Shown: piece by piece, positions 1 through 58,392 of the stretch
Layout of the letters: each line of letters opens with the position of its first letter
Numbering within the stretch: the stretch's first letter is position 1
NCBI GenBank assembly: GCA_903922605.1
Contig: CAIXUG010000005.1
Coordinates: 1-58,392 of the forward strand
Origin: an uncultured Verrucomicrobiota bacterium
GTDB taxonomy: Bacteria; Verrucomicrobiota; Verrucomicrobiia; Limisphaerales; UBA9464
Reading direction: 5' to 3'
Length of the DNA: 58,392 bases
Notes under the pieces: generated by a model
What the model was told of the DNA's origin: nothing
What the model saw: the letters and a program-made list of their open reading frames with translations, nothing else
The model's database searches: none
Made by a program: the position numbers and the translations under genes

Positions 1-541
1 CGTCGGCCCGCAGGACGTGGAGCGGGACGTTCACGACCGGTTCGGCGTGCAGGTCGATGGAAAGCTCGTGGGTGAACGTGCCGTCCGACTGGATGAGCCG
101 GAGCTGCAGGTTGGGAAAAGTCTGGGTCACGTCGGGGGTTCCGTTCGTGAAGTGAGCCTGGCTGACGACCGTAAAATTGGTGACCGCGAGATCAAGCGTC
201 ATGTCCTGCGAGACGGCCACCTCGCCGCCCTGCCGGTAGGTGCCCGTGCCGGAACCGAAGTGCCAGACGGCCCCGTCCACGCCGGAAACGAAGGTGAAAT
301 CCTCCACGTTATAGTAGCTGAACGGACCCGGAACGAGCAGTTGCTGTAGCCTGAAATGGCCCGCCATCGGTTCGGGAATTGTGGGCCGTCCACAAAGCAG
401 GCACTCATCGGTCAGCCGGCTGTCGGGCAGAACGACATAGTCCACGACCGTTCCCTGTGCGGCCCCTCGCCAGTTGAGGAGCAGGCAGATTAGCCCGAGC
501 CAGAGGACCGGTCCCGGCAAAAACTTGGTCTTCGTGGTCAT
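1..541 (-). CDS. Secreted protein of a tandem paralogous family, copy 1 (3' end outside window)
   Basis: The minus-strand frame is open from an ATG at 541 to the window edge (180 codons, no stop). It begins with MTTKTKF, then a hydrophobic stretch rich in W, L and I that ends near WRGAAQ, which looks like a signal peptide. The body contains a YRQGGEVAVSQDMTLDL segment and an HELSIDLHAEPVVN segment that recur in copies 2 and 3 (2876-3354 and 3523-4256). Copy 2 shows that the missing end should be a short module finishing in a GFFWLHLVSD-like tail. This is the only copy in the window with an uninterrupted frame, so it is probably the functional member. The family is not one I recognise; export to the envelope or outside is inferred from the signal peptide only. 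Confidence 0.6.
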   Translation of the reverse strand, partial: MTTKTKFLPGPVLWLGLICLLLNWRGAAQGTVVDYVVLPDSRLTDECLLCGRPTIPEPMAGHFRLQQLLVPGPFSYYNVEDFTFVSGVDGAVWHFGSGTGTYRQGGEVAVSQDMTLDLAVTNFTVVSQAHFTNGTPDVTQTFPNLQLRLIQSDGTFTHELSIDLHAEPVVNVPLHVLRAD

Positions 542-670
542 GTAGCAATGTGAGCACGGTCGCTCCGGTTTGGCGAGCGTGGAGAGAGACTGCATTTGGC
601 AGAGGGCGCGACACACTCCGATTGAGGAACGCAGCGGTAAGGAGGTGCTGGGGCGTGGGGAATTGCCCGG

Positions 671-705
671 AGTCCCAAGTCACGGGTCCAAGGTCCAAAG
701 TCGGG
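671..705. repeat. Heptamer tandem repeat, five imperfect units
   Basis: Five consecutive 7-base units of the form AGTCCCA/GGTCCAA lie here without gaps, two of them identical (685-691 and 692-698). The array ends a few bases before the mtnA remnant at 713. Similar 7-base arrays with other unit sequences occur at 26539 and 54958. Confidence 0.6.
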
Positions 706-712
706 AAAACGT

Positions 713-856
713 ATGTATATCCGTATAGCCAACCCGACCAGCACCGCGCGGAACCCCGGTTTCGACGTGACGCCACCGGAACTCATCACCGGCATCATCA
801 CCCCGCACGGCATCCTCAAGCAGAGCGAGCTGGCGAAGCTGAAGAAATTCCTTTAG
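713..856 (+). pseudogene. mtnA: 3' remnant of mtnA (S-methyl-5-thioribose-1-phosphate isomerase)
   Basis: A 47-residue frame ending at a TAG (854-856) reads NPGFDVTPPELITGII, then TPHGIL and a lysine-rich tail. This is the C-terminal signature of MtnA, the methionine-salvage isomerase. MtnA is about 350 residues long and nothing upstream matches the rest, so this is a decayed tail. The ATG at 713 is probably fortuitous, since the similarity starts near residue 13. The fragment sits directly downstream of the heptamer array at 671-705, which may mark the breakpoint. It lies in the 542-1153 gap, which otherwise holds only repeats. Confidence 0.7.
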
Positions 857-904
857 GCCGGTCGGGGGAGGGGCGCTTGCCGGCACTCGAATGGATCACT
901 AGCA

Positions 905-962
905 CCCGGTTTCAACCGGGCGGCTCCGGTGAAAGCCCTTGCGCCAACCGTTTTCAACGGTT
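905..962. repeat. Pair of REP-like hairpins
   Basis: Two perfect short inverted repeats lie in tandem: CCCGGTTTCAACCGGG at 905-920 and an AACCGTT stem with a TTC loop and AACGGTT at 946-962. Both are pyrimidine-looped palindromes of the REP type in a non-coding gap (857-1153). No T-run follows, so a terminator is unlikely. Confidence 0.5.
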
Positions 963-1153
963 TACCGAGAGGATGCGGGATAGCTTCGTCACTTGGAGAC
1001 TGTCGTAAAACCTGCCTTGCCTTTTGGCTCTGGATGGTTATTTACATCCGTACACAAAGAGTTCTCGCGTCGTCCATATGACCCCGTGCCATTCCTAACC
1101 AGACCTCTCTCCACAACGCTGTAACTTTCATTCCCTCGAATCCCCACACCGCC

Positions 1154-2863
1154 ATGAAATCCAAGGTCCTTCTCGGCAGCCTTCTCCTCTGCCTCAGCCT
1201 CCCGACAAAAGCCGCGGACAATGTGTGGCAGTGGGCAACCCGAGCGGGCGGGGAAAGCTCTGACTCGGCGAACCGGATCCTGCCGGGGCCCGGCGGCGGG
1301 TCCTACACGTTGTCCTCGTTCACCCGTGATGCGACCTTCGGAACCAATCAGATCATCGCCACCGCGGATGGGAGCGGGCTCCCCGCGCAGGCGATCAGCC
1401 GGCTCGACGACGGGGGGCAGTTCCTCTGGAGCTACCAGGTGGAATCGCACGCCAATTCTCTCTTTCCTGCCCCGAACGGCGGGCTCCGGGTCCTGTCGTC
1501 CTGGACCGTCCTGGTCTCGGTGAATCCCCTCCAGCTGGAACCCCACTGGATTCTCAGCCGGTATGATACCAACGGAACCGTCGTCTCCACGACCCAAAAC
1601 CCGGCGGGCGCCATCGGAGTGGACGAACAGGTGGTCGCTGCGGTGGGCGATTCCAGCGGGGGTGTCGAGATGCTGATGGGATCGGGCGCACTACGGAAGA
1701 TTGGCGCGGACGACCAGCTCGCCGGCACGATCCAGTTGACCCCGGCCCCCGCTTTCACCGTGGTCCGCATGGCGGTCGATGGTGGCGGAAACGTGGTTTT
1801 GGCCGGCGCAACCGGTGGCTACAACTTCGTGGTTGCGCGTTATGCGGCCAACGGGACCCGGTCGTGGTTGCAGTCGTTCGGGGGCGGCGACCCGCAATTC
1901 GGGGCCCAGGTCACCGATCTCGTGGTGGACGCCGCCGGGAACCCCATCGTCACCGGCAGTGGTGACGTCGGCGGGCCGGTCACCCACTTCGTCGCGAAAA
2001 TCGACGCCGGCGACGGTCACCTCGTCTGGTCCCGGCAGATCGGGCCGGTGCCCGGGAACATCGGCACCGCCCTCGGCCTTGACGGGCAGGGCCGGATTTA
2101 CAATGCGGGCACATTCTATGGCGATGCCCAGCTCGGCACCCTCGCGCTGCCGGGGCACGGCTACAGCGAGGCCTTCCTGGCCCGCCTTGAGCCCGATGGA
2201 ACCGTGGACTGGGTGGAGACGTTTGGTGGGACGGAATCCTATCAGAGTTTTCCGGAGAAGCAGGATGTCCCCACTTCCATTGCGGTGTCGGCGGTGGGCG
2301 ACGTGACGATCGCGGGGCAGTTCTGGCGGACGTCCTATTACGGGCCGCTCGCGAATATTTCGGTCGGCGATGCCGACGCGTTCGTCGTGCGGTTTGGCGT
2401 TACGCCCGTGGTCCAGGTCGAATCCTCGGGCCTGAATCTTTTGGTGGGACAGGTGGCCTCGTTCTCGGCCCATGCGACGGGCAAAGGCCCGTTCACTTAC
2501 CAGTGGTACAAGGGAGGCGCCCCGATCGACGGGGCCACCCAGGCGAACTACGTCATTTCCCCGCTCAAAGCCGGCGACGAGGGTGAGTATTCCGTCCAAG
2601 TCACCGGCGCGGTCGGGACGGCCACCAGCAAAGGGGCGGTGTTGGTCGTGCGCACGGAGGGAATCGCGATCCAGCTTTACGCGGGCATCCAGCTGGTGGG
2701 CGTGGTGGGCAACACCTACGAAATCCTCCGGAAGGACGATGTGGGCGCACCGGACTGGACGGTTGCCGCCACGGTCACGCTCACGCAGACCAGCCAAGTG
2801 TGGTTTGATGCGGAATCCCCGGGAATTCCGACGCGGATATACGGATTCCGTCTGAAACCCTGA
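1154..2863 (+). CDS. Secreted SBBP-type beta-propeller protein with an Ig-like domain
   Basis: 569 residues. A signal peptide is clear (MKSKVLLGSLLLCLSLPTKA, cleavage near residue 20). Residues about 25-415 contain repeats of the form D-x-x-G-N-x-[IV]-[VL]-[TA]-G with FVARY/FVAKID strands, as in SBBP/beta-propeller repeats. Residues about 420-500 form an Ig-like domain with the YQWYKGG core and a DEGEYSVQV strand. The last 60 residues are the module shared by several secreted proteins in this window (YEIL, then PDW, then an aromatic-R ending). There is no catalytic motif. The protein is probably extracellular or surface-bound and used for binding. It is flanked by copies 1 and 2 of the minus-strand family. 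Confidence 0.8.
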   Translation: MKSKVLLGSLLLCLSLPTKAADNVWQWATRAGGESSDSANRILPGPGGGSYTLSSFTRDATFGTNQIIATADGSGLPAQAISRLDDGGQFLWSYQVESHANSLFPAPNGGLRVLSSWTVLVSVNPLQLEPHWILSRYDTNGTVVSTTQNPAGAIGVDEQVVAAVGDSSGGVEMLMGSGALRKIGADDQLAGTIQLTPAPAFTVVRMAVDGGGNVVLAGATGGYNFVVARYAANGTRSWLQSFGGGDPQFGAQVTDLVVDAAGNPIVTGSGDVGGPVTHFVAKIDAGDGHLVWSRQIGPVPGNIGTALGLDGQGRIYNAGTFYGDAQLGTLALPGHGYSEAFLARLEPDGTVDWVETFGGTESYQSFPEKQDVPTSIAVSAVGDVTIAGQFWRTSYYGPLANISVGDADAFVVRFGVTPVVQVESSGLNLLVGQVASFSAHATGKGPFTYQWYKGGAPIDGATQANYVISPLKAGDEGEYSVQVTGAVGTATSKGAVLVVRTEGIAIQLYAGIQLVGVVGNTYEILRKDDVGAPDWTVAATVTLTQTSQVWFDAESPGIPTRIYGFRLKP

Positions 2864-2875
2864 GCGCCCGGCTGC

Positions 2876-3354
2876 TCAGTCGGATACCAAGTGCAGCCAG
2901 AAGAATCCCGCCGCATCGCTCGCGGGGAGCGTTGCCTGATATTCTTCACCCACCTGGGTGACTTTGGGCTGAGTCTCCTGCCAATCGGGCAGGGGGCCGA
3001 GCCGGGTTGCCGAATACACGGTGCCCGGCCCGTAGGAGGCCGGCCAGGTGAGCACCACGCCGGCGGCGTCGGCCCGCAGGACGTGGAGCGGGACGTTCAC
3101 GACCGGTTCGGCGTGCAGGTCGATGGAAAGCTCGTGGGTGAACGTGCCGTCCGACTGGATGAGCCGGAGCTGCAGGTTGGGAAAAGTCTGGGTGACCCCG
3201 GGGGTTCCGTTCGTGAAGTGAGCCATGCTGACGGCCGTGAAATTGGTGACCGCGAGATCAAGCGTCATGTCCTGCGAGACGGCCACCTCGCCGCCCTGCC
3301 GGTTAGCCCGAGCCAGAGGGCGTGGCTCAGCAAAAACTTGGCCTTCGTGGTCAT
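2876..3354 (-). pseudogene. Secreted protein of tandem family, copy 2, internally deleted and frameshifted
   Basis: Bases 3067-3302 align without gaps to 1-236 of copy 1, and bases 3303-3354 align to 490-541. The intervening 253 bases of copy 1 (237-489) are absent. Because 253 is not a multiple of 3, the native start (ATG at 3354, MTTKAKF plus the first half of the signal peptide) runs into a TGA soon after the junction. The rest of the protein remains open in another frame, down to the module ending GFFWLHLVSD. A 164-codon frame starting at 3370 exists but has a nonsense N-terminus without a signal peptide. I therefore treat this as a broken copy. Confidence 0.75.
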
Positions 3355-3522
3355 GCTGTGATGTAAGCACGGCCGCTCCAGTTTGGCGAGCCTTGAGAAA
3401 GGCGGCATTTGCCGGAGGGACCGGAACTGTATCAGCACCCCAAATGGCAGTTTCAAAGTGAGGGAGCTGGCGAAGCGAAGGCGGCTAGCCGGCACCTATT
3501 GAAGGAACGACGCCGAATGGCG

Positions 3523-4256
3523 CTAATTGTCAGTGGTATGTAGCCAGAGGAATCCAACCGCCTCGGTTGCGGGAAGCGTCGCCTGAAATTCGTCACCCAC
3601 CTGCTTGATGTCGGTCGGCATTTCCTGCCAGTCGGGCAGCGGCATGAGCCGGGTCGCGTGGAGCACTCTGCCAGGGCCATAAGAGGCCGGCCAGGCCAGC
3701 ACCACGTTGGTAGTGCCTGCATGAATAATCCGAAGCGGGATGTCTTTTATCGTTGTGGCATGGAGGTCGAGTGAAAGCTTATGGCTCCCGATAAAGCCAT
3801 CGATCTGCTTGAGTTGGATCTGCACATCAGAAAATGGATCGAGGACGTAAAGCGTCGTGTTGGTGAAGTGAGCGCGGATAAGCATGTCGAGATAGCGAGT
3901 CTGGAGATCAAGGCTCATATCCTGGGTGAAGTTCACCTTGGTGTCCTGCCGGTAGCTCCCCGTGCCGTGAGCGTCGTACAGCTCACCCGTCCCGGCGCTG
4001 TAGGTGAAGTCTTCCACGGCATAATATTTGGAGGGCCCCGGCCCCGGCAGTTCCCGCAGACGGAAATGCCCGGTCAGTGCTTCAGAAATGGGAATGGGGG
4101 GCTCGCGCACTCCCAACAGTCATCAGTCAGCCGGCTGTCGGGCAGCAGGATGTACTCGGTGACCGTTTCCTGCGCGGCATTCCGCCAGCTCAGCAGCAGG
4201 GCTATCAGCCAGAGCCAGGGCAGGAGCTTGGGCGAACGGGGTAACTTGGGGAGCAC
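3523..4256 (-). pseudogene. Secreted protein of tandem family, copy 3, frameshifted at a C run
   Basis: The N-terminal part (LLPWLWLIALLLSW signal peptide, then a VTEYILLPDSRLTDDC stretch like copy 1) is in one frame. The rest (GHFRLRELPGPGPSKYY to the GFLWLHTTDN end) is in another. They meet at the G run at 4096-4101 (six C in the coding strand); one extra C would restore a continuous frame through PPIPISEALTGHFRL. A GTG at 4256 aligns with the copy 1 start. This is either a real single-base loss or a homopolymer sequencing error. Copy 3 is more diverged from copies 1 and 2 than those two are from each other. Confidence 0.65.
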
Positions 4257-4404
4257 GGGAAGACAGGAGCATGGTCGGCCCGTTTTGGCGAGCTTTGTGG
4301 TTCTGTTTCCCGCGTATTCAGACGGCGGTTGGAAGTTGCGCTCTGCCATTGAATTGGCGCGGTCTTCCCGTGCCAACCGGCGCGATCATGCCTAACGTCG
4401 CCGC

Positions 4405-7020
4405 GTGCATCTAGATCCGGACAGACACGCCGAGGCCGAGCCGGTGGCCTCACCGCTCGGAAATGTCACCATACCCGACCTGTGGCAGCAGCAGGCGGTC
4501 ACGGCCCTGCGTGCGGGCAAGGATGTGGTCGTACAGGCACCCACCGGCAGCGGCAAAACGCTGATCTTCGAGCTGTGGTCGAACCAGGGAAAGAACCGGG
4601 GGCAGGCCATCTACACGGTGCCGACCCGCGCCCTGGCCAATGACAAGCTCTCCGAGTGGCGCAGCCGGGGGTGGAACGTCGGCATCGCCACGGGCGACCT
4701 TTCGGAGAACCTCGACGCGCCGGTGCTGGTGGCCACATTGGAGACGCAGAAGAACCGGCTGATCCGGGGCGACGGCCCGAACCTCCTCGTCATCGACGAG
4801 TACCAGATGCTCGGTGCCGAGGATCGCGGGCTGAACTACGAGCTGGCCATGGCGCTCGCGCCGGCCAAGACGCAACTGCTGCTGCTGAGCGGTTCGGTGG
4901 CCAACCCGCACCACATCGTACAGTGGTTCAACCGGCTGGGACGGCAGGCGGTGCTGGTGCGGCATGAGCATCGGCCGGTGCCGCTGGAGGAGGTCAATGG
5001 CGCCCAGATCAGTGCCCACCTGCCTTCCGGCATCCGCAGCTACTGGTCGCGGCTGGTGGCCAAGGCGCTGGCGGACAATCTCGGCCCCGTGCTGCTGTTT
5101 GCGCCGCGCCGGGCCAACGCCGAGGCCATCGCCGCCGAACTCGCGCGCGAGCTGCCCAATCAGAATCCGCTCGTCCTCAGCGAGGAGCAGCGCCGGTGCG
5201 TCGGCGACCACGTCGCGCGGCTGCTCAAGGCGCGCGTCGCCTATCATCACAGCGGTCTGAGTTATGCCGCCCGCGCCGGCGTGATCGAGCCGCTGGCCAA
5301 GGCCGGCCAGCTTCGCGCCGTGGTCGCCACGATGGGTCTCGCCGCCGGCATCAACTTTTCCCTGCGCAGCGTGACGATCACCGCCGCCGGCTACCGGCGC
5401 GAAGGGCAGGAGATCCCGATCCGCAGCGACGAGATCCTGCAGATGTTCGGGCGGGCCGGACGTCGCGGTCTCGACGACTGCGGCTACGTCATCGTCAATG
5501 CCAACGGGGTCAGCCTCCGCGACGGCCATTCCGCAACTCTCGCCCGCAGCGGCATGGTGGACTGGTCGGCGCTGCTCATCCTCATGGCGGCGGCGGCGGA
5601 ACAGGGGAAGGATCCCTTCGCCGAGGCCGTGCGCGTGCAGGAACGGCTCTTCACGACCAAGCCCATCTTCCTCGGCGTCGAATTTTCGCTGAAGCATCCC
5701 GATGCGCCGTGCGGGCTGAACACCGATTCGGAACGGGCGCGCCACGTCCGCCGCCGGACCCGGGAAATGCTCAACTCGCAGGGTGAATGGCAGCCGTACC
5801 CGCAGTGGGAGGATCGCGCGCTGAAGGACATCTTCGTCGCCGATTACGCCGACAAGAAGGCGATGGCCCGGGCCGCCGCCAAGGCCGCACGAGCCAAGGC
5901 CAAGGCGGAGGAAGAGCCTTCGCCGGAGGCGGAAGTGGTCGCCGAATCGACCACCGCCAAGGTCATCAAGCCGCCCACCTTGCGCCCATTGCTCACGGAA
6001 CCGGGCCCCTTGGAGAAAATTGGGCCCGGCAAGCTCGTGGTGCTGGAGGAGACCCCGGCCGGTCCCATCCACGGGCGCGAAGTGCTCGTGGGCGAGCTTT
6101 ACGAGGAGGGCAAGACCGTGGTCCTGGCCAAGTGGATCCGCCGCCTCACCAACTGGAATGGCCGGGAGACTTCCCTGGCTGCGTGGTGCGAACTGGTGGT
6201 GCCGATCATCCGGCGCGAACAGGCGGCGGCCGGGCTGCCCGTGGTGGCCATCATCGAGGAGGAGGGCCGCATCGTTGCCCGGCTCAGCCTGGCCGAGCAG
6301 ACCGCCCGCGCCGTGGTGGACCGCCATGGGATCGCCCTCTGGCGGCCCCGCGAGCGCGACGTGGTGCCAGACGACTGTGGCCGGTGCGAGTTCATGGCGA
6401 AGTGCAAGCTGCTGCCCAATGCCGTCGGCACCGCCTCACTCTGGCGCCGGCTGGCCTTGGTGGATGCCGCCGGCGTGCCCACGCTGCGCGGGCGCGTGAC
6501 CAGCTGCTTCTCCGGGGGGGACGGCCTCGCCATCGCCGCCGCCTTGGAGGATGAAAGCTACGCGCTGGAGGACCTGATCTACGACCTCACAAACCTCGAT
6601 GCCGGCTTCCGGTTTTGTGCGCGCGATGATCGCTGGGGCGGGCGGTTGGCGATGGTCTGCCGGTCCCGCTACGGCACGCTGTCGGTGACCGGCTACCTGG
6701 AAAGCGGGATACCGCCCCGCTACGGCAGCGGCGCGGAAGTGGTCGTGCGATCCGTCCACAAGGACCCGTACAGCAAGCACCGCTTCACCACCGACTTCCT
6801 TGGGGATGGCGACATCGACCGCATCATCATTGAATGGCGCTCCCTCCTGCGCGTGATCACGCACGCGCCGCCGCTCGAGTGGAAGCGCTGGACCGCCCTG
6901 CAAAAGCTGGCAAAGACCTTCCTGCACGAGGTCGAATCCCCGACGCAGACCGATCTTCCGCCGCTCGAATATCACCAGACCAAGCGGGTGGATCACCGGC
7001 TGGTGCTGCGACGGCACTGA
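4405..7020 (+). CDS. Ski2-like DExH-box helicase with C-terminal cysteine motif
   Basis: 871 residues from a GTG start. Walker A APTGSGKT is at residues 45-52, motif Ia is PTRALAND, motif II is DEYQ (131-134), motif III is SGS (162-164) and motif VI is QMFGRAGRRG (346-355). The last is typical of Ski2-type superfamily 2 helicases, which unwind RNA or DNA with ATP. A lysine/alanine-rich linker at about 480-515 separates the motor from a C-terminal half of unknown fold. That half contains a C-x2-C-x5-C motif (C658, C661, C667) that could bind a metal. No neighbouring gene indicates the substrate. It diverges from copy 3 across 4257-4404. The function beyond helicase is not known. Confidence 0.8.
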   Translation: MHLDPDRHAEAEPVASPLGNVTIPDLWQQQAVTALRAGKDVVVQAPTGSGKTLIFELWSNQGKNRGQAIYTVPTRALANDKLSEWRSRGWNVGIATGDLSENLDAPVLVATLETQKNRLIRGDGPNLLVIDEYQMLGAEDRGLNYELAMALAPAKTQLLLLSGSVANPHHIVQWFNRLGRQAVLVRHEHRPVPLEEVNGAQISAHLPSGIRSYWSRLVAKALADNLGPVLLFAPRRANAEAIAAELARELPNQNPLVLSEEQRRCVGDHVARLLKARVAYHHSGLSYAARAGVIEPLAKAGQLRAVVATMGLAAGINFSLRSVTITAAGYRREGQEIPIRSDEILQMFGRAGRRGLDDCGYVIVNANGVSLRDGHSATLARSGMVDWSALLILMAAAAEQGKDPFAEAVRVQERLFTTKPIFLGVEFSLKHPDAPCGLNTDSERARHVRRRTREMLNSQGEWQPYPQWEDRALKDIFVADYADKKAMARAAAKAARAKAKAEEEPSPEAEVVAESTTAKVIKPPTLRPLLTEPGPLEKIGPGKLVVLEETPAGPIHGREVLVGELYEEGKTVVLAKWIRRLTNWNGRETSLAAWCELVVPIIRREQAAAGLPVVAIIEEEGRIVARLSLAEQTARAVVDRHGIALWRPRERDVVPDDCGRCEFMAKCKLLPNAVGTASLWRRLALVDAAGVPTLRGRVTSCFSGGDGLAIAAALEDESYALEDLIYDLTNLDAGFRFCARDDRWGGRLAMVCRSRYGTLSVTGYLESGIPPRYGSGAEVVVRSVHKDPYSKHRFTTDFLGDGDIDRIIIEWRSLLRVITHAPPLEWKRWTALQKLAKTFLHEVESPTQTDLPPLEYHQTKRVDHRLVLRRH

Positions 7021-7115
7021 CCATGCCTGCCCCCCCGACCACGGGCTCACTTTTTCCGGTCAATGGCATCGAGATTGTGGCCGTCGGGGTCCGGCCTGGC
7101 AGGTGGTCGTACCGG

Positions 7116-7559
7116 TCAATGCTCCTCTGCCTCCTCCACTTCGTTCTTGCGGCCCAGATCAATCAGCACGGCGAGTGTCCGGCGCGTGCAACTGACGGCC
7201 TCCGGTCCCACACACGAGGTCAGCTCGGCATCGATCGTTTCCCGTGCGGCCGCCTGCGTGGCCGCCGCCGCCCGCCCACGTTCGGTGAGGGTGACGGTCA
7301 GCTTGCGACGGTCGTCCGCGTCCACGGTGCGGTTGAGATAGCCGCGCAGCACCAGCGTATCCACCAGCTGGCCCGCCCCCTGTTTGGAAACCCCCAATTC
7401 CTTGATGAGCTGCCCCAAGGGGACACCGCCCGCGCCGAGGGCCAGTCCGCCAATCACGTACAGGCCGTTCTTCGGGATATCGTCATAACCTGCGGCGTCC
7501 AGCGCCCGGCGCATGGCCAGTCCATAAGTGGAACGTGCATGTCGAAGCAGCGCGGGCAT
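7116..7559 (-). CDS. MarR-family transcriptional regulator
   Basis: 147 residues, the usual MarR length. The winged helix-turn-helix is visible: VPLGQLIKELGVSKQGAGQL as the HTH, then LVLRGYLNRTVDADDRRK with the D-x-RR wing and VTLTERGR. The first and last helices would form the dimer interface. It is transcribed away from the NHL-repeat gene at 7776 across an AT-rich gap containing a palindrome (7610-7624), so autoregulation is plausible. The ligand and target are unknown. Confidence 0.85.
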   Translation of the reverse strand: MPALLRHARSTYGLAMRRALDAAGYDDIPKNGLYVIGGLALGAGGVPLGQLIKELGVSKQGAGQLVDTLVLRGYLNRTVDADDRRKLTVTLTERGRAAAATQAAARETIDAELTSCVGPEAVSCTRRTLAVLIDLGRKNEVEEAEEH

Positions 7560-7609
7560 CGCAATTTCTTCAAACCACAGTTTCTACTCGTTCATGGCTT
7601 CGTTTAAAA

Positions 7610-7624
7610 GTAAATTTAAATTAC
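7610..7624. promoter_or_regulatory. Candidate MarR operator, AT-rich palindrome
   Basis: GTAAATTTAAATTAC contains a perfect 10-base palindrome (AATTTAAATT) with GTAA/TTAC ends. It lies about 50 bases upstream of the MarR start codon, in the only strongly AT-rich stretch of the neighbourhood (about 7600-7650). Position and symmetry fit a MarR dimer site; binding is inferred. Confidence 0.35.
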
Positions 7625-7775
7625 AGTCAACTAAAATTACCAATTACCCCTTTTGGTGCGTGCTGCTGTGCGGAGTGGTTTGCGGGTGGCCGATCTGTTA
7701 GGTTTTTGGCCGAATACTGTCAAAATGAACAAGATTTAATGGGTGAAAGGCTTCACTCTTGCTTAGGTAGGGGGA

Positions 7776-9281
7776 ATGCTTTCCCGCACTGCTGGTTCAA
7801 ACTCATCGGGGCCCGCGCTGCTGTCCAAATCCGGCCTCGGAACCGACGCGCCGACAACACGACCTGGACTGCGTTTCTGCCGTGATGGCAGGCGCTTATG
7901 GCGAACCTTACCGTGGCTCGGTCTGGGGCTCCTGACCGCTTTGAGGACCGTCGCCGGAGAGTTTTCCCTGCTGACGCAGACGTTTGGCAACACCTCGGTG
8001 CTGATGGGGGTCTATCATGCCACGACCACCAACCCGGACGGGACCGGCATTGATTTCTGGACCTCCGAGGAAGAGGGCGCGGTGGCCAAGACGTCCACCC
8101 TGTCCAATCCGCACATCGCGGAAGCCGACGCGTACGGCAACATCTACATCGCCGACAAGGCCAACCACGCCATTCTCAAGCTCACCCCGGATGGCCGGAT
8201 CCACACCTTCGCCGGGACGCACGAGTCGGGGTTCAACGGGGACGGCCCGGCCCCGGCCACCACGCTGCAGATTTCCTACCCCAACGGCCTGCACGTCTTT
8301 CCTGATGGCACGGTCTATCTGCTCGACCCGGGCAACCACCGGATCCGGCGCGTGGATCGGCAGGGCATCATGACCACCGTGGTGAACGATCCGGACCCGG
8401 ATTGGTATCCTTCTGGGCGGGCGCTGTGGGTAAGCCCGGATGAAAGCCTGATTTACTACACGAACGAATATGTCCCGGTTCCGCCCAGCATCCTGTCCGA
8501 CGGGGCCACGGTGAAGCAGTGGACCAAGGCCCGGGGCATCGAAACCGTCTGCAGCAAGGCCGTGGGCTTCCGCAATCCGGGGAACATCGCGGTCAATCCG
8601 GTGGACGGGAAACTGTATGTCACCGACCGGGCGGAGGAAGATACGTCGAAAGAGGCCTGCGGCGTCTTCCGCATCGACGGGCCTGACCAACGCGTACGGA
8701 TCACCGGCGACGTGTCGCAGCCCAAGGCGGGAGATGGAAAACCCCTGCTGAACAGCTTCCTCGATCAGCCCCGGGGAATTGCCTTCCTGCCGAACGGGGC
8801 CTTTTTCCTGTGCGGCCACAAGGATGGCAACGTCTGGTACGTCGATACCACGGGAGTTCTGCACCTTTATATCCAAGGCTCCGGCAAGGGGGACGTTTTT
8901 GCCCTCACCGACGGCCGGCATCCGCCGCTGACCACCGGCAATGTGATCTCCCAGCCGCGCGCGGTGACGTTGACACCGAACGGAAGCCTGCTGCTGGTGA
9001 GCAATGACAGCGGCTATCTCGTGTCGGTGGCAAACATCGTTCCGCCCCTGGTGCCCAATGACGTGCGGCTCGGCTACGATGCCACCAATGGAGTCACCCT
9101 GCATTGGACGGGTGAGGCCGGCCGTGGTTATCGGGTCGAAAAGACCGCTGATCCGGCCAACCCGCAATGGGCTCCGATTGGTGCGGTGATGGGCGGTCCC
9201 AGCTCCAGTTACACGGAAGTGCCGGATGCCGGGGCAGGGAATCTCCCGTGGGCGTTCTATCGGGTGCTGCCTTCGCTCTGA
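7776..9281 (+). CDS. Secreted NHL-repeat beta-propeller protein
   Basis: 501 residues. A long N-terminal region precedes a hydrophobic segment (TLPWLGLGLLTALRTVAG), so either the signal peptide has an extended n-region or the true start is further in; no better in-frame ATG is seen. Residues about 105-420 carry NHL-type strands: ADAYGNIYIADKANHAILKL, FPDGTVYLLDPGNHRIRRV, NPVDGKLYVTDRA and LPNGAFFLCG. The last 70 residues match the module shared with other secreted proteins here (GYRVEKTADP, then W, then FYRVL). NHL propellers usually bind ligands and this one has no catalytic signature. The divergent MarR gene may control it. Confidence 0.75.
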   Translation: MLSRTAGSNSSGPALLSKSGLGTDAPTTRPGLRFCRDGRRLWRTLPWLGLGLLTALRTVAGEFSLLTQTFGNTSVLMGVYHATTTNPDGTGIDFWTSEEEGAVAKTSTLSNPHIAEADAYGNIYIADKANHAILKLTPDGRIHTFAGTHESGFNGDGPAPATTLQISYPNGLHVFPDGTVYLLDPGNHRIRRVDRQGIMTTVVNDPDPDWYPSGRALWVSPDESLIYYTNEYVPVPPSILSDGATVKQWTKARGIETVCSKAVGFRNPGNIAVNPVDGKLYVTDRAEEDTSKEACGVFRIDGPDQRVRITGDVSQPKAGDGKPLLNSFLDQPRGIAFLPNGAFFLCGHKDGNVWYVDTTGVLHLYIQGSGKGDVFALTDGRHPPLTTGNVISQPRAVTLTPNGSLLLVSNDSGYLVSVANIVPPLVPNDVRLGYDATNGVTLHWTGEAGRGYRVEKTADPANPQWAPIGAVMGGPSSSYTEVPDAGAGNLPWAFYRVLPSL

Positions 9282-9497
9282 GGGCCGTCAGCCGGGGCGG
9301 AGTGGAGTGGAGTGAAGCTGGTTCTGGCTGATTCGGTCGTGAAGAATGTTGGTGACACGCCCTCCGGGATGCAACCTGGTGGAGTGTCAGAGACACTGAA
9401 AGTTGTGAGAAGGAAAATTTCTGATGGCGTTGGTATTGTTTACATATTAGAAACCGAAATCGGCTCTCGATTCACACGCGAGCCTTTCGAGAAACCA

Positions 9498-9920
9498 ATG
9501 AATTCCGCTCCGCCATTGCCGCCCGCCATCCCGTCGCAACCGGCACCGTTGACAACAACCAAGACGCCGTTCGCCTTTCAGGCAGCGCAAGCCAGCCTTC
9601 TGGCTCCGCTGATCGCCTTTGGAATGAACATGGTTGTGAACGTCGGCATGGGCAATCAGGCTTCCGCGGTGGTGAATATCATCACGGGTTCACTAGCCGT
9701 TCTGCTTATCGTTCTGGGATTCGCTTTTGGAGTCGTCGCCCTGTTTGGTATCCGCCGTCACGGAAAGAAATGGATCATGGGGCGCGCCGTCACCGGTGTC
9801 TGCATCAACGGAATTCTCATCCTGTTCATGGCGCTCAGCATTCCGGTATTCATGAAGGCGGCTGAACGAGCCAGAGAGAGGCAAAGGCAAAACGGTGGAC
9901 AGGAACAAGGCCGGCCATAA
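9498..9920 (+). CDS. Small DUF4190-like membrane protein
   Basis: 140 residues from the ATG at 9498. A longer frame from 9312 adds an unlikely N-terminus. A proline-rich cytoplasmic start (PPLPPAIPSQPAP) is followed by three hydrophobic segments: near LLAPLIAFGMNMVVNV, near IITGSLAVLLIVLGFAFGVV and near GILILFMALSIPVF. The IRRHGKKWIMGRAVTGVCIN stretch between the last two resembles the DUF4190 family. The tail is charged (ERARERQRQ). The role is unknown. Confidence 0.6.
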   Translation: MNSAPPLPPAIPSQPAPLTTTKTPFAFQAAQASLLAPLIAFGMNMVVNVGMGNQASAVVNIITGSLAVLLIVLGFAFGVVALFGIRRHGKKWIMGRAVTGVCINGILILFMALSIPVFMKAAERARERQRQNGGQEQGRP

Positions 9921-10040
9921 TCGCGGGTCGTTTTCTGTGAACTGCACGCTGGAGACTCTATTTTCCAAAACAGAATGGAGAGGGCGCATCTTTCACCGTG
10001 ACTGCCCGGGCTGATGTTGGGATGGCGGCGCGGTTGTAGC

Positions 10041-10057
10041 GTAGGTTTGTAACCTGC
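10041..10057. repeat. Short REP-like hairpin
   Basis: GTAGGTT, a TGT loop and AACCTGC form a small stem in the 9921-10171 gap between convergent genes. The rest of the gap shows no coding frame or other signal. No T-run follows. Confidence 0.35.
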
Positions 10058-10171
10058 ACCGGCGCCTGGATTTTCCGAGCGCGCATCCGAGCATTCCCCT
10101 TCCCTCGCTCTAAGGGCCAACAACGCGGCTTGAGGCGTTTTGCCAGACGGCTTGGTGCCGGTTGCCAGGTC

Positions 10172-10696
10172 TCAGCTGTCGAAGCCGGTATACTTTGGCT
10201 CCCGTTTCACAAACTCAACGCGCCACACCCGTGAGTCGTCGCGCGGGTCGAGGAACTCGAAAGTGAACATGTCGGGGCGCTCTTCGTCCTCCAGCCGCAG
10301 CAGGTAGAGATCGAGTTTGGCCTCGCGAATCTCGACCTCCCTTTGCCGGAGGAACTCGAGGGCTTGGCGTTCCAGCTCCGGGAAGCGGTTGCGAATGTCC
10401 TCTGCCTGGGTGAGCAGCGGTTCGCTCGGCGCATCCGCGTTGCCACCCACCACCAGGCGAAGCGTGCGGTCCGGCTGCGGCAGCTCACCCGTCCAAAGGT
10501 CGTCCTCGTACGTGAACATGCCCCACGACGGATGCCGGAACTGTCGCTGCGGCCTGTGCCTGCGAAGGCGGTCGCGGGCGATTGCCATGGCGACCCGGCC
10601 GGCGCTCCAAACCACCAGGCCGATGACCAGGGTCAGTATGCCCAACATCACGATGATGATCGTTTTGTCCTGCACGGGGAGACAATATGCGCCCAA
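10172..10696 (-). CDS. Single-pass membrane protein of unknown function
   Basis: 174 residues. One transmembrane segment lies at about residues 11-35 (TIIIVMLGILTLVIGLVVW), followed by a basic stretch (RDRLRRHRPQRQFRH) that puts the C-terminal domain in the cytoplasm. The soluble part begins WGMFTYEDDLWTGEL and continues with a charged helix (ELERQALEFLRQREVEIREAK). The beginning faintly resembles the DUF2262/DUF6985 type of small domains, but I would not assign it. It is divergent from the RCC1 giant at 10839. Confidence 0.5.
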   Translation of the reverse strand: MGAYCLPVQDKTIIIVMLGILTLVIGLVVWSAGRVAMAIARDRLRRHRPQRQFRHPSWGMFTYEDDLWTGELPQPDRTLRLVVGGNADAPSEPLLTQAEDIRNRFPELERQALEFLRQREVEIREAKLDLYLLRLEDEERPDMFTFEFLDPRDDSRVWRVEFVKREPKYTGFDS

Positions 10697-10727
10697 CGCG
10701 ATCGCTTCACGAGCAATTAGCCGCCGG

Positions 10728-10748
10728 CACCGGCTGCTACAGCCGGTG
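10728..10748. repeat. Perfect hairpin between divergent genes
   Basis: CACCGGCTG, loop CTA, CAGCCGGTG: a 9-bp perfect stem in the 10697-10838 gap between two divergent genes. Position would allow a regulatory site, but the C/G-rich short-loop form is equally that of a REP element. Confidence 0.4.
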
Positions 10749-10838
10749 GAGTTGCGATCCTTTCCCTTGACATTCCTGAAGACGGCTTGCGGTGGGAATC
10801 ACGAAGGTGTAGCCAAGACGTGGGCCGAAAATCCTCAC

Positions 10839-13800
10839 ATGATAAACCGCTTTCCCCTCCTGGTGCTGATCTGGCTGCTTTCTGCCAAGGCGGTTATCTG
10901 GGGGCAAAGCCCACCGCAATCCGGCCGGGTCGTGGCGTGGGGGCAGACGAGTGTCACCGGCGGTTCGAGCGGGGTCATTGCCGTCGCGGCGGGCGATATC
11001 CACGCCGCCGGCCTGATGAGTGATGGCACGGTTGTGGTGTGGGGGCAGGATGAAGGTTTTGGTGATACGTACGTTCCGGCCGGATTGAGCGGGGTAACAG
11101 CCTTGGCGGCGGGTGATCTCTACTTCGTCGCCCTGAAGGGCGACGGCACGGTGGTGGCCTGGGGTTACAACAGCGACGGTCAGACGACTGTCCCTGCCGG
11201 TTTGCACGGGGTGACGGCCATCGCGGCGGGCGAGGCGTTCACCATGGCCCTAAAAAGCGATGGGACGGTGGTGGCCTGGGGGGGCGCAGGCTATAACGAG
11301 CAGATCGTCCCCGCCGGTTTGACCAATGTGACAGGCATTGCCGCCGCCGGGGCGACCGCCTTGGCCTTGAAGGGCGATGGCACGCTGGTGGGGTGGGGTT
11401 ATAATCCGAACGGCGTCAACGGCCCCCCGATCGTACCATCGGGGGTGACCCACGTGAAGGCCATCGGACCGGGGCTGGTGGCCTTGAAAGACGATGGCAC
11501 GGTCTTGGACTGGTATAATCCGCCACCGGCCGGCCTGAGCAATGTGGTGGCCGTGGCGTCGGGCGGTTGCGCCGTGGCGTTGAAAAGCGACGGCACGGTG
11601 GTGGCTTGGGGGGATAACACTTACGGGGAAACGAACATTCCCGCCGGCTTGTCGGGTGTGTTGGGCATTACGGCGGGTTTTGGCCAGGTCGTGGCGATCG
11701 TACCCGGACCACCGGGCATCTCGGTCCAGCCTTCCGACGCGGTGGCGAACGGCGCCGCCACCGCCACCTTCGGCGTGACGGCGATCGGCACCGCGCCGTT
11801 GGCCTATCAATGGTATTACAATACCAACACTCCCCTGGCCGGGGCGACCAACGCGACCCTGACACTGGCCGACGTGCAGACCAATCAGGCGGGCACCTAC
11901 ACCGTCGTCATCACGAACCCCTACGGCAACGTGACCAGCGCCGCCGCCGTGCTCGCCGTGAATCGCTCGGCGCAGACCATCAACTTCGCCGGCGGGCTCC
12001 ACTCCGAGCTGATCTCCGCCCCGCCCTTCAAGCTCGGTGCCACGGCCAGCAGCGGGTTGCCGGTCGGCTACACCAGTTCCAATCCGGGTGTGGCCACCGT
12101 GAGTGGGAACACCGTGACCGTCACGGGCGCAGGGACCACCGTCATCACCGTCACCCAGGCCGGCGATGGGGCGTATCTGCCGGCCAGCGCCTCCCAGACC
12201 CTTCAGGTGGTCGCGACCGCCCCGGGCGGTTCGGTGGTGGCCTGGGCGGCAACGCCGGGCGGAGGTTTTCCGGCCATCCCCGCGGGCGTGAGCAACGTGA
12301 CGTCCATTGCGGCAAATGGTTGGAACATCATGGCCTTGCAAGGCGACGGCACGGTGGTGGCCTGGGGGCAAAATATCAGCTTCGGGGAAACCAACGTTCC
12401 CGCCGGTTTGTCGGGCGTGGTGGCCATCGCGGCGGGCGGTGAATTCGATCTGGCCCTGAAGAACGACGGCACGGTGGTGGCCTGGGGGGGGCAGACCAAT
12501 CTGCCCACCGGCCTGACCAACGTGACGGCCATCGCGGCGGGCCGGAACTTCGCTGTGGCTCTGCGCTCCGATGGCACTGTCGTGGCGTGGGGTCAGAACG
12601 ACTATGGTCAAACGAATGTTCCGCCCGGTTTGACCGGGGTTACTGCCATCGCGGCGGGTTCCTACGCCGTCATCGCCTTGAAAAATGATGGCACCGTGGT
12701 GGTTTGGGGCTACGTCTGGGCCGGCGATCCTCAACCGCCTGGCCTGATCGGGGTGACCGCCGTTGCTGCGGGGGAGGACTCCTTCGCCGTTTGGCTGGCC
12801 GACGGCACGGTGGTGGAATGGGGATACAGTGGTAACGGACAAACGGCTGTTCCCGCGTTTTTGAGCGGAGTGACAGCTTTGTCGTTCGGAAGTGATTTCA
12901 CCGAAGCCCTGCTAAGCGACGGCACGGTGGTGGCCTGGGGAGACGACGGCAATGCACCCATGTCCGTGCCGACCGGCTTGCGCGGGGTGACGGTCCTGGC
13001 GGCGGGAGGTAATTTCACCCTGGCGTTAGGGCTGATCCCTGCCTGCCTGGTCGTGGAGCCGCTTGACACGGTGGCGAACGGCGCCGCCACCGCCACCCTG
13101 GGAGTGACGGCGATCGGCACCGCGCCGTTGGCCTATCAATGGTATTTTAATACCAACACTCCCCTGGTCGGGGCGACCAACGCGACCCTGACACTGACCG
13201 GCGTGCAGACCAACCAGGCGGGCGCCTACACCGTCGTCCTCACGAACCCCTACGGCAGCGTGACCAGCGCCGCCGCCGTGCTCACCGTGAATCGCTCGGC
13301 ACAGACGATCAACTTCGGCCCGCTCGCGACCATACTGAGGAGTAACGGCCCGTTCGCTTTGGGGGCCACCGCCAGCAGCGGGTTGCCGGTCGGCTACAGC
13401 AGCTCCAATCCGGGTGTGGCCACCGTGAGCGGGAACACCGTGACCGTCACGGGCTATGGTACCACCCTCATCACGGCCACCCAGGCGGGAGATGCGGCGT
13501 ATCTGCCGGCGGCCCCGACCAGCCAGTCGCTGACGGTGACTGGGACGGCGCAGGCGATTCGGTTTGGTCCGTTGGCTGCCGAGCTGGTCAATGCCGCGCC
13601 ATTCACCCTCGGTGCCACGTCCGACAGCGGGCTGCCGGTCAGCTACACCAGTTCCAATCCCGCGGTGGCCTCGGTGGATGGGGATACTGTGACCGTCTCG
13701 CGTGCTGGCAGCACCCTCATCACGGCCACCCAGGCTGGCAACCTGACGTTTCAGCCGGCGACCTCGGTCAGCCGGACGCTTTACGTGCGGTCGCCCGGCC

Positions 13801-16800
13801 GGGTGGTGGCATGGGGTGACGACAATTCGGGTGAATCGGATGTTCCGTCCGGCTTGATCGATGTGACCTCCGTAGCCGCCGGGGCAGGGTTCAACCTGGC
13901 CTTGATGGCTGATGGCACCGTTGCGGCTTGGGGAGACAACTATTATGGCGAGACCACCGGTTTTCCAACGCAAACGTCGCCTTACCAGGCCGTGGCCAAC
14001 CCCGTCACCTTGAGCGGGCTCATCCTGACCAACGTGGTCGCCCTCGCGGCGGGCAATACTTTTGCGCTAGCCCTCCGAAGCGACAGCACGGTAGCGGCTT
14101 GGGGCGACAATACCTTTGGGCAAGCGACGGTTCCTGTCGGTTTGACCAATGTGATAGCCATCACGGCGGGCGAGGTCTTCGCCGTGGCCCTAAAGAGTGA
14201 CGGCACGGTGGTGGAATGGGGATATGGTTTAGGCGGCGTGCCTGACGGCTTGGAGAACGTGGTGGCCATCGCGGCGGGCGGGAATACCGCCCTGGCCCTC
14301 CGGAGGGACGGCACGGTAGTGGCCTGGGGAGACAATACCTATGGGCAGGCGACGCTTCCTGTCGGTTTGACCAACGTGACGGCCATCACGGCGGGATCTG
14401 ATTTCGCCCTGGCCCTCCGGAGCGACGGCAGGGTTGTGGCCTGGGGGAGCAACATCGCCGGGCAAACAAACGTTCCGGCTGGCTTGACCAACGTGGTAGC
14501 CATCGCGGCGGGGGATTTTCACACCGTGGTCTTGGAGCAAGCCGGCACCGTGGTGGCCTGGGGCGACAATGGTCCAGGTGAATCGGACGTCCCGGCCGGG
14601 TTGAACGGGGTGACGGCCGTTGCGGCGGGGGGCAAACACACGGTGGCGCTCACGTTGGCCCCGGCCCTCACGGCACCGTCGACAAACCTGACGGTGAATG
14701 TGGGGATCACCGCCACCTTCGGCGTGACGGCGATCGGCACCGCGCCGTTGGCCTATCAATGGTATTACAATACCAACACTCCCCTGGCCGGGGCGACCAA
14801 CGCGACCCTGACGCTGACCGACGTGCAGACCAACCAGGCGGGTGCCTATTCGGTCGTCATTACGTCCAGCTACGGTGGCGTGACCGGCACCGTGACCGCT
14901 CCCCCGGCGCAGCTCACGGTGGACCGCCTGCCGCAAACCATTGCGTTCGGCCCTCTGGCGGACCAACTGCTGGGTAACGCCCCCTTCAGTTTGGAGGCCA
15001 CCGCCAGCAGCGGGTTGCCGATCAGCTACACCAGCTCCAATCCCGGCGTGGCTGCGGTGAACGGGAACTCCGTGACGATCACCGGCAGCGGCACCACCAC
15101 GATCACTGCCGCTCAGGCCGGCGATGCGACCTATCTCCCGGCGGCCGAGGTCAGCCAGCCGTTGCCGGTGGTCAATGCCTGGCGGAGCCTGCCCGACGCC
15201 TATTGGCCCAACCTTCCGATCACGGTCACGATCCGCTGCGTGCCGCCGTCGGGGACGGTGGACTATGCCATCGAAGATGATGTGGCGTATGGCAATTCCA
15301 CCTACGGGTTTAACCCCTATGCCAGCATCAGTGCGGTGAGCGACGGCGGAACCATCAGCCAAAACGGCGTGAAATGGGGGCCGTTCTTCGACGACAGCCC
15401 ACGCACGCTGACGTATGTGGTCACGCCCTCCCCGGGCCTCTCCGATCTCTTTGATTTTTCGGGCACCCTGTCCATCAATGGAGTCGGCCAGCCGGTCGCC
15501 GGGATGACCGACGTGAGTTTCAACACCGCGTTCCATCCGGCTGACAACGATCCCGTGATTGACCATGTGGTCACTCTCGACGAGGTGACCGCCTACGCCG
15601 CCGCCTGGAAGAACAGCCAGACCTGGCCGGTCGCCCCCAATCCGATTCCCATCAATTACATGACCCAGGCCGGACTGTTATGGAAGGGCGGCGAGTATTA
15701 TGTCTTCGTTCCCTCCAATGCGCCGCCGTTTTGCTGGGTGAACGCCGTTCCACCGTCGCCCCTCGCCCAAACGCCGCCGGCCCTGACAGCCACCAACGCC
15801 TTTCGCAGCCTGACGAATGTCTTCGCACCCCACGTGCCGTTCACGGTGACGCTGACGATCACGCCGGCCGCCGACGTGTCGGTTTATGCCGTCGAGGAAC
15901 AGGTTCCGCCCGGCCTCGCCGTTGGAAGCTTTAGCCTCGGCGGAGTGTTTGACGCCATCAACCAAAAGATCAAATGGGGTCCGTTCTTCGACCATTTGCC
16001 CCGCAATCTGACTTATCAGGCGACCGCCCAGACCAACGCCCCCACCACGTTGGTCTTTGCCGGCGCGGTTTCTTACGACGGTTCGGCCACAGCCATCGCC
16101 GGCACGCGCTCGGTCGGCCAGGCGCTGGCGACCGTTAGCCTGGGCAGGCTGGCGCAAACGTATGACGGCACACCCCGGAGCGTGTCGGTCACCACCGTTC
16201 CGCCGCTGCTGGCGGTGGACGTGACCTACAACGGTTCGTCCAATCTGCCGGTCAACGCGGGCAACTACACCGTCATCGCGACCGTCACCGACCCGATTTA
16301 CCGGGGCGCGGCCACGAACGCCCTCGTCGTTGCTCCGGCGTTGGCGACCGTTAGCCTGGGCAAGCTGGCGCAAACGTATGACGGCACACCCCGGAGCGTG
16401 TCGGTCACCACAGTTCCGCCGCTGCTGGCGGTGGGCGTGACCTACAACGGTTCGTCCAATGTGCCGGTCAACGCAGGCAACTACACTGTCATCGCGACCG
16501 TTACCGACCCGAATTACCAAGGCGGCGCGACTAACACTCTCGTGGTCGGACCGGCCGCCACCCTGCCGGCACCGCAGTTGTATTCCTCTTTCGGCGTGAC
16601 CAACGGCCAGCTCGCCTTTGCCACGCAGCAGGCCCTTGGCCGGATGTATCTTGTGGAGTATAAGACCAATCTGTCCCAGCCGGATTGGATCATCCTCGCG
16701 GAAGGCGTCATCAAGACCACCCTGACGTCCATCGCCGAAGGGACCTCCTTTGACCCAGACCGGTTTTACCGCATCCGGATTCTGGCGGACAACCCGACGG

Positions 16801-17927
16801 ACCTGGCCTTGCCGACGGTCACGGTGACCACGCCCGCCGCCGGCCAGCAATTGACCAACTCGGTCCTCACCGTCGACGGCACCGCCCAGGACGATACCGC
16901 GGTGGCAGCGGTATTTTGCCAGCTCGACGGCGCCCCATGGGTGGCGGCTGGCACGACCAATGGCTGGACGAACTGGATGGCGAGCCTGGCGCTTGCCCCC
17001 GGCACGCACTCGGTCCGCGCCTATGCCGTGGATGCTTCGGGCAACAATTCGGTCACCAACGCGGTGAGCTTTCAGGCCGCACCGCCGCTGGATCCCCCCG
17101 AACTCCGGTTGTACGAACCGCTGGCACCCGCCCAGATGGGGCAACCCTACCATCAATCCGTCGGCGAGGGTGCGGGCGGGACGCCACCTTACCACTTCGT
17201 GTTGGTCACGGCGGGCGGATTCCCGCCCTTGGGAATTATCATGGACTTGAACGGGGTCCTGTCCGGCAAGGCATCGGTGGCGGGCACCTATCATTTCGGC
17301 GTCTGCGTGGTTGATCTGGTGGGGGCTCAGGACTGCGGTGTCGCCACCCTGGTGGTGGAGCCAGCCTACCAGCTCACCATCAGCACGACGGGCACCGGCA
17401 CGGGCACGGTGACAGCAAATCCTCCGGGCCCGACCTATACCAATGGCACGGTGGTCACGTTGACCGCCACGCCGGACGCCGGTTCCACGTTCGCCGGCTG
17501 GAGCGGGGCCGCGAGCGGAACGGGCACCACCACCGTGACGATGAACGGAAACCTGACGGTGACCGCCACCTTCAACCTCACGCCCCCGACGGGGTTTACC
17601 GGCACGTGGCAGGGCACCTGGACCAATTCGTTGGGTGTTTTTGGCGAGAACGACAGCTACCTGACGCTGGTGCTGACACAGACCGGCACGACGGTCCAAG
17701 GCAGCTATACCAACAACATCTTCTACTCTGACGACGGCAGCCTGGGCGTTACCAGCGGTCCGCTGGTGGATGGATCGGTCACCGGAGGCACCTTGCTGAT
17801 TTTTACGCAGGGAGGGACGGCCTTCCAGGCGACGATCAAAGGCACCACCATGTCGGGCGTCGGCTCCGAGAATTATCCGGTCTTTACCGGGATGTTCACC
17901 GGCCCCATTTTGCTGCAAAAACAATAG
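10839..17927 (+). CDS. Giant secreted RCC1-propeller, Ig-like and MBG repeat protein
   Basis: 2,362 residues from the ATG at 10839, where a signal peptide begins (MINRFPLLVLIWLLSAKAV). The frame is open upstream to 10317, but that part overlaps the divergent gene. RCC1-type repeats (core DGTVVAWG) fall into three blocks of seven at about 10929-11700, 12220-13030 and 13795-14660, so each block could be one seven-bladed propeller. Each block is followed by an Ig-like domain with the YQWY core and by Big_2-like units (QTINF, then SNPGVATV). Then come two copies of an FRSL/KWGPFFD domain, two MBG repeats (16126-16557), the shared YLVEYKTNLSQPDW module (internal here), further Ig-like domains, an InlB-type repeat (FAGWSGAASG) and a final beta-rich domain. 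No enzyme motif is seen; adhesion or binding at the surface is inferred. Confidence 0.8.
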   Translation: MINRFPLLVLIWLLSAKAVIWGQSPPQSGRVVAWGQTSVTGGSSGVIAVAAGDIHAAGLMSDGTVVVWGQDEGFGDTYVPAGLSGVTALAAGDLYFVALKGDGTVVAWGYNSDGQTTVPAGLHGVTAIAAGEAFTMALKSDGTVVAWGGAGYNEQIVPAGLTNVTGIAAAGATALALKGDGTLVGWGYNPNGVNGPPIVPSGVTHVKAIGPGLVALKDDGTVLDWYNPPPAGLSNVVAVASGGCAVALKSDGTVVAWGDNTYGETNIPAGLSGVLGITAGFGQVVAIVPGPPGISVQPSDAVANGAATATFGVTAIGTAPLAYQWYYNTNTPLAGATNATLTLADVQTNQAGTYTVVITNPYGNVTSAAAVLAVNRSAQTINFAGGLHSELISAPPFKLGATASSGLPVGYTSSNPGVATVSGNTVTVTGAGTTVITVTQAGDGAYLPASASQTLQVVATAPGGSVVAWAATPGGGFPAIPAGVSNVTSIAANGWNIMALQGDGTVVAWGQNISFGETNVPAGLSGVVAIAAGGEFDLALKNDGTVVAWGGQTNLPTGLTNVTAIAAGRNFAVALRSDGTVVAWGQNDYGQTNVPPGLTGVTAIAAGSYAVIALKNDGTVVVWGYVWAGDPQPPGLIGVTAVAAGEDSFAVWLADGTVVEWGYSGNGQTAVPAFLSGVTALSFGSDFTEALLSDGTVVAWGDDGNAPMSVPTGLRGVTVLAAGGNFTLALGLIPACLVVEPLDTVANGAATATLGVTAIGTAPLAYQWYFNTNTPLVGATNATLTLTGVQTNQAGAYTVVLTNPYGSVTSAAAVLTVNRSAQTINFGPLATILRSNGPFALGATASSGLPVGYSSSNPGVATVSGNTVTVTGYGTTLITATQAGDAAYLPAAPTSQSLTVTGTAQAIRFGPLAAELVNAAPFTLGATSDSGLPVSYTSSNPAVASVDGDTVTVSRAGSTLITATQAGNLTFQPATSVSRTLYVRSPGRVVAWGDDNSGESDVPSGLIDVTSVAAGAGFNLALMADGTVAAWGDNYYGETTGFPTQTSPYQAVANPVTLSGLILTNVVALAAGNTFALALRSDSTVAAWGDNTFGQATVPVGLTNVIAITAGEVFAVALKSDGTVVEWGYGLGGVPDGLENVVAIAAGGNTALALRRDGTVVAWGDNTYGQATLPVGLTNVTAITAGSDFALALRSDGRVVAWGSNIAGQTNVPAGLTNVVAIAAGDFHTVVLEQAGTVVAWGDNGPGESDVPAGLNGVTAVAAGGKHTVALTLAPALTAPSTNLTVNVGITATFGVTAIGTAPLAYQWYYNTNTPLAGATNATLTLTDVQTNQAGAYSVVITSSYGGVTGTVTAPPAQLTVDRLPQTIAFGPLADQLLGNAPFSLEATASSGLPISYTSSNPGVAAVNGNSVTITGSGTTTITAAQAGDATYLPAAEVSQPLPVVNAWRSLPDAYWPNLPITVTIRCVPPSGTVDYAIEDDVAYGNSTYGFNPYASISAVSDGGTISQNGVKWGPFFDDSPRTLTYVVTPSPGLSDLFDFSGTLSINGVGQPVAGMTDVSFNTAFHPADNDPVIDHVVTLDEVTAYAAAWKNSQTWPVAPNPIPINYMTQAGLLWKGGEYYVFVPSNAPPFCWVNAVPPSPLAQTPPALTATNAFRSLTNVFAPHVPFTVTLTITPAADVSVYAVEEQVPPGLAVGSFSLGGVFDAINQKIKWGPFFDHLPRNLTYQATAQTNAPTTLVFAGAVSYDGSATAIAGTRSVGQALATVSLGRLAQTYDGTPRSVSVTTVPPLLAVDVTYNGSSNLPVNAGNYTVIATVTDPIYRGAATNALVVAPALATVSLGKLAQTYDGTPRSVSVTTVPPLLAVGVTYNGSSNVPVNAGNYTVIATVTDPNYQGGATNTLVVGPAATLPAPQLYSSFGVTNGQLAFATQQALGRMYLVEYKTNLSQPDWIILAEGVIKTTLTSIAEGTSFDPDRFYRIRILADNPTDLALPTVTVTTPAAGQQLTNSVLTVDGTAQDDTAVAAVFCQLDGAPWVAAGTTNGWTNWMASLALAPGTHSVRAYAVDASGNNSVTNAVSFQAAPPLDPPELRLYEPLAPAQMGQPYHQSVGEGAGGTPPYHFVLVTAGGFPPLGIIMDLNGVLSGKASVAGTYHFGVCVVDLVGAQDCGVATLVVEPAYQLTISTTGTGTGTVTANPPGPTYTNGTVVTLTATPDAGSTFAGWSGAASGTGTTTVTMNGNLTVTATFNLTPPTGFTGTWQGTWTNSLGVFGENDSYLTLVLTQTGTTVQGSYTNNIFYSDDGSLGVTSGPLVDGSVTGGTLLIFTQGGTAFQATIKGTTMSGVGSENYPVFTGMFTGPILLQKQ
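16126..16557 (+). repeat. Two tandem 216-bp direct repeats encoding MBG domains
   Basis: Bases 16126-16341 and 16342-16557 are nearly identical copies of a 72-codon unit (LAQTYDGTPRSV at the start, PVNAGNYTVIATV in the middle). The low divergence at DNA level, including silent sites, points to a recent tandem duplication that could expand or contract. Confidence 0.75.
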
Positions 17928-18090
17928 CAAGATCGACGGGAGCCTCTTCCTTTCGGTGCTTTCCGGTGACCTTGGATTTCACCCAGGACCAGAATGAGAC
18001 TCGGTGCCTCGCCGCGTGCCATCGTCGGCCTTTCCTCCCGGTCGGTGCTCGAACAGACGCATTCAAGATTCTTGCATGGGGGCTCCAAGT

Positions 18091-19575
18091 TTAAGGCGCG
18101 GAGAACCGGTAGAATTTCCGTTGGAAACCCCCGGTGTTCGGGTCGGTAAATCTGAAGGAGCCGTCGCTGGCGACATTGGTCGAAATGACCTGCCATTGGG
18201 ACAGGGGAAGACTCGGATCCGCTGACGCCCGCAACAGGTTGGTGGTGCCGTCGGTGCCGGCAAGGGTCAGGCTTATCCCACCGGAGTTCCAAGTGATGTC
18301 GGTCGGTCGGGGCAGGAGGTCCAGACCGGGATTCAGGCGGAAAACGATGCCCGGGCTCTCCTGTCCGTTGGGGCCGCCGTTGGGTGACGTGCCATAGAAA
18401 TTGCCGTCCGGTCCCAGCGTCAGGCCGCCATCCGAACCAATGCCGGGGGTGAGATCAGCCAGCACGGTCAGGTCCCCGCCCAAGGTCATCCGAAAGGCGG
18501 TTCCCGTATAACCGGGCGGATTGATCCCGCCATTCGAAGTCGTGCCATAAAGATTGCCGTCAGGGCCCACCGTCAGGCCGCCGATGGGAGAATTTCCGGT
18601 CTGATCCTCGAAGTTGACCAGCGTGGTGAGCTCTCCTTCGGGAGTCAGCCGGAACAGGGTGCCGGCACCCTTGCTGCCGCCATTTTCGGTGGTGCCATAG
18701 AGGTTGCCATCCGGTGCGAAGACCATGCCGCTTTGCGGCGCATAGCCGTTGATATAATTAAAATGGACGAAGGCGGTGAACATCCCATTGGTGCCCAGCC
18801 GGAACAGGGTTCCGCCTGAATTGGTCCCTCCGCCGCTGGTGGTGCCGTAGATGTTTCCCCGTGAATCGAACACCAGCCGACCGTACGGGTTGCCACCGGT
18901 GGTGTTCCGGGAAGGGCAGCCCTTGTACGCATCAAAGGCGAAGAGCGTGGTCAGCTCGCCCCCGGTCGTCATTTTGAAGATCGTGCCGCTGCCATTGGGA
19001 CCGCCCTGGGAAGTGACGCCATAAAGGAAGCCATCCGGCCCAAATGTCAGGCCGGCCTTGGGCGAGGCGCCGTCGCTGTTGGAACCGATGTTTCCCGAGT
19101 AAGTCACCTGGCTGAAAGAGTGAAGGACCGTAGCGGTCCCATCGGGTGCGACTCGGAATACGGTTCCGAAGCTGCCGGCCCCGAAAAAGTAGGTGGTGCC
19201 GTAGATGCTCCCATCGGCCCCGATGGCGAGGCCGCCGTTGGGGTCGCCTCCGAGGATGCTCGGTTCAAAATTGGCGAGCACGGTCAGCACCCCCTGGGTG
19301 GTGAGCTTGAAGACGGTCCCGAAACCGCCCGTCCCGCCGATATAAGTGGTTCCGTAAAGGTTTCCGTCCTTTCCAAGGGTAAGATCACCACGCGGGTTGC
19401 GTGGGCTGGTGAATCCTCCGTTCACAAAGGAATAGACTGATTCGACCGTCTGCGCCGTTATCGGTGTGACCATCCGTAGGAATCCCAGGCACACGAAGGC
19501 CAGTTGGCAGAGTTTGAGCCATGGTCGCACGCCGGATCTGCGCGTGACAATCTTCGGGTCGGAATGGGGAATCAT
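18091..19575 (-). CDS. GloVer-repeat secreted protein (TIGR03803-type repeats)
   Basis: 494 residues. After an arginine/lysine-bearing n-region comes a hydrophobic segment (LCQLAFVCLGFLRMVTPITA), a likely signal peptide. About seven repeats follow with the pattern NLYGTT-x-x-GG-x-x-G-x-GT-[VL]-F-[KR]-[LM], then LTxLxxF. This is the Gloeobacter/Verrucomicrobia repeat, expected to build a propeller. The C-terminus (LLRASADPSLPLSQW to KFYRFSAP) is another copy of the module shared by secreted proteins here. It converges with the RCC1 giant across 17928-18090, where I see no hairpin or other feature. The function is unknown. Confidence 0.85.
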   Translation of the reverse strand: MIPHSDPKIVTRRSGVRPWLKLCQLAFVCLGFLRMVTPITAQTVESVYSFVNGGFTSPRNPRGDLTLGKDGNLYGTTYIGGTGGFGTVFKLTTQGVLTVLANFEPSILGGDPNGGLAIGADGSIYGTTYFFGAGSFGTVFRVAPDGTATVLHSFSQVTYSGNIGSNSDGASPKAGLTFGPDGFLYGVTSQGGPNGSGTIFKMTTGGELTTLFAFDAYKGCPSRNTTGGNPYGRLVFDSRGNIYGTTSGGGTNSGGTLFRLGTNGMFTAFVHFNYINGYAPQSGMVFAPDGNLYGTTENGGSKGAGTLFRLTPEGELTTLVNFEDQTGNSPIGGLTVGPDGNLYGTTSNGGINPPGYTGTAFRMTLGGDLTVLADLTPGIGSDGGLTLGPDGNFYGTSPNGGPNGQESPGIVFRLNPGLDLLPRPTDITWNSGGISLTLAGTDGTTNLLRASADPSLPLSQWQVISTNVASDGSFRFTDPNTGGFQRKFYRFSAP

Positions 19576-19755
19576 GGCTTCTGGGCGGCCTTCCTAACGG
19601 GTGATCTGAGCTGGTGCAGTGTTGCCCACCGTCTTGGGCCAAATCAAGCGCTGGAGATAGGTGCTGGACAGGCGGCGTTGCTGCCCTTGGCGACCGCAAA
19701 AGAACCTCTCCGGTCGGGCTTTCCTCCACGACAGGGCTCCGCCAGATTGCGCGGC

Positions 19756-21396
19756 GTGTGGCCCATCCTCCAACGTGAACTGCGCGAGCAGGCCCGGCAG
19801 CGGTCCGGCCACTGGCTGCGCGTGCTGGGGGCGGCGGTGGTGCTGGCGGTGCTGGCGTTGGGCTGGGATTCCAGTCTGATCGGCCGTCAGCGCGATGGGC
19901 GCGGCATCTTCAGCGGACTGAACCATGTGCTGGTCACCGCCATCTGGCTCATCGGGCCGGTGCTCACCGCCGACTGCCTGAGCCGGGAAAAGCGCGAGGG
20001 CACGCTGGGGCTGCTGTTCCTTACCCCGCTGACCGCGCGCGACGTGGTGGTGGGCAAGGCCTTCGTTCATGCCCTCCGCGCCTTCACAATCGTGCTGGCC
20101 GCGGTGCCGGTGCTGGCAATTCCGGTGCTCATGGGCGGCGTGATCTGGCTGGATGCGGTGCGGATGCTGTTCCTGCACCTGGCCGTGCTGGGCCTGGCGC
20201 TGGTCGCGGGCCTGCTGGCGTCCTCGGTGACCACGAACTGGCTGCGGGCGCGGCTGCTGGCCCTGGTGATGGCCGCCGGTGCGGCCGTGACCTTTCTGCT
20301 GCTCACCGTTTTCTTCAACGCCTGCCAGACCTGGATTGGTCTGGGGAACCAAAAGGGGCCGGCCACCTTCGGGATGGTTCTGAACTACCACCTGGAGCAA
20401 TGGCTGCGCCGGCTGGGCTATTATGGGAGCGCGCACAGCACTTTTTGGAAACCGGAGGGTGGAGGCGGTGCTTCGTGGGGCGGGCTGATGCTGGCAGTGG
20501 CCTTGCTGGCGTGCTCAATAGTAATGATCTGGGTGGCGGTGCGGTTCGCGACGGCGGGTATCCGCCGCACCTGGCAGGCCCAACCGCCACCGCCGAGGGT
20601 AAACCGGGCCATGGACTGGCTGACCCGCGTGCGGGCACCCAAAACCTGGTGGCGACGGAAGCGCTCGGCCTTGCTGGAACGGAACCCGGTGGTCTGGCGG
20701 CAAACCTCGACCTGGAGCGCGCGGGTGACGACCGCCGGTTGGCTGATCGTGACGATGCTGCTGGCCACCCGGGCCATTATGACCGACGGCTCGACCTACT
20801 CCGAGGCCGGCCAATGGCTGGGACGCCAACTGCTGCTGGTGGGCATGGCCTTTGCCGCCGCCTCCAGTTTCCGGGAGGAAAAGGATTCCGGCGGTCTGGA
20901 ACTGCTCCTGGTCACACCACTTCCCCCCCGGCAACTGGTTTACGGACGCCTGCGCGGCATGTTTCGCCAGTTTGCGCCATCCGTGATCCTGCTGCTGCTG
21001 GTGCAGGGAGCGTTGATTGTGATGTTTCTCCACTCCTACAGGGCGCTGGGCGAGGACGAGACGGCTGCGGCCTTCTGCCTGCAAAGCGCCGAGTTTATGG
21101 CCTGGATGGCCGCAACCGCCGCGCTCGGGATGGCGCTGGCTTTCACGCCGATGTCGTTTCTGGTGGCGTTTGGGCTTACCGCCGTGGCGCATCATCTGGC
21201 CATGATGCTGGGAGGCGGACTGGAGAAGCTCATCCCTGAGTCCGGCGGTCTTTTCCTCCCGCAGTTTGGCCGTGACGGTTGGCCGCCGGTGGTTCCGGCA
21301 CTGGTGTCGCTGCTGCTGGCAGGGGTAACGCTGCGTGTGACTTTGCGGCTGGCAATACGCCGGCTGGAGGAACGGCGTTTTTTAAGGGGCCGTTGA
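19756..21396 (+). CDS. ABC-2 type transporter permease (first of pair)
   Basis: 546 residues from a GTG at 19756; this start aligns with that of the next gene (WPILQRELREQ versus MRITVLPIVEREL). The frame is open to 19504, but that would overlap the divergent GloVer gene. It has two halves of membrane helices. Each half carries an amphipathic strand with the ABC-2 signature of this type: LSREKREGTLGLLFLTPLTARDVVVGK in the first half, FREEKDSGGLELLLVTPLPPRQL in the second. Such permeases export or extrude substrates with a separate ATPase. No ATPase gene is adjacent. Transcription continues into the second permease after 107 bases. Confidence 0.8.
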   Translation: MWPILQRELREQARQRSGHWLRVLGAAVVLAVLALGWDSSLIGRQRDGRGIFSGLNHVLVTAIWLIGPVLTADCLSREKREGTLGLLFLTPLTARDVVVGKAFVHALRAFTIVLAAVPVLAIPVLMGGVIWLDAVRMLFLHLAVLGLALVAGLLASSVTTNWLRARLLALVMAAGAAVTFLLLTVFFNACQTWIGLGNQKGPATFGMVLNYHLEQWLRRLGYYGSAHSTFWKPEGGGGASWGGLMLAVALLACSIVMIWVAVRFATAGIRRTWQAQPPPPRVNRAMDWLTRVRAPKTWWRRKRSALLERNPVVWRQTSTWSARVTTAGWLIVTMLLATRAIMTDGSTYSEAGQWLGRQLLLVGMAFAAASSFREEKDSGGLELLLVTPLPPRQLVYGRLRGMFRQFAPSVILLLLVQGALIVMFLHSYRALGEDETAAAFCLQSAEFMAWMAATAALGMALAFTPMSFLVAFGLTAVAHHLAMMLGGGLEKLIPESGGLFLPQFGRDGWPPVVPALVSLLLAGVTLRVTLRLAIRRLEERRFLRGR

Positions 21397-21503
21397 ACGG
21401 AAACCTGCCTAGGCTGTCAGCAGAACGCGGGCGGGGAGGGCAAGGTTGCCGGTCGAAAACCGACGGCACTGACCGTCACCGCGCCCGGTCCAACCGTTAC
21501 CAC

Positions 21504-23183
21504 ATGCGCATCACCGTCCTGCCGATTGTAGAGCGCGAACTCCGGGTGGCTTCCCGTCGGGGGGCGACCTACTGGGGGCGTTCCGGCGCGGCGCTCATCA
21601 CCCTGGTGCTCGCCATGTGGTTTCTGCTGCTGCAGCGTTCCGTCCAGCTCGGGCAGGTGGGCAAGCCGCTTTTCCTGACGCTTTCCTTCCTGGCGTTCCT
21701 GTTCGCGGCCTTCGCGGGGGTCACTTACAGCGCGGACAGCGTGAGCTCGGAGAAGCGCGATGGCACCCTGGGCCTGCTGTTCCTGACCGACCTGCGCGGG
21801 CACGATGTCACGCTGGGCAAGCTGGCCGCCAGTTCGCTCGGGAGCATCTACAGCCTGCTGGCCGCGCTGCCGGTGCTCGCCCTCGCCCTGCTGATGGGCG
21901 GGGTGACCGCCGGCGAATACTGGCGGATGGTCCTGCTGCTCGTGAACACCCTGATGCTCTCGCTGTGTCTCGGCCTGCTGATGTCGGTGCTGAACTCCGA
22001 TTCCAAACGGGCCGCGGTGGCCACGTTCATCGCCGTGGTGGCGGCGCTGCTGCTGCTGCCGGCTCTGGGTGCCCTGGCCGGTGTCGGCCTCCGGCGCCTG
22101 GGGTACCCGCCCGAAGTGATCGACGCCTGGACCAAGATGACGGTGAATTGGATGACGCCGATCATGGCCTACGGCAACGTGTTCGACGCCGAGTTCAAAA
22201 CCGGAGCGACGGAATACTGGTGCTCCCAGGGCTACACCGCCGTACTGGCCTGGTTATGCCTGGCCTACGCCAGCTGGCGGCTGCCGCGCTCCTGGCAGCA
22301 GGGGGCGACGGAATCCGGGCGGGGTGGCTTCCGGGCCCGGCTGGAGCGGATGCGCTTTCCCACGCGCGAACGTCGCGATGCCTTCCGGGCCCAGTTGCTA
22401 GAGGCCAGTCCGGTGGCCTGGCTGGCCGGTCGCCACTGGCTGCGACCGCTGGTGGTCTGGAGCTTTCTCCTGCTGTGCACCGGCGTTTTTCTGGTGCTGG
22501 CCTGGCAGGTCGGTCGCGACTGGTGGAACGGCGGGGTTTACCTCACCACCTCGATCCTGCTGCACCTGGTGCTGAAGGTGTGGGTGGCCAACGAATCCTC
22601 CCGGCAGATCGTGGATGACCGGTCGAGCGGGGCGCTGGAGCTGCTGCTCTCCACTCCGCTGAGTGTGCCGGAGATTCTGCGCGGCCTCATCGTGCCCCTG
22701 CGCCGGCAGTTTGTCGGACCGATCATTGCCGTGCTGGTGGCGGATGCGGCGTTCCTGCTCGCCTCGGTGTCCAAGGACATGAGCAGCAGCGACGACGCCA
22801 ACATGTGGACCATATTCTGGCTGCTAAGGATGTGCTTTCTGGTTTTCGACTGCATCACGCTGGTGTGGCTGGGCCTGTGGCTGGGCATGACCAGCAAGGG
22901 CACCCGAACGGGTTCCGGGGCCGTCACCCGGGTGCTGATTGTGCCCTCCCTGCTTTTCCTGGGACTGATGACGCTCGGGCTGCTGCCACTGCTTCGTGGA
23001 GGGGACCATTTCACCCCCTTTTTGGTGCTGATCGCCTGGGCTGTCATCGGCACGGGCAACAACGTGATCTGGTTACGGCAGGCCCGGAGCCGGCTGCTGG
23101 GCGAATTCCGGGAGCTGGCCACAGTGCGGGCCGCCAAAAAGCGCGGCTGGTTCCGATTTGGCGGATCGGCGGGGGCTCAGTAA
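21504..23183 (+). CDS. ABC-2 type transporter permease (second of pair)
   Basis: 559 residues from the ATG at 21504 (a longer frame from 21279 overlaps the previous gene). It has the same architecture as its neighbour: a VSSEKRDGTLGLLFLTDLRGHDVTLGK segment after the first helices and IVDDRSSGALELLLSTPLSVPEIL after the middle helices, then hydrophobic helices to a basic end. The two proteins are paralogues and probably form a heterodimer, with the ATPase encoded elsewhere. The substrate cannot be read from the sequence. Confidence 0.8.
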   Translation: MRITVLPIVERELRVASRRGATYWGRSGAALITLVLAMWFLLLQRSVQLGQVGKPLFLTLSFLAFLFAAFAGVTYSADSVSSEKRDGTLGLLFLTDLRGHDVTLGKLAASSLGSIYSLLAALPVLALALLMGGVTAGEYWRMVLLLVNTLMLSLCLGLLMSVLNSDSKRAAVATFIAVVAALLLLPALGALAGVGLRRLGYPPEVIDAWTKMTVNWMTPIMAYGNVFDAEFKTGATEYWCSQGYTAVLAWLCLAYASWRLPRSWQQGATESGRGGFRARLERMRFPTRERRDAFRAQLLEASPVAWLAGRHWLRPLVVWSFLLLCTGVFLVLAWQVGRDWWNGGVYLTTSILLHLVLKVWVANESSRQIVDDRSSGALELLLSTPLSVPEILRGLIVPLRRQFVGPIIAVLVADAAFLLASVSKDMSSSDDANMWTIFWLLRMCFLVFDCITLVWLGLWLGMTSKGTRTGSGAVTRVLIVPSLLFLGLMTLGLLPLLRGGDHFTPFLVLIAWAVIGTGNNVIWLRQARSRLLGEFRELATVRAAKKRGWFRFGGSAGAQ

Positions 23184-23235
23184 GCTGCCAGCGAAGCAGG
23201 GGCGCGGCCATAATTGGCAGGGCTGAAAGCCTGCC

Positions 23236-23425
23236 CGAGGAATGCCTGGGGTGGAGCGAGCCGTGCGAGCGCAGCCCCAGGTCATCGAGCCAAATAGCGG
23301 AGCGCTGTAAGCGCGTCCCAAAGTGTTGGCGGCCCTTGAGTCGGGCCTTCAGCCCTCAGACCGATCCGAAAGGGCCTGCCTTGGGGCTTCGTTCACTGCG
23401 TTCGCTCCACCCCAGGCATTCCTCG
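23236..23425. repeat. Long inverted repeat (REP/MITE-like) in non-coding gap
   Basis: Bases 23236-23259 and 23402-23425 are a perfect 24-base inverted repeat (outer end CGAGGAATGCC). The pairing continues imperfectly inward for about 20 more bases per arm. The centre holds smaller palindromes. A further small palindrome (GGCAGG/CCTGCC arms) lies just outside at about 23216. The 23184-23536 gap contains no plausible gene. The form suits a RAYT-type REP doublet or a short non-autonomous element; no transposase is inside. Confidence 0.6.
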
Positions 23426-23536
23426 GACGCGCTTTCAACGCTCCGGCCCGGTAGGTGCGTGTTCATGGGTAGGGGAAAGGCAGCGAACCTTCTGCCAACA
23501 GGCTCGTAGCGGCTGCAGAATTTCGAAAACCGCCCA

Positions 23537-23599
23537 CTACTTGTCCTGCGCCACAAACTCGCACACGACTGGGCGGTGGTCGGAGGCCAATCCCCCGTT
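23537..23599 (-). pseudogene. Third, short copy of the EEP gene 3' end
   Basis: The minus strand reads NGGLASDHRPVVCEFVAQDK and a TAG, matching the last 20 residues of the EEP protein at 25354-26268 with four differences. DNA similarity continues weakly for some 40-60 bases beyond the stop codon. No upstream part of the gene is present. With the copy at 23995-24150 this gives three 3' ends in the same orientation. Confidence 0.7.
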
Positions 23600-23668
23600 G
23601 GAAAGCGATGTGGCCAACGGGTTCTTCCCTGAACGCCTGCCGCCAAGGCACCCTAACAAGGCAGCAAA

Positions 23669-23998
23669 TTAGGGCAGCCTGACTTCGCTGGATCTCCACC
23701 GCGTAATGTCCCCTTGGGCTACCAAGCTTCCCGCACGCACCAAGGCCGCCATGCGCCGATCGAACAACTCATGCCCAGCTTCCCCATCGGGAAACTCTGC
23801 GCCCAACGCTTCCCTCACCCGGCCAAAAACCATTGCGACTTTTCGCCAATGACCGTTCGCGGTTGAAAGATAGGCAATCACGGCATCATCAACTTGTGTA
23901 TCGGCAAGCGGGCTCATTGCGACGGAATTTAGTGATCGAACAGAGGGATGGCGAAACTTCAAATGCTTTTCGGTTGGCGCAATCGCATATCGGCTCAC
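23669..23998 (-). CDS. Small DUF3658-like protein
   Basis: 109 residues from a GTG at 23998 that overlaps the TGA of the EEP fragment (GTGA overlap). An ATG at 23917 would give the shorter and perhaps truer 82-residue form starting MSPLADTQVDDAV. The segment from AVIAYLSTANGHWRKVA through FDRRMAALVRAGSLVAQGD to the SEVRLP end looks like the C-terminal helical domain of DUF3658 proteins. That domain often follows a DUF1835 domain, which is absent here. The function is not known. It sits between two EEP 3' ends, in a patch of lower GC than the surroundings. Confidence 0.55.
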   Translation of the reverse strand: MSRYAIAPTEKHLKFRHPSVRSLNSVAMSPLADTQVDDAVIAYLSTANGHWRKVAMVFGRVREALGAEFPDGEAGHELFDRRMAALVRAGSLVAQGDITRWRSSEVRLP

Positions 23999-24150
23999 TT
24001 ATCCTCAGCCACGAACCCGCAAACGACCGGTCGGTGGTCCGAAGCCAGGCCCCAGTTCGCTGTGGCGAACACGTAGCTGTCTTCCTTCACCCACTCGTGG
24101 GCCATCCCTTTGCTCAACAGGATGTAGTCGATGCGGGAATAACTGTCCTC
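23995..24150 (-). pseudogene. Second copy of the EEP gene 3' end, about 50 codons
   Basis: The minus strand encodes EDSYSRIDYILLSKGMA, then HEWVKEDSYVFATANWGLAS and DHRPVVCGFVAEDK, stop. This is almost identical in protein to the end of the complete gene at 25354-26268 (MAHEW versus MAPEW), with a moderate number of silent DNA changes. The match ends abruptly at about 24150 on one side and at the stop codon on the other. An ATG at 24177 allows a 60-residue frame, but without the catalytic N-terminal two thirds it cannot be an active nuclease. Confidence 0.75.
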
Positions 24151-24237
24151 TTTGCCTATTGAATGTGACTTAAACATACAGCGGGAAGTGCCGTGTATGC
24201 GTTTGACTCCCTGACCTCTTGGGCGAGTTTTGCAGCT

Positions 24238-24465
24238 ATGGCTAAATTCACCGGATACATCGACGGTTCGAATGTTTCTTTATCGTCGGATAAGCCGTTC
24301 TTGATCAGATTCGGCGCAGCGCATGAGAAGTGGCCGAATTCACGTAAGGAATTCGATAGCCTTGACGAGATGCATGATTTTCAGGCAGTTGACAGTGATC
24401 CGTACGCGTATCTGAATCAGCACTTTGAGTTCAAAAGCGGTAAGTTTTTTCAGGTGGAGTTTTAA
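24238..24465 (+). CDS. Small protein of unknown function
   Basis: 75 residues from the ATG at 24238 (MAKFTGYIDGSNVSL), or 90 from an ATG at 24193. It has no signal peptide, no hydrophobic segment and no motif I recognise. It is acidic and aromatic toward the end (YAYLNQHFEFKSGKFFQVEF). Base composition is clearly more AT-rich than the rest of the window, which suggests recent acquisition. It is transcribed opposite to its neighbours, between the EEP fragment and the Sel1 gene. Confidence 0.4.
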   Translation: MAKFTGYIDGSNVSLSSDKPFLIRFGAAHEKWPNSRKEFDSLDEMHDFQAVDSDPYAYLNQHFEFKSGKFFQVEF

Positions 24466-24486
24466 GCCAGTAAACGGGAATTCATT

Positions 24487-25269
24487 TCACTTTTGAGGCT
24501 TGAACTCACGAGCCAAGCGTTGTCCTTCGATGCGTTGCTCTGGGCTTAAGGTTAGCTCAATTTGTTGGATGTTTCGTCTCGAAGGCTCGTCACCTTGCGC
24601 TCCGGCCAAAAGCATCCATTTGTAGCCTTGGGTTTCATCTTTAGGAACACCATGCCCAAGAGCGTACATAACCCCAAGGTGCCCTTGCGCCGCTGCAAAC
24701 CCTTGGTCTGCCGCTTTGCGGTACCACTTCACAGCTTCGGCTTCATTTTCTGGAATGCCTAATCCGCCCTCGTAGTGGATGCCGAGAGTGTCTTGCGCGT
24801 TGGGAAAGCCTTGGTCCGCCGCCATGCGATACCACTTCACGGCTTCGACTTCATCCTTTGGCACGCCTTGGCCTTTGTAAAACATATCACCGAGGTTGTA
24901 TTGCGCGCTCGGAAGCCCTTGGTCTGCTGCCATACGAAACCACTTTACGGCTTCGACCTCGTTCTTCGGTACCCCTTGGCCTTGGTCATACATGCTTCCG
25001 AGATTGTTTTGCGCCTCGGCATGGCCTTGATCCGCCGCTTTGCGATACCACCACGCAGCATTGACTTCGTCCTTCGGCACCCCTTGGCCTTGGTCAAGGA
25101 TGGCACCGAGAGCGAATTGTGCGTCAGCAACTCCATCCGCTGCATCGGCTTGAACCTCAGCAATGGGTCTCTCGGCATACCGTTGTGCCTTGTCCGCCGA
25201 TTTGGGCGAGCGATTGCAGGCAAGTGGCAATATGAGAGCCAATAGCGGAAAGACGCGCAGGAATCTCAT
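24487..25269 (-). CDS. Sel1-repeat lipoprotein-like protein
   Basis: 260 residues. The N-terminus MRFLRVFPLLALILPLACNR looks like a lipoprotein signal with Cys 18, although Pro at -3 departs from the usual lipobox. Residues about 45-225 contain five Sel1-like repeats of 36 residues: AQ-x-x-LG-x-x-Y-x-x-G-x-GVPK-[DN]-E, then AVKWYRMAADQG. Sel1 repeats are TPR-like protein-binding solenoids found in secretion and host-interaction proteins. The gene lies directly downstream of the complete EEP gene (84 bases), in the same direction, and is bracketed by EEP 3' ends. Confidence 0.8.
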   Translation of the reverse strand: MRFLRVFPLLALILPLACNRSPKSADKAQRYAERPIAEVQADAADGVADAQFALGAILDQGQGVPKDEVNAAWWYRKAADQGHAEAQNNLGSMYDQGQGVPKNEVEAVKWFRMAADQGLPSAQYNLGDMFYKGQGVPKDEVEAVKWYRMAADQGFPNAQDTLGIHYEGGLGIPENEAEAVKWYRKAADQGFAAAQGHLGVMYALGHGVPKDETQGYKWMLLAGAQGDEPSRRNIQQIELTLSPEQRIEGQRLAREFKPQK

Positions 25270-25353
25270 GCGCCGTAAGCCTCGCCAAACACTCCAATTG
25301 TTTCAAAAGAAAACCGGCTGATGCCGCCGAATGGTAGTCGAAAGCCCTGGAAG

Positions 25354-26268
25354 TTATTTGTCCTCCGCCACAAATCCGCAAACGACCGGTCGGTGGTCCG
25401 AAGCCAGCCCCCAATTCGCCGTGGCGAACACGTAACTGTCTTCCTTCACCCATTCCGGGGCCATCCCCTTGCTAAGCAAGATGTAATCAATACGAGAATA
25501 ACTGTCCTCGCGGCCGTAAAAGTGGGTCCAGGTGATGCGGGCGGGGTCGTAGCGCGGGTTTTCCGGCATCACGGTATCGCCGTTGCGCTCGGAGGGGCGT
25601 GTGTCCACTAGCCCGTTGGCTCCGCGACCGATTACCGCGCGGGTGGATTTGCTGTCCTTGGTGTCGTTGAAATCGCCGCAGACCAGGACGTTGGCCTCGG
25701 GGTTCTTCGCCAGCAGCTCATCAATGTGGGCGCGGAGCTGGAGCGCCTCCTGTTCGCGCAGTTCCGACTCGTCGGCATCGGCGATCGGCCGTTTCGACTT
25801 CAGGTGGGTCGTGACGAGGGTGAAGTGGTAGTCGGGCGTGACCGCAATCTCGAGTTCGGCGATGGCGCGGCTGCTGTGGAAGCGCCGGCCATTGAGCAGG
25901 AAACTGTCGTTGGTGTGCGGATTGCGCGCCACGATGGGGAAGCGGCTCAGCACGCCGACGAAGATGTTCGTGTCCCAGCCCGCCACATGCTCGAAGTGCG
26001 GCAGGTCCACGCCGGCGGCTTTGAGCGACGCCTGCAATTCCTGCAGGGCGGCCGGCTCGCCAATCTCCTGCATGGCCAGGATGTCCGGCCTGATGGCGGC
26101 GAGATTCGCCACGACTTTCGCGCGTGCTTCGGGTGACTTTTCCTTGCGGTTGCCGAAGGCGCGGAGGTGGTAGTTCTCGAGGTTGTAGGTCGTGACTACG
26201 AACCTCGTTTCGGCGAGGGCGGCCTGGGTCAGCAGCAGTCCGCAGCCCAGCAGTTTCCAGCAATTCAT
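25354..26268 (-). CDS. Secreted endonuclease/exonuclease/phosphatase (EEP) family protein
   Basis: 304 residues from the ATG at 26268 (MNCWKLLGCGLLLTQAALA, a signal peptide). The upstream frame to 26496 runs through simple repeats and is rejected. EEP motifs are present in order: VTTYNLENY, LAMQEIGEP (metal-binding Glu), NVLVCGDFND (catalytic Asp/Asn) and ASDHRPVV (catalytic Asp-His). This superfamily cleaves phosphodiester bonds in nucleic acids or phosphoinositides with Mg2+. The signal peptide suggests action outside the cytoplasm, perhaps on extracellular DNA. The 3' end occurs twice more downstream (23995-24150 and 23537-23599). Confidence 0.85.
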   Translation of the reverse strand: MNCWKLLGCGLLLTQAALAETRFVVTTYNLENYHLRAFGNRKEKSPEARAKVVANLAAIRPDILAMQEIGEPAALQELQASLKAAGVDLPHFEHVAGWDTNIFVGVLSRFPIVARNPHTNDSFLLNGRRFHSSRAIAELEIAVTPDYHFTLVTTHLKSKRPIADADESELREQEALQLRAHIDELLAKNPEANVLVCGDFNDTKDSKSTRAVIGRGANGLVDTRPSERNGDTVMPENPRYDPARITWTHFYGREDSYSRIDYILLSKGMAPEWVKEDSYVFATANWGLASDHRPVVCGFVAEDK

Positions 26269-26354
26269 GAGCAAGTGGAGCGTAGGGAAGGGGAAAGTCC
26301 CGGACAAGGAGACAGGAGGCGCTGAGGCGCGGAGACAGGAGTCAGGAGACGGTG

Positions 26355-26505
26355 CTCCTGCTCTTGCTCCTGCTCCTGCTCTTGCTCCTCGACAACAGTC
26401 TTCTGTCGCCCTGTCGCTGATTTGGCAATGCCCCGGAATTGGGATTTCTCGTTTCGGCCGTTCGATAATGGTCGAAAGTGGGAGGAGCAAGAGCACGAGC
26501 AGGAG
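26355..26505. repeat. Hexamer-repeat inverted repeat
   Basis: The left arm (26355-26390) is six hexamers of CTCCTG or CTCTTG. The right arm (26482-26505) is the complementary GAGGAG, CAAGAG, CACGAG, CAGGAG. About 90 bases separate the arms. The same kind of arms occur at 32903, 52365 and 58148. Confidence 0.65.
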
Positions 26506-26537
26506 GTGGGAAGCACCGCGGTCATCGCGTGCGAGTC

Positions 26538-26580
<43 letters not shown>

Positions 26581-26817
26581 CTCTCCACCCCACGCCAGTT
26601 GCATCTGAAAAATTGAACCCCCACCCAGAGCGGGTGGTGCTTGCCAAGCACGTTTATAGGCGTAAACTTTGGGCAACCCCAGGACAGTGACCATGGACGC
26701 GTAGGGTTTCCTGGGGTGGAAGTTTGACTTTCGTTTTGCCGGTCCGTTAACTCTCGCGCACTTGTCCCCGGAAATGAGGCGGTAGCCGCCCAAGCCGAGG
26801 GTTTTGAAAGGTTCGCT

Positions 26818-28536
26818 GTGGCAGCCAAAGACGACTATTTGATCGATACGATGCTCGACATGGGTTTGCTGACCCACGAGCAGGTGGAAGCCGGACGCGC
26901 CGAGGCCGAGATGGCCGGGGAGGGCGCGCTCGACACCATGGTCAAAAACGGTTCGCTGGCACCGGCGATCGTCGTGATGGCGAAGTCCACGTACTTCGGC
27001 GTCGAGGCCACCAACCTGGCCGAGCTGCGTCTGACCGACGAGGTGATCGGCCTCATGCCGCGCCATGTGGCGAAGAAATTCAACGCGCTGCCGGTCGGCC
27101 AGTCCGACATGGGCGCGGTGGTGGTCGCCGTGGCCGATCCGTCCGACATCGACACGGTGGACGGTCTCCGGCATGCCCTGAACAAGGACATCGAGCTGCG
27201 CGTCACCAACCAGGCGGACATCGAGGCCGCGCTGAACAAGTACTACGGCGGGGCCGGACGCGACGACGGCGGCATCAGCAAGATGATCCAGGACATCACC
27301 GAGGGTGAGGTCGAGATCACGGGGATGAAGGGCGACGTCACGGCGGACGGCGAGGAAGTCGACGCCGACGCGCCCATCATCCGGCTGGTCAACCAGCTCA
27401 TCACCGACGCCTTCAAGAAGCGCGCTTCCGATCTTCACCTCGAGCCGCTGGCCCGGCGTTTCCGCCTCCGGTTCCGGATCGACGGTGTCTGCGTCGAACA
27501 GTCCGACCTGCCCAAGCGCCTGCAGCCCTCGATCATCGCGCGCCTGAAGATCCAGGCCGGCATGAGCATCGCGGAACGCCGCATCCCGCAGGACGGCCGT
27601 ATCAACGTGCCGGTCGGGAACAACAAGACCATCGATCTCCGCGTCAACTGCCTCCCCACGCAGCACGGCGAGTCGATCGTCATGCGTATTCTCGACAAGT
27701 CCGGCCTGAAGCTGGGTTTGGGCGAGCTGGGCTTCTTTGCTGACGACCAGCAGAACTTCGAGCGCGTCATCGGCCTGCCCGATGGCATCCTGCTGGTGAC
27801 CGGGCCGACCGGTTCCGGCAAAACGACCACGCTCTACTCCTGTCTTAACTACATCAACCGCCCGGACCGCAAGATCATCACGGTCGAGGACCCGGTTGAA
27901 TATATGCTGGCAGGCATCAACCAGGTTCAGGTTCACGAGCACATCGGATTCACCTTCGCGCTGGCCCTGCGCTCGATGCTCCGTCAGGCGCCCAACGTGA
28001 TCATGCTGGGAGAAATCCGCGACATGGAGACCGCCTCCATCGCGATCAACGCCTCGCTGACCGGTCACCTCGTCTTCTCCACGCTGCACACGAACGACGC
28101 CCCCAGCGCCGTGACCCGTCTGATCGACATCGGCGTGAAGCCCTTCTTGGTGGCTTCCTCCGCGCGGTGCCTGATGGCCCAACGGCTCGTGCGGAAAATC
28201 TGCAAGAACTGCGGCGGACCGCACACCCTCACCGACGAGGAGATTGGCATGCTGGACATCACGCCGGATCAGGCGGCCCAGGCCACAGCCCGCAAAGGCA
28301 AGGGCTGCAATGAGTGCAACAAGACCGGTCACCGTGGCCGGTTTGGGATTTTCGAGATCTTTAACATTAACGATGAAGCGCGGAAAATGATCTTCGAAAA
28401 GGTTCCTTCCAACGTCCTGCGCATCAAAGCCCGAGAAATGGGGATGCGCACTTTGCGTGAGGATGGCGTGCGTAAGGTGTTGGCGGGCATGACCACAGCG
28501 GAAGAAGTGGTCCGCGCAACTGTTACTGACCATTAA
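26818..28536 (+). CDS. PilB/GspE-type assembly ATPase (first copy)
   Basis: 572 residues from a GTG start. Residues about 5-140 form an MshEN-type N-terminal domain. The C-terminal ATPase has Walker [11 protein letters not shown] (329-338), an Asp-box VEDPVEY, Walker B VIMLGEIRD and the His-box GHLVFSTLHTNDA. A C-x2-C pair at 462/465 and another at 497/500 make the tetracysteine zinc site usual in PilB and GspE. Such hexameric ATPases sit under the inner membrane and power pilin polymerisation. This is the first gene of the operon with pilT, a second PilB and pilC. Compared with the second copy it has diverged strongly, so the two may serve different filaments. Confidence 0.9.
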   Translation: MAAKDDYLIDTMLDMGLLTHEQVEAGRAEAEMAGEGALDTMVKNGSLAPAIVVMAKSTYFGVEATNLAELRLTDEVIGLMPRHVAKKFNALPVGQSDMGAVVVAVADPSDIDTVDGLRHALNKDIELRVTNQADIEAALNKYYGGAGRDDGGISKMIQDITEGEVEITGMKGDVTADGEEVDADAPIIRLVNQLITDAFKKRASDLHLEPLARRFRLRFRIDGVCVEQSDLPKRLQPSIIARLKIQAGMSIAERRIPQDGRINVPVGNNKTIDLRVNCLPTQHGESIVMRILDKSGLKLGLGELGFFADDQQNFERVIGLPDGILLVTGPTGSGKTTTLYSCLNYINRPDRKIITVEDPVEYMLAGINQVQVHEHIGFTFALALRSMLRQAPNVIMLGEIRDMETASIAINASLTGHLVFSTLHTNDAPSAVTRLIDIGVKPFLVASSARCLMAQRLVRKICKNCGGPHTLTDEEIGMLDITPDQAAQATARKGKGCNECNKTGHRGRFGIFEIFNINDEARKMIFEKVPSNVLRIKAREMGMRTLREDGVRKVLAGMTTAEEVVRATVTDH

Positions 28537-28605
28537 GCGACACTGGCAACGCAAATGCTCAAAACGACACGTTAGCCGCCAGCGTTATAACTAAAGTTTT
28601 TCGTC

Positions 28606-29712
28606 ATGTCGTACCAAATGTCCGATCTGTTGCAGTTGATGGTGTCTGAGGGCGCCGCCGACTTGCACATCCGCGTGAACATCCCCCCCGTGATCCGCCT
28701 GCATGGCGTGCTTCACCGTGTGGATGGTCCTCCGCTCAAGCCGGAAGATACGGAGGAGCTGATGCGCTCCATCACCTCGGAAGACCACATCCAGCAGATC
28801 CGCGAAAAGGGCGGGGCGGACTTCGGGTTCGCGTTCGGTGAACTGGCCCGCTTCCGGGTCAGCGCCTTCAAGGAGAAGGGCAATTTCGCCCTCGTGCTGC
28901 GCCAGATTCCTTCCAAGCTGCTGACCATGGAGCAGATCGGCATCCCGCCGAGCGCCCGTGAACTCCTCTACAAGCCCCGTGGTCTGGTCCTCGTCACCGG
29001 CCCGACCGGTTCGGGCAAGACCACGACCCTGGCCTCGATGATCAACATCATCAACGAGGAGCGGGATGAGGCCCACATCATCACGATCGAGGATCCGATC
29101 GAGTACTATCACAAGCACAAGAAGGCGGTCGTCACCCAGCGCGAGGTGAACGTGGACGTGCCGAATTTCGCCGAGGCCCTGCGGCGCGCGCTGCGTCAGG
29201 ATCCCGACGTGATCCTGGTCGGTGAGCTGCGCGATCTGGAAACGATGGAGGCGGCCATCACCGCCGCCGAAACCGGCCACTTGGTCTTCGGCACGCTGCA
29301 CACCACCGGTGCGGCCAAGACCATCGACCGTATCACCAACGCCTTCCCGACCAACCAGCAGGAAATGATCCGCATCCAGCTCTCGACGGTGCTGCAGGCG
29401 GTGATCTCGCAGCTGCTGGTCCCGCGCCACGACAAGCCGGGCCGCGTGGCCATTTTCGAGATCATGGTGAACACGCCCTCCATCGGCGCGCTCATCCGTG
29501 ACAACAAGACCTTCCGTATCCAGTCGGACATCCAGACCGGTGCCAAGTTCGGCATGGTGACGCTCGACAGCTTCCTGCTCGACAAGTGGCAGGCCGGGAT
29601 GATTTCCGAGGAGGAAGTCCGCACGAAGGCGCAGGACCCGACCACCATCGACCTGAAACTCCAGGAGATAAAGATGGCCCGGGCCGAAGCCGAGGCTGCC
29701 GGCCAGAAATAA
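28606..29712 (+). CDS. pilT: PilT twitching-motility retraction ATPase
   Basis: 368 residues, the normal PilT length. It starts with the typical short N-terminal domain ([22 protein letters not shown]). It has Walker [11 protein letters not shown] from residue 132, the Asp-box IEDPIEYYH, Walker [13 protein letters not shown], and [24 protein letters not shown], which is characteristic of PilT rather than PilB. There is no tetracysteine site. PilT depolymerises pilin during retraction. It begins 69 bases after the first PilB and ends 12 bases before the second. The C-terminus has a charged extension ([15 protein letters not shown]). Confidence 0.92.
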
Positions 29713-29724
29713 CCCGAAGACTTT

Positions 29725-31425
29725 ATGCCCGAGGCTGTATCTGATCCGTTGCTCGCCCTGATCCGTGATCGGGGGATGCTGGATGACCTCCAATTCGAGG
29801 AGGTCGCGCAGGAAGTCGCCCGCAGCGGCAAACCCGCCGCGCAGGTGCTTCAGGATTACGGCCTGGTGGATCTGGACTCGATCCTGCAGATCATGGCCGA
29901 CCAGATCGGGACCATGGTGGTGACCGTGGACGAGGCCGCCATCACCCCCGAGGTGGTCGCCGCGATTCCGGCCGACAGCGCGCGGATGTACCAGTGCCTG
30001 CCAGTCGCGCTTTATGGCGACACGGTCCAGGTCGCCCTGGTGGACCCGCTCAACCCGCAGGTCGTGGACGAGCTGGGTTTCAACGTGAAGCACCAGATCC
30101 AACTGGTGGTGGCCGATCCGGTGGCGGTGCTGAAGGGCATTGCGAAGTTCTACCCGGCGCAGGGCGGGGGCGGCTATGCGGACCTGCTCAAGGAGCTGGG
30201 CACGGACATGGATCTGTCCACCCTGGATGACGACAAGCCCCGGGGCATGAGGATCGATGAGGCCGTCAACGACGCGCCGGTCGTGAAGTTCGTCAACCTG
30301 GTGCTCATGCAGGCGGTGCAGGACCGGGCGAGCGACATCCATTTCGAGCCGTTCGAGGACGAGTTCAAGATCCGCTACCGGGTGGACGGCGCCCTGTACG
30401 AGATGTCCCCGCCGCCGCGGAGCCTGGCCAAACCCGTCACCTCGCGCCTCAAGATCATGGCGAATCTGAACATTTCAGAGAATCGCATGCCGCAGGACGG
30501 TCGTATCTCCGTCACCATTGCCGGCAAACAGATCGACCTGCGTCTCTCCACCCTGCCGACCGCGTTCGGCGAATCGGTGGTGCTGCGCGTGCTGGACCGG
30601 AGCGCCACCAGCCTTGACCTCGAGACGCTGGGTCTGCCCAAGCCCATTTTCGATTTCACGGTCGAGACCATCAACCAGCCCAACGGCATCTTTGCCGTCA
30701 CCGGCCCGACCGGCTCCGGCAAGACCACCACGCTCTATTCGTGCCTGCGCCGCATCAACACGATCGACACGAAGCTGCTGACGGTGGAAGACCCGGTGGA
30801 GTTCGACATCGAGGGCATCATGCAGGTGCAGGTGAATGAAAGCACCGGCATGACGTTCATGAAGGCCCTGCGCGCCTTTTTGCGGCAGGACCCGGACATC
30901 ATCATGCTGGGGGAAATGCGCGATCTCGAGACCGCGCAGATCGCCATCCAGGCCTCGCTGACCGGTCACCTGGTGCTTTCCACGCTCCACACCAACGATT
31001 CCGCCGGCGCGGTGACCCGTCTGGTGGACATGGGCGTCGAGCCCTTCCTGATCTCCTCGACGATGCTGGCGGTCATGGCCCAGCGGCTCATCCGCAAGGT
31101 CTGCATGAAGTGCCGGACACCGTTCGAGCCGACCGAGAGCCAGCTCAGCCAGCTGAACCTTTCACCCCACGACGTGGGCGACAAGATGTTCTACTACGGC
31201 CGGGGCTGCCCCGCCTGCAACGACACCGGCTACAAGGGCCGCAAGGGCATCTACGAGCTGCTGGTGATCAGCGATGCGATCCGCACCCTGATCAATGAGC
31301 GCGCCCCCACGGTCGTGCTCCGCCAGAAGGCGATCGAGCTGGGCATGGTCACGCTCCGCGATGACGGCCTGCGCAACATTTACGACGGTGAATCGACCGT
31401 TGAAGAGGTCTTGAAGTACACCTGA
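29725..31425 (+). CDS. pilB: PilB/GspE-type assembly ATPase (second copy)
   Basis: 566 residues. An N-terminal MshEN-like domain (about 5-145) is followed by an ATPase with Walker [11 protein letters not shown] from residue 327, Asp-box VEDPVEFD, Walker [11 protein letters not shown] and His-box [15 protein letters not shown]. Tetracysteine pairs are VCMKC and GCPACNDTG. It lies 22 bases upstream of pilC, the usual pilB-pilC adjacency, which is why the symbol is given to this copy. Role: ATP-driven extension of a type IV filament or pseudopilus. Confidence 0.9.
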
Positions 31426-31447
31426 TTCCAGAACGGAAAGGACACTT

Positions 31448-32800
31448 ATGCCCAAGTTCAATTATGTCGCCATGGACTCCCGTGGCAAGGAGACCAAAGG
31501 CACCCTTGAGGTCGGCAGCCAGGCCGACGCCATCAACCGTCTCAAAGAGATGGGGTTCTTTCCCACGAAAGTGATGGAGGCGGAGAAGCCCAAGGACGCC
31601 AAGAAGGACGCCAAGAAGGGCGGCGCACCTGCCGCCGGGGGCAAGAAGGGCAAGAAGGGCATCAACCTCAACATCAAGATCCCGGGGATGGGCGGCGGCG
31701 TGAAGACAAAGGTGCTCACCACCTTCACCCGTCAGCTCGCCACACTGGTCGATGCCGGTCTGCCGCTGCTGCGCGGCCTGCGCGTGCTCGAGAAGCAGGA
31801 ACGGAACCCGACCCTGAAGAGCATTCTCGGCGACCTTTCGCTGTCCATCGAGGGCGGCAGCACCTTCTCGGAAGGCCTGGCCCAGCACCCCAAGGTGTTT
31901 AACAAGCTGTTCATCAACATGGTGAAGGCCGGCGAGCTGGGTGGCGTGCTCGAAGTCGTCCTGAACCGCCTTTCCGAGTTCATGGAAAAGGCGGAGAAGA
32001 TCAAGGGCAAGGTCGTCGCCGCCATGTTCTACCCGGCCGCGGTCATGGTGGTCGCCGGCGGCATCCTCATGCTGCTCATGGTGGTGGTGGTGCCCAAGTT
32101 CAAACAGATCTTCGCCGACCTGCTGGGCGACGCCGGCATGCCGCCGTTCACCAATTTCGTGCTCAAGATCAGCGAGATCATCAAGGATTACACCGTGGTC
32201 TTCCCCGATTGGGCGGGCGGTTTCCCGGTTCCCGGTCCCGTGGTCATTGGCCTGATCGTCCTCATCATCGCCTTCAAATACGCCATCAAAACCAAGAAGG
32301 GGCGGTGGCTCTGGGACAAGTTCCAGCTGCATGTGCCGGTCGTAGGGGTGGTGATCAGCAAGGTGGCCATCTCCCGCTTTTGCCGCACGCTGGGTACGCT
32401 GGTCAGTTCCGGCGTGCCGATTCTCCAGGCGCTGAACATCGTCCGCGAGACCGCCGGCAACGTGATCGTCGCCAACGCCGTCCAGATGGTTCACGAAAGC
32501 GTCAAGGAAGGCGAAACCATCACCGCCCCGCTGGAGAAGTCCGGCGTGTTCCCGCCCATGGTCATCTCGATGGTGGACGTCGGTGAACAGACCGGCGCCC
32601 TGCCGGAAATGTTGCTGAAGATCGCCGACAACTACGACGACGAGGTGGACAATGCCGTGGCGGCCATGACCTCGCTGCTCGAACCCGTCATGATCGTGTT
32701 TCTGGCCGTCATCGTCGGCAGCATCGTCATCGCGCTCTTCCTTCCGCTCATCACCCTGATCGACAAGCTCGGCGGCGACAACGGCCCGGGCGATAACTGA
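31448..32800 (+). CDS. pilC: PilC/GspF inner-membrane platform protein
   Basis: 450 residues, preceded by a good ribosome site (AAGGA, 31438-31442). After an N-terminal region with PKFNYVAMDSRGKETKG, a linker very rich in Lys, Ala and Gly (about 50-75) leads into two T2SSF domains. Each begins with an FTRQLATLVDAGLPLL- or FCRTLGTLVSSGVPIL-type segment. Hydrophobic helices lie at about residues 195-220, 258-278 and 412-440. This is the polytopic platform on which PilB and PilT act. It is the last gene of the motor operon. Confidence 0.92.
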   Translation: MPKFNYVAMDSRGKETKGTLEVGSQADAINRLKEMGFFPTKVMEAEKPKDAKKDAKKGGAPAAGGKKGKKGINLNIKIPGMGGGVKTKVLTTFTRQLATLVDAGLPLLRGLRVLEKQERNPTLKSILGDLSLSIEGGSTFSEGLAQHPKVFNKLFINMVKAGELGGVLEVVLNRLSEFMEKAEKIKGKVVAAMFYPAAVMVVAGGILMLLMVVVVPKFKQIFADLLGDAGMPPFTNFVLKISEIIKDYTVVFPDWAGGFPVPGPVVIGLIVLIIAFKYAIKTKKGRWLWDKFQLHVPVVGVVISKVAISRFCRTLGTLVSSGVPILQALNIVRETAGNVIVANAVQMVHESVKEGETITAPLEKSGVFPPMVISMVDVGEQTGALPEMLLKIADNYDDEVDNAVAAMTSLLEPVMIVFLAVIVGSIVIALFLPLITLIDKLGGDNGPGDN

Positions 32801-32829
32801 AGGCCTGAATTGCTTCCAATGTGCCGCAA

Positions 32830-32860
32830 AGCGGCCATCGCCCAGCGATGGCCGCTTTTT
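32830..32860 (+). terminator. Rho-independent terminator after pilC
   Basis: A 12-bp perfect stem (AGCGGCCATCGC at 32830-32841, loop CCA, GCGATGGCCGCT at 32845-32856) is followed by T residues (32856-32860). It lies 30 bases after the pilC stop and closes the motor operon. Confidence 0.9.
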
Positions 32861-32902
32861 CAATGGGCGAGTGGGGCGGGATGGCCGCAGCCGAATCGGA
32901 TT

Positions 32903-32972
32903 CCTGCTCCTGCTCTTGCTCTTAATCCTAAATGATTCGGGGTAAACGATTAAGAGCAGAAGCAGGAGCAAG
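32903..32972. repeat. Hexamer-repeat hairpin
   Basis: The left arm (32903-32927, CCTGCTCCTGCTCTTG start) pairs with the right arm (32948-32972, GATTAAGAGCAG start) around a 20-base loop. It belongs to the same family as 26355-26505 and 58148-58241. It lies between the pilC terminator and the toxin promoter. Confidence 0.7.
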
Positions 32973-33021
32973 ATTGGGCAGGGGACCGGGGTCGAATCGG
33001 GGACAGTTAAGTGGTAGATAC

Positions 33022-33065
33022 TTGACAAACGTAAACGCCTGTTGTAAATACATTGTAGTTACAAC
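33022..33065 (+). promoter_or_regulatory. Sigma70-type promoter with palindromic operator for the toxin-antitoxin pair
   Basis: A consensus -35 TTGACA (33022-33027) and a -10-like TAAATA (33045-33050) are separated by 17 bases. A perfect inverted repeat GTTGTAA (33041-33047) / TTACAAC (33059-33065) covers the -10 and the likely start point. This is where a ribbon-helix-helix antitoxin would be expected to repress. The first gene starts at 33098. Confidence 0.65.
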
Positions 33066-33097
33066 GCATTGGCTTTGGAGATACAAAGGGCTCCCTG

Positions 33098-33385
33098 ATG
33101 GAGTTCGACTGGAACAACTCGCCATTCGCGCTGGATGGTTCTTTGACGGAGCGGGACATCGAAGAATCCTTCGAAGATCCGTTCGCCGTACGGCTGTTGC
33201 CGGATTCGCCGCGATTCGCGGTGCAGTCCCGGTATTTCAACTTTGGCCGGTCGGCGTCCGGGACGGGGATTTTCAGCGTGTACCGCACCAATGGCCGGGT
33301 GGTCCGGGTGATCTGTTCCCGGGTGTTTACCGATGCGGAGGAGTATTTCTACCAGCGCAAGCTGAAGCAGATGCTGGATTCGTAA
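33098..33385 (+). CDS. BrnT-like toxin
   Basis: 95 residues. It fits the BrnT family pattern: an EFDWN start, a FEDPFAVRL core (family FxDPFAV), RYFNFG, then an FSVYR strand and VVRVICSRVFTDAEEYFYQ (family RIISAR-x-A-x-x-x-E-x-x-x-Y). BrnT toxins are RelE-fold ribonucleases that arrest translation. The N-terminal K/H-rich motif of typical BrnT (NxxKHG) is absent and replaced by ALDGSLTERD, so activity is uncertain. The antitoxin gene follows after three bases. Confidence 0.65.
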   Translation: MEFDWNNSPFALDGSLTERDIEESFEDPFAVRLLPDSPRFAVQSRYFNFGRSASGTGIFSVYRTNGRVVRVICSRVFTDAEEYFYQRKLKQMLDS

Positions 33386-33388
33386 ATC

Positions 33389-33670
33389 ATGGCACTGAAC
33401 GTGATAAGCAACTGGGAGGAAGTTCCCCTGTTCGACAGCGAGCAGGGAGAGGCGACCTACTGGTCGGAAAACCAGGTGGACCTGCGGCTGATGGAAAGTG
33501 CGGCGGCCGGGGCGGCGGAACTTTCGGAATCGGTGACGATCACGCTGCGGATCGACCCGCGCATGCTGGGCCGGATCAAGCGGATCGCCCGGGAACGGTT
33601 TCTGAACTACCAGAGCATGATCAAGCAGTGGCTGAGCGAACGGATGGAAAAGGAATTGAAGGACCGGTAG
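33389..33670 (+). CDS. CopG/BrnA-like ribbon-helix-helix antitoxin
   Basis: 93 residues. ATYWSENQVDL in the N-terminal half corresponds to the FWxxHD-like toxin-binding part of CopG_antitoxin (PF12441) proteins. The C-terminal half, SVTITLRIDPRMLGRIKRIARERF followed by NYQSMIKQWLSERMEKEL, is a ribbon-helix-helix with the YQxxIxxWLxER ending. It should bind and neutralise the preceding toxin and repress the promoter at 33022-33065. The gene ends 37 bases before the first pseudopilin gene. Confidence 0.7.
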   Translation: MALNVISNWEEVPLFDSEQGEATYWSENQVDLRLMESAAAGAAELSESVTITLRIDPRMLGRIKRIARERFLNYQSMIKQWLSERMEKELKDR

Positions 33671-33707
33671 GGATTGGGTGAGGCTGGGCGGACACACTTT
33701 GGCGGAC

Positions 33708-34472
33708 ATGAGCATAACTCGTCATCTTTTGGGCGCAGCGCGCGGAGTCTGGGCGCGGAATCGCCGCCATGAGCAGGCCTTCACGCTCATCGAGCTGCTG
33801 GTGGTGATCTCGATCATCGCCCTGCTGGCCGGGCTGGTCGTGGGGCTGGCCCCGCAGGTCGGCGTCCGCATCCGTGAGGCCAAGGTGAGGACCGAGCTGG
33901 CCGACATCGTGACGGCGATCGAGACCTACAAGGCCAAATTCGGCATCTATCCCCCGGACAACTACGACCCGGTCGCGCGGACCAACAATCCGGTGCTCAA
34001 CGGGCTTTATTACGAGCTGACCGGGGTGATCGTCAGCAACACAGGGCCCACCGGCTATTTCGTCCTGCCGGACGATGCGCAGGTGCAGATCACTTCGGCG
34101 ACGGTGAACCAGTACTTCGGACGCGACGGCTTCGTCAATTCGGCCATCCGCGAACAGCGCCGCCGGCTCTTGCACCACAAGTTTGCCGAGGGCCAGCACG
34201 CGGAAATTTTTCCCACCACCACGACCCCTGGCTACACCAAGCTGGAGGTGCTGGCAGTCGGTTTTTCTTCGGATGCCAGCGGCAAAAAAGGCTCCGGCTT
34301 TCAATGGCCGCTGAACATCCCGGTGGCCGAGCATCCGGTGCCGCTCAACAAGGGGCTAAACCCCTGGCGCTATGTCTCCAGCAACCCGACGAACAACCCG
34401 GGCACCTTCGATCTCTGGGCCGAGATCATCGTGAAGGGGCAGAAGAAAATCATCGGCAACTGGAAACAGTGA
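33708..34472 (+). CDS. Type II secretion/type IV pilus pseudopilin, GspG-like
   Basis: 254 residues from the ATG at 33708 (a GTG at 33678 is possible). The class III signal is [23 protein letters not shown], with Ala instead of Gly at the cleavage site and Glu at +5. The mature part carries KVRTELADIVTAIETYKAKFGIYPPDN, the GspG-like segment linking the helix to the globular domain. It is first of a closely spaced run of pseudopilin genes. It would form part of a periplasmic filament after processing by a prepilin peptidase, whose gene is not in the window. Confidence 0.85.
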   Translation: MSITRHLLGAARGVWARNRRHEQAFTLIELLVVISIIALLAGLVVGLAPQVGVRIREAKVRTELADIVTAIETYKAKFGIYPPDNYDPVARTNNPVLNGLYYELTGVIVSNTGPTGYFVLPDDAQVQITSATVNQYFGRDGFVNSAIREQRRRLLHHKFAEGQHAEIFPTTTTPGYTKLEVLAVGFSSDASGKKGSGFQWPLNIPVAEHPVPLNKGLNPWRYVSSNPTNNPGTFDLWAEIIVKGQKKIIGNWKQ

Positions 34473-34512
34473 ACCCCTCCTTTTTACCCAACCTTTGAAA
34501 CCCCCTCACCCT

Positions 34513-35358
34513 ATGAACCGCTCCCTCCGCCGTCACGGTCATCGAGGCTTCACGCTCATCGAACTGCTCGTGGTCATCAGCATCATCGCCATCCTGGCCG
34601 GCCTGATCCTGCCCGCCATTGCCGGAGCGCAAAAGAAGGCCAAAGTGGTCAAGGCCCGGACCGACCTGAGCAATATCACAGCGGCGGTGTCCGCCTACCA
34701 GACCGCCTATGGCCGGCTGCCCGCCTCGCAAAACACCCGGGCGGCGGTCACTGCGGACTATCCCGATTTCACCTATGGGACTCTGCAGGGTCTTGGCGGC
34801 ACCTCCGTCTATGACGCCAAGGGGGTCGCATTGAATGTCCCACCGACGTCCACGACCATTGCCAATGCGAACCCGGGCTGGCAGGTCAGCAATGCGGAGC
34901 TGGTCGCCATCCTGACCGACAGTACGTTGGGCGCCAACAAGTTCTCCGCGACGGCAGCGCCCTATGCGGTGGTCAACGACAAGGACAACAATCCGATCAA
35001 TTCGAAGTCGGTGCTGAACCCCCAGCACAACACCTTCCTCACGATCAAGACGGCCAAGGGCTATGGTGCGAACGGCGTGAGTGAAAACGACGGGATCTAT
35101 CGTGACCCCTGGGGCCGCCCCTATATCGTCACGGTGGATCTGGACTACGACAACCGCGTGCTGGATCCGTTTACCAAGGTTCCCAACGGTCCGCACCCCA
35201 AGGCCACCGATCTGGACAATGTGCGCACGATCCCGGGCAGCGTGATCGCCTGGTCCCTCGGGCCGGATGGGAAGGCGAATCTCAATCTCCCGCCCGATTA
35301 CAAAGGCTCCAGTTCCGCCGACAACATGAACGCGGACAACGTCTATAGCTGGCGCTAA
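34513..35358 (+). CDS. Type II secretion/type IV pilus pseudopilin, GspG-like
   Basis: 281 residues from the ATG at 34513. The prepilin signal is [21 protein letters not shown], the only one of the six in the window with the canonical Gly at -1. The mature domain has ARTDLSNITAAVSAYQTAYGRLP, and further on a YRDPWGRPYIVTVD segment typical of GspG major pseudopilins (calcium-binding loop region). This makes it the best candidate for the major subunit of the cluster. It is 40 bases after the previous gene and 24 before the next. Confidence 0.87.
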   Translation: MNRSLRRHGHRGFTLIELLVVISIIAILAGLILPAIAGAQKKAKVVKARTDLSNITAAVSAYQTAYGRLPASQNTRAAVTADYPDFTYGTLQGLGGTSVYDAKGVALNVPPTSTTIANANPGWQVSNAELVAILTDSTLGANKFSATAAPYAVVNDKDNNPINSKSVLNPQHNTFLTIKTAKGYGANGVSENDGIYRDPWGRPYIVTVDLDYDNRVLDPFTKVPNGPHPKATDLDNVRTIPGSVIAWSLGPDGKANLNLPPDYKGSSSADNMNADNVYSWR

Positions 35359-35382
35359 ACTGCGGTCCTACGACTTCCCACC

Positions 35383-36360
35383 ATGCAGCTTAAACCTTCC
35401 AGCCGTGATGCCGCCATCGACCGGGTGTTTACCCCTCGGCAGGCGTTTACGCTGCTCGAACTGCTGGTGGTGATCGCGCTCATCGCGACCCTCACCTTTG
35501 TCGCGGTGCCGGCCTTCAAGGGCTTCGGGCAGGCCAACAATCTGGCCGCCGCCCAGCGGCAGATTCAGGATGACCTGGCGCTCGCGCGGCAGCTGGCGAT
35601 CAAGCACCGGACACCGGTGTATATGGTGTTTTTCTCGCCCGATCCCACCAACTCCGATCCGCGCCTGCGGGATTCCGCCACGAAACTGTTCAGCATCCAT
35701 GCCGCGCTTGAGCAACTGGGGCCTTCGGATTTCCAGGAACATGCGTTGCGGGTGTTCACCAACCTCTTCGCCGGACAACATGCCAGCTACGCCTTCTATT
35801 CGGAGGGAAAGATCGGGGACCAGCCGTTCCTGGACACCTCCGGCGGGGTCGACGCGAATGGGAATCCTGTAAGCGGGAACTCTGACCTCCGGAGGGGCCG
35901 CTACCTCACGGTCGGCGGCACCATCTGGCGGACCCTGCCCGACGGCATCGTGTTCGCTCCGGGATTGCATCCGAGCCTGAACTTGAATGCCCGTACCAAT
36001 CTGCTGGTCAAGTCGGTTCCGTTTCCGCTGGCGGCCGATCCGGGCGATCCCAATGCGAAGATGGATCCCACGCTGTATCAGCTGAACCTGCCGGCCATCG
36101 CCTATGATGCGCTGGGCCGGAGCATGCGGCTGAACAGCAATGGGCAGATCGACCCCACCGCCGCGCCGCAGGACCAGTTTGTCTCACTCGGGATCGGCAG
36201 CGTGTTCGTCCCCCATGATCCGGCCGCCAGCAACAACTACGATTTCACCCGGGTGGCCGATGTGGTGATCGCTCCCAAGGATAACTACACCAACACCATC
36301 TTCCGGGTGACGGGCCTGACGGGGCGTGCCCGGCGGTTTTACTGGGGGACCCAGCCATGA
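35383..36360 (+). CDS. Pseudopilin, GspH/FimT-like (Verru_Chthon cassette D-like position)
   Basis: 325 residues. The signal RQA-FTLLELLVVIALIATLTF has Ala at -1. After it come AAAQRQIQDDLALARQLAIKHRTPVYMVFF, the GspH/FimT pattern in which a helix leads to the first strand of the globular domain. The protein is longer than classical GspH (about 170). It overlaps the next gene by four bases (ATGA, 36357-36360), implying translational coupling. Confidence 0.8.
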   Translation: MQLKPSSRDAAIDRVFTPRQAFTLLELLVVIALIATLTFVAVPAFKGFGQANNLAAAQRQIQDDLALARQLAIKHRTPVYMVFFSPDPTNSDPRLRDSATKLFSIHAALEQLGPSDFQEHALRVFTNLFAGQHASYAFYSEGKIGDQPFLDTSGGVDANGNPVSGNSDLRRGRYLTVGGTIWRTLPDGIVFAPGLHPSLNLNARTNLLVKSVPFPLAADPGDPNAKMDPTLYQLNLPAIAYDALGRSMRLNSNGQIDPTAAPQDQFVSLGIGSVFVPHDPAASNNYDFTRVADVVIAPKDNYTNTIFRVTGLTGRARRFYWGTQP

Positions 36361-37235
36361 AGCTTCTTCGTAATCGCGGTTCCCGGCGCTCCGCCTTCAC
36401 CATGGTGGAACTGGCGCTGTGCATCGCCGTGGTGGCCATCGCCATGGTGGCGATCATCGGTGTGCTGCCGGCCGGCCTCGGGGTGCAGAAGCTGAACCGG
36501 GAAGAGACGATCATCGACCAGGATGCCACCCTGCTCATGGAGGCGATCCGGAACGGCGCCACCGGCTTTGATGACCTCACGAACTATCTGGACTACGTCA
36601 TCATCACCAACCAGCCGGTCAGTTCCGGCGCGCTGAGCACGTACACTTACAAGGGACCGCTGTTCAAGTGGCCCACGACCCCAGTGCCGACCGCCTTGGA
36701 ATTTCCGCAGCAGATCCTGGGGCTGCTTTCGCTCCCGCAAGTCGATTATAGCAAGCTGGGTACGAATGAAGTGGGGCAGACCAACCTGAACTTTGTGATG
36801 GCCCAGTTCCGGGCCTTCAGCGGGGCCCTGGATGAAAAGGTGCTGCCACAGGTGCGCGGCGACACCATTGCGGACCTCAAGCTGGACCAGGCGTTTCGTT
36901 ACCGCCTGAATGTGGAGATCGTGCCCGTTTTCTCGCATCCCACCAACCAGACGGACTTGGTGAACCTGTTCCAGCAGCGGGTGCTGGCCAATACCCTCTA
37001 CGACGTCCGGCTCACCTTCCAGTGGCCGGTGTTCGGGACCAAAATTCCGGCCGATGTCGGCGGCAATTTCAAGAGCTACCGCACCCAGGTCTCCGGCCGC
37101 ATGTCGCGGCTGCAGATCCCGCTCCTCGGTACCAACGACGTGTTCGCGCCCGATTCGAACATCTACCTGCGCCGGCTTGTGCCGGATCTGACCACCCCGC
37201 CGGCTGCCCTGTCGGCCTACCAGCCCAAGTCCTAG
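36357..37235 (+). CDS. Pseudopilin, GspI/PilV-like (Verru_Chthon cassette B-like)
   Basis: 292 residues. The signal RRSA-FTMVELALCIAVVAIAMVAIIGVLPAGL resembles Verru_Chthon cassette protein B (TIGR02598) and the GspI/PilV minor pilins (E+5, then a more irregular helix). The mature part contains DATLLMEAIRNGATGFDDL. Minor pseudopilins of this type help prime the filament tip. It is six bases upstream of the next gene. Confidence 0.78.
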   Translation: MKLLRNRGSRRSAFTMVELALCIAVVAIAMVAIIGVLPAGLGVQKLNREETIIDQDATLLMEAIRNGATGFDDLTNYLDYVIITNQPVSSGALSTYTYKGPLFKWPTTPVPTALEFPQQILGLLSLPQVDYSKLGTNEVGQTNLNFVMAQFRAFSGALDEKVLPQVRGDTIADLKLDQAFRYRLNVEIVPVFSHPTNQTDLVNLFQQRVLANTLYDVRLTFQWPVFGTKIPADVGGNFKSYRTQVSGRMSRLQIPLLGTNDVFAPDSNIYLRRLVPDLTTPPAALSAYQPKS

Positions 37236-37241
37236 TCCCGC

Positions 37242-38297
37242 ATGAAGGCCGTTTTCAGATATTCACGCCGTGCCACCCGCCGGGCCTTTTCGCTGCTCGA
37301 GCTCATGGTGGCGATCGGCCTGCTGTCGGTGATCGTGCTGGCGCTCTACTCGATGTTCGACCAGACGCAGAAGGCGTTGCACAAGAACATCGGGCAGGTG
37401 GATGTGATGGAGTCCGGCCGGCTGGCCATGGACCTGATCGTGCGGGATATCGAGCGGGCCCAGTCGCCGCAACTCACCCCCCGGACGGACCTGAAAAACG
37501 CCCAAGGCACGAACATCAATTTCGCCGTGCGCAACCAGGTATTTCGCAAGGGCATGGAAGCGGAGACGAACGGCGCGACGCTCTTCAACCGGGATGAATT
37601 TCCCCCGGCAATGACCGATGCCCTGCACCGGGACTACCCGCTGAACGATGCATTTTTTCTGACCCCGCTGTTGGCCGGGCACTGGACCGCCGTGGGTTAT
37701 TTCGTGGCCCACCCCGCGGATTCGTCCGTTCCGGCCAACGAGGCCCTGGGAACGCTGTACCGCTATCAGGATCCGATCACCGAGGTGGCCCGGGGCAATG
37801 ATGCCGCCCAGCGGTTTTACTGGTTCTACCAGTATGATGAGAATGATCGTAAGAACGACGAAACGTCCCCCCAATACCGGACCTCGAAGAAGGTCTTCCT
37901 GTCGCCGAGCTACCGGGCGACCAACAGCACGCGGCTGATCGATAACGTTTTGTTTTTCCGGGTGCTGCCGTTTGCCAGCACCGGCATTCCCGTGGATTCC
38001 TCGCTGGTGCTCGACCCTTCCCAGAAGTATCCCAAGTTCTTCACCAACTCCTTCGCCTCGGGGATCATCCTGACCAACACGCAGATCGTGCCTTCGGACT
38101 CCTCCCTGAAGACGGCCTTTGTCGGGTCGGCGATGCCGTCCGCCGTCGAGGTCGAGCTGGGCGTGCTTTCGCCCCGGCTGTGGACCCAGTACACCAATCA
38201 GGCCAGCCTCAGCCTGCGGACCAACTTCTTGGCCAAGCATGCTGCGGAAGTCCTGATCTTCCGGCAGCGCATCCCTCTTCGCACCGCATTACAATGA
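37242..38297 (+). CDS. Pseudopilin, GspJ/PilW-like (Verru_Chthon cassette C-like)
   Basis: 351 residues. The signal RRA-FSLLELMVAIGLLSVIVLALYSMFDQTQ and the following VDVMESGRLAMDLIVRDIERAQS are the GspJ/PilW pattern (helix, then the RxAxxxIxRDxxxA segment). The stop overlaps the start of the next gene by four bases (ATGA, 38294-38297). It would sit with the GspI- and GspK-like subunits in the tip complex. Confidence 0.8.
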   Translation: MKAVFRYSRRATRRAFSLLELMVAIGLLSVIVLALYSMFDQTQKALHKNIGQVDVMESGRLAMDLIVRDIERAQSPQLTPRTDLKNAQGTNINFAVRNQVFRKGMEAETNGATLFNRDEFPPAMTDALHRDYPLNDAFFLTPLLAGHWTAVGYFVAHPADSSVPANEALGTLYRYQDPITEVARGNDAAQRFYWFYQYDENDRKNDETSPQYRTSKKVFLSPSYRATNSTRLIDNVLFFRVLPFASTGIPVDSSLVLDPSQKYPKFFTNSFASGIILTNTQIVPSDSSLKTAFVGSAMPSAVEVELGVLSPRLWTQYTNQASLSLRTNFLAKHAAEVLIFRQRIPLRTALQ

Positions 38298-41200
38298 ACC
38301 GTCCCGTTGTCCAGGCCCGCAGGGGCATCGCGCTGGTCATCACCCTGATCATGCTGTCGGTGGTGACGATCACCGCCGTCGCATTTTTGGCGGTCAGCCG
38401 CCGTGAACGCGGGGCGGTGGCCGCCAACGGCGAACAGATCGGCGCCAAGTACGCCGCCGACGCCGCCCTCAACCGGGTAAAGGCGGAAGTTGCCTCGCGC
38501 ATCCATGCCAGCGGCAACCGGTCGGCTTTCGGCCTGATCGTGTCGACGAACTATTCCAGCCTGTTTTTTGACCCGGCGAATGTCTATCTGGGTACGGGCA
38601 ACCGGCTCTTCCTGACCAACGTCAGCTATCACCTGTCCGGCGGCGTTCCCTTCGACCTGACCACCCCGACCGGACGGGACAAGTATTACGGCATGCTGGC
38701 GAACCTTTACTACGACGCGCGTCCGCCGGTGTTCGTGACGACCAACAACAATACGACTCTGCCGATCGATTTCCGCTTCTATCTGGATGTGAACCGCAAC
38801 GGTCGTTTTGAAACGAACGGCTGGCAGCAGCCCCGGGATGGATCGGACCGCGCGATTCAGGGGTCGGCCCAGGAGTTCATGGTGGGCGATCCCGAATGGA
38901 TCGGCATTTTGGAACACCCGGATGCGCCGCACTCCGGCACCAACCTCTTCCAGGCGCGGTTTGCCTATCTCATCCTGCCGGCCGGTCGCGCGATGGATGT
39001 GAACTACCTCCACAACCAGGCGAAGAGCCCCAAGGGCACCAACCAGATCGCCACCAGCTACATGCGCGATCAGGGGGTGGGTAGCTGGGAGCTGAATCTG
39101 GCGGGATTCCTGAGTGACCTGAACACCAATGCGTGGCCCGTAACGGGATCCAGCTACGTGTACCAGCCCTTTCGGAACCAGTTCAATTCGGGGCTGGCCT
39201 TCACCGATGCCAGCCGGTTCCTGCTGGCCCGCCGTCAGTTCGCGGCCGCCGACCGCGATCCCTCCACGGCGAGGGCTTTCTTCCAGGCGGAAGCCGGTCT
39301 CAACGGTAGCGCTGCCGCCCAGTCGATCTTCCTGGCCAAGACCAATGCCGTGGACTGGTATTCCGACGGCATGAACATCGGGGGGACGAGTTCGGCCATC
39401 CGCGCCCTTGCCGACATCCGGAATCCCCCCCAGGGCAACGACGATCCCACCACTGTCTGGCCCGGCGGCGATTACACCAATTCTTTCACCGACTTCGGCC
39501 AGTTTTTCGCCTCCGCGCTGGGCGCCAATGTGCCACGCAAGCTGGCCGGCGTGGACAGCACGGAAAAGCCCCTCAGTTCCTACGACCGCTACACCTTCCA
39601 GCGGTTGCTGGCGCAGCTCGGCACCGACGGCTCGGATGCCCGGTTTGAATCCGGGTTTCAGCCGAATCTCATCAACACCACCGTTCCGCCCACCGACCCG
39701 CAGTACAACCCCGACGGGTTCTACCGCCGGGCCAAGCTCAACCTGAATTTCCGGCAGGACGATCCGAATGGCGACCGGGTGACGAGTGCCAGCGTGGCGC
39801 CCTTCCGCTATTGGGAGCCGCTGAACTGGTTCACCAATGCTGCCCACCGTGTCCTGCTGACGGAGTATCCCAACGGTCTGCCCCGGAAAATCTCCTCGGC
39901 CGATTCGATCCCGGGCCTTGCGATCAGCGGCTACTTCACCAATTTCGTCACCCGGCAGATCTACCTGACCAATACCTACACGGCGCAGCTGCATCGCCTG
40001 CTGCAGGTCTCGGCCAACATCTACGACTATGCCACCAACCGGGTGAAAGATTATCGGAACAACGCTCAGTCCTTCCCCTATCTGCCCTCGGTGTTCCAGC
40101 CGGTGCTTTACCGGGAGAACAATCAGCGCCTCAACAACCTGGGGGTGGACAAGCGGCTGCCCCGGATCGCGCGCTTTGATGAGGTCACGAACAATGCCGA
40201 GGCGGTTTTGCGACTGCCCTGGGTCGATCTCAACGACCCGGATTTCACCACGACGTTTGCCCCGGGTTACAACGGGCCCGATCTCAAGAACTCCGCCCAG
40301 GACGACCTGCTGGGGCCCAACAGCCTCCGGCGCGCGTTGTACTCCGAGGTTCCGATGGTGATCGGGGCGAAGCAGGGTTACCCGAATTTCAACGAGGGGC
40401 TCTGGCAGTCGGCCGTGCAGGTCACCCGCCGCCTTTTCGTAAGCAAGCCCACGGCCCAGACCAGGCTGACCTCGCCCACGCTGCCTTTCGGCAAGCCGCC
40501 CTTCACGACCCAGGTGCAATATCGGTTCCAGCTGACCAATCATTACTCCGTGGAAGCCTGGAATTCCTACCGCTCCAACTTCTATGCCAAGGGATTTCCC
40601 CGTTCGTTACGGCTGATTGCCACCAACGTCCTTTCCTTCGGCCTTTTCCACGATGGGGCCACCAACTTCCTCGACCAGGCGATCATCTCTTCGAAGAAGG
40701 GATTGCCGCTGAACATCAACTTTGCCCGTGTGGGCAATTACCTGGTGTCGGGCACCAACATCGATCTGGGAGCAAACTTGTGGGCTCCGGACAAATTCCT
40801 TCGCGTGCTGAATGACCAGCTGCGTTTTGAGTTCCTGTACACCGACGGTATCTTTCAAGACCTGGTGCTGAGCACCAACAACCCCTACCTCGGCAGCGTG
40901 GACCAGTCGAGGCCGCCCGTGCTGCACCTGTTTGTGACCAACCGGGTGATGTACGCCCTGGTGGATCGCACGAGCGGCGCGATGCTGGACTATGTGAACC
41001 TGAAGAGTGTCGTGACGGAGACCAACCTGCTTCGCTTTTTCGGCGTGGGACAGAGGACTCTGGGAGTCATTCCGCCGGCGCAGCAGGCGGCGGCTGGCAG
41101 CCAGGCAAGCATGACTGACATTTGGGATACCAACGCGGTCAGCGTCATCGGCCCCACGCGGGGGATGCTGAACCAGATGCAGGTCTCCCTGGGGCAGGTG

Positions 41201-42727
41201 CTGGTGCCCAATACCATCTGGACCGATCCGCTGGGCAATCCGTTGGGCACCGACCAGATCCGGGACGCGGTTAACGGCTTTAACTACTTCCTTTATGGCC
41301 AGTATGCCACCGGCCAGTGGGCGTTGCCGCCCGATGACCAGGGAGGATTGGCGTTAAAAGCCGGTATTGCCGCCAGATACGGTACCCTCACCAACGTGCA
41401 GGTCGGTTTCAACCCCTCGCCCACGGTCTATCTCACCGACCGGTTGCAGGCGAACGACCCGCTGGTTCACTACATGCGCGAGGATCTGGTGCCGGGTTAT
41501 TCCCTGTATTGCGACTCCGGCAATTACAGCGAAGTACCGGGACCGGGACCGTTCGGCAAATTGACTTCGCTGACCGGTGGTTTCCAGCTCACCACCAATT
41601 CGGTGGCGGACCTGAGCGGCCTTTCGATTGCCCAAAAGCGTGGGGCGGGAGGGGTTGTGGCCTATGCCCCGTGGGGACAGTCGCCCATGCTGCGGCTGAA
41701 AGCGGACGTCGCGTCCGGCTACAACCTGTACTTCAAGGACCCGCAGATCACCAACTCGGAAAGCTGGGCCTTCCCGACCAATGCCAGCACCCAATACCCG
41801 GGCATCGGTTTCCTGGGTCGCGTACACCGCGGCACCCCGTGGCAGACGATCTATCTTAAGTCTGCCCCATTGATTACCAACACCGTGAACGGGCACGTCA
41901 ACATCACCAACCTGCCGGCCGGGACGATTGCCGACCGGTTTGCCGCCTACCCGACCTGGGTATCATGGTCCGGTTCGCCCGCAACGTATCCCACCGCCGA
42001 CTGGAAGCTGCTCGACCTTTTCACGACGGCCATCAACGACAATGCGGCGCGCGGCCTGATGTCGGTGAACCAGACGAACATCGCGTCGTGGTCGGCGCTG
42101 CTCTCCGGTGTGTCCATGCTGGACACCTTGGCCAAGGTGGGCACGGTCAGTTCCACCAAGACGCCCCGGCCCTTTGAGCTGGCGCCCAGTTCCCCTGAAC
42201 TTCGCAAGATTCTCAGCGGCTACACCAACCAGACCGACGGCACGGTCGTGCCCGGCCTGTTGCAGGTGATGGCCGGCACCAATGCGGCGAACCAATATCC
42301 GAAAATATCGGTTTCGTCGGTGGTCCGGAGCAACGTGTTCTATCCGGGCGGCACGTTTGCCAACCTGGGGTCCATCCTCGCCGTGCCCACCTTGTCGGAC
42401 CGGGCCCCGTTCCTCTTCGACCACTCGCAGGTCCCGGACTGGAGCAAGGCCGCCCAGATGACCGACGAGGTGGTGGAGCGGCTGCCGCAGCAGATTCTTT
42501 CGCTGCTCCGGGCGGATGAGCCCCGGGTGGTCGTGTACAGCTACGGCCAGTCGCTGAAACCGGCCCTCAACTCGCTGATCACCAAGCCCGGCCTCTATTA
42601 CGGCATGTGCACCAACTACCAGATCACAGGCGAGTACGTCACCAAGACCACCTTGCGTTTTGACGGTTCTCCCGGAAATTTGCGCACCGTGGTGGAAGAT
42701 CACCGGGTGCTGTACCCGTCCAACTGA
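38294..42727 (+). CDS. Very large PilX/GspK-like tip protein (Verru_Chthon cassette A-like)
   Basis: 1,477 residues from the ATG at 38294 (the frame is open to 38180 but that overlaps the previous gene). The N-terminus RRG-IALVITLIMLSVVTITAVAFLAVSRRER has the GspK/PilX character: prepilin-like cleavage after Gly and no Glu at +5. The rest is a long, mostly beta-predicted region rich in Asn, Thr and Tyr without catalytic motifs. It ends in RVLYPSN. Classical GspK is about 330 residues, so this is more than four times longer. The order pseudopilins then large protein resembles the Verru_Chthon cassette. A tip adhesin or substrate-binding role is inferred. Confidence 0.72.
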   Translation: MNRPVVQARRGIALVITLIMLSVVTITAVAFLAVSRRERGAVAANGEQIGAKYAADAALNRVKAEVASRIHASGNRSAFGLIVSTNYSSLFFDPANVYLGTGNRLFLTNVSYHLSGGVPFDLTTPTGRDKYYGMLANLYYDARPPVFVTTNNNTTLPIDFRFYLDVNRNGRFETNGWQQPRDGSDRAIQGSAQEFMVGDPEWIGILEHPDAPHSGTNLFQARFAYLILPAGRAMDVNYLHNQAKSPKGTNQIATSYMRDQGVGSWELNLAGFLSDLNTNAWPVTGSSYVYQPFRNQFNSGLAFTDASRFLLARRQFAAADRDPSTARAFFQAEAGLNGSAAAQSIFLAKTNAVDWYSDGMNIGGTSSAIRALADIRNPPQGNDDPTTVWPGGDYTNSFTDFGQFFASALGANVPRKLAGVDSTEKPLSSYDRYTFQRLLAQLGTDGSDARFESGFQPNLINTTVPPTDPQYNPDGFYRRAKLNLNFRQDDPNGDRVTSASVAPFRYWEPLNWFTNAAHRVLLTEYPNGLPRKISSADSIPGLAISGYFTNFVTRQIYLTNTYTAQLHRLLQVSANIYDYATNRVKDYRNNAQSFPYLPSVFQPVLYRENNQRLNNLGVDKRLPRIARFDEVTNNAEAVLRLPWVDLNDPDFTTTFAPGYNGPDLKNSAQDDLLGPNSLRRALYSEVPMVIGAKQGYPNFNEGLWQSAVQVTRRLFVSKPTAQTRLTSPTLPFGKPPFTTQVQYRFQLTNHYSVEAWNSYRSNFYAKGFPRSLRLIATNVLSFGLFHDGATNFLDQAIISSKKGLPLNINFARVGNYLVSGTNIDLGANLWAPDKFLRVLNDQLRFEFLYTDGIFQDLVLSTNNPYLGSVDQSRPPVLHLFVTNRVMYALVDRTSGAMLDYVNLKSVVTETNLLRFFGVGQRTLGVIPPAQQAAAGSQASMTDIWDTNAVSVIGPTRGMLNQMQVSLGQVLVPNTIWTDPLGNPLGTDQIRDAVNGFNYFLYGQYATGQWALPPDDQGGLALKAGIAARYGTLTNVQVGFNPSPTVYLTDRLQANDPLVHYMREDLVPGYSLYCDSGNYSEVPGPGPFGKLTSLTGGFQLTTNSVADLSGLSIAQKRGAGGVVAYAPWGQSPMLRLKADVASGYNLYFKDPQITNSESWAFPTNASTQYPGIGFLGRVHRGTPWQTIYLKSAPLITNTVNGHVNITNLPAGTIADRFAAYPTWVSWSGSPATYPTADWKLLDLFTTAINDNAARGLMSVNQTNIASWSALLSGVSMLDTLAKVGTVSSTKTPRPFELAPSSPELRKILSGYTNQTDGTVVPGLLQVMAGTNAANQYPKISVSSVVRSNVFYPGGTFANLGSILAVPTLSDRAPFLFDHSQVPDWSKAAQMTDEVVERLPQQILSLLRADEPRVVVYSYGQSLKPALNSLITKPGLYYGMCTNYQITGEYVTKTTLRFDGSPGNLRTVVEDHRVLYPSN

Positions 42728-42763
42728 TGCCGAAGGTTTTGCCCCCGTACTGAAACGCCTGTT

Positions 42764-45700
42764 ATGCCCTCTAACCGTCGCAACGCCTTCGGTGCCGTCG
42801 CCCTGCTGCTGCTCTGTGCCGTCCTCGGCTGGCGTTTCTGGCAGGAACACGCGAAGCGGCAGACCGGCCTGCTGGAGCGCATGGCTGCGGTCACTCCGGG
42901 CACTTCCGCTCCGGTGGCCACCGCTCCGGTCGCTGTGAAGCCGGCGAACTGGATCACGACCGTGACGCTGGCGCCGGGCGCCTCGCCCAAGTTTGCCGAC
43001 GCAAAGTTCACCAACCGCCTGCGTAACACGGCGGCGACCGCCAACGAGCTGGTCCGGAAAGACCACGCCATCCTCCTGCGGAACGCCTTTGTGGACACCG
43101 ACAGCGGCGAACCCCTCGCGGTGCCGGCAAAGCTGCGCGCGGAAGGCGATCCCGGGGCTTACATCGTGCAGGCGAATGGTGGCATCACCGCCAAGTTCCG
43201 GCAGGAGATCGAGGCCGCCGGCGCGCGGATTGTGTCTTACATTCCCAACAGCTCCTTTCTGGTGATGGCCGATTCTGATGCCGCCGAACGCCTGAACGCG
43301 CTTCCGGATGCACGGACGCTGGCCTATGAGCCCTATTTCAAGCTGGAGCCGGAACTGCTGGCCAAAGCGTTGGCCGACACGACGCCCGAGGAAACGCTGA
43401 AACTCATCCTGACCGTCCCTGACCCGACAGCGGCACTGCCGAAGATCACCGCGTTGGGCGGCAAGGAAATTTTCCGTGAACGTGGACCGTTCGGGACCAT
43501 GGTCACGATCGAGCTGCCCGGTTCGGCGTTGGTTCCTTTGTCCCGCCTGCCAGAAATTCCCCTGATCGAACGCTGGCAGCCGACCGTGCTGGCCAATGAC
43601 CGCACGGGCTTCCTGCTCGGCTCGACCACGGACCCGGAGAACACGATCCCCTACCAGGGGCTGACCGGCAAAGGCGTCCAGATCAACCTGAACGACTCCG
43701 GTGTGGATGTGACCCATCCGGACCTGGGAGCCACCCGGGTTTTCTCGGTGGATCCTGCGTTCCTGAAAGATTCCAACGGCCACGGCACGCACGTGGCCGG
43801 CATCCTTGTGGGCAACGGCGCGGAATCGGCCACCGTGGCCTATCCGCCGCAGGGCTCGCTGACCAATGCGAGCTTCCAGGGCCGCGCACCGGAGGCCGAG
43901 CTGTTTGTGCTGCCGGTGGATCTGCTGCAGGGGCCGCCCTCTGGCGACACCTACCTGCAGGAGACGGCGGCGAGCAATCCACGCCGTCAAAACCCCCAGA
44001 GCGAGCCGCTCATCTCCAACAACAGCTGGGGCTATCAGTCATTTGAATACTCGACGCACTCCGCCAGCTTCGACGCGGCGGTCCGGGATGCGTTGCCCGA
44101 CCAGAGCGGCAGCCAGCCGATGCTCTACGTTTTCAGCGCGGGCAACAGCGGCTTCGGCGGAGACAACGGGCAGGGAGGCGATTTCGATTCCGTCAATTCA
44201 CCGGGCAACGCCAAGAACGTCATCACCGTCGGGGCACTGGAACTGGCGCGCAACCTGACCAACTCCATCATCACGATGGTCACCAACACCAACCAGGTTC
44301 AGGTGGTGGTGACGGTGGTGGTGGGTTCCACGGTCCGGCGTCCGGACCTGTGGCCGAGTCAGCTCACGAACGCCTCCCTCAGCTTCTCGACGAACTTCCC
44401 GTTTGCCGGACTGACCGACAGCGACCATCAGGTCGCCAGCTTTTCGAGCCGTGGCAATGTCGGCATCGGCACCGAGGGCGACAACGGCCGCTTCAAGCCC
44501 GACGTGGTTGCTCCTGGCACGTTCGTCATTTCCACCCGCTCGGCCCAGTGGCAGCTGACCAACGATTACCCGCTGCCATTTTACCAGACCGAATACGAGC
44601 TCTTTACAGACCTGACGGCGGAAACCGCTCCGTTTTACCGTTATGAATCCGGGACCAGCATGGCCGCGCCGGCCGTGGCGGGGCTGCTGGCGCAGATGCA
44701 GGAGTTCTTCCAGAATCCTACCAACAACCTGCGGCATCCCTCCGCCGCCGGATACAAGGCCCTGCTGCTGAACAGCGCCCTGCCGACCAGCACCTCCTAT
44801 CTGCCCGATCCGCGCAACCCCGCCAATTACAGCGGCTGGGGCCAGCCCAATCTGCCCCGGGCACTGAACAGCCAGATGACGCGCGGGGGCAACCCGCTGT
44901 ATCTGATCGAGTCGGACCAGGAGGACAGCCTGCCGGTGGGCCTGTCCACCGGGGAGTCCCGCTCCTATCAGCTGAACCTGAACAGCAATCTGACCAGCGC
45001 CCCGTTCCGCATCACACTGGTGTGGACCGATCCGCCGGGCAATCCGACCGGGGCGGCCAAACTGGTGAACGATCTGGACCTGATGGTTTCCAACCTGATC
45101 ACCGGCGAGGTGATCTACGGCAACGATTTTGACGGGGGACTGGGGAGCAGCTTCATCCAGAAGACGAATGACCTGACGCGCTTTGATCGCGTCAACAACG
45201 TCGAACGCATCGTGCTGCCGGCGGTTGATGGTGCTGCCGCCTCCAGTTACGTGATTTCCGTGATCGCCCACCGAGTCAATGTGAACGCGCGCGGCGACCA
45301 TCCGAATGGCATCGTGCAGGACTTCGCCCTGGCCATCGGTTCGGATGCCGTCCTCGACGACACGGGGGCGGCGACTGTGGGCGACGTGGCCGACTACTCC
45401 GGGCCGGCGCTGCAGCTGCCGGGCGCCGGCCTGCCGCCGATGATCGGGATCACCAATGGCGGGGCCCGTTTCAATGACCGGGTGGGGGAAAACTCGCCGC
45501 TGATCAATGGTCAGCCCGGGCAGATCGCCCAGTGGCAGTTCTACACCTTCACCAATTCGCCGTACACGAACCTGAGCATCTTTTCCATCACCAACGATCT
45601 GGCGGGGAATCCGGTGACCAACTACCTGAAAAACGGCAGCAATGTCGCCTTTGTCACCTTTCCGTATGACGGGCAGGGCAACCTCTCGCTGGTCCGCAGC

Positions 45701-48700
45701 AACGAGGCGGATATCGACCTCTATGTTTCGCGTGACCCAGCCCTGCTGGCACTGGACCCTGCGGCCCTGGCGGCGGCCTACAAGTCCACCTCGCAGGGAG
45801 CCACCGAGCTGGTGTTCTTCACCAACTCGCCGCTCACCGGCGAGGTTTATTACGTCGGGGTGAAATCCGAGGATCACCAGGCCGCGGAGTACGGGTTTGT
45901 GGGTCTGAGCACCGACCAGCCGTTTGCCACCTTCGACAATCTGGGATTTGCGCACGTGCTGACGGTGCCGCTGGTCCAGCCGATTCCGGACGGGACCCCG
46001 AACCGCCCCGGGCTGGGCGTGTATCTGGCGATCAGCACCCTGCCGGGCGAAATCCGGGGCGTGACCCCGCGCGTGGTCACGGCCGGCCAGAGCTTCCTCG
46101 ATCTGCTTGGCAACCTGACGCACGCACGCACGCACGCGGTGCTGAACAACCACAGCCCGCTCCTGCATACCAACTCCGGCGTCGTCTCGGTCACCTATGA
46201 GGACACGGGCAGTGGGCGACCGCCCGGCAGTGTGCCGAGCGACGGTCCGGGGACCCTGGTGAACTTCCTGGGCGGAACCGGCACCGGGCCATGGTTCCTG
46301 GCCACCAGTGACAACACCCTGGGCAATTCCAACCGGATCAACTACCTCGACCTCGGCCTGCTGCCGAATGATTTCGGCGAGACCTTTGTCGATCGCTGTG
46401 CCGATGCCGGCCGGATCAGCCTGGAGGTCATCAATGTCCCGGCCGATGCCAGCAAGCTGACGGTCACGGTCACCAACATGTCCCCGGCACTGCCTTTGCA
46501 GGTCTATATCCGGCGGGACCAGCTGCCGGATCTCGCCGATCCGAACAACAACGACAAGTTTGCCACCATCCGACCACCCGGTGGGGACATCAGCCTGAGC
46601 GAATTTGACATTCCGCCGTTGCAGGCCGGCCGTTACTTCGTGGCGGTCTACAATCCCAACCCGGTCCAGGTCTGCTATCGCATCCGTGGCCATCTCGACC
46701 ACGACCTGAGCGGCAACCGCGTCCGGACCTTCACGTCCACGGGCGGCCTCACTCTCACGGACCTGGCAGTGTCGAGCAGCCTGATTCACGTGGATGATGC
46801 GCGGCCGGTGAGCGCCGTGCAGGTCGGTGTCCGGTTGGACGATCCCCGCGAATCCGACCTCGCCATCCGGCTGGTCAATCCGGTGAGCTCACAGGTGCTG
46901 CTGGCCGAGGACCGTGGCCTGACGGATGGCCAGGGCTATGGCAAGGAACTGGTCACCACGAACGGGGACTTTGTCCACGTCGCCTTCTCCTACGAACGCG
47001 CCTCCGGCAAAGCCGTGCTCTATGTGAACGGCCACAGTGTGGCCGAAGGCGTTTTCCAGAACTACAAGGCTCCCACCACGAACGCCTTCTTCTTTGGCGT
47101 GGATCCGACCACGGGGGTGGCGGCAACGCCCGCGCCCAAGCTCGACGATTTCGGAGTATGGGGCCGGCCTTTGCGGGCCGAGGAAGTGCGGGACATCTTC
47201 CGCTATGGCTATGACGGCATTGGCAAGGATGTGTCGTCGGCCGGAACCGGGCTGGTGGCCTTGTGGCCCTTTGACACGGATGCCGTCGACCAGATCAACA
47301 CCAACAAGGCGGTCTTTGCCGGGTCCAAATTTGTGCCCGGCCAGATTTCCGCCGCGATCGTGGATACCGGCGGCAAGGGTGGTCGCGTGGAGCCCTCGAA
47401 ATCGCTCGACCTCGGCTCCGGCTCCGGCTTCGCCGTGGACGGCTGGGTCGATGTGGGGACCGCCACTAGCGTGGCCATTGCCGGCTGGGGTGACACGAAC
47501 GGGGTGTCCGGCCCGGTGCTGATGGCCAATCTGCCGCCGCCGCTCGGCAACGGGGTCGGCTCACTCACGCTTCTGCTCAATCAGGACGGCACCCAGGCGC
47601 TGCTGTCTCCGGCGAATGTGGCGGTCAAGGGCGCGCTGAACACGAACACGCTGTATGCGGTGTTCACCGACCTTACGAACCGCACGGCGCAAATGATCAA
47701 GTTTGCCCAGCCGCCGTTTGCCACCGATACCCGCACCCGCACCGTGGCCCGTTCGGAGTTCGACACGAACGCACCTGGCTTCTACTTCCCCGGCCAGGTC
47801 ATGGACGGTTGGACCGTGGTGAGCGGGGTTGCCCAGCAGTTGGAGGACCCCGATGTGGCGCTCACTGGCAGCGGCTACGTATCCCTGCAGAAGTCAAAGA
47901 TCCAGCGGACTTTTGACATGGTTCCGGGCCGCTTCTATACGGCCAGCTTCGCCGCCCGCCGCACCCCGTTCAGCGTGCCGGGATACTCCGGAATTGAGAT
48001 GTTCGGCGATGGCGTGTCGGTGGCGGTGCTCACGTCCACCAACCTCTGGCAGACCAACGCGTACACGTTCCAGGCGCTCAGCAATCACTTCGTGATGGAA
48101 CTGCGCGAGGCGACGAATGCCAAGGCCTCCACACTGGTCGACAGCATCCTCTTTGTGGAGGAGGCGACCGGCCTGTATCTGCCCGAGGAACCGCTGAAAA
48201 CGGCCAACGCGGGATCCGGGCTGGGCGACTGGCAGCTGCAGTTCACCGATTCGCGCAAGGGCGATGTCGGCCAGCTGAAGAGCTGGCAGCTGACGCTCAC
48301 CTTCGCCGCGACCAATCCGCCGGCCGTCACCCTCTCCAATGCGACCCCCTATGTGACCAACGTGGCGTTTGGCGAAACCAAGTATTTCATCGTGGATGTC
48401 CCGCCCGAGGCGGTGGCCGCGACGAACTACCTTCAAAGCATCACCAGTGGCTCGGGGCTGAGACTGCTGTTTGACCAGAATGCCATTCCGACCGGGCTGC
48501 AGCCCGAAGATTACACCTTGCTGGACAACGTGACGACGTCGGGTACGGCCACGCTGACCACGAACGCGCTCCTGCCCCAGCTCAAACCCGGCCAGCGCTA
48601 TTACCTCGGAGTCCAGAATGACAATCCGACGGAGAACAACCAGTTTGCGATCCGGGTGGATCTGGGACTGAACATCATTCCCCTGACCAACAACGTGCCG

Positions 48701-49990
48701 TACGCGGGCTCCAACGCGAACCAGGGCTACATCGATTACTACAGCTTCGATGTGACCAATGCGGTGCTGGGGCTGCGCTTTGCCGTCACCAACTTCGGCA
48801 GTGACGTGAACCTCGTCGCACGCCGGGCGCCGCTGATACCCGACCGGACGACGTACGACTACACCAGCGTCAATGTCGGGCCGACCCCCGAGGAGATCCT
48901 CATCGCACCGGACAGCCCCACCAATGTGATCCCCGCCGGCCGGTGGCTGCTGGGCGTCTATGTCGCGGATCCGTCGCTGCCGTTGCAGCGGGCCGACTAC
49001 ACGATCACGGCCAGCGAGATCCCGCTGCCGGTGGTGCTGACGAACCGGGTGGCCTATGCCGACGCCATTTCCAACCAGACGGATGTCGCCTACTACGCCT
49101 TCGACATCACCAACGACACGACGACGGTCTCCTTTGCCCTCACGAACCTGAGTGGCGACGTGAACCTGTACGTGCGGCAGGGCTTCCCCTTGCCGACCGC
49201 GACCGATTTCGCCTACGCGAGCACGAACAAGGGCAAGGCGAACGAGCTGATCCCGGTGAATTCGTTTGATCCCGCCATACCGCTGGGGCAGGGGCGCTGG
49301 TTCCTTGCCGTGGTGCCGGTGGATCCGGTGCCCGTGTCCTACACGGTGCTCGCCAAGACCGGGGCCGACTTCGTGGCGGTGACCGATCTGGATGATCAGG
49401 TTCCAGTGGCCGCCAGCCACCAGCCGGGCGATCCGTCGCAGTTCTACCGCTTCCTCGCGGTGCAGGACACGACCGCGCTGCTGTTTGAAATCTATGACCT
49501 GACCGGCGAGGCCGACCTGTACGTCGCCAAGGACAGCTTCCCGGCCCAGGCCACCACCGTTTATTCGGATATCCAGACCGGTACGGCACCCGAGCTGATC
49601 GTCCTGCGGACGAACATCTTGCCGGACCTGTCGGGCATCTATTACTTCGAGGTCCGCTTCCCAGTCACGGCCACCAACCGGGTGGATTACACCATCCGGG
49701 CGGCCGCGAGCTTCGGTGGCACCCTCGAAAGCGGGCAGCCGCTCGTTTCCCAACCCATCCCGGGCCTGCCGGGCGACCCGATCACCCTCCAGTTCAACTC
49801 GGTGCCAGGTGAGTACTACCAGTTCGAATACACCGACGACATCTTTGCGGACTTTGTGACGTGGACGCCGCTGGCGCCGCCGGTGCGGGCGACCGACACG
49901 ACGACCACTGCGAAAGTGCCCGATCAGGTGCCCGCCGACGCGGACATACCCGGCCGCTACTACCGGGTCGTCCAGATACCTCCGCCCTGA
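42764..49990 (+). CDS. Giant secreted subtilase (peptidase S8) with P-domain, LamG-like and PPC-like repeats
   Basis: 2,408 residues. It starts with an export segment (FGAVALLLLCAVLGWRFW). The S8 catalytic triad is Asp311 (NDSGVD), His340 (NGHGTHVAG) and Ser632 (SGTSMAAP), with oxyanion Asn near 419-420 (NNSWG). A propeptide-like region precedes it. After the protease come PPC-like domains, then the first half of a proprotein-convertase P-domain (about 1330-1390), LamG-like halves and a DUF642-like segment. The second half of the P-domain follows (PEEPL to GQLKSWQLTL, about 1806-1845), then three more PPC-like repeats and the module shared by secreted proteins (YYQFEYTDD to RYYRVVQ). It follows the pseudopilin run by 36 bases and probably belongs to the same transcript. 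Confidence 0.85.
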   Translation: MPSNRRNAFGAVALLLLCAVLGWRFWQEHAKRQTGLLERMAAVTPGTSAPVATAPVAVKPANWITTVTLAPGASPKFADAKFTNRLRNTAATANELVRKDHAILLRNAFVDTDSGEPLAVPAKLRAEGDPGAYIVQANGGITAKFRQEIEAAGARIVSYIPNSSFLVMADSDAAERLNALPDARTLAYEPYFKLEPELLAKALADTTPEETLKLILTVPDPTAALPKITALGGKEIFRERGPFGTMVTIELPGSALVPLSRLPEIPLIERWQPTVLANDRTGFLLGSTTDPENTIPYQGLTGKGVQINLNDSGVDVTHPDLGATRVFSVDPAFLKDSNGHGTHVAGILVGNGAESATVAYPPQGSLTNASFQGRAPEAELFVLPVDLLQGPPSGDTYLQETAASNPRRQNPQSEPLISNNSWGYQSFEYSTHSASFDAAVRDALPDQSGSQPMLYVFSAGNSGFGGDNGQGGDFDSVNSPGNAKNVITVGALELARNLTNSIITMVTNTNQVQVVVTVVVGSTVRRPDLWPSQLTNASLSFSTNFPFAGLTDSDHQVASFSSRGNVGIGTEGDNGRFKPDVVAPGTFVISTRSAQWQLTNDYPLPFYQTEYELFTDLTAETAPFYRYESGTSMAAPAVAGLLAQMQEFFQNPTNNLRHPSAAGYKALLLNSALPTSTSYLPDPRNPANYSGWGQPNLPRALNSQMTRGGNPLYLIESDQEDSLPVGLSTGESRSYQLNLNSNLTSAPFRITLVWTDPPGNPTGAAKLVNDLDLMVSNLITGEVIYGNDFDGGLGSSFIQKTNDLTRFDRVNNVERIVLPAVDGAAASSYVISVIAHRVNVNARGDHPNGIVQDFALAIGSDAVLDDTGAATVGDVADYSGPALQLPGAGLPPMIGITNGGARFNDRVGENSPLINGQPGQIAQWQFYTFTNSPYTNLSIFSITNDLAGNPVTNYLKNGSNVAFVTFPYDGQGNLSLVRSNEADIDLYVSRDPALLALDPAALAAAYKSTSQGATELVFFTNSPLTGEVYYVGVKSEDHQAAEYGFVGLSTDQPFATFDNLGFAHVLTVPLVQPIPDGTPNRPGLGVYLAISTLPGEIRGVTPRVVTAGQSFLDLLGNLTHARTHAVLNNHSPLLHTNSGVVSVTYEDTGSGRPPGSVPSDGPGTLVNFLGGTGTGPWFLATSDNTLGNSNRINYLDLGLLPNDFGETFVDRCADAGRISLEVINVPADASKLTVTVTNMSPALPLQVYIRRDQLPDLADPNNNDKFATIRPPGGDISLSEFDIPPLQAGRYFVAVYNPNPVQVCYRIRGHLDHDLSGNRVRTFTSTGGLTLTDLAVSSSLIHVDDARPVSAVQVGVRLDDPRESDLAIRLVNPVSSQVLLAEDRGLTDGQGYGKELVTTNGDFVHVAFSYERASGKAVLYVNGHSVAEGVFQNYKAPTTNAFFFGVDPTTGVAATPAPKLDDFGVWGRPLRAEEVRDIFRYGYDGIGKDVSSAGTGLVALWPFDTDAVDQINTNKAVFAGSKFVPGQISAAIVDTGGKGGRVEPSKSLDLGSGSGFAVDGWVDVGTATSVAIAGWGDTNGVSGPVLMANLPPPLGNGVGSLTLLLNQDGTQALLSPANVAVKGALNTNTLYAVFTDLTNRTAQMIKFAQPPFATDTRTRTVARSEFDTNAPGFYFPGQVMDGWTVVSGVAQQLEDPDVALTGSGYVSLQKSKIQRTFDMVPGRFYTASFAARRTPFSVPGYSGIEMFGDGVSVAVLTSTNLWQTNAYTFQALSNHFVMELREATNAKASTLVDSILFVEEATGLYLPEEPLKTANAGSGLGDWQLQFTDSRKGDVGQLKSWQLTLTFAATNPPAVTLSNATPYVTNVAFGETKYFIVDVPPEAVAATNYLQSITSGSGLRLLFDQNAIPTGLQPEDYTLLDNVTTSGTATLTTNALLPQLKPGQRYYLGVQNDNPTENNQFAIRVDLGLNIIPLTNNVPYAGSNANQGYIDYYSFDVTNAVLGLRFAVTNFGSDVNLVARRAPLIPDRTTYDYTSVNVGPTPEEILIAPDSPTNVIPAGRWLLGVYVADPSLPLQRADYTITASEIPLPVVLTNRVAYADAISNQTDVAYYAFDITNDTTTVSFALTNLSGDVNLYVRQGFPLPTATDFAYASTNKGKANELIPVNSFDPAIPLGQGRWFLAVVPVDPVPVSYTVLAKTGADFVAVTDLDDQVPVAASHQPGDPSQFYRFLAVQDTTALLFEIYDLTGEADLYVAKDSFPAQATTVYSDIQTGTAPELIVLRTNILPDLSGIYYFEVRFPVTATNRVDYTIRAAASFGGTLESGQPLVSQPIPGLPGDPITLQFNSVPGEYYQFEYTDDIFADFVTWTPLAPPVRATDTTTTAKVPDQVPADADIPGRYYRVVQIPPP

Positions 49991-49996
49991 ACTGCC

Positions 49997-50938
49997 GTGC
50001 GCCCGCTGGTTGTCTCGCTGAATCCGTCCATCGACGCGGAATGGCGCGTGCCTTACGTGCTGCCGGAGGAGAAGAACGAGCTGCTGGACGAGCGACGCTG
50101 GCCCGGTGGTAAGGGCGTGAATGTCGCCCGCTGGCTGGGCTGGCTGGGAGAAATGCCCCGGCTTTTCCTGCCACTGGGCGGTGATCCGGGGCGCGAGCTG
50201 GCCGCCGGACTGCGCCGGGAAGGCATCCGCTTCACCCGCTTTGCGCTGCGTCAGCCGACGCGGGTCAATGTCATCGTCACACCGGAGCACGGTCCCCAGC
50301 TCCGCTTCAATCCTACCTGGCCACGCGTCGACCGCACCGAGGCGCGGGCGTTGCTGGCACAGGTCACCGCCTTGGCGGAGCGGGCCAATCCCGTGGTCGT
50401 CTCCGGCACGCTGACCTTTGGCGCGCCGGCCGACACCTATGCCCGGCTTGTCCGGAGTGCACGGGCGGCTGGGCGCCAAATGTTTCTCGATTGCGACCGC
50501 GAACCGTTCGTGCTCGCGGTCCGGCAGCGGCCGTTTCTGGTCAAGCCGAACGAGTATGAGCTGGCGCAGTGGGCGGGACGCTCCTTGGGCTCGCCGGCGG
50601 CTGTTTTGCAGGCGGTGCGGGAGCTGTCCGGGCAAACGGGCGGTTGGGTGCTGTTGTCGCGGGGAGGCGATGGCGCTTGGCTGGTAAATGCGGGGCAGGG
50701 GATTGAACTCGCCGCGGCCGCGCCGCATATCGCGGTCCGGAACGGTGTCGGGGCCGGCGATGCCATGCTGGCGGCGACGGTGCACCAAGTAATGGCCGGA
50801 GCCGCGCCGGAAGACTGGCTGCGTCACGCCGTGGCCACGGGCACGGCGGCCACCCAGGTGCCACCCGGCAAATTGCCTTCCCGCAAACTCTGGCGGGAAC
50901 TGCTCAAGGGCATCCGGGTCGCGCCTTTGAAGGTTTGA
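49997..50938 (+). CDS. PfkB-family sugar kinase, 1-phosphofructokinase/tagatose-6-phosphate kinase type
   Basis: 313 residues from a GTG. It has SLNPSIDAEWRV at the start, the substrate motif GGKGVNVAR (37-45) and the ATP/catalytic motif NGVGAGDAML with Asp255 as base. GKGVNVA and the NPSID start are features of the hexose-phosphate kinase branch (1-phosphofructokinase, LacC) rather than ribokinase. It phosphorylates a sugar phosphate with ATP in the cytoplasm; the exact substrate is not readable. It starts six bases after the subtilase gene, so it may be co-transcribed, though the functions look unrelated. Confidence 0.8.
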   Translation: MRPLVVSLNPSIDAEWRVPYVLPEEKNELLDERRWPGGKGVNVARWLGWLGEMPRLFLPLGGDPGRELAAGLRREGIRFTRFALRQPTRVNVIVTPEHGPQLRFNPTWPRVDRTEARALLAQVTALAERANPVVVSGTLTFGAPADTYARLVRSARAAGRQMFLDCDREPFVLAVRQRPFLVKPNEYELAQWAGRSLGSPAAVLQAVRELSGQTGGWVLLSRGGDGAWLVNAGQGIELAAAAPHIAVRNGVGAGDAMLAATVHQVMAGAAPEDWLRHAVATGTAATQVPPGKLPSRKLWRELLKGIRVAPLKV

Positions 50939-50950
50939 CCATTGATCGTC

Positions 50951-51125
50951 GCGCACGAAACCGTGCGTCGAGTTTTCCCGAAAATAGCCCAACCATTCAT
51001 GGCTGGGTGGATACGGCGTTCCGGAGTAAGTCCCATGAGGGACGGAAGGGGTGTTCTGCCGTCCCTGCGGGACTTGCCCGTGGGATGTCTGTAAACCCGG
51101 CACTGAAGTGCTGGGCTATTCCCTC
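50951..51125. repeat. Cluster of REP-like hairpins after the PfkB gene
   Basis: Several small palindromes lie in the 50939-51157 gap between convergent genes: a CGCAC/GTGCG stem near 50952-50968, GTCCC ATGA GGGAC at 51030-51043, GTCCC TGC GGGAC at 51061-51073, and a 9-bp stem with a GA loop at 51096-51115. The first is followed by a short T stretch and might act as a weak terminator. The others have the form of REP elements. Confidence 0.55.
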
Positions 51126-51157
51126 GTGTACCGCGCTTCAGTTGCGCCAGACCATCT

Positions 51158-52297
51158 TCACGCGGCCTGCCGGGCCCAGCGGTCGGCGAGCATGATCTGG
51201 TTCAGCGTCGGCCGTTGCACGACCTGATGCGCCGCCATCACGCGGGCGACGATCTCGGTGATGGCGCTGAAGCTGACCTGCCGGTTGCAGAAGCGGTCCA
51301 CGGCCACCTCGTTCGCGGCGTTGAAGACCGCCGGCAGCGTGCCGCCCACCTCGCCGGCATGGCGGGCGAGCTTGAGCGATTCGAACCGTTCCGTGTCCGG
51401 CTCCTCGAAGGTGAGCGAACCGATGTGGGCGAGATTGGTCTGCACCCGGTCGCTGGTGACCCGCTCCGGATGGCAGAGCGCGATCTGGATCGGCAGGCAC
51501 ATGTCCGGGGTGGAGAGCTGCGCGATGATGGAGCCGTCCACAAACTCCACCATCGAGTGTACCACGCTCTGCGGATGCACGACGACCTTCACGCGGGCCA
51601 TCTCGATGTTGAACAGCCAGCGGGCCTCGATCATCTCCAGGCCCTTGTTGAAGAGCGTGGCGGAATCAATCGTGATCTTGCGGCCCATCACCCAGGAGGG
51701 GTGCTTCAGCGCCTGTTCCACGGTGATGGCGCGGAAGGATTCCGCCGGCCATTTGGTCGCGTCGCGGAACGGCCCGCCGGAGGCCGTGAGCCAGAGGTTC
51801 CGCACCGAGGAGGCGGGCTTGCCCTCCAGGCACTGGAAAATGGCCGAATGCTCGCTGTCCACCGCCAGCACGCGCACTCCACGCGCCTTGGCCTCGCGCA
51901 TGACGAGCTCGCCGGCCATCACCAAGATTTCCTTCGAAGCCACCGCGATGTCCTTGCCAGCGTTGATGGCGGCCAGGGCCGGTTCCAGACCGGCCGTGCC
52001 GACAATGGCGATGAGCACAATGTCCGCCTCGGGCAGGGTCGCGAGCTTCACGAGGCCGCTGGGCCCGGAGTAAACCCGGGGCCCAGGGCCGAGCCGTTCC
52101 TGCACGTTCAACGCCTTCGCGGGATCGCTGATGCAGACCGCCGCCGGATGGTGCTTCTTGGCCTGCTCGACGAGCAGGTCGGCATTGCTGCCCGCCGCGA
52201 GGCCCACGAGCTTTAGGCGGTCGGGCTGGTCTTCCACGACCTTGAGCGTGCTGGTGCCGATGGAGCCGGTGCTGCCGAGAAGGACGACGTTTTTCAT
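51158..52297 (-). CDS. dxr: 1-deoxy-D-xylulose 5-phosphate reductoisomerase
   Basis: 379 residues from the ATG at 52297 (the frame extends to 52354). The NADPH site is GSTGSIG near the N-terminus. Metal and substrate motifs follow: VDSEHSAIFQ, TASGGPF and HPSWVMGRKITIDSATLFNKGLE. HPQSVVHSMVEF is also present. Dxr converts 1-deoxy-D-xylulose 5-phosphate to 2-C-methyl-D-erythritol 4-phosphate, the committed step of non-mevalonate isoprenoid synthesis, in the cytoplasm. Length and motifs are normal. Confidence 0.96.
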   Translation of the reverse strand: MKNVVLLGSTGSIGTSTLKVVEDQPDRLKLVGLAAGSNADLLVEQAKKHHPAAVCISDPAKALNVQERLGPGPRVYSGPSGLVKLATLPEADIVLIAIVGTAGLEPALAAINAGKDIAVASKEILVMAGELVMREAKARGVRVLAVDSEHSAIFQCLEGKPASSVRNLWLTASGGPFRDATKWPAESFRAITVEQALKHPSWVMGRKITIDSATLFNKGLEMIEARWLFNIEMARVKVVVHPQSVVHSMVEFVDGSIIAQLSTPDMCLPIQIALCHPERVTSDRVQTNLAHIGSLTFEEPDTERFESLKLARHAGEVGGTLPAVFNAANEVAVDRFCNRQVSFSAITEIVARVMAAHQVVQRPTLNQIMLADRWARQAA

Positions 52298-52364
52298 TCG
52301 AACGGTCCGGCAGTGTGGGTGGAAAGGCCCGCGTAGGGCAACGGGCATCGCCAAGCGCGTGCCT

Positions 52365-52446
52365 CAATCCCTTCTCTTCTTACTCTTCCTCGTAATCACC
52401 GGAAACGCAGCGATTACGATTACGAGTAAGATTAAGATTAGGATTG
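52365..52446. repeat. Inverted repeat with CT/GA-rich arms
   Basis: The left arm (52365-52397, CAATCCCTTCTCTTC start, CGTAATC end) pairs imperfectly with the right arm (52412-52446, GATTACGATTACGAGTAAG start). It lies between the stop of the unknown gene at 52466 and the start of dxr. It resembles the hexamer-arm hairpins elsewhere in the window. No T-run follows. Confidence 0.55.
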
Positions 52447-52465
52447 CGAAACCGGCCGTCGGTGA

Positions 52466-53155
52466 TTACGCGGCCTGGACGGTCAGCGTGGCCGGCTCGC
52501 CATTTCCGAGCCGGTGCAGGGTCTTGCGCGGTTCCGGTTCCTTGTAGTGGCGCTTCAGGCCGCGCTCCGCGAGGGCGCCCGCGGGTACACGGGCGATGAA
52601 TTCAGGGAACGACTTCTCCACCCGGTCGCGCTGGAGCTTCTGGCCTGCCTTGGATTCCCAGAATTCCTCCTCGGCGTTGGTCAGCGCGATCGCGGCCTCA
52701 TCCGGGCCGAGGTCTTCCCGGCGGGCCAGCACCCAGAGCAGCTCGGGGTCGGACGGCAGGGCGACGGGGAAGGGCACGAACTTCGCCTTGAGCTCTTCCG
52801 ACTCTTCCTCGCCGGGCGGCACCACGCGGATGCGGTTGTTGATCTTCCGCTCGTCGGGCAGGGAGATTTCGACCTCCACCGCATCGCCCTTTTCCGTGGG
52901 TGTGACCGTGACGTTTTCCGCACCAAAGTTGGTGGCCAGCGTACTCTGGTATTCCGCGATCGTGGCGGGTTCCAGGTCGGGCAGGGAACCCTCAGCGCAG
53001 TACTTCTCGAAGGACTTCACACTGTTGAGCAGGCGGAGTTCCTCCGCTACGTGTTCGTAAATGGAGGTGGAGAGCCGTGGATCCGAGGTGGCCTTGGGCA
53101 GCACCTTCTGGAGCAGGGCGAGAAACTGGGCTTCGTTGAGTCCTTTGGATTTCAT
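52466..53155 (-). CDS. Conserved-looking cytoplasmic protein of unknown function
   Basis: 229 residues, no signal peptide and no membrane segment. The composition is acidic in the middle (PPGEEESEELKAKF) and basic at the end (GLKRHYKEPEPRKTLHRL). A helical N-terminus (GLNEAQFLALLQKVL) precedes a strand-rich centre (NVTVTPTEKGDAVEVEISLPDERK). I do not recognise the family. It lies between the ABC-F gene and dxr, all in the same direction. The well-formed frame and GC-rich codon use support a real gene. Confidence 0.7.
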   Translation of the reverse strand: MKSKGLNEAQFLALLQKVLPKATSDPRLSTSIYEHVAEELRLLNSVKSFEKYCAEGSLPDLEPATIAEYQSTLATNFGAENVTVTPTEKGDAVEVEISLPDERKINNRIRVVPPGEEESEELKAKFVPFPVALPSDPELLWVLARREDLGPDEAAIALTNAEEEFWESKAGQKLQRDRVEKSFPEFIARVPAGALAERGLKRHYKEPEPRKTLHRLGNGEPATLTVQAA

Positions 53156-53260
53156 GCGGATACGGTCAGAGCGAAAGATTTATGGGACGGGGTTGTTGCC
53201 CGCCGGGAGGGAAAGTTCAAGGGATGGCCGGCAGGTGTTATTCACACCCATTTGCGGGGA

Positions 53261-54871
53261 TCAGCCGGCCGTGAGCGCCGCGCGGGCGTCATCCGCCGCG
53301 CCGGTCTTCTCGAGGAAGTAATCGTAGCTGCCGGGATACGACGCCACCGTGCCGTTGTTCACGTGCAGCACCTTGGTGGCGAGCGAGCGGATGAAATGCA
53401 CGTCGTGCGAGATGAACACCAGCGTGCCCTCGTAGCGCTCGAGCGCGAGCGTGAGCGACTCGACCGTGGTGATGTCGAGGTGGGTCGTCGGCTCGTCCAT
53501 GAGCAGCAGGTTGGGCGGATCGACCAGGAATTTGACGAGGTTGAGCCGGCTCTTCTCGCCGCCGCTTAGGATGCCGGTCAGCTTATACACGTCCTCCTTG
53601 CGGAACATGAACGAGCCGAGGATGCCCCGGACCTCGTCCTCACGCAGGCCGGGCGCGCTGGCGAGCACCTCTTCCAGCACGGTCTTGTTCAGGTCGAGCG
53701 TGTCGGCGCGGTGCTGGCTGAAGTAGCCGAGCTTGGCGTTGTGCCCGAGGTTGACCACGCCCTGCTGGATCGGGACCACGCCGGCGAGAATTTTCAGCAG
53801 CGTGGATTTGCCGGCGCCGTTCGGCCCCACCAGCACGGTGCGTTCGCCGCGCTCGATGGTGAGGTCCAGCCCGGTGTAAACTTTGTTCGAGCCGTAGGCC
53901 ATGTGGATGCCATCCAGCGAAATGGCGCGCTGGCCGCCCCGGGGCGGCGGCGGAATCTGGAAGCGGAAGGGCTTGCGCGGAGCCTGGGGCTTCTCGATCA
54001 GCTCCATGCGCTCGATCTGCTTGAGCTTGCTCATCGCCTGCGAGGCCTTGGAAGGCACGGCGCGGAAGCGGTCGGCAAATTCCTGGAGCGCCTGGATTTC
54101 CTTCTGCTGGTTTTTGTACGCCGCGACCTGCTGCTCGTAGCGCTCCTCGCGCTGCTTCAGGAAGTCCGAATAGTTGCCGGTATAGGCGATGAGCTTCTTG
54201 TCGGCGATGTCGTACACCTGCGTCACGACCTCGTCCATGAACTGGCGGTCGTGCGAGATCATGAGCACCGCGCCGGAATAGTTCGCGAGGTAGTTCTGCA
54301 ACCAGAGCAGCGAGAGCAGGTCGAGGTGGTTGGTCGGCTCGTCCAGCAGCAGGAGGTCCGGTTCCATCACCAGCAGCCGGGCCAGGTGGGCGCGCATGAT
54401 CCAGCCGCCGCTCATCTCGCGGGCGGGACGCTGGAAGTCCTTCTCCTTGTAGCCGAGGCCGACGAGCATCTTCTTCGCCTTGGCCTCGACCTGCGGGTCG
54501 TTCAGGGCGTCGTGCTTGGCGTGGGCCTCCATGTATTCCGCGCCATCCACCGCGCCGGCGGCTTCCAGCTCATGCAGGCGCTTCTCCAGCTTGGGCAGCA
54601 GGTCCACGCGCCCGGTGGCGACTTCCAGAACCGTCTCCTCGCCCAGCGCCTCGGCTTCCTGTGGCAGGAAGCCCACCATGGTCCAGATGTCGCGCTCGAC
54701 GGTGCCCTCATCGGCCTCGTTCACCTTGAGGATGATCGAGAACAGCGTGGATTTGCCGGCTCCATTGGGACCGACCAGGGCCACGCGGTCTCCGTAGTTC
54801 ACCTGCATGGAGGCGTTTTCGAAGAGCGTGCGTCCACCCAGGGACATCTTGAGATCGCGAATCGTGAGCAT
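53261..54871 (-). CDS. ABC-F family ATPase
   Basis: 536 residues with two ABC domains and no membrane segments. The first has Walker A GPNGAGKST near residue 34 and signature MSGGWIMRAHLARLL. The second has Walker A GPNGAGKST near 342 and signature LSGGEKSRLNLVKFL, with Walker B LLLMDEPTTHLD. The linker is the charged coiled segment of ABC-F proteins (RYEQQVAAYKNQQKEI, then FRAVPSKASQAMSKLKQIERM). ABC-F proteins act on the ribosome in translation control or antibiotic protection. Which subfamily is not clear. Confidence 0.92.
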   Translation of the reverse strand: MLTIRDLKMSLGGRTLFENASMQVNYGDRVALVGPNGAGKSTLFSIILKVNEADEGTVERDIWTMVGFLPQEAEALGEETVLEVATGRVDLLPKLEKRLHELEAAGAVDGAEYMEAHAKHDALNDPQVEAKAKKMLVGLGYKEKDFQRPAREMSGGWIMRAHLARLLVMEPDLLLLDEPTNHLDLLSLLWLQNYLANYSGAVLMISHDRQFMDEVVTQVYDIADKKLIAYTGNYSDFLKQREERYEQQVAAYKNQQKEIQALQEFADRFRAVPSKASQAMSKLKQIERMELIEKPQAPRKPFRFQIPPPPRGGQRAISLDGIHMAYGSNKVYTGLDLTIERGERTVLVGPNGAGKSTLLKILAGVVPIQQGVVNLGHNAKLGYFSQHRADTLDLNKTVLEEVLASAPGLREDEVRGILGSFMFRKEDVYKLTGILSGGEKSRLNLVKFLVDPPNLLLMDEPTTHLDITTVESLTLALERYEGTLVFISHDVHFIRSLATKVLHVNNGTVASYPGSYDYFLEKTGAADDARAALTAG

Positions 54872-54957
54872 TGATGAGTCAGTGGCCTGCGGCCGCCCGC
54901 AGTATCACGGGAGAATCTTCGCCGCGCCAGAGCGGCCGAGAAATTTCACGGGGAGAG

Positions 54958-55061
54958 GAGACAGGAGACAGGAGCGACCTTGCGGTCGGGAGACAGGAGT
55001 CAGGAGCTGGGAGCTGGGAGATCCCTCCGCGATCGTAAATCGTAAATCTTAAATCGTAAAT
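54958..55061. repeat. Heptamer tandem arrays (GAGACAG-type and CGTAAAT-type)
   Basis: GAGACAG twice, a perfect CGACC/GGTCG hairpin, then GAGACAG, GAGTCAG, GAGCTGG, GAGCTGG in register, followed at 55034-55061 by four CGTAAAT/CTTAAAT units. The same order, GAGACAG, small palindrome, GAGACAG, GAGTCAG, occurs near 26297-26350. The array lies between the HAD stop codon and the ABC-F start. Confidence 0.7.
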
Positions 55062-55066
55062 TTCCC

Positions 55067-55837
55067 CTACTCTTCCATCCGGTTCAGAGCTTCGAGTATA
55101 CCGTCGCCGCAGGTCCGCAGGGCCAGGTAGCCACCGTGAGCGGCCACCTGGGCCTTCACCGGAGGCAGGCCATTGGCGGGGGTGACCAGCCAGCGCGCCA
55201 CCTCGGGCAGCAGCATGGGCAGGTCGTTCAGATGATCGCCGGCGGCCAGTGTGTGCGCCGGCGTCAGGCCGGTCAGGCGCTGGATTTCCCGCAGGGCGGT
55301 GCCCTTGCTGTAACCACGGTGGCTCAGGCGCACATAGACGTCGTTGCGCACCGGCACCAGCAGGGGCGTGGTTTTGCAGAAGGTTTCCAGCTCGGCCTGG
55401 ATGGAATCCATCTGGGCGTTGGAGCGCGCGATCGCGCAGAGCGGGGACCAGTGGTCGGCGTAGAAATTGGCGTCGTAGCGGGTCTCGAGGCCGGCCATCA
55501 GCTCGTGAAGATCCTCGGCGGAGTCGCCGAACGCGCGGGTGTGATCGTGATGGCAGTTGCTGTTCCACGGTTCGAGCGGCTCGTAGTGACCGCCGACGTG
55601 CCGGTGAATCTCCCGCTCGACCGTGACCACATAGTCGGGCAGCACCCGCAGGTGGGCGCGACCGATGCTCTCCATGAGACTGGCCAGATCGCGGCCGGTG
55701 TTGATGACCCAGAGGACGCCCCGGGCCTGGAGGTCGGCCAGCTTGTCCTGCAAGGCCAGCGGCACGGGTGCATCGCCGAAATCGGTGTGGATGGTTCCGT
55801 CGAAATCGGTGGAGATCAGTTTCAGTTCGTCGGGCAT
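55067..55837 (-). CDS. HAD-superfamily phosphatase, Cof/IIB type
   Basis: 256 residues. Motif I is DFDGT with nucleophile Asp11 and acid/base Asp13, motif II is VINTGR, motif III is the Lys of YSKGTAL and motif IV is GDHLNDLPML. A cap domain lies between II and III, as in class IIB enzymes such as Cof, sucrose-phosphate phosphatase and mannosylglycerate phosphatase. It removes phosphate from a small molecule, probably a sugar phosphate. It is divergent from the TPR gene across about 60 bases. Confidence 0.85.
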   Translation of the reverse strand: MPDELKLISTDFDGTIHTDFGDAPVPLALQDKLADLQARGVLWVINTGRDLASLMESIGRAHLRVLPDYVVTVEREIHRHVGGHYEPLEPWNSNCHHDHTRAFGDSAEDLHELMAGLETRYDANFYADHWSPLCAIARSNAQMDSIQAELETFCKTTPLLVPVRNDVYVRLSHRGYSKGTALREIQRLTGLTPAHTLAAGDHLNDLPMLLPEVARWLVTPANGLPPVKAQVAAHGGYLALRTCGDGILEALNRMEE

Positions 55838-55900
55838 GTCTGCGGGTCTCGTGTTGCCGTCTTGCGGAAGGGGAGCATCCCGACGAGGCTACATCCGTCA

Positions 55901-56374
55901 ATGACCATGTCCCACCAGGAGCTCTACGACGACGCGATGTTCGACTATTCGACCGGCGACTACGCGATGGCGCTCGGCAAGCTCCGGCGCATCCTTGCGG
56001 AAGAGCCGGGGAACTTCGACGCGCAGCTCGCCGTGGCGATGTGCCATTACCGGCAGGGGGACTATCCGACGGCCATCGCCGAAGGGCACAAGGCCGAGAA
56101 GCTGAAGCCCAACGAGCAGCTCGTGCATACCAACCTGTCGCTCTTCTACATGAAGTCGGGCGACAAGCAGACCGCCGAGAAGCACGGCCTCCAGGCCCGC
56201 ATCGCGGGCTGGAAGGAGAACATGGCCGCCCCGGCGGCTGGTACGCCACCGGCCGACTCGGAACTGCAGATGGCCCAGCCGAAACTGACGCCGATGAAGC
56301 TGCCGGAGAAGTTCCCCGATCAGCCGTGGAAGAAAAACAAGCCGGGCGCCGTGCCACCGCCCCCGGCGCACTGA
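55901..56374 (+). CDS. Small TPR protein
   Basis: 157 residues from the ATG at 55901 (a second ATG at 55907). Three tetratricopeptide units are visible: AMFDYSTGDYAMALGKLRRILAEEP, AVAMCHYRQGDYPTAIAEGHKAEKL and NLSLFYMKSGDKQTAEKHGLQAR. The C-terminus is proline/lysine rich and disordered. There is no signal peptide, so it is cytoplasmic. TPRs mediate protein binding; the partner is unknown. The frame is open far upstream but only as a shadow of the HAD gene. Confidence 0.8.
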   Translation: MTMSHQELYDDAMFDYSTGDYAMALGKLRRILAEEPGNFDAQLAVAMCHYRQGDYPTAIAEGHKAEKLKPNEQLVHTNLSLFYMKSGDKQTAEKHGLQARIAGWKENMAAPAAGTPPADSELQMAQPKLTPMKLPEKFPDQPWKKNKPGAVPPPPAH

Positions 56375-56402
56375 AGAGGATTTGTCCGGTCAGCCCGGTG
56401 GA

Positions 56403-57272
56403 CTATTGTTTCAGCCGGGTAGAGTGCTCCTGCATCCACCGGTGATCTTTGTTGTCGGTGGCCGAGCTGGCCGCCGGTGTCACGCCCTTTTTGATCGGCG
56501 GCATGGTCCGGCTGTCCGTCCAGCGGTGGATTTCGGAATGACCATCGGCGAAGGAGAATCCGCCGGCGCGATTATGGTAGCTGGCCGGGAAATCATAGAG
56601 GGTGCTGCTGCTGGCTTTGCCGTCGGCCCCGTAGGGTGAGCCGTCCATGGAGACGACGAAGAAGCCGTCGTTGATGCTGTCCTCCCGTTCATCCAGCAAC
56701 ACATAGGTCATGGACGCGCCGGGATCGACGAAGGAGGACCCTTTGGTGAAGACGTTCCACTTGGGTCCCCAGCCACCGTCAGTGCCATTATGGCCGCCGG
56801 TCCAGATGCTCATGGACATGCTGCGAATGCGCGGCACGGTGTTTTTGAGCTTGTTGATGCCCGTGCTCCGGTCCGCGGGGCATTTCCAGATGCCAACGCT
56901 CTGCCCGGTGTACTTCCAAAGCGGGCTTTGCATCAGCCGGTTGGTGCTCCAGTTATCTTCTGCGCTGGGGTTCCCCCAGTCCAGGATGCCCTGGACCCAC
57001 GCCCCGTCGGAGGTATTGGGATCGGCCTCGTCGGCATAGGCATACAGCAGCCGGTCATTGTTGTCCCCGGTATAGAGGATCCAGCCCAGCAGGAGCTGCT
57101 TGTGGTTGCTCATGCACAGTATGCCCTGGGCCTTGGTCTTCGCCTTGGCCAGGGCGGGGAGCAGCATGCCGGCGAGAATGGCGATGATGGCGATCACCAC
57201 GAGCAGTTCGATCAGCGTGAACGCCGCCCGTCTTTCGGAACGGAAAGGGCGGCGGAAAGAATGGATAGGCAT
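56403..57272 (-). CDS. DUF1559-type prepilin-like protein
   Basis: 289 residues from the ATG at 57272. The signal [32 protein letters not shown] has Ala at -1, followed by [23 protein letters not shown]. The C-terminal part carries the [11 protein letters not shown] motif. This combination is typical of the very expanded prepilin-like family of Verrucomicrobia and Planctomycetes. Family members are present in many copies per genome and their role is unsettled (surface or pseudopilin-like). It is a lone gene, not linked to the cluster at 33708-42727. Confidence 0.88.
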
Positions 57273-57385
57273 GTTACAGCAGTGTTGCGTGACGGGGTTG
57301 GGCAGCCCGGCAGCGGCATTCCTGCTCCGAGATGCCGCCGGATTCAAGCGCCGATTCTTGCCCTAAATTTGGTATGGCCAGCATT

Positions 57386-58039
57386 TTATGGAGCGCCGGC
57401 CTTCTGCAAGGCCGGCCCCAGCACCTCCCACACGTTGCTGGCGACGCGCTCGTGCCCTTTGGGAGTGGGATGAATCTGGTCGGCCTGGTTCAGCTCCGCG
57501 ATGCCGCCAACCCCTTCCAGCAGGAAAGGAATCAGCAAGGTTTGCTCCGACTTGGCCAGCTCGGGATAGATCGCGCGGAACCCGCCGGCGTAATCCGGGC
57601 CCATGTTGGTCGGAATCTGCATGCCGACGAGCACGACCTGCGTGTCGGGATTCTTGGCCCGGGCCTTGTGGATGATCGCCACGAGATTGGAGCGGGTCTG
57701 GGTCAGGGAAAGGCCGCGCAGGCCGTCATTGCCGCCTAGTTCGAGCACGAGCACATCCACCGGGCGCTTCAGCAGCCAGTCCATCCGGCGCAGGCCGCCG
57801 GCCGTGGTGTCGCCGCTGACGCCGGCATTGACGACGGTGAAGGGCAGGCCGGCGGCATCCACGCGCTTCTGCAATAGCGCCGGAAACGCCTCACTGGGAT
57901 CCACGCCGTAACCGGCCGCCAGGCTGTCGCCGAGAATCACCACGGATTTGCGGACCGGCGCGTTGGTATCGGCGGCCTGGAGGGGGAGCCGCGTTCCCAG
58001 CAGGCAGGCAAGGACGAGCAGGGCGGCGAAGCGTGACAT
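57386..58039 (-). CDS. TesA-like SGNH esterase (arylesterase)
   Basis: 217 residues from the ATG at 58039; the longer frame runs through a simple repeat and is rejected. The signal peptide is SRFAALLVLACLLGTRLPLQA. SGNH blocks: GDSLAAGYG with Ser39, GVSGDTTAGG, LGGNDGLRG with Asn104, and DQIHPTPKGH with Asp187 and His190 of the triad. TesA/Arylesterase family enzymes hydrolyse short esters or thioesters in the periplasm. A hexamer-repeat hairpin lies upstream at 58148. Confidence 0.9.
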   Translation of the reverse strand: MSRFAALLVLACLLGTRLPLQAADTNAPVRKSVVILGDSLAAGYGVDPSEAFPALLQKRVDAAGLPFTVVNAGVSGDTTAGGLRRMDWLLKRPVDVLVLELGGNDGLRGLSLTQTRSNLVAIIHKARAKNPDTQVVLVGMQIPTNMGPDYAGGFRAIYPELAKSEQTLLIPFLLEGVGGIAELNQADQIHPTPKGHERVASNVWEVLGPALQKAGAP

Positions 58040-58147
58040 CAGTAGGAAACAAGAGGCCCGAGGCCGCGCTGTCAAATCTGGTGATGGTTTGCCAAGCCGA
58101 GCTCCGGAGCAGTACTCGGGTACTCGGCCCGGTGGGCAAATGACCAG

Positions 58148-58241
58148 CCTCCTCTTGCTCTTGCTCATGCTCTTACTCCGCTTTTTTTGACGGTTTTTCT
58201 GCGTTGGGAAGAGCAGGAGCAAGAGTATGAGCAAGAGCAGG
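58148..58241. repeat. Hexamer-repeat hairpin upstream of the esterase gene
   Basis: The left arm (58148-58179, repeated CTCTTG units) pairs with the right arm (58211-58241, GAGCAG/GAGCAA units) around a loop containing two T-runs. It is the same family as 26355-26505 and 32903-32972. The remainder of the 58040-58327 gap has no gene. Confidence 0.65.
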
Positions 58242-58262
58242 AAGGTTGGTTGGCACAGGGAC

Positions 58263-58327
58263 TGACCTGACCTCGCCAAACTGAGCCAGGAGGAGTGAGA
58301 GTCTGGGCAACGAAGAAAGGCCAGACC
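58263..58327. mobile_element. Probable left end of an IS3-family insertion sequence
   Basis: The sequence from about 58263 (TGACCTGACCTCGCC) begins with TG as IS3-family ends do and leads into a transposase start at 58328. The right end and target duplication are outside the window, so the boundary is approximate. Confidence 0.4.
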
Positions 58328-58392
58328 ATGAAAGGGAAGCGACACACGACTGAGGAGAAGATCCGGATGCTGCGTGAAGTGGACGGCGGGAA
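58328..58392 (+). CDS. IS3-family transposase OrfA, N-terminus (cut by window end)
   Basis: Twenty-one codons are visible: MKGKRHTTEEKIRMLREVDG. This matches the helix-turn-helix start of OrfA proteins of the IS407-like IS3 group (K-[RK]-[KR]-H-[ST]-x-E-[EQ]-I). The rest lies outside the window. It is the only transposase sequence in the window. Confidence 0.7.
   Translation, partial: MKGKRHTTEEKIRMLREVDGG

What the first reader, a model, noticed from the sequence alone, without database searches (positions are those of the whole stretch)
23537..26268. Three 3' ends of one EEP gene bracket small orphan genes
The complete gene (25354-26268) is followed, in the same orientation, by a second 3' end (23995-24150, about 50 codons, nearly identical protein) and a third (23537-23599, 20 codons, with similarity also past the stop). 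Between them sit AT-richer orphan genes: Sel1-repeat, a 75-residue protein and a DUF3658-like protein. Repeated gene 3' ends flanking foreign DNA are what integration at a gene's 3' end leaves behind, yet no integrase is present. It could be a cassette-like gene-capture site working in trans or by homologous recombination.
Basis: partly seen in the sequence, partly recalled or inferred. Interest (0 to 1): 0.7.

Follow-up and report, generated by a model that had tools for sequence, protein, structure and literature searches.

The report
Gene tail repeatedly swapped by integrations
In this Verrucomicrobia-type genome the last part of one enzyme gene appears to have been replaced twice by incoming DNA, each time leaving the old gene end and small foreign genes downstream, at a spot where a related bacterium carries a serine-recombinase element.

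Summary
The EEP gene (25354-26268, minus) is followed by two more copies of its own 3' end, with AT-richer cargo between. A close relative (G004) has one 3' end and no cargo, so the cargo is a derived insertion.

The ends are layered. The outermost (C) is native and decaying. The middle one (B) is native for 67 nt, then foreign. The end in use (A) is foreign from codon 252 on. A and B differ by 18 synonymous codons and 1 amino acid, so both have served as working ends.

In same-genus G003, EEP is split at that same nucleotide beside a 526-aa large serine recombinase. The window's unit A ends in a half-site like this recombinase's attP arm, in exact register (14/19; single best of 116,748 positions). 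Against the other arm it scores only 11/19.

I read this as serial integration at an EEP attachment site: unit A by a serine recombinase now absent from the locus, unit B nearer the gene end by an unknown route. It works like e14/icd tail replacement and resembles SCC elements, but is a member of neither. Decayed whole paralogues are not supported. Integrase-less cassettes still moving in trans are possible, not shown.

The parts
25514..26268 (-). native body of the EEP gene, codons 1 to 251 and the first bases of 252
   Evidence: 51 of 756 nt differ from G004 up to the switch; PF03372
25514..25515 (-). GG of the left junction, inferred crossover core
   Evidence: change point after gene nt 756, support 741-757, GG at gene nt 754-755; coordinates
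25354..25513 (-). tail A, foreign EEP 3' end now in use
   Evidence: 43 of the last 159 nt differ from G004; 55% GC against 64% in the body
24487..25269 (-). cargo of unit A: Sel1-repeat protein, 260 aa
   Evidence: PF08238, E 1.7e-57
24238..24465 (+). cargo of unit A: 75-aa orphan ORF (longest frame 24193-24465)
   Evidence: no match (own genome apart); coding status not shown
24157..24178 (-). right end of unit A: half-site like an attP arm of the G003 recombinase
   Evidence: 14 of 19 positions against the G003 P' arm, single best of 116,748 positions; not found elsewhere in 5 genomes at up to 3 mismatches
24155..24156 (-). GG of the right junction of unit A
23995..24154 (-). tail B, displaced EEP end; native to about 24091, foreign from 24090 to 23995
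   Evidence: change point in B against G004: 4 of 67 then 26 of 96 differences
23669..23917 (-). cargo of unit B: 82-aa ORF, weakly DUF3658-like
   Evidence: 72-74% identical relatives in G047 and G154; DUF3658 only E 0.2
23594..23621 (.). 8-bp inverted repeat (23594-23601 and 23614-23621) at the edge of tail C
   Evidence: read by eye
23537..23601 (-). tail C, displaced native EEP end of 65 nt, decaying
   Evidence: 89% to G004 over 65 nt and continuous with the shared downstream DNA; conserved Trp lost

Best explanation
The 3' end of this EEP gene is an attachment site that has taken up DNA at least twice. First, DNA with a foreign EEP end and the 82-aa cargo gene entered near the end of the gene and left the native end (C) behind. 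Later a unit ending in a large-serine-recombinase half-site entered at the GG of codons 251-252; it gave the gene its present end (A), brought the Sel1 and 75-aa genes, and pushed the previous end (B) downstream. The recombinase is of the family that sits at this nucleotide of EEP in G003; it is not in this locus. Shown: the layering, the single end in the near relative, the shared breakpoint, the half-site, and selection on ends A and B. Inferred: that the new ends came in on the integrating units rather than by later repair, and that the recombinase acted in trans or was lost afterwards.
For: G004 is collinear on both sides at 90-92% with one EEP end and no cargo. The switch from native to foreign falls at gene nt 756 (support 741-757), on the GG core. 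In G003 EEP breaks after the same codon and runs into a 526-aa protein with Resolvase and Recombinase domains, and EEP resumes at the matching base on a second contig; these two ends abut with 4 nt overlap in the intact gene of G002. The arms of the G003 site form a dyad (16 of 20 positions), and the window's right end matches its P' arm at 14 of 19, the single best of 116,748 positions. A and B differ by 18 synonymous and 1 non-synonymous codons; C has lost a Trp kept in 72 of 73 tails.
Against: No recombinase in the locus. The left end of unit A has no second arm (6 of 19 to P', 7 of 19 to P), and the window arm matches the G003 P arm at only 11 of 19, a score that 182 positions of the window reach or pass. 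A plain serine-integrase reaction would split the gene, as in G003, dprA and lnt, not give it a new end. Unit B shows no recognised half-site, and its edges do not agree (foreign from -96 nt, native resuming at -65 nt). No donor of the foreign ends was found; the nearest is still G004 at 23 of 31 residues.
Confidence: 0.68

Rival explanations
1. A serine-recombinase element first split EEP, as in G003, and the gene was then mended by homologous recombination with a relative's EEP end and neighbouring DNA, leaving the element's right end and older ends downstream. The gene ends never travelled on mobile units.
For: Explains the missing second arm and missing recombinase, and the half-site at the right end. 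In G003 the element simply splits EEP. Unit B looks like a one-sided exchange with ill-matching edges.
Against: The mending crossover would have to fall by chance on the recombinase core (support interval 741-757 of 915 nt). A and B carry related foreign ends with different cargo, which suggests a common source of units.
Confidence: 0.2
2. The extra ends are remnants of tandem EEP paralogues decayed in place.
For: Three ends in the same orientation.
Against: One EEP and no extra end in G004; the displaced ends begin at sharp edges, switch between native and foreign, and B is not decayed relative to A; cargo is of different composition.
Confidence: 0.03
3. Assembly artefact: allelic variants of the EEP end from a mixed sample joined in one contig.
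For: The genome is a 90-contig draft and reads could not be examined.
Against: Joined allelic variants would not put an attP-like arm in exact register at the junction, nor AT-rich cargo between.
Confidence: 0.05

Closest known systems
e14 prophage in icd of Escherichia coli K-12 (icd/icdC); passages seen in PMC11148124
   Same: Integration inside a coding gene near its end; the element supplies a working replacement end (165 bp, 12 nt and 2 aa changes reported), and the old end is left on the far side.
   Different: e14 is a prophage with its own putative integrase gene (intE); here units of about 1.36 and 0.56 kb carry no recombinase, two displaced ends are stacked, and the linked recombinase is a serine one in a relative.
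Staphylococcal and enterococcal cassette chromosomes (SCC, ECC) in rlmH; passages seen in PMC6222049
   Same: Large serine recombinases acting at the 3' region of a conserved gene, dyad-symmetric attachment sites, remnants left near the site.
   Different: Target is EEP, not rlmH; units are tiny and lack ccr genes; about 160 nt of the gene is replaced, not a short repeat.
Gene-splitting large-serine-recombinase elements of the same order (G003 in EEP, own genome in dprA, G280 in lnt)
   Same: Same breakpoint in EEP (G003) and a similar attP arm in the same register.
   Different: Those split the gene and carry one large and one small serine recombinase; unit A keeps the gene whole, has one recognised arm and no recombinase.

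Membership tests
large-serine-recombinase integrative element | encodes a large serine recombinase | tested here: not met
   units A and B hold only the Sel1, 75-aa and 82-aa ORFs; the G003 element does encode one
large-serine-recombinase integrative element | attP-derived arm at both ends around a common core | tested here: not met
   arm recognised at the right end of unit A only; left end 6-7 of 19
large-serine-recombinase integrative element | exact insertion at the core without loss of target bases | tested here: met
   right junction of unit A continues with native EEP from the core; G003 ends abut in G002
e14/icd type of tail replacement | gene keeps an open frame through a supplied, synonymously diverged end and the old end is displaced | tested here: met
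   the supplied end itself is inferred to be element-borne
e14/icd type of tail replacement | prophage with its own integrase between the two ends | tested here: not met
   1.2 kb and 0.4 kb of cargo, no integrase
SCC/ECC | attachment site in rlmH and ccr recombinase genes | tested here: not met
   target is an EEP gene and no recombinase gene is in the units
integron cassette array | IntI integrase, attI and attC sites | not tested
   no IntI or attC search was run; flanks were only looked at by eye

The most novel reading that the evidence does not exclude
A pool of integrase-less mini-cassettes, each made of a functional, synonymously diverged EEP gene end plus one or two small genes and half an attP, is moved in trans by EEP-targeting serine recombinases. 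The gene end is itself the cassette's attachment site; each arrival renews the host gene and displaces the last, so unrelated cargo stacks up behind an intact gene.
Probability: 0.22. Interest if true: 0.75.

Novelty: new variant of a known kind. Interest (0 to 1): 0.5.

Why it matters
If right, it shows how very small DNA segments without a recombinase can stack up behind a conserved gene while the gene stays intact, with the order of arrival readable from the decay of the displaced ends. It links a serine recombinase in one genome to its footprint in another and supplies a concrete core and half-site for tests. Displaced 3' ends could serve as a signature for finding such sites elsewhere.

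Tried and rejected
Decayed tandem paralogues: rejected. Common arrangement: rejected. Counting the window, 74 EEP loci were examined for repeated ends (58, 16): displaced ends in the window and L088 only; L042 (G003) is split. Some had little downstream sequence (L054 271 nt, L066 45 nt, L166 66 nt), some genes are incomplete (L085, L092), and L094 gave an aberrant frame. Of 195 genomes of the order, 169 have a tail match; those with more than one are G000 (3), G108 (3) and G176 (2, full genes); G003 was not among the 195.

Led nowhere: tail B and the G003 recombinase in viral contigs; the arm-plus-tail pattern at up to 2 mismatches matched 174 of 293 genomes, by eye no more often than its backward control; the 75-aa protein in plasmids and phages; class-level tail search, 216 of 384 genomes with a match, where G443, G469, G566 and G575 show two weak ones each and were not followed. 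The cargo DNA was compared with the loci held only; it matched nothing there except EEP ends and the 82-aa gene in G047 and G154, whose loci show no EEP gene. Relatives of the Sel1 gene were not sought in other genomes. The own-genome recombinase in dprA is 32% identical to that of G003 and I do not propose it as the actor; its activity was not testable. A second EEP-like end on G108 C243 was not explained.

Papers: the listings (10 shown of 69 and of 194) showed none on serine-recombinase cassettes in Verrucomicrobia; two searches do not show absence from print. Searches were seen as listings.

Script errors: and again cut the G003 arms one base off; its dyad counts and the '6/19' for the P arm, and the arm counts, are void. 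One search has the right register; the 14 of 19 stands.

Full report
What is there. The minus-strand EEP gene (25354-26268; PF03372) is followed by two further copies of its own 3' end: B (23995-24154) and C (23537-23601). Between A and B lie a Sel1-repeat gene and a 75-aa orphan ORF; between B and C an 82-aa ORF only weakly like DUF3658 (E 0.2). The cargo has 53.7% GC against 63.2% for the window's 1750-nt mean.

It is an insertion. G004, whose record is titled uncultured Verrucomicrobia bacterium, encodes an EEP 94% identical and is collinear on both sides at 90-92% DNA identity, with one EEP end and no cargo. Of 74 EEP loci examined, the window included, only the window and L088 (G108) have a displaced end. 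Among 3444 ORF ends in 1.11 Mb, few others scored as high; I did not examine each. That set was gathered around EEP loci, so it compares EEP with its neighbours only.

The layers. Against G004 the gene differs at 51 of 756 nt up to codon 252 and at 43 of the last 159. The best change point is nt 756, support 741-757. Tail A is therefore foreign from there. Tail B is native at first (4 of 67 differences) and foreign after (26 of 96; support for the switch 59-68); its last 96 nt agree with A at 86 positions and with G004 at 70. Tail C is 89% like G004 over 65 nt and runs on into the shared downstream DNA. A and B differ by 18 synonymous and 1 non-synonymous codons; the gene body differs from G004 by 41 and 8. 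So both A and B have been kept as protein ends. C differs from G004 by 4 synonymous and 4 non-synonymous codons, one of them at its very edge, and has lost a Trp found in 72 of 73 EEP ends. The order is C oldest, B next, A in use.

The recombinase. In G003, same genus, EEP breaks after the same codon and runs directly into a 526-aa protein with Resolvase and Recombinase domains and a Zn-ribbon match below its cut-off. On a second contig EEP resumes at the matching base, beside a 222-aa Resolvase-domain protein. The two ends abut, with 4 nt overlap, in the intact gene of G002. That they belong to one element is inferred, since the contigs are separate. The two arms form a dyad about the GG: 16 of 20 positions.

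The half-site. Unit A of the window ends TCAATAGGC and then native EEP; the G003 element ends TCAGTAGGC and then native EEP. Read outward from the core, the window arm matches the G003 P' arm at 14 of 19 positions, the single best of 116,748 positions on both strands. The register was fixed by the core; the length 19 and the choice between two arms were made after looking. Against the P arm it scores 11 of 19, which 182 positions reach or pass. The arm was not found elsewhere in five genomes. The left end of unit A shows no such arm (6 and 7 of 19).

Mechanism. I conclude that a large serine recombinase of this family recombined at EEP codon 252 in the window's lineage. The plain reaction would split the gene, as in G003. 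Here the gene runs on into a foreign end and the second arm is absent. Either the incoming unit carried the EEP end in place of that arm (preferred), or a split gene was later mended by homologous recombination. The switch point on the core favours the first.

Unit B. The older event lies nearer the gene end and is less clear: foreign sequence starts at -96 nt, native sequence resumes at -65 nt. G108, in another family, has a displaced EEP end starting at nearly the same place (last 65 nt, 91%; the first 35 of these identical) with a 186-aa ORF between; its changes are 1 synonymous and 5 non-synonymous codons over 66 nt. Two events at one spot hint at a second site, but no half-site was recognised. 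An 8-bp inverted repeat lies at the edge of tail C (by eye).

Context. Relatives of the recombinase lie in dprA of this same genome (L153, both halves match TIGR00732) and, by my reading, in lnt of G280 (L154; the second half matches TIGR00546 at E 2e-15, the first half matched no model), each with a small serine recombinase. Of 320 genomes of the order, 28 have a match at E 1e-20 or better, the own genome and G003 included.

Known relatives. The anatomy works like e14 in icd (passages of PMC11148124) and resembles SCC/ECC in rlmH (passages of PMC6222049). It is a member of neither: no recombinase in the units, another target, one recognised arm.

Limits. Nearly all comparisons rest on draft genomes; the donor of the foreign ends is unsampled (best 23 of 31 residues, G004); no reads or experiments were available. 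The probability of the novel case was set to 0.22 after the arm counts were corrected.

Noticed in passing
L153 (own genome, contig C69) 7435-14660: dprA is split into two halves by about 6 kb holding a large serine recombinase and a small one; both halves match TIGR00732.
   Followed up: partly
L154 (G280) 9385-17575: A gene I read as lnt seems split by an element with the nearest relative (40%) of the G003 recombinase; only the second half matched the lnt model.
   Followed up: partly
L151 (G108 contig C243) 3526-3627: A lone EEP-like end (aa 270-303, 38%, E 0.003) with no EEP body, beside a small membrane-like ORF, in the genome that also has a displaced end next to its EEP gene.
   Followed up: partly
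L089 2132-2401, L090 6674-6916: Relatives of the 82-aa cargo gene at 72-74% in two other families, next to other small genes; matches in 9 of 195 genomes, own included, look patchy.
   Followed up: partly
window 23219-23442: Inverted repeat with 66-nt arms, 79% complementary, downstream of the EEP ends; the region is shared with G004.
   Followed up: no
L086 and L087 (G176): Two full EEP genes on two short contigs of one genome.
   Followed up: no
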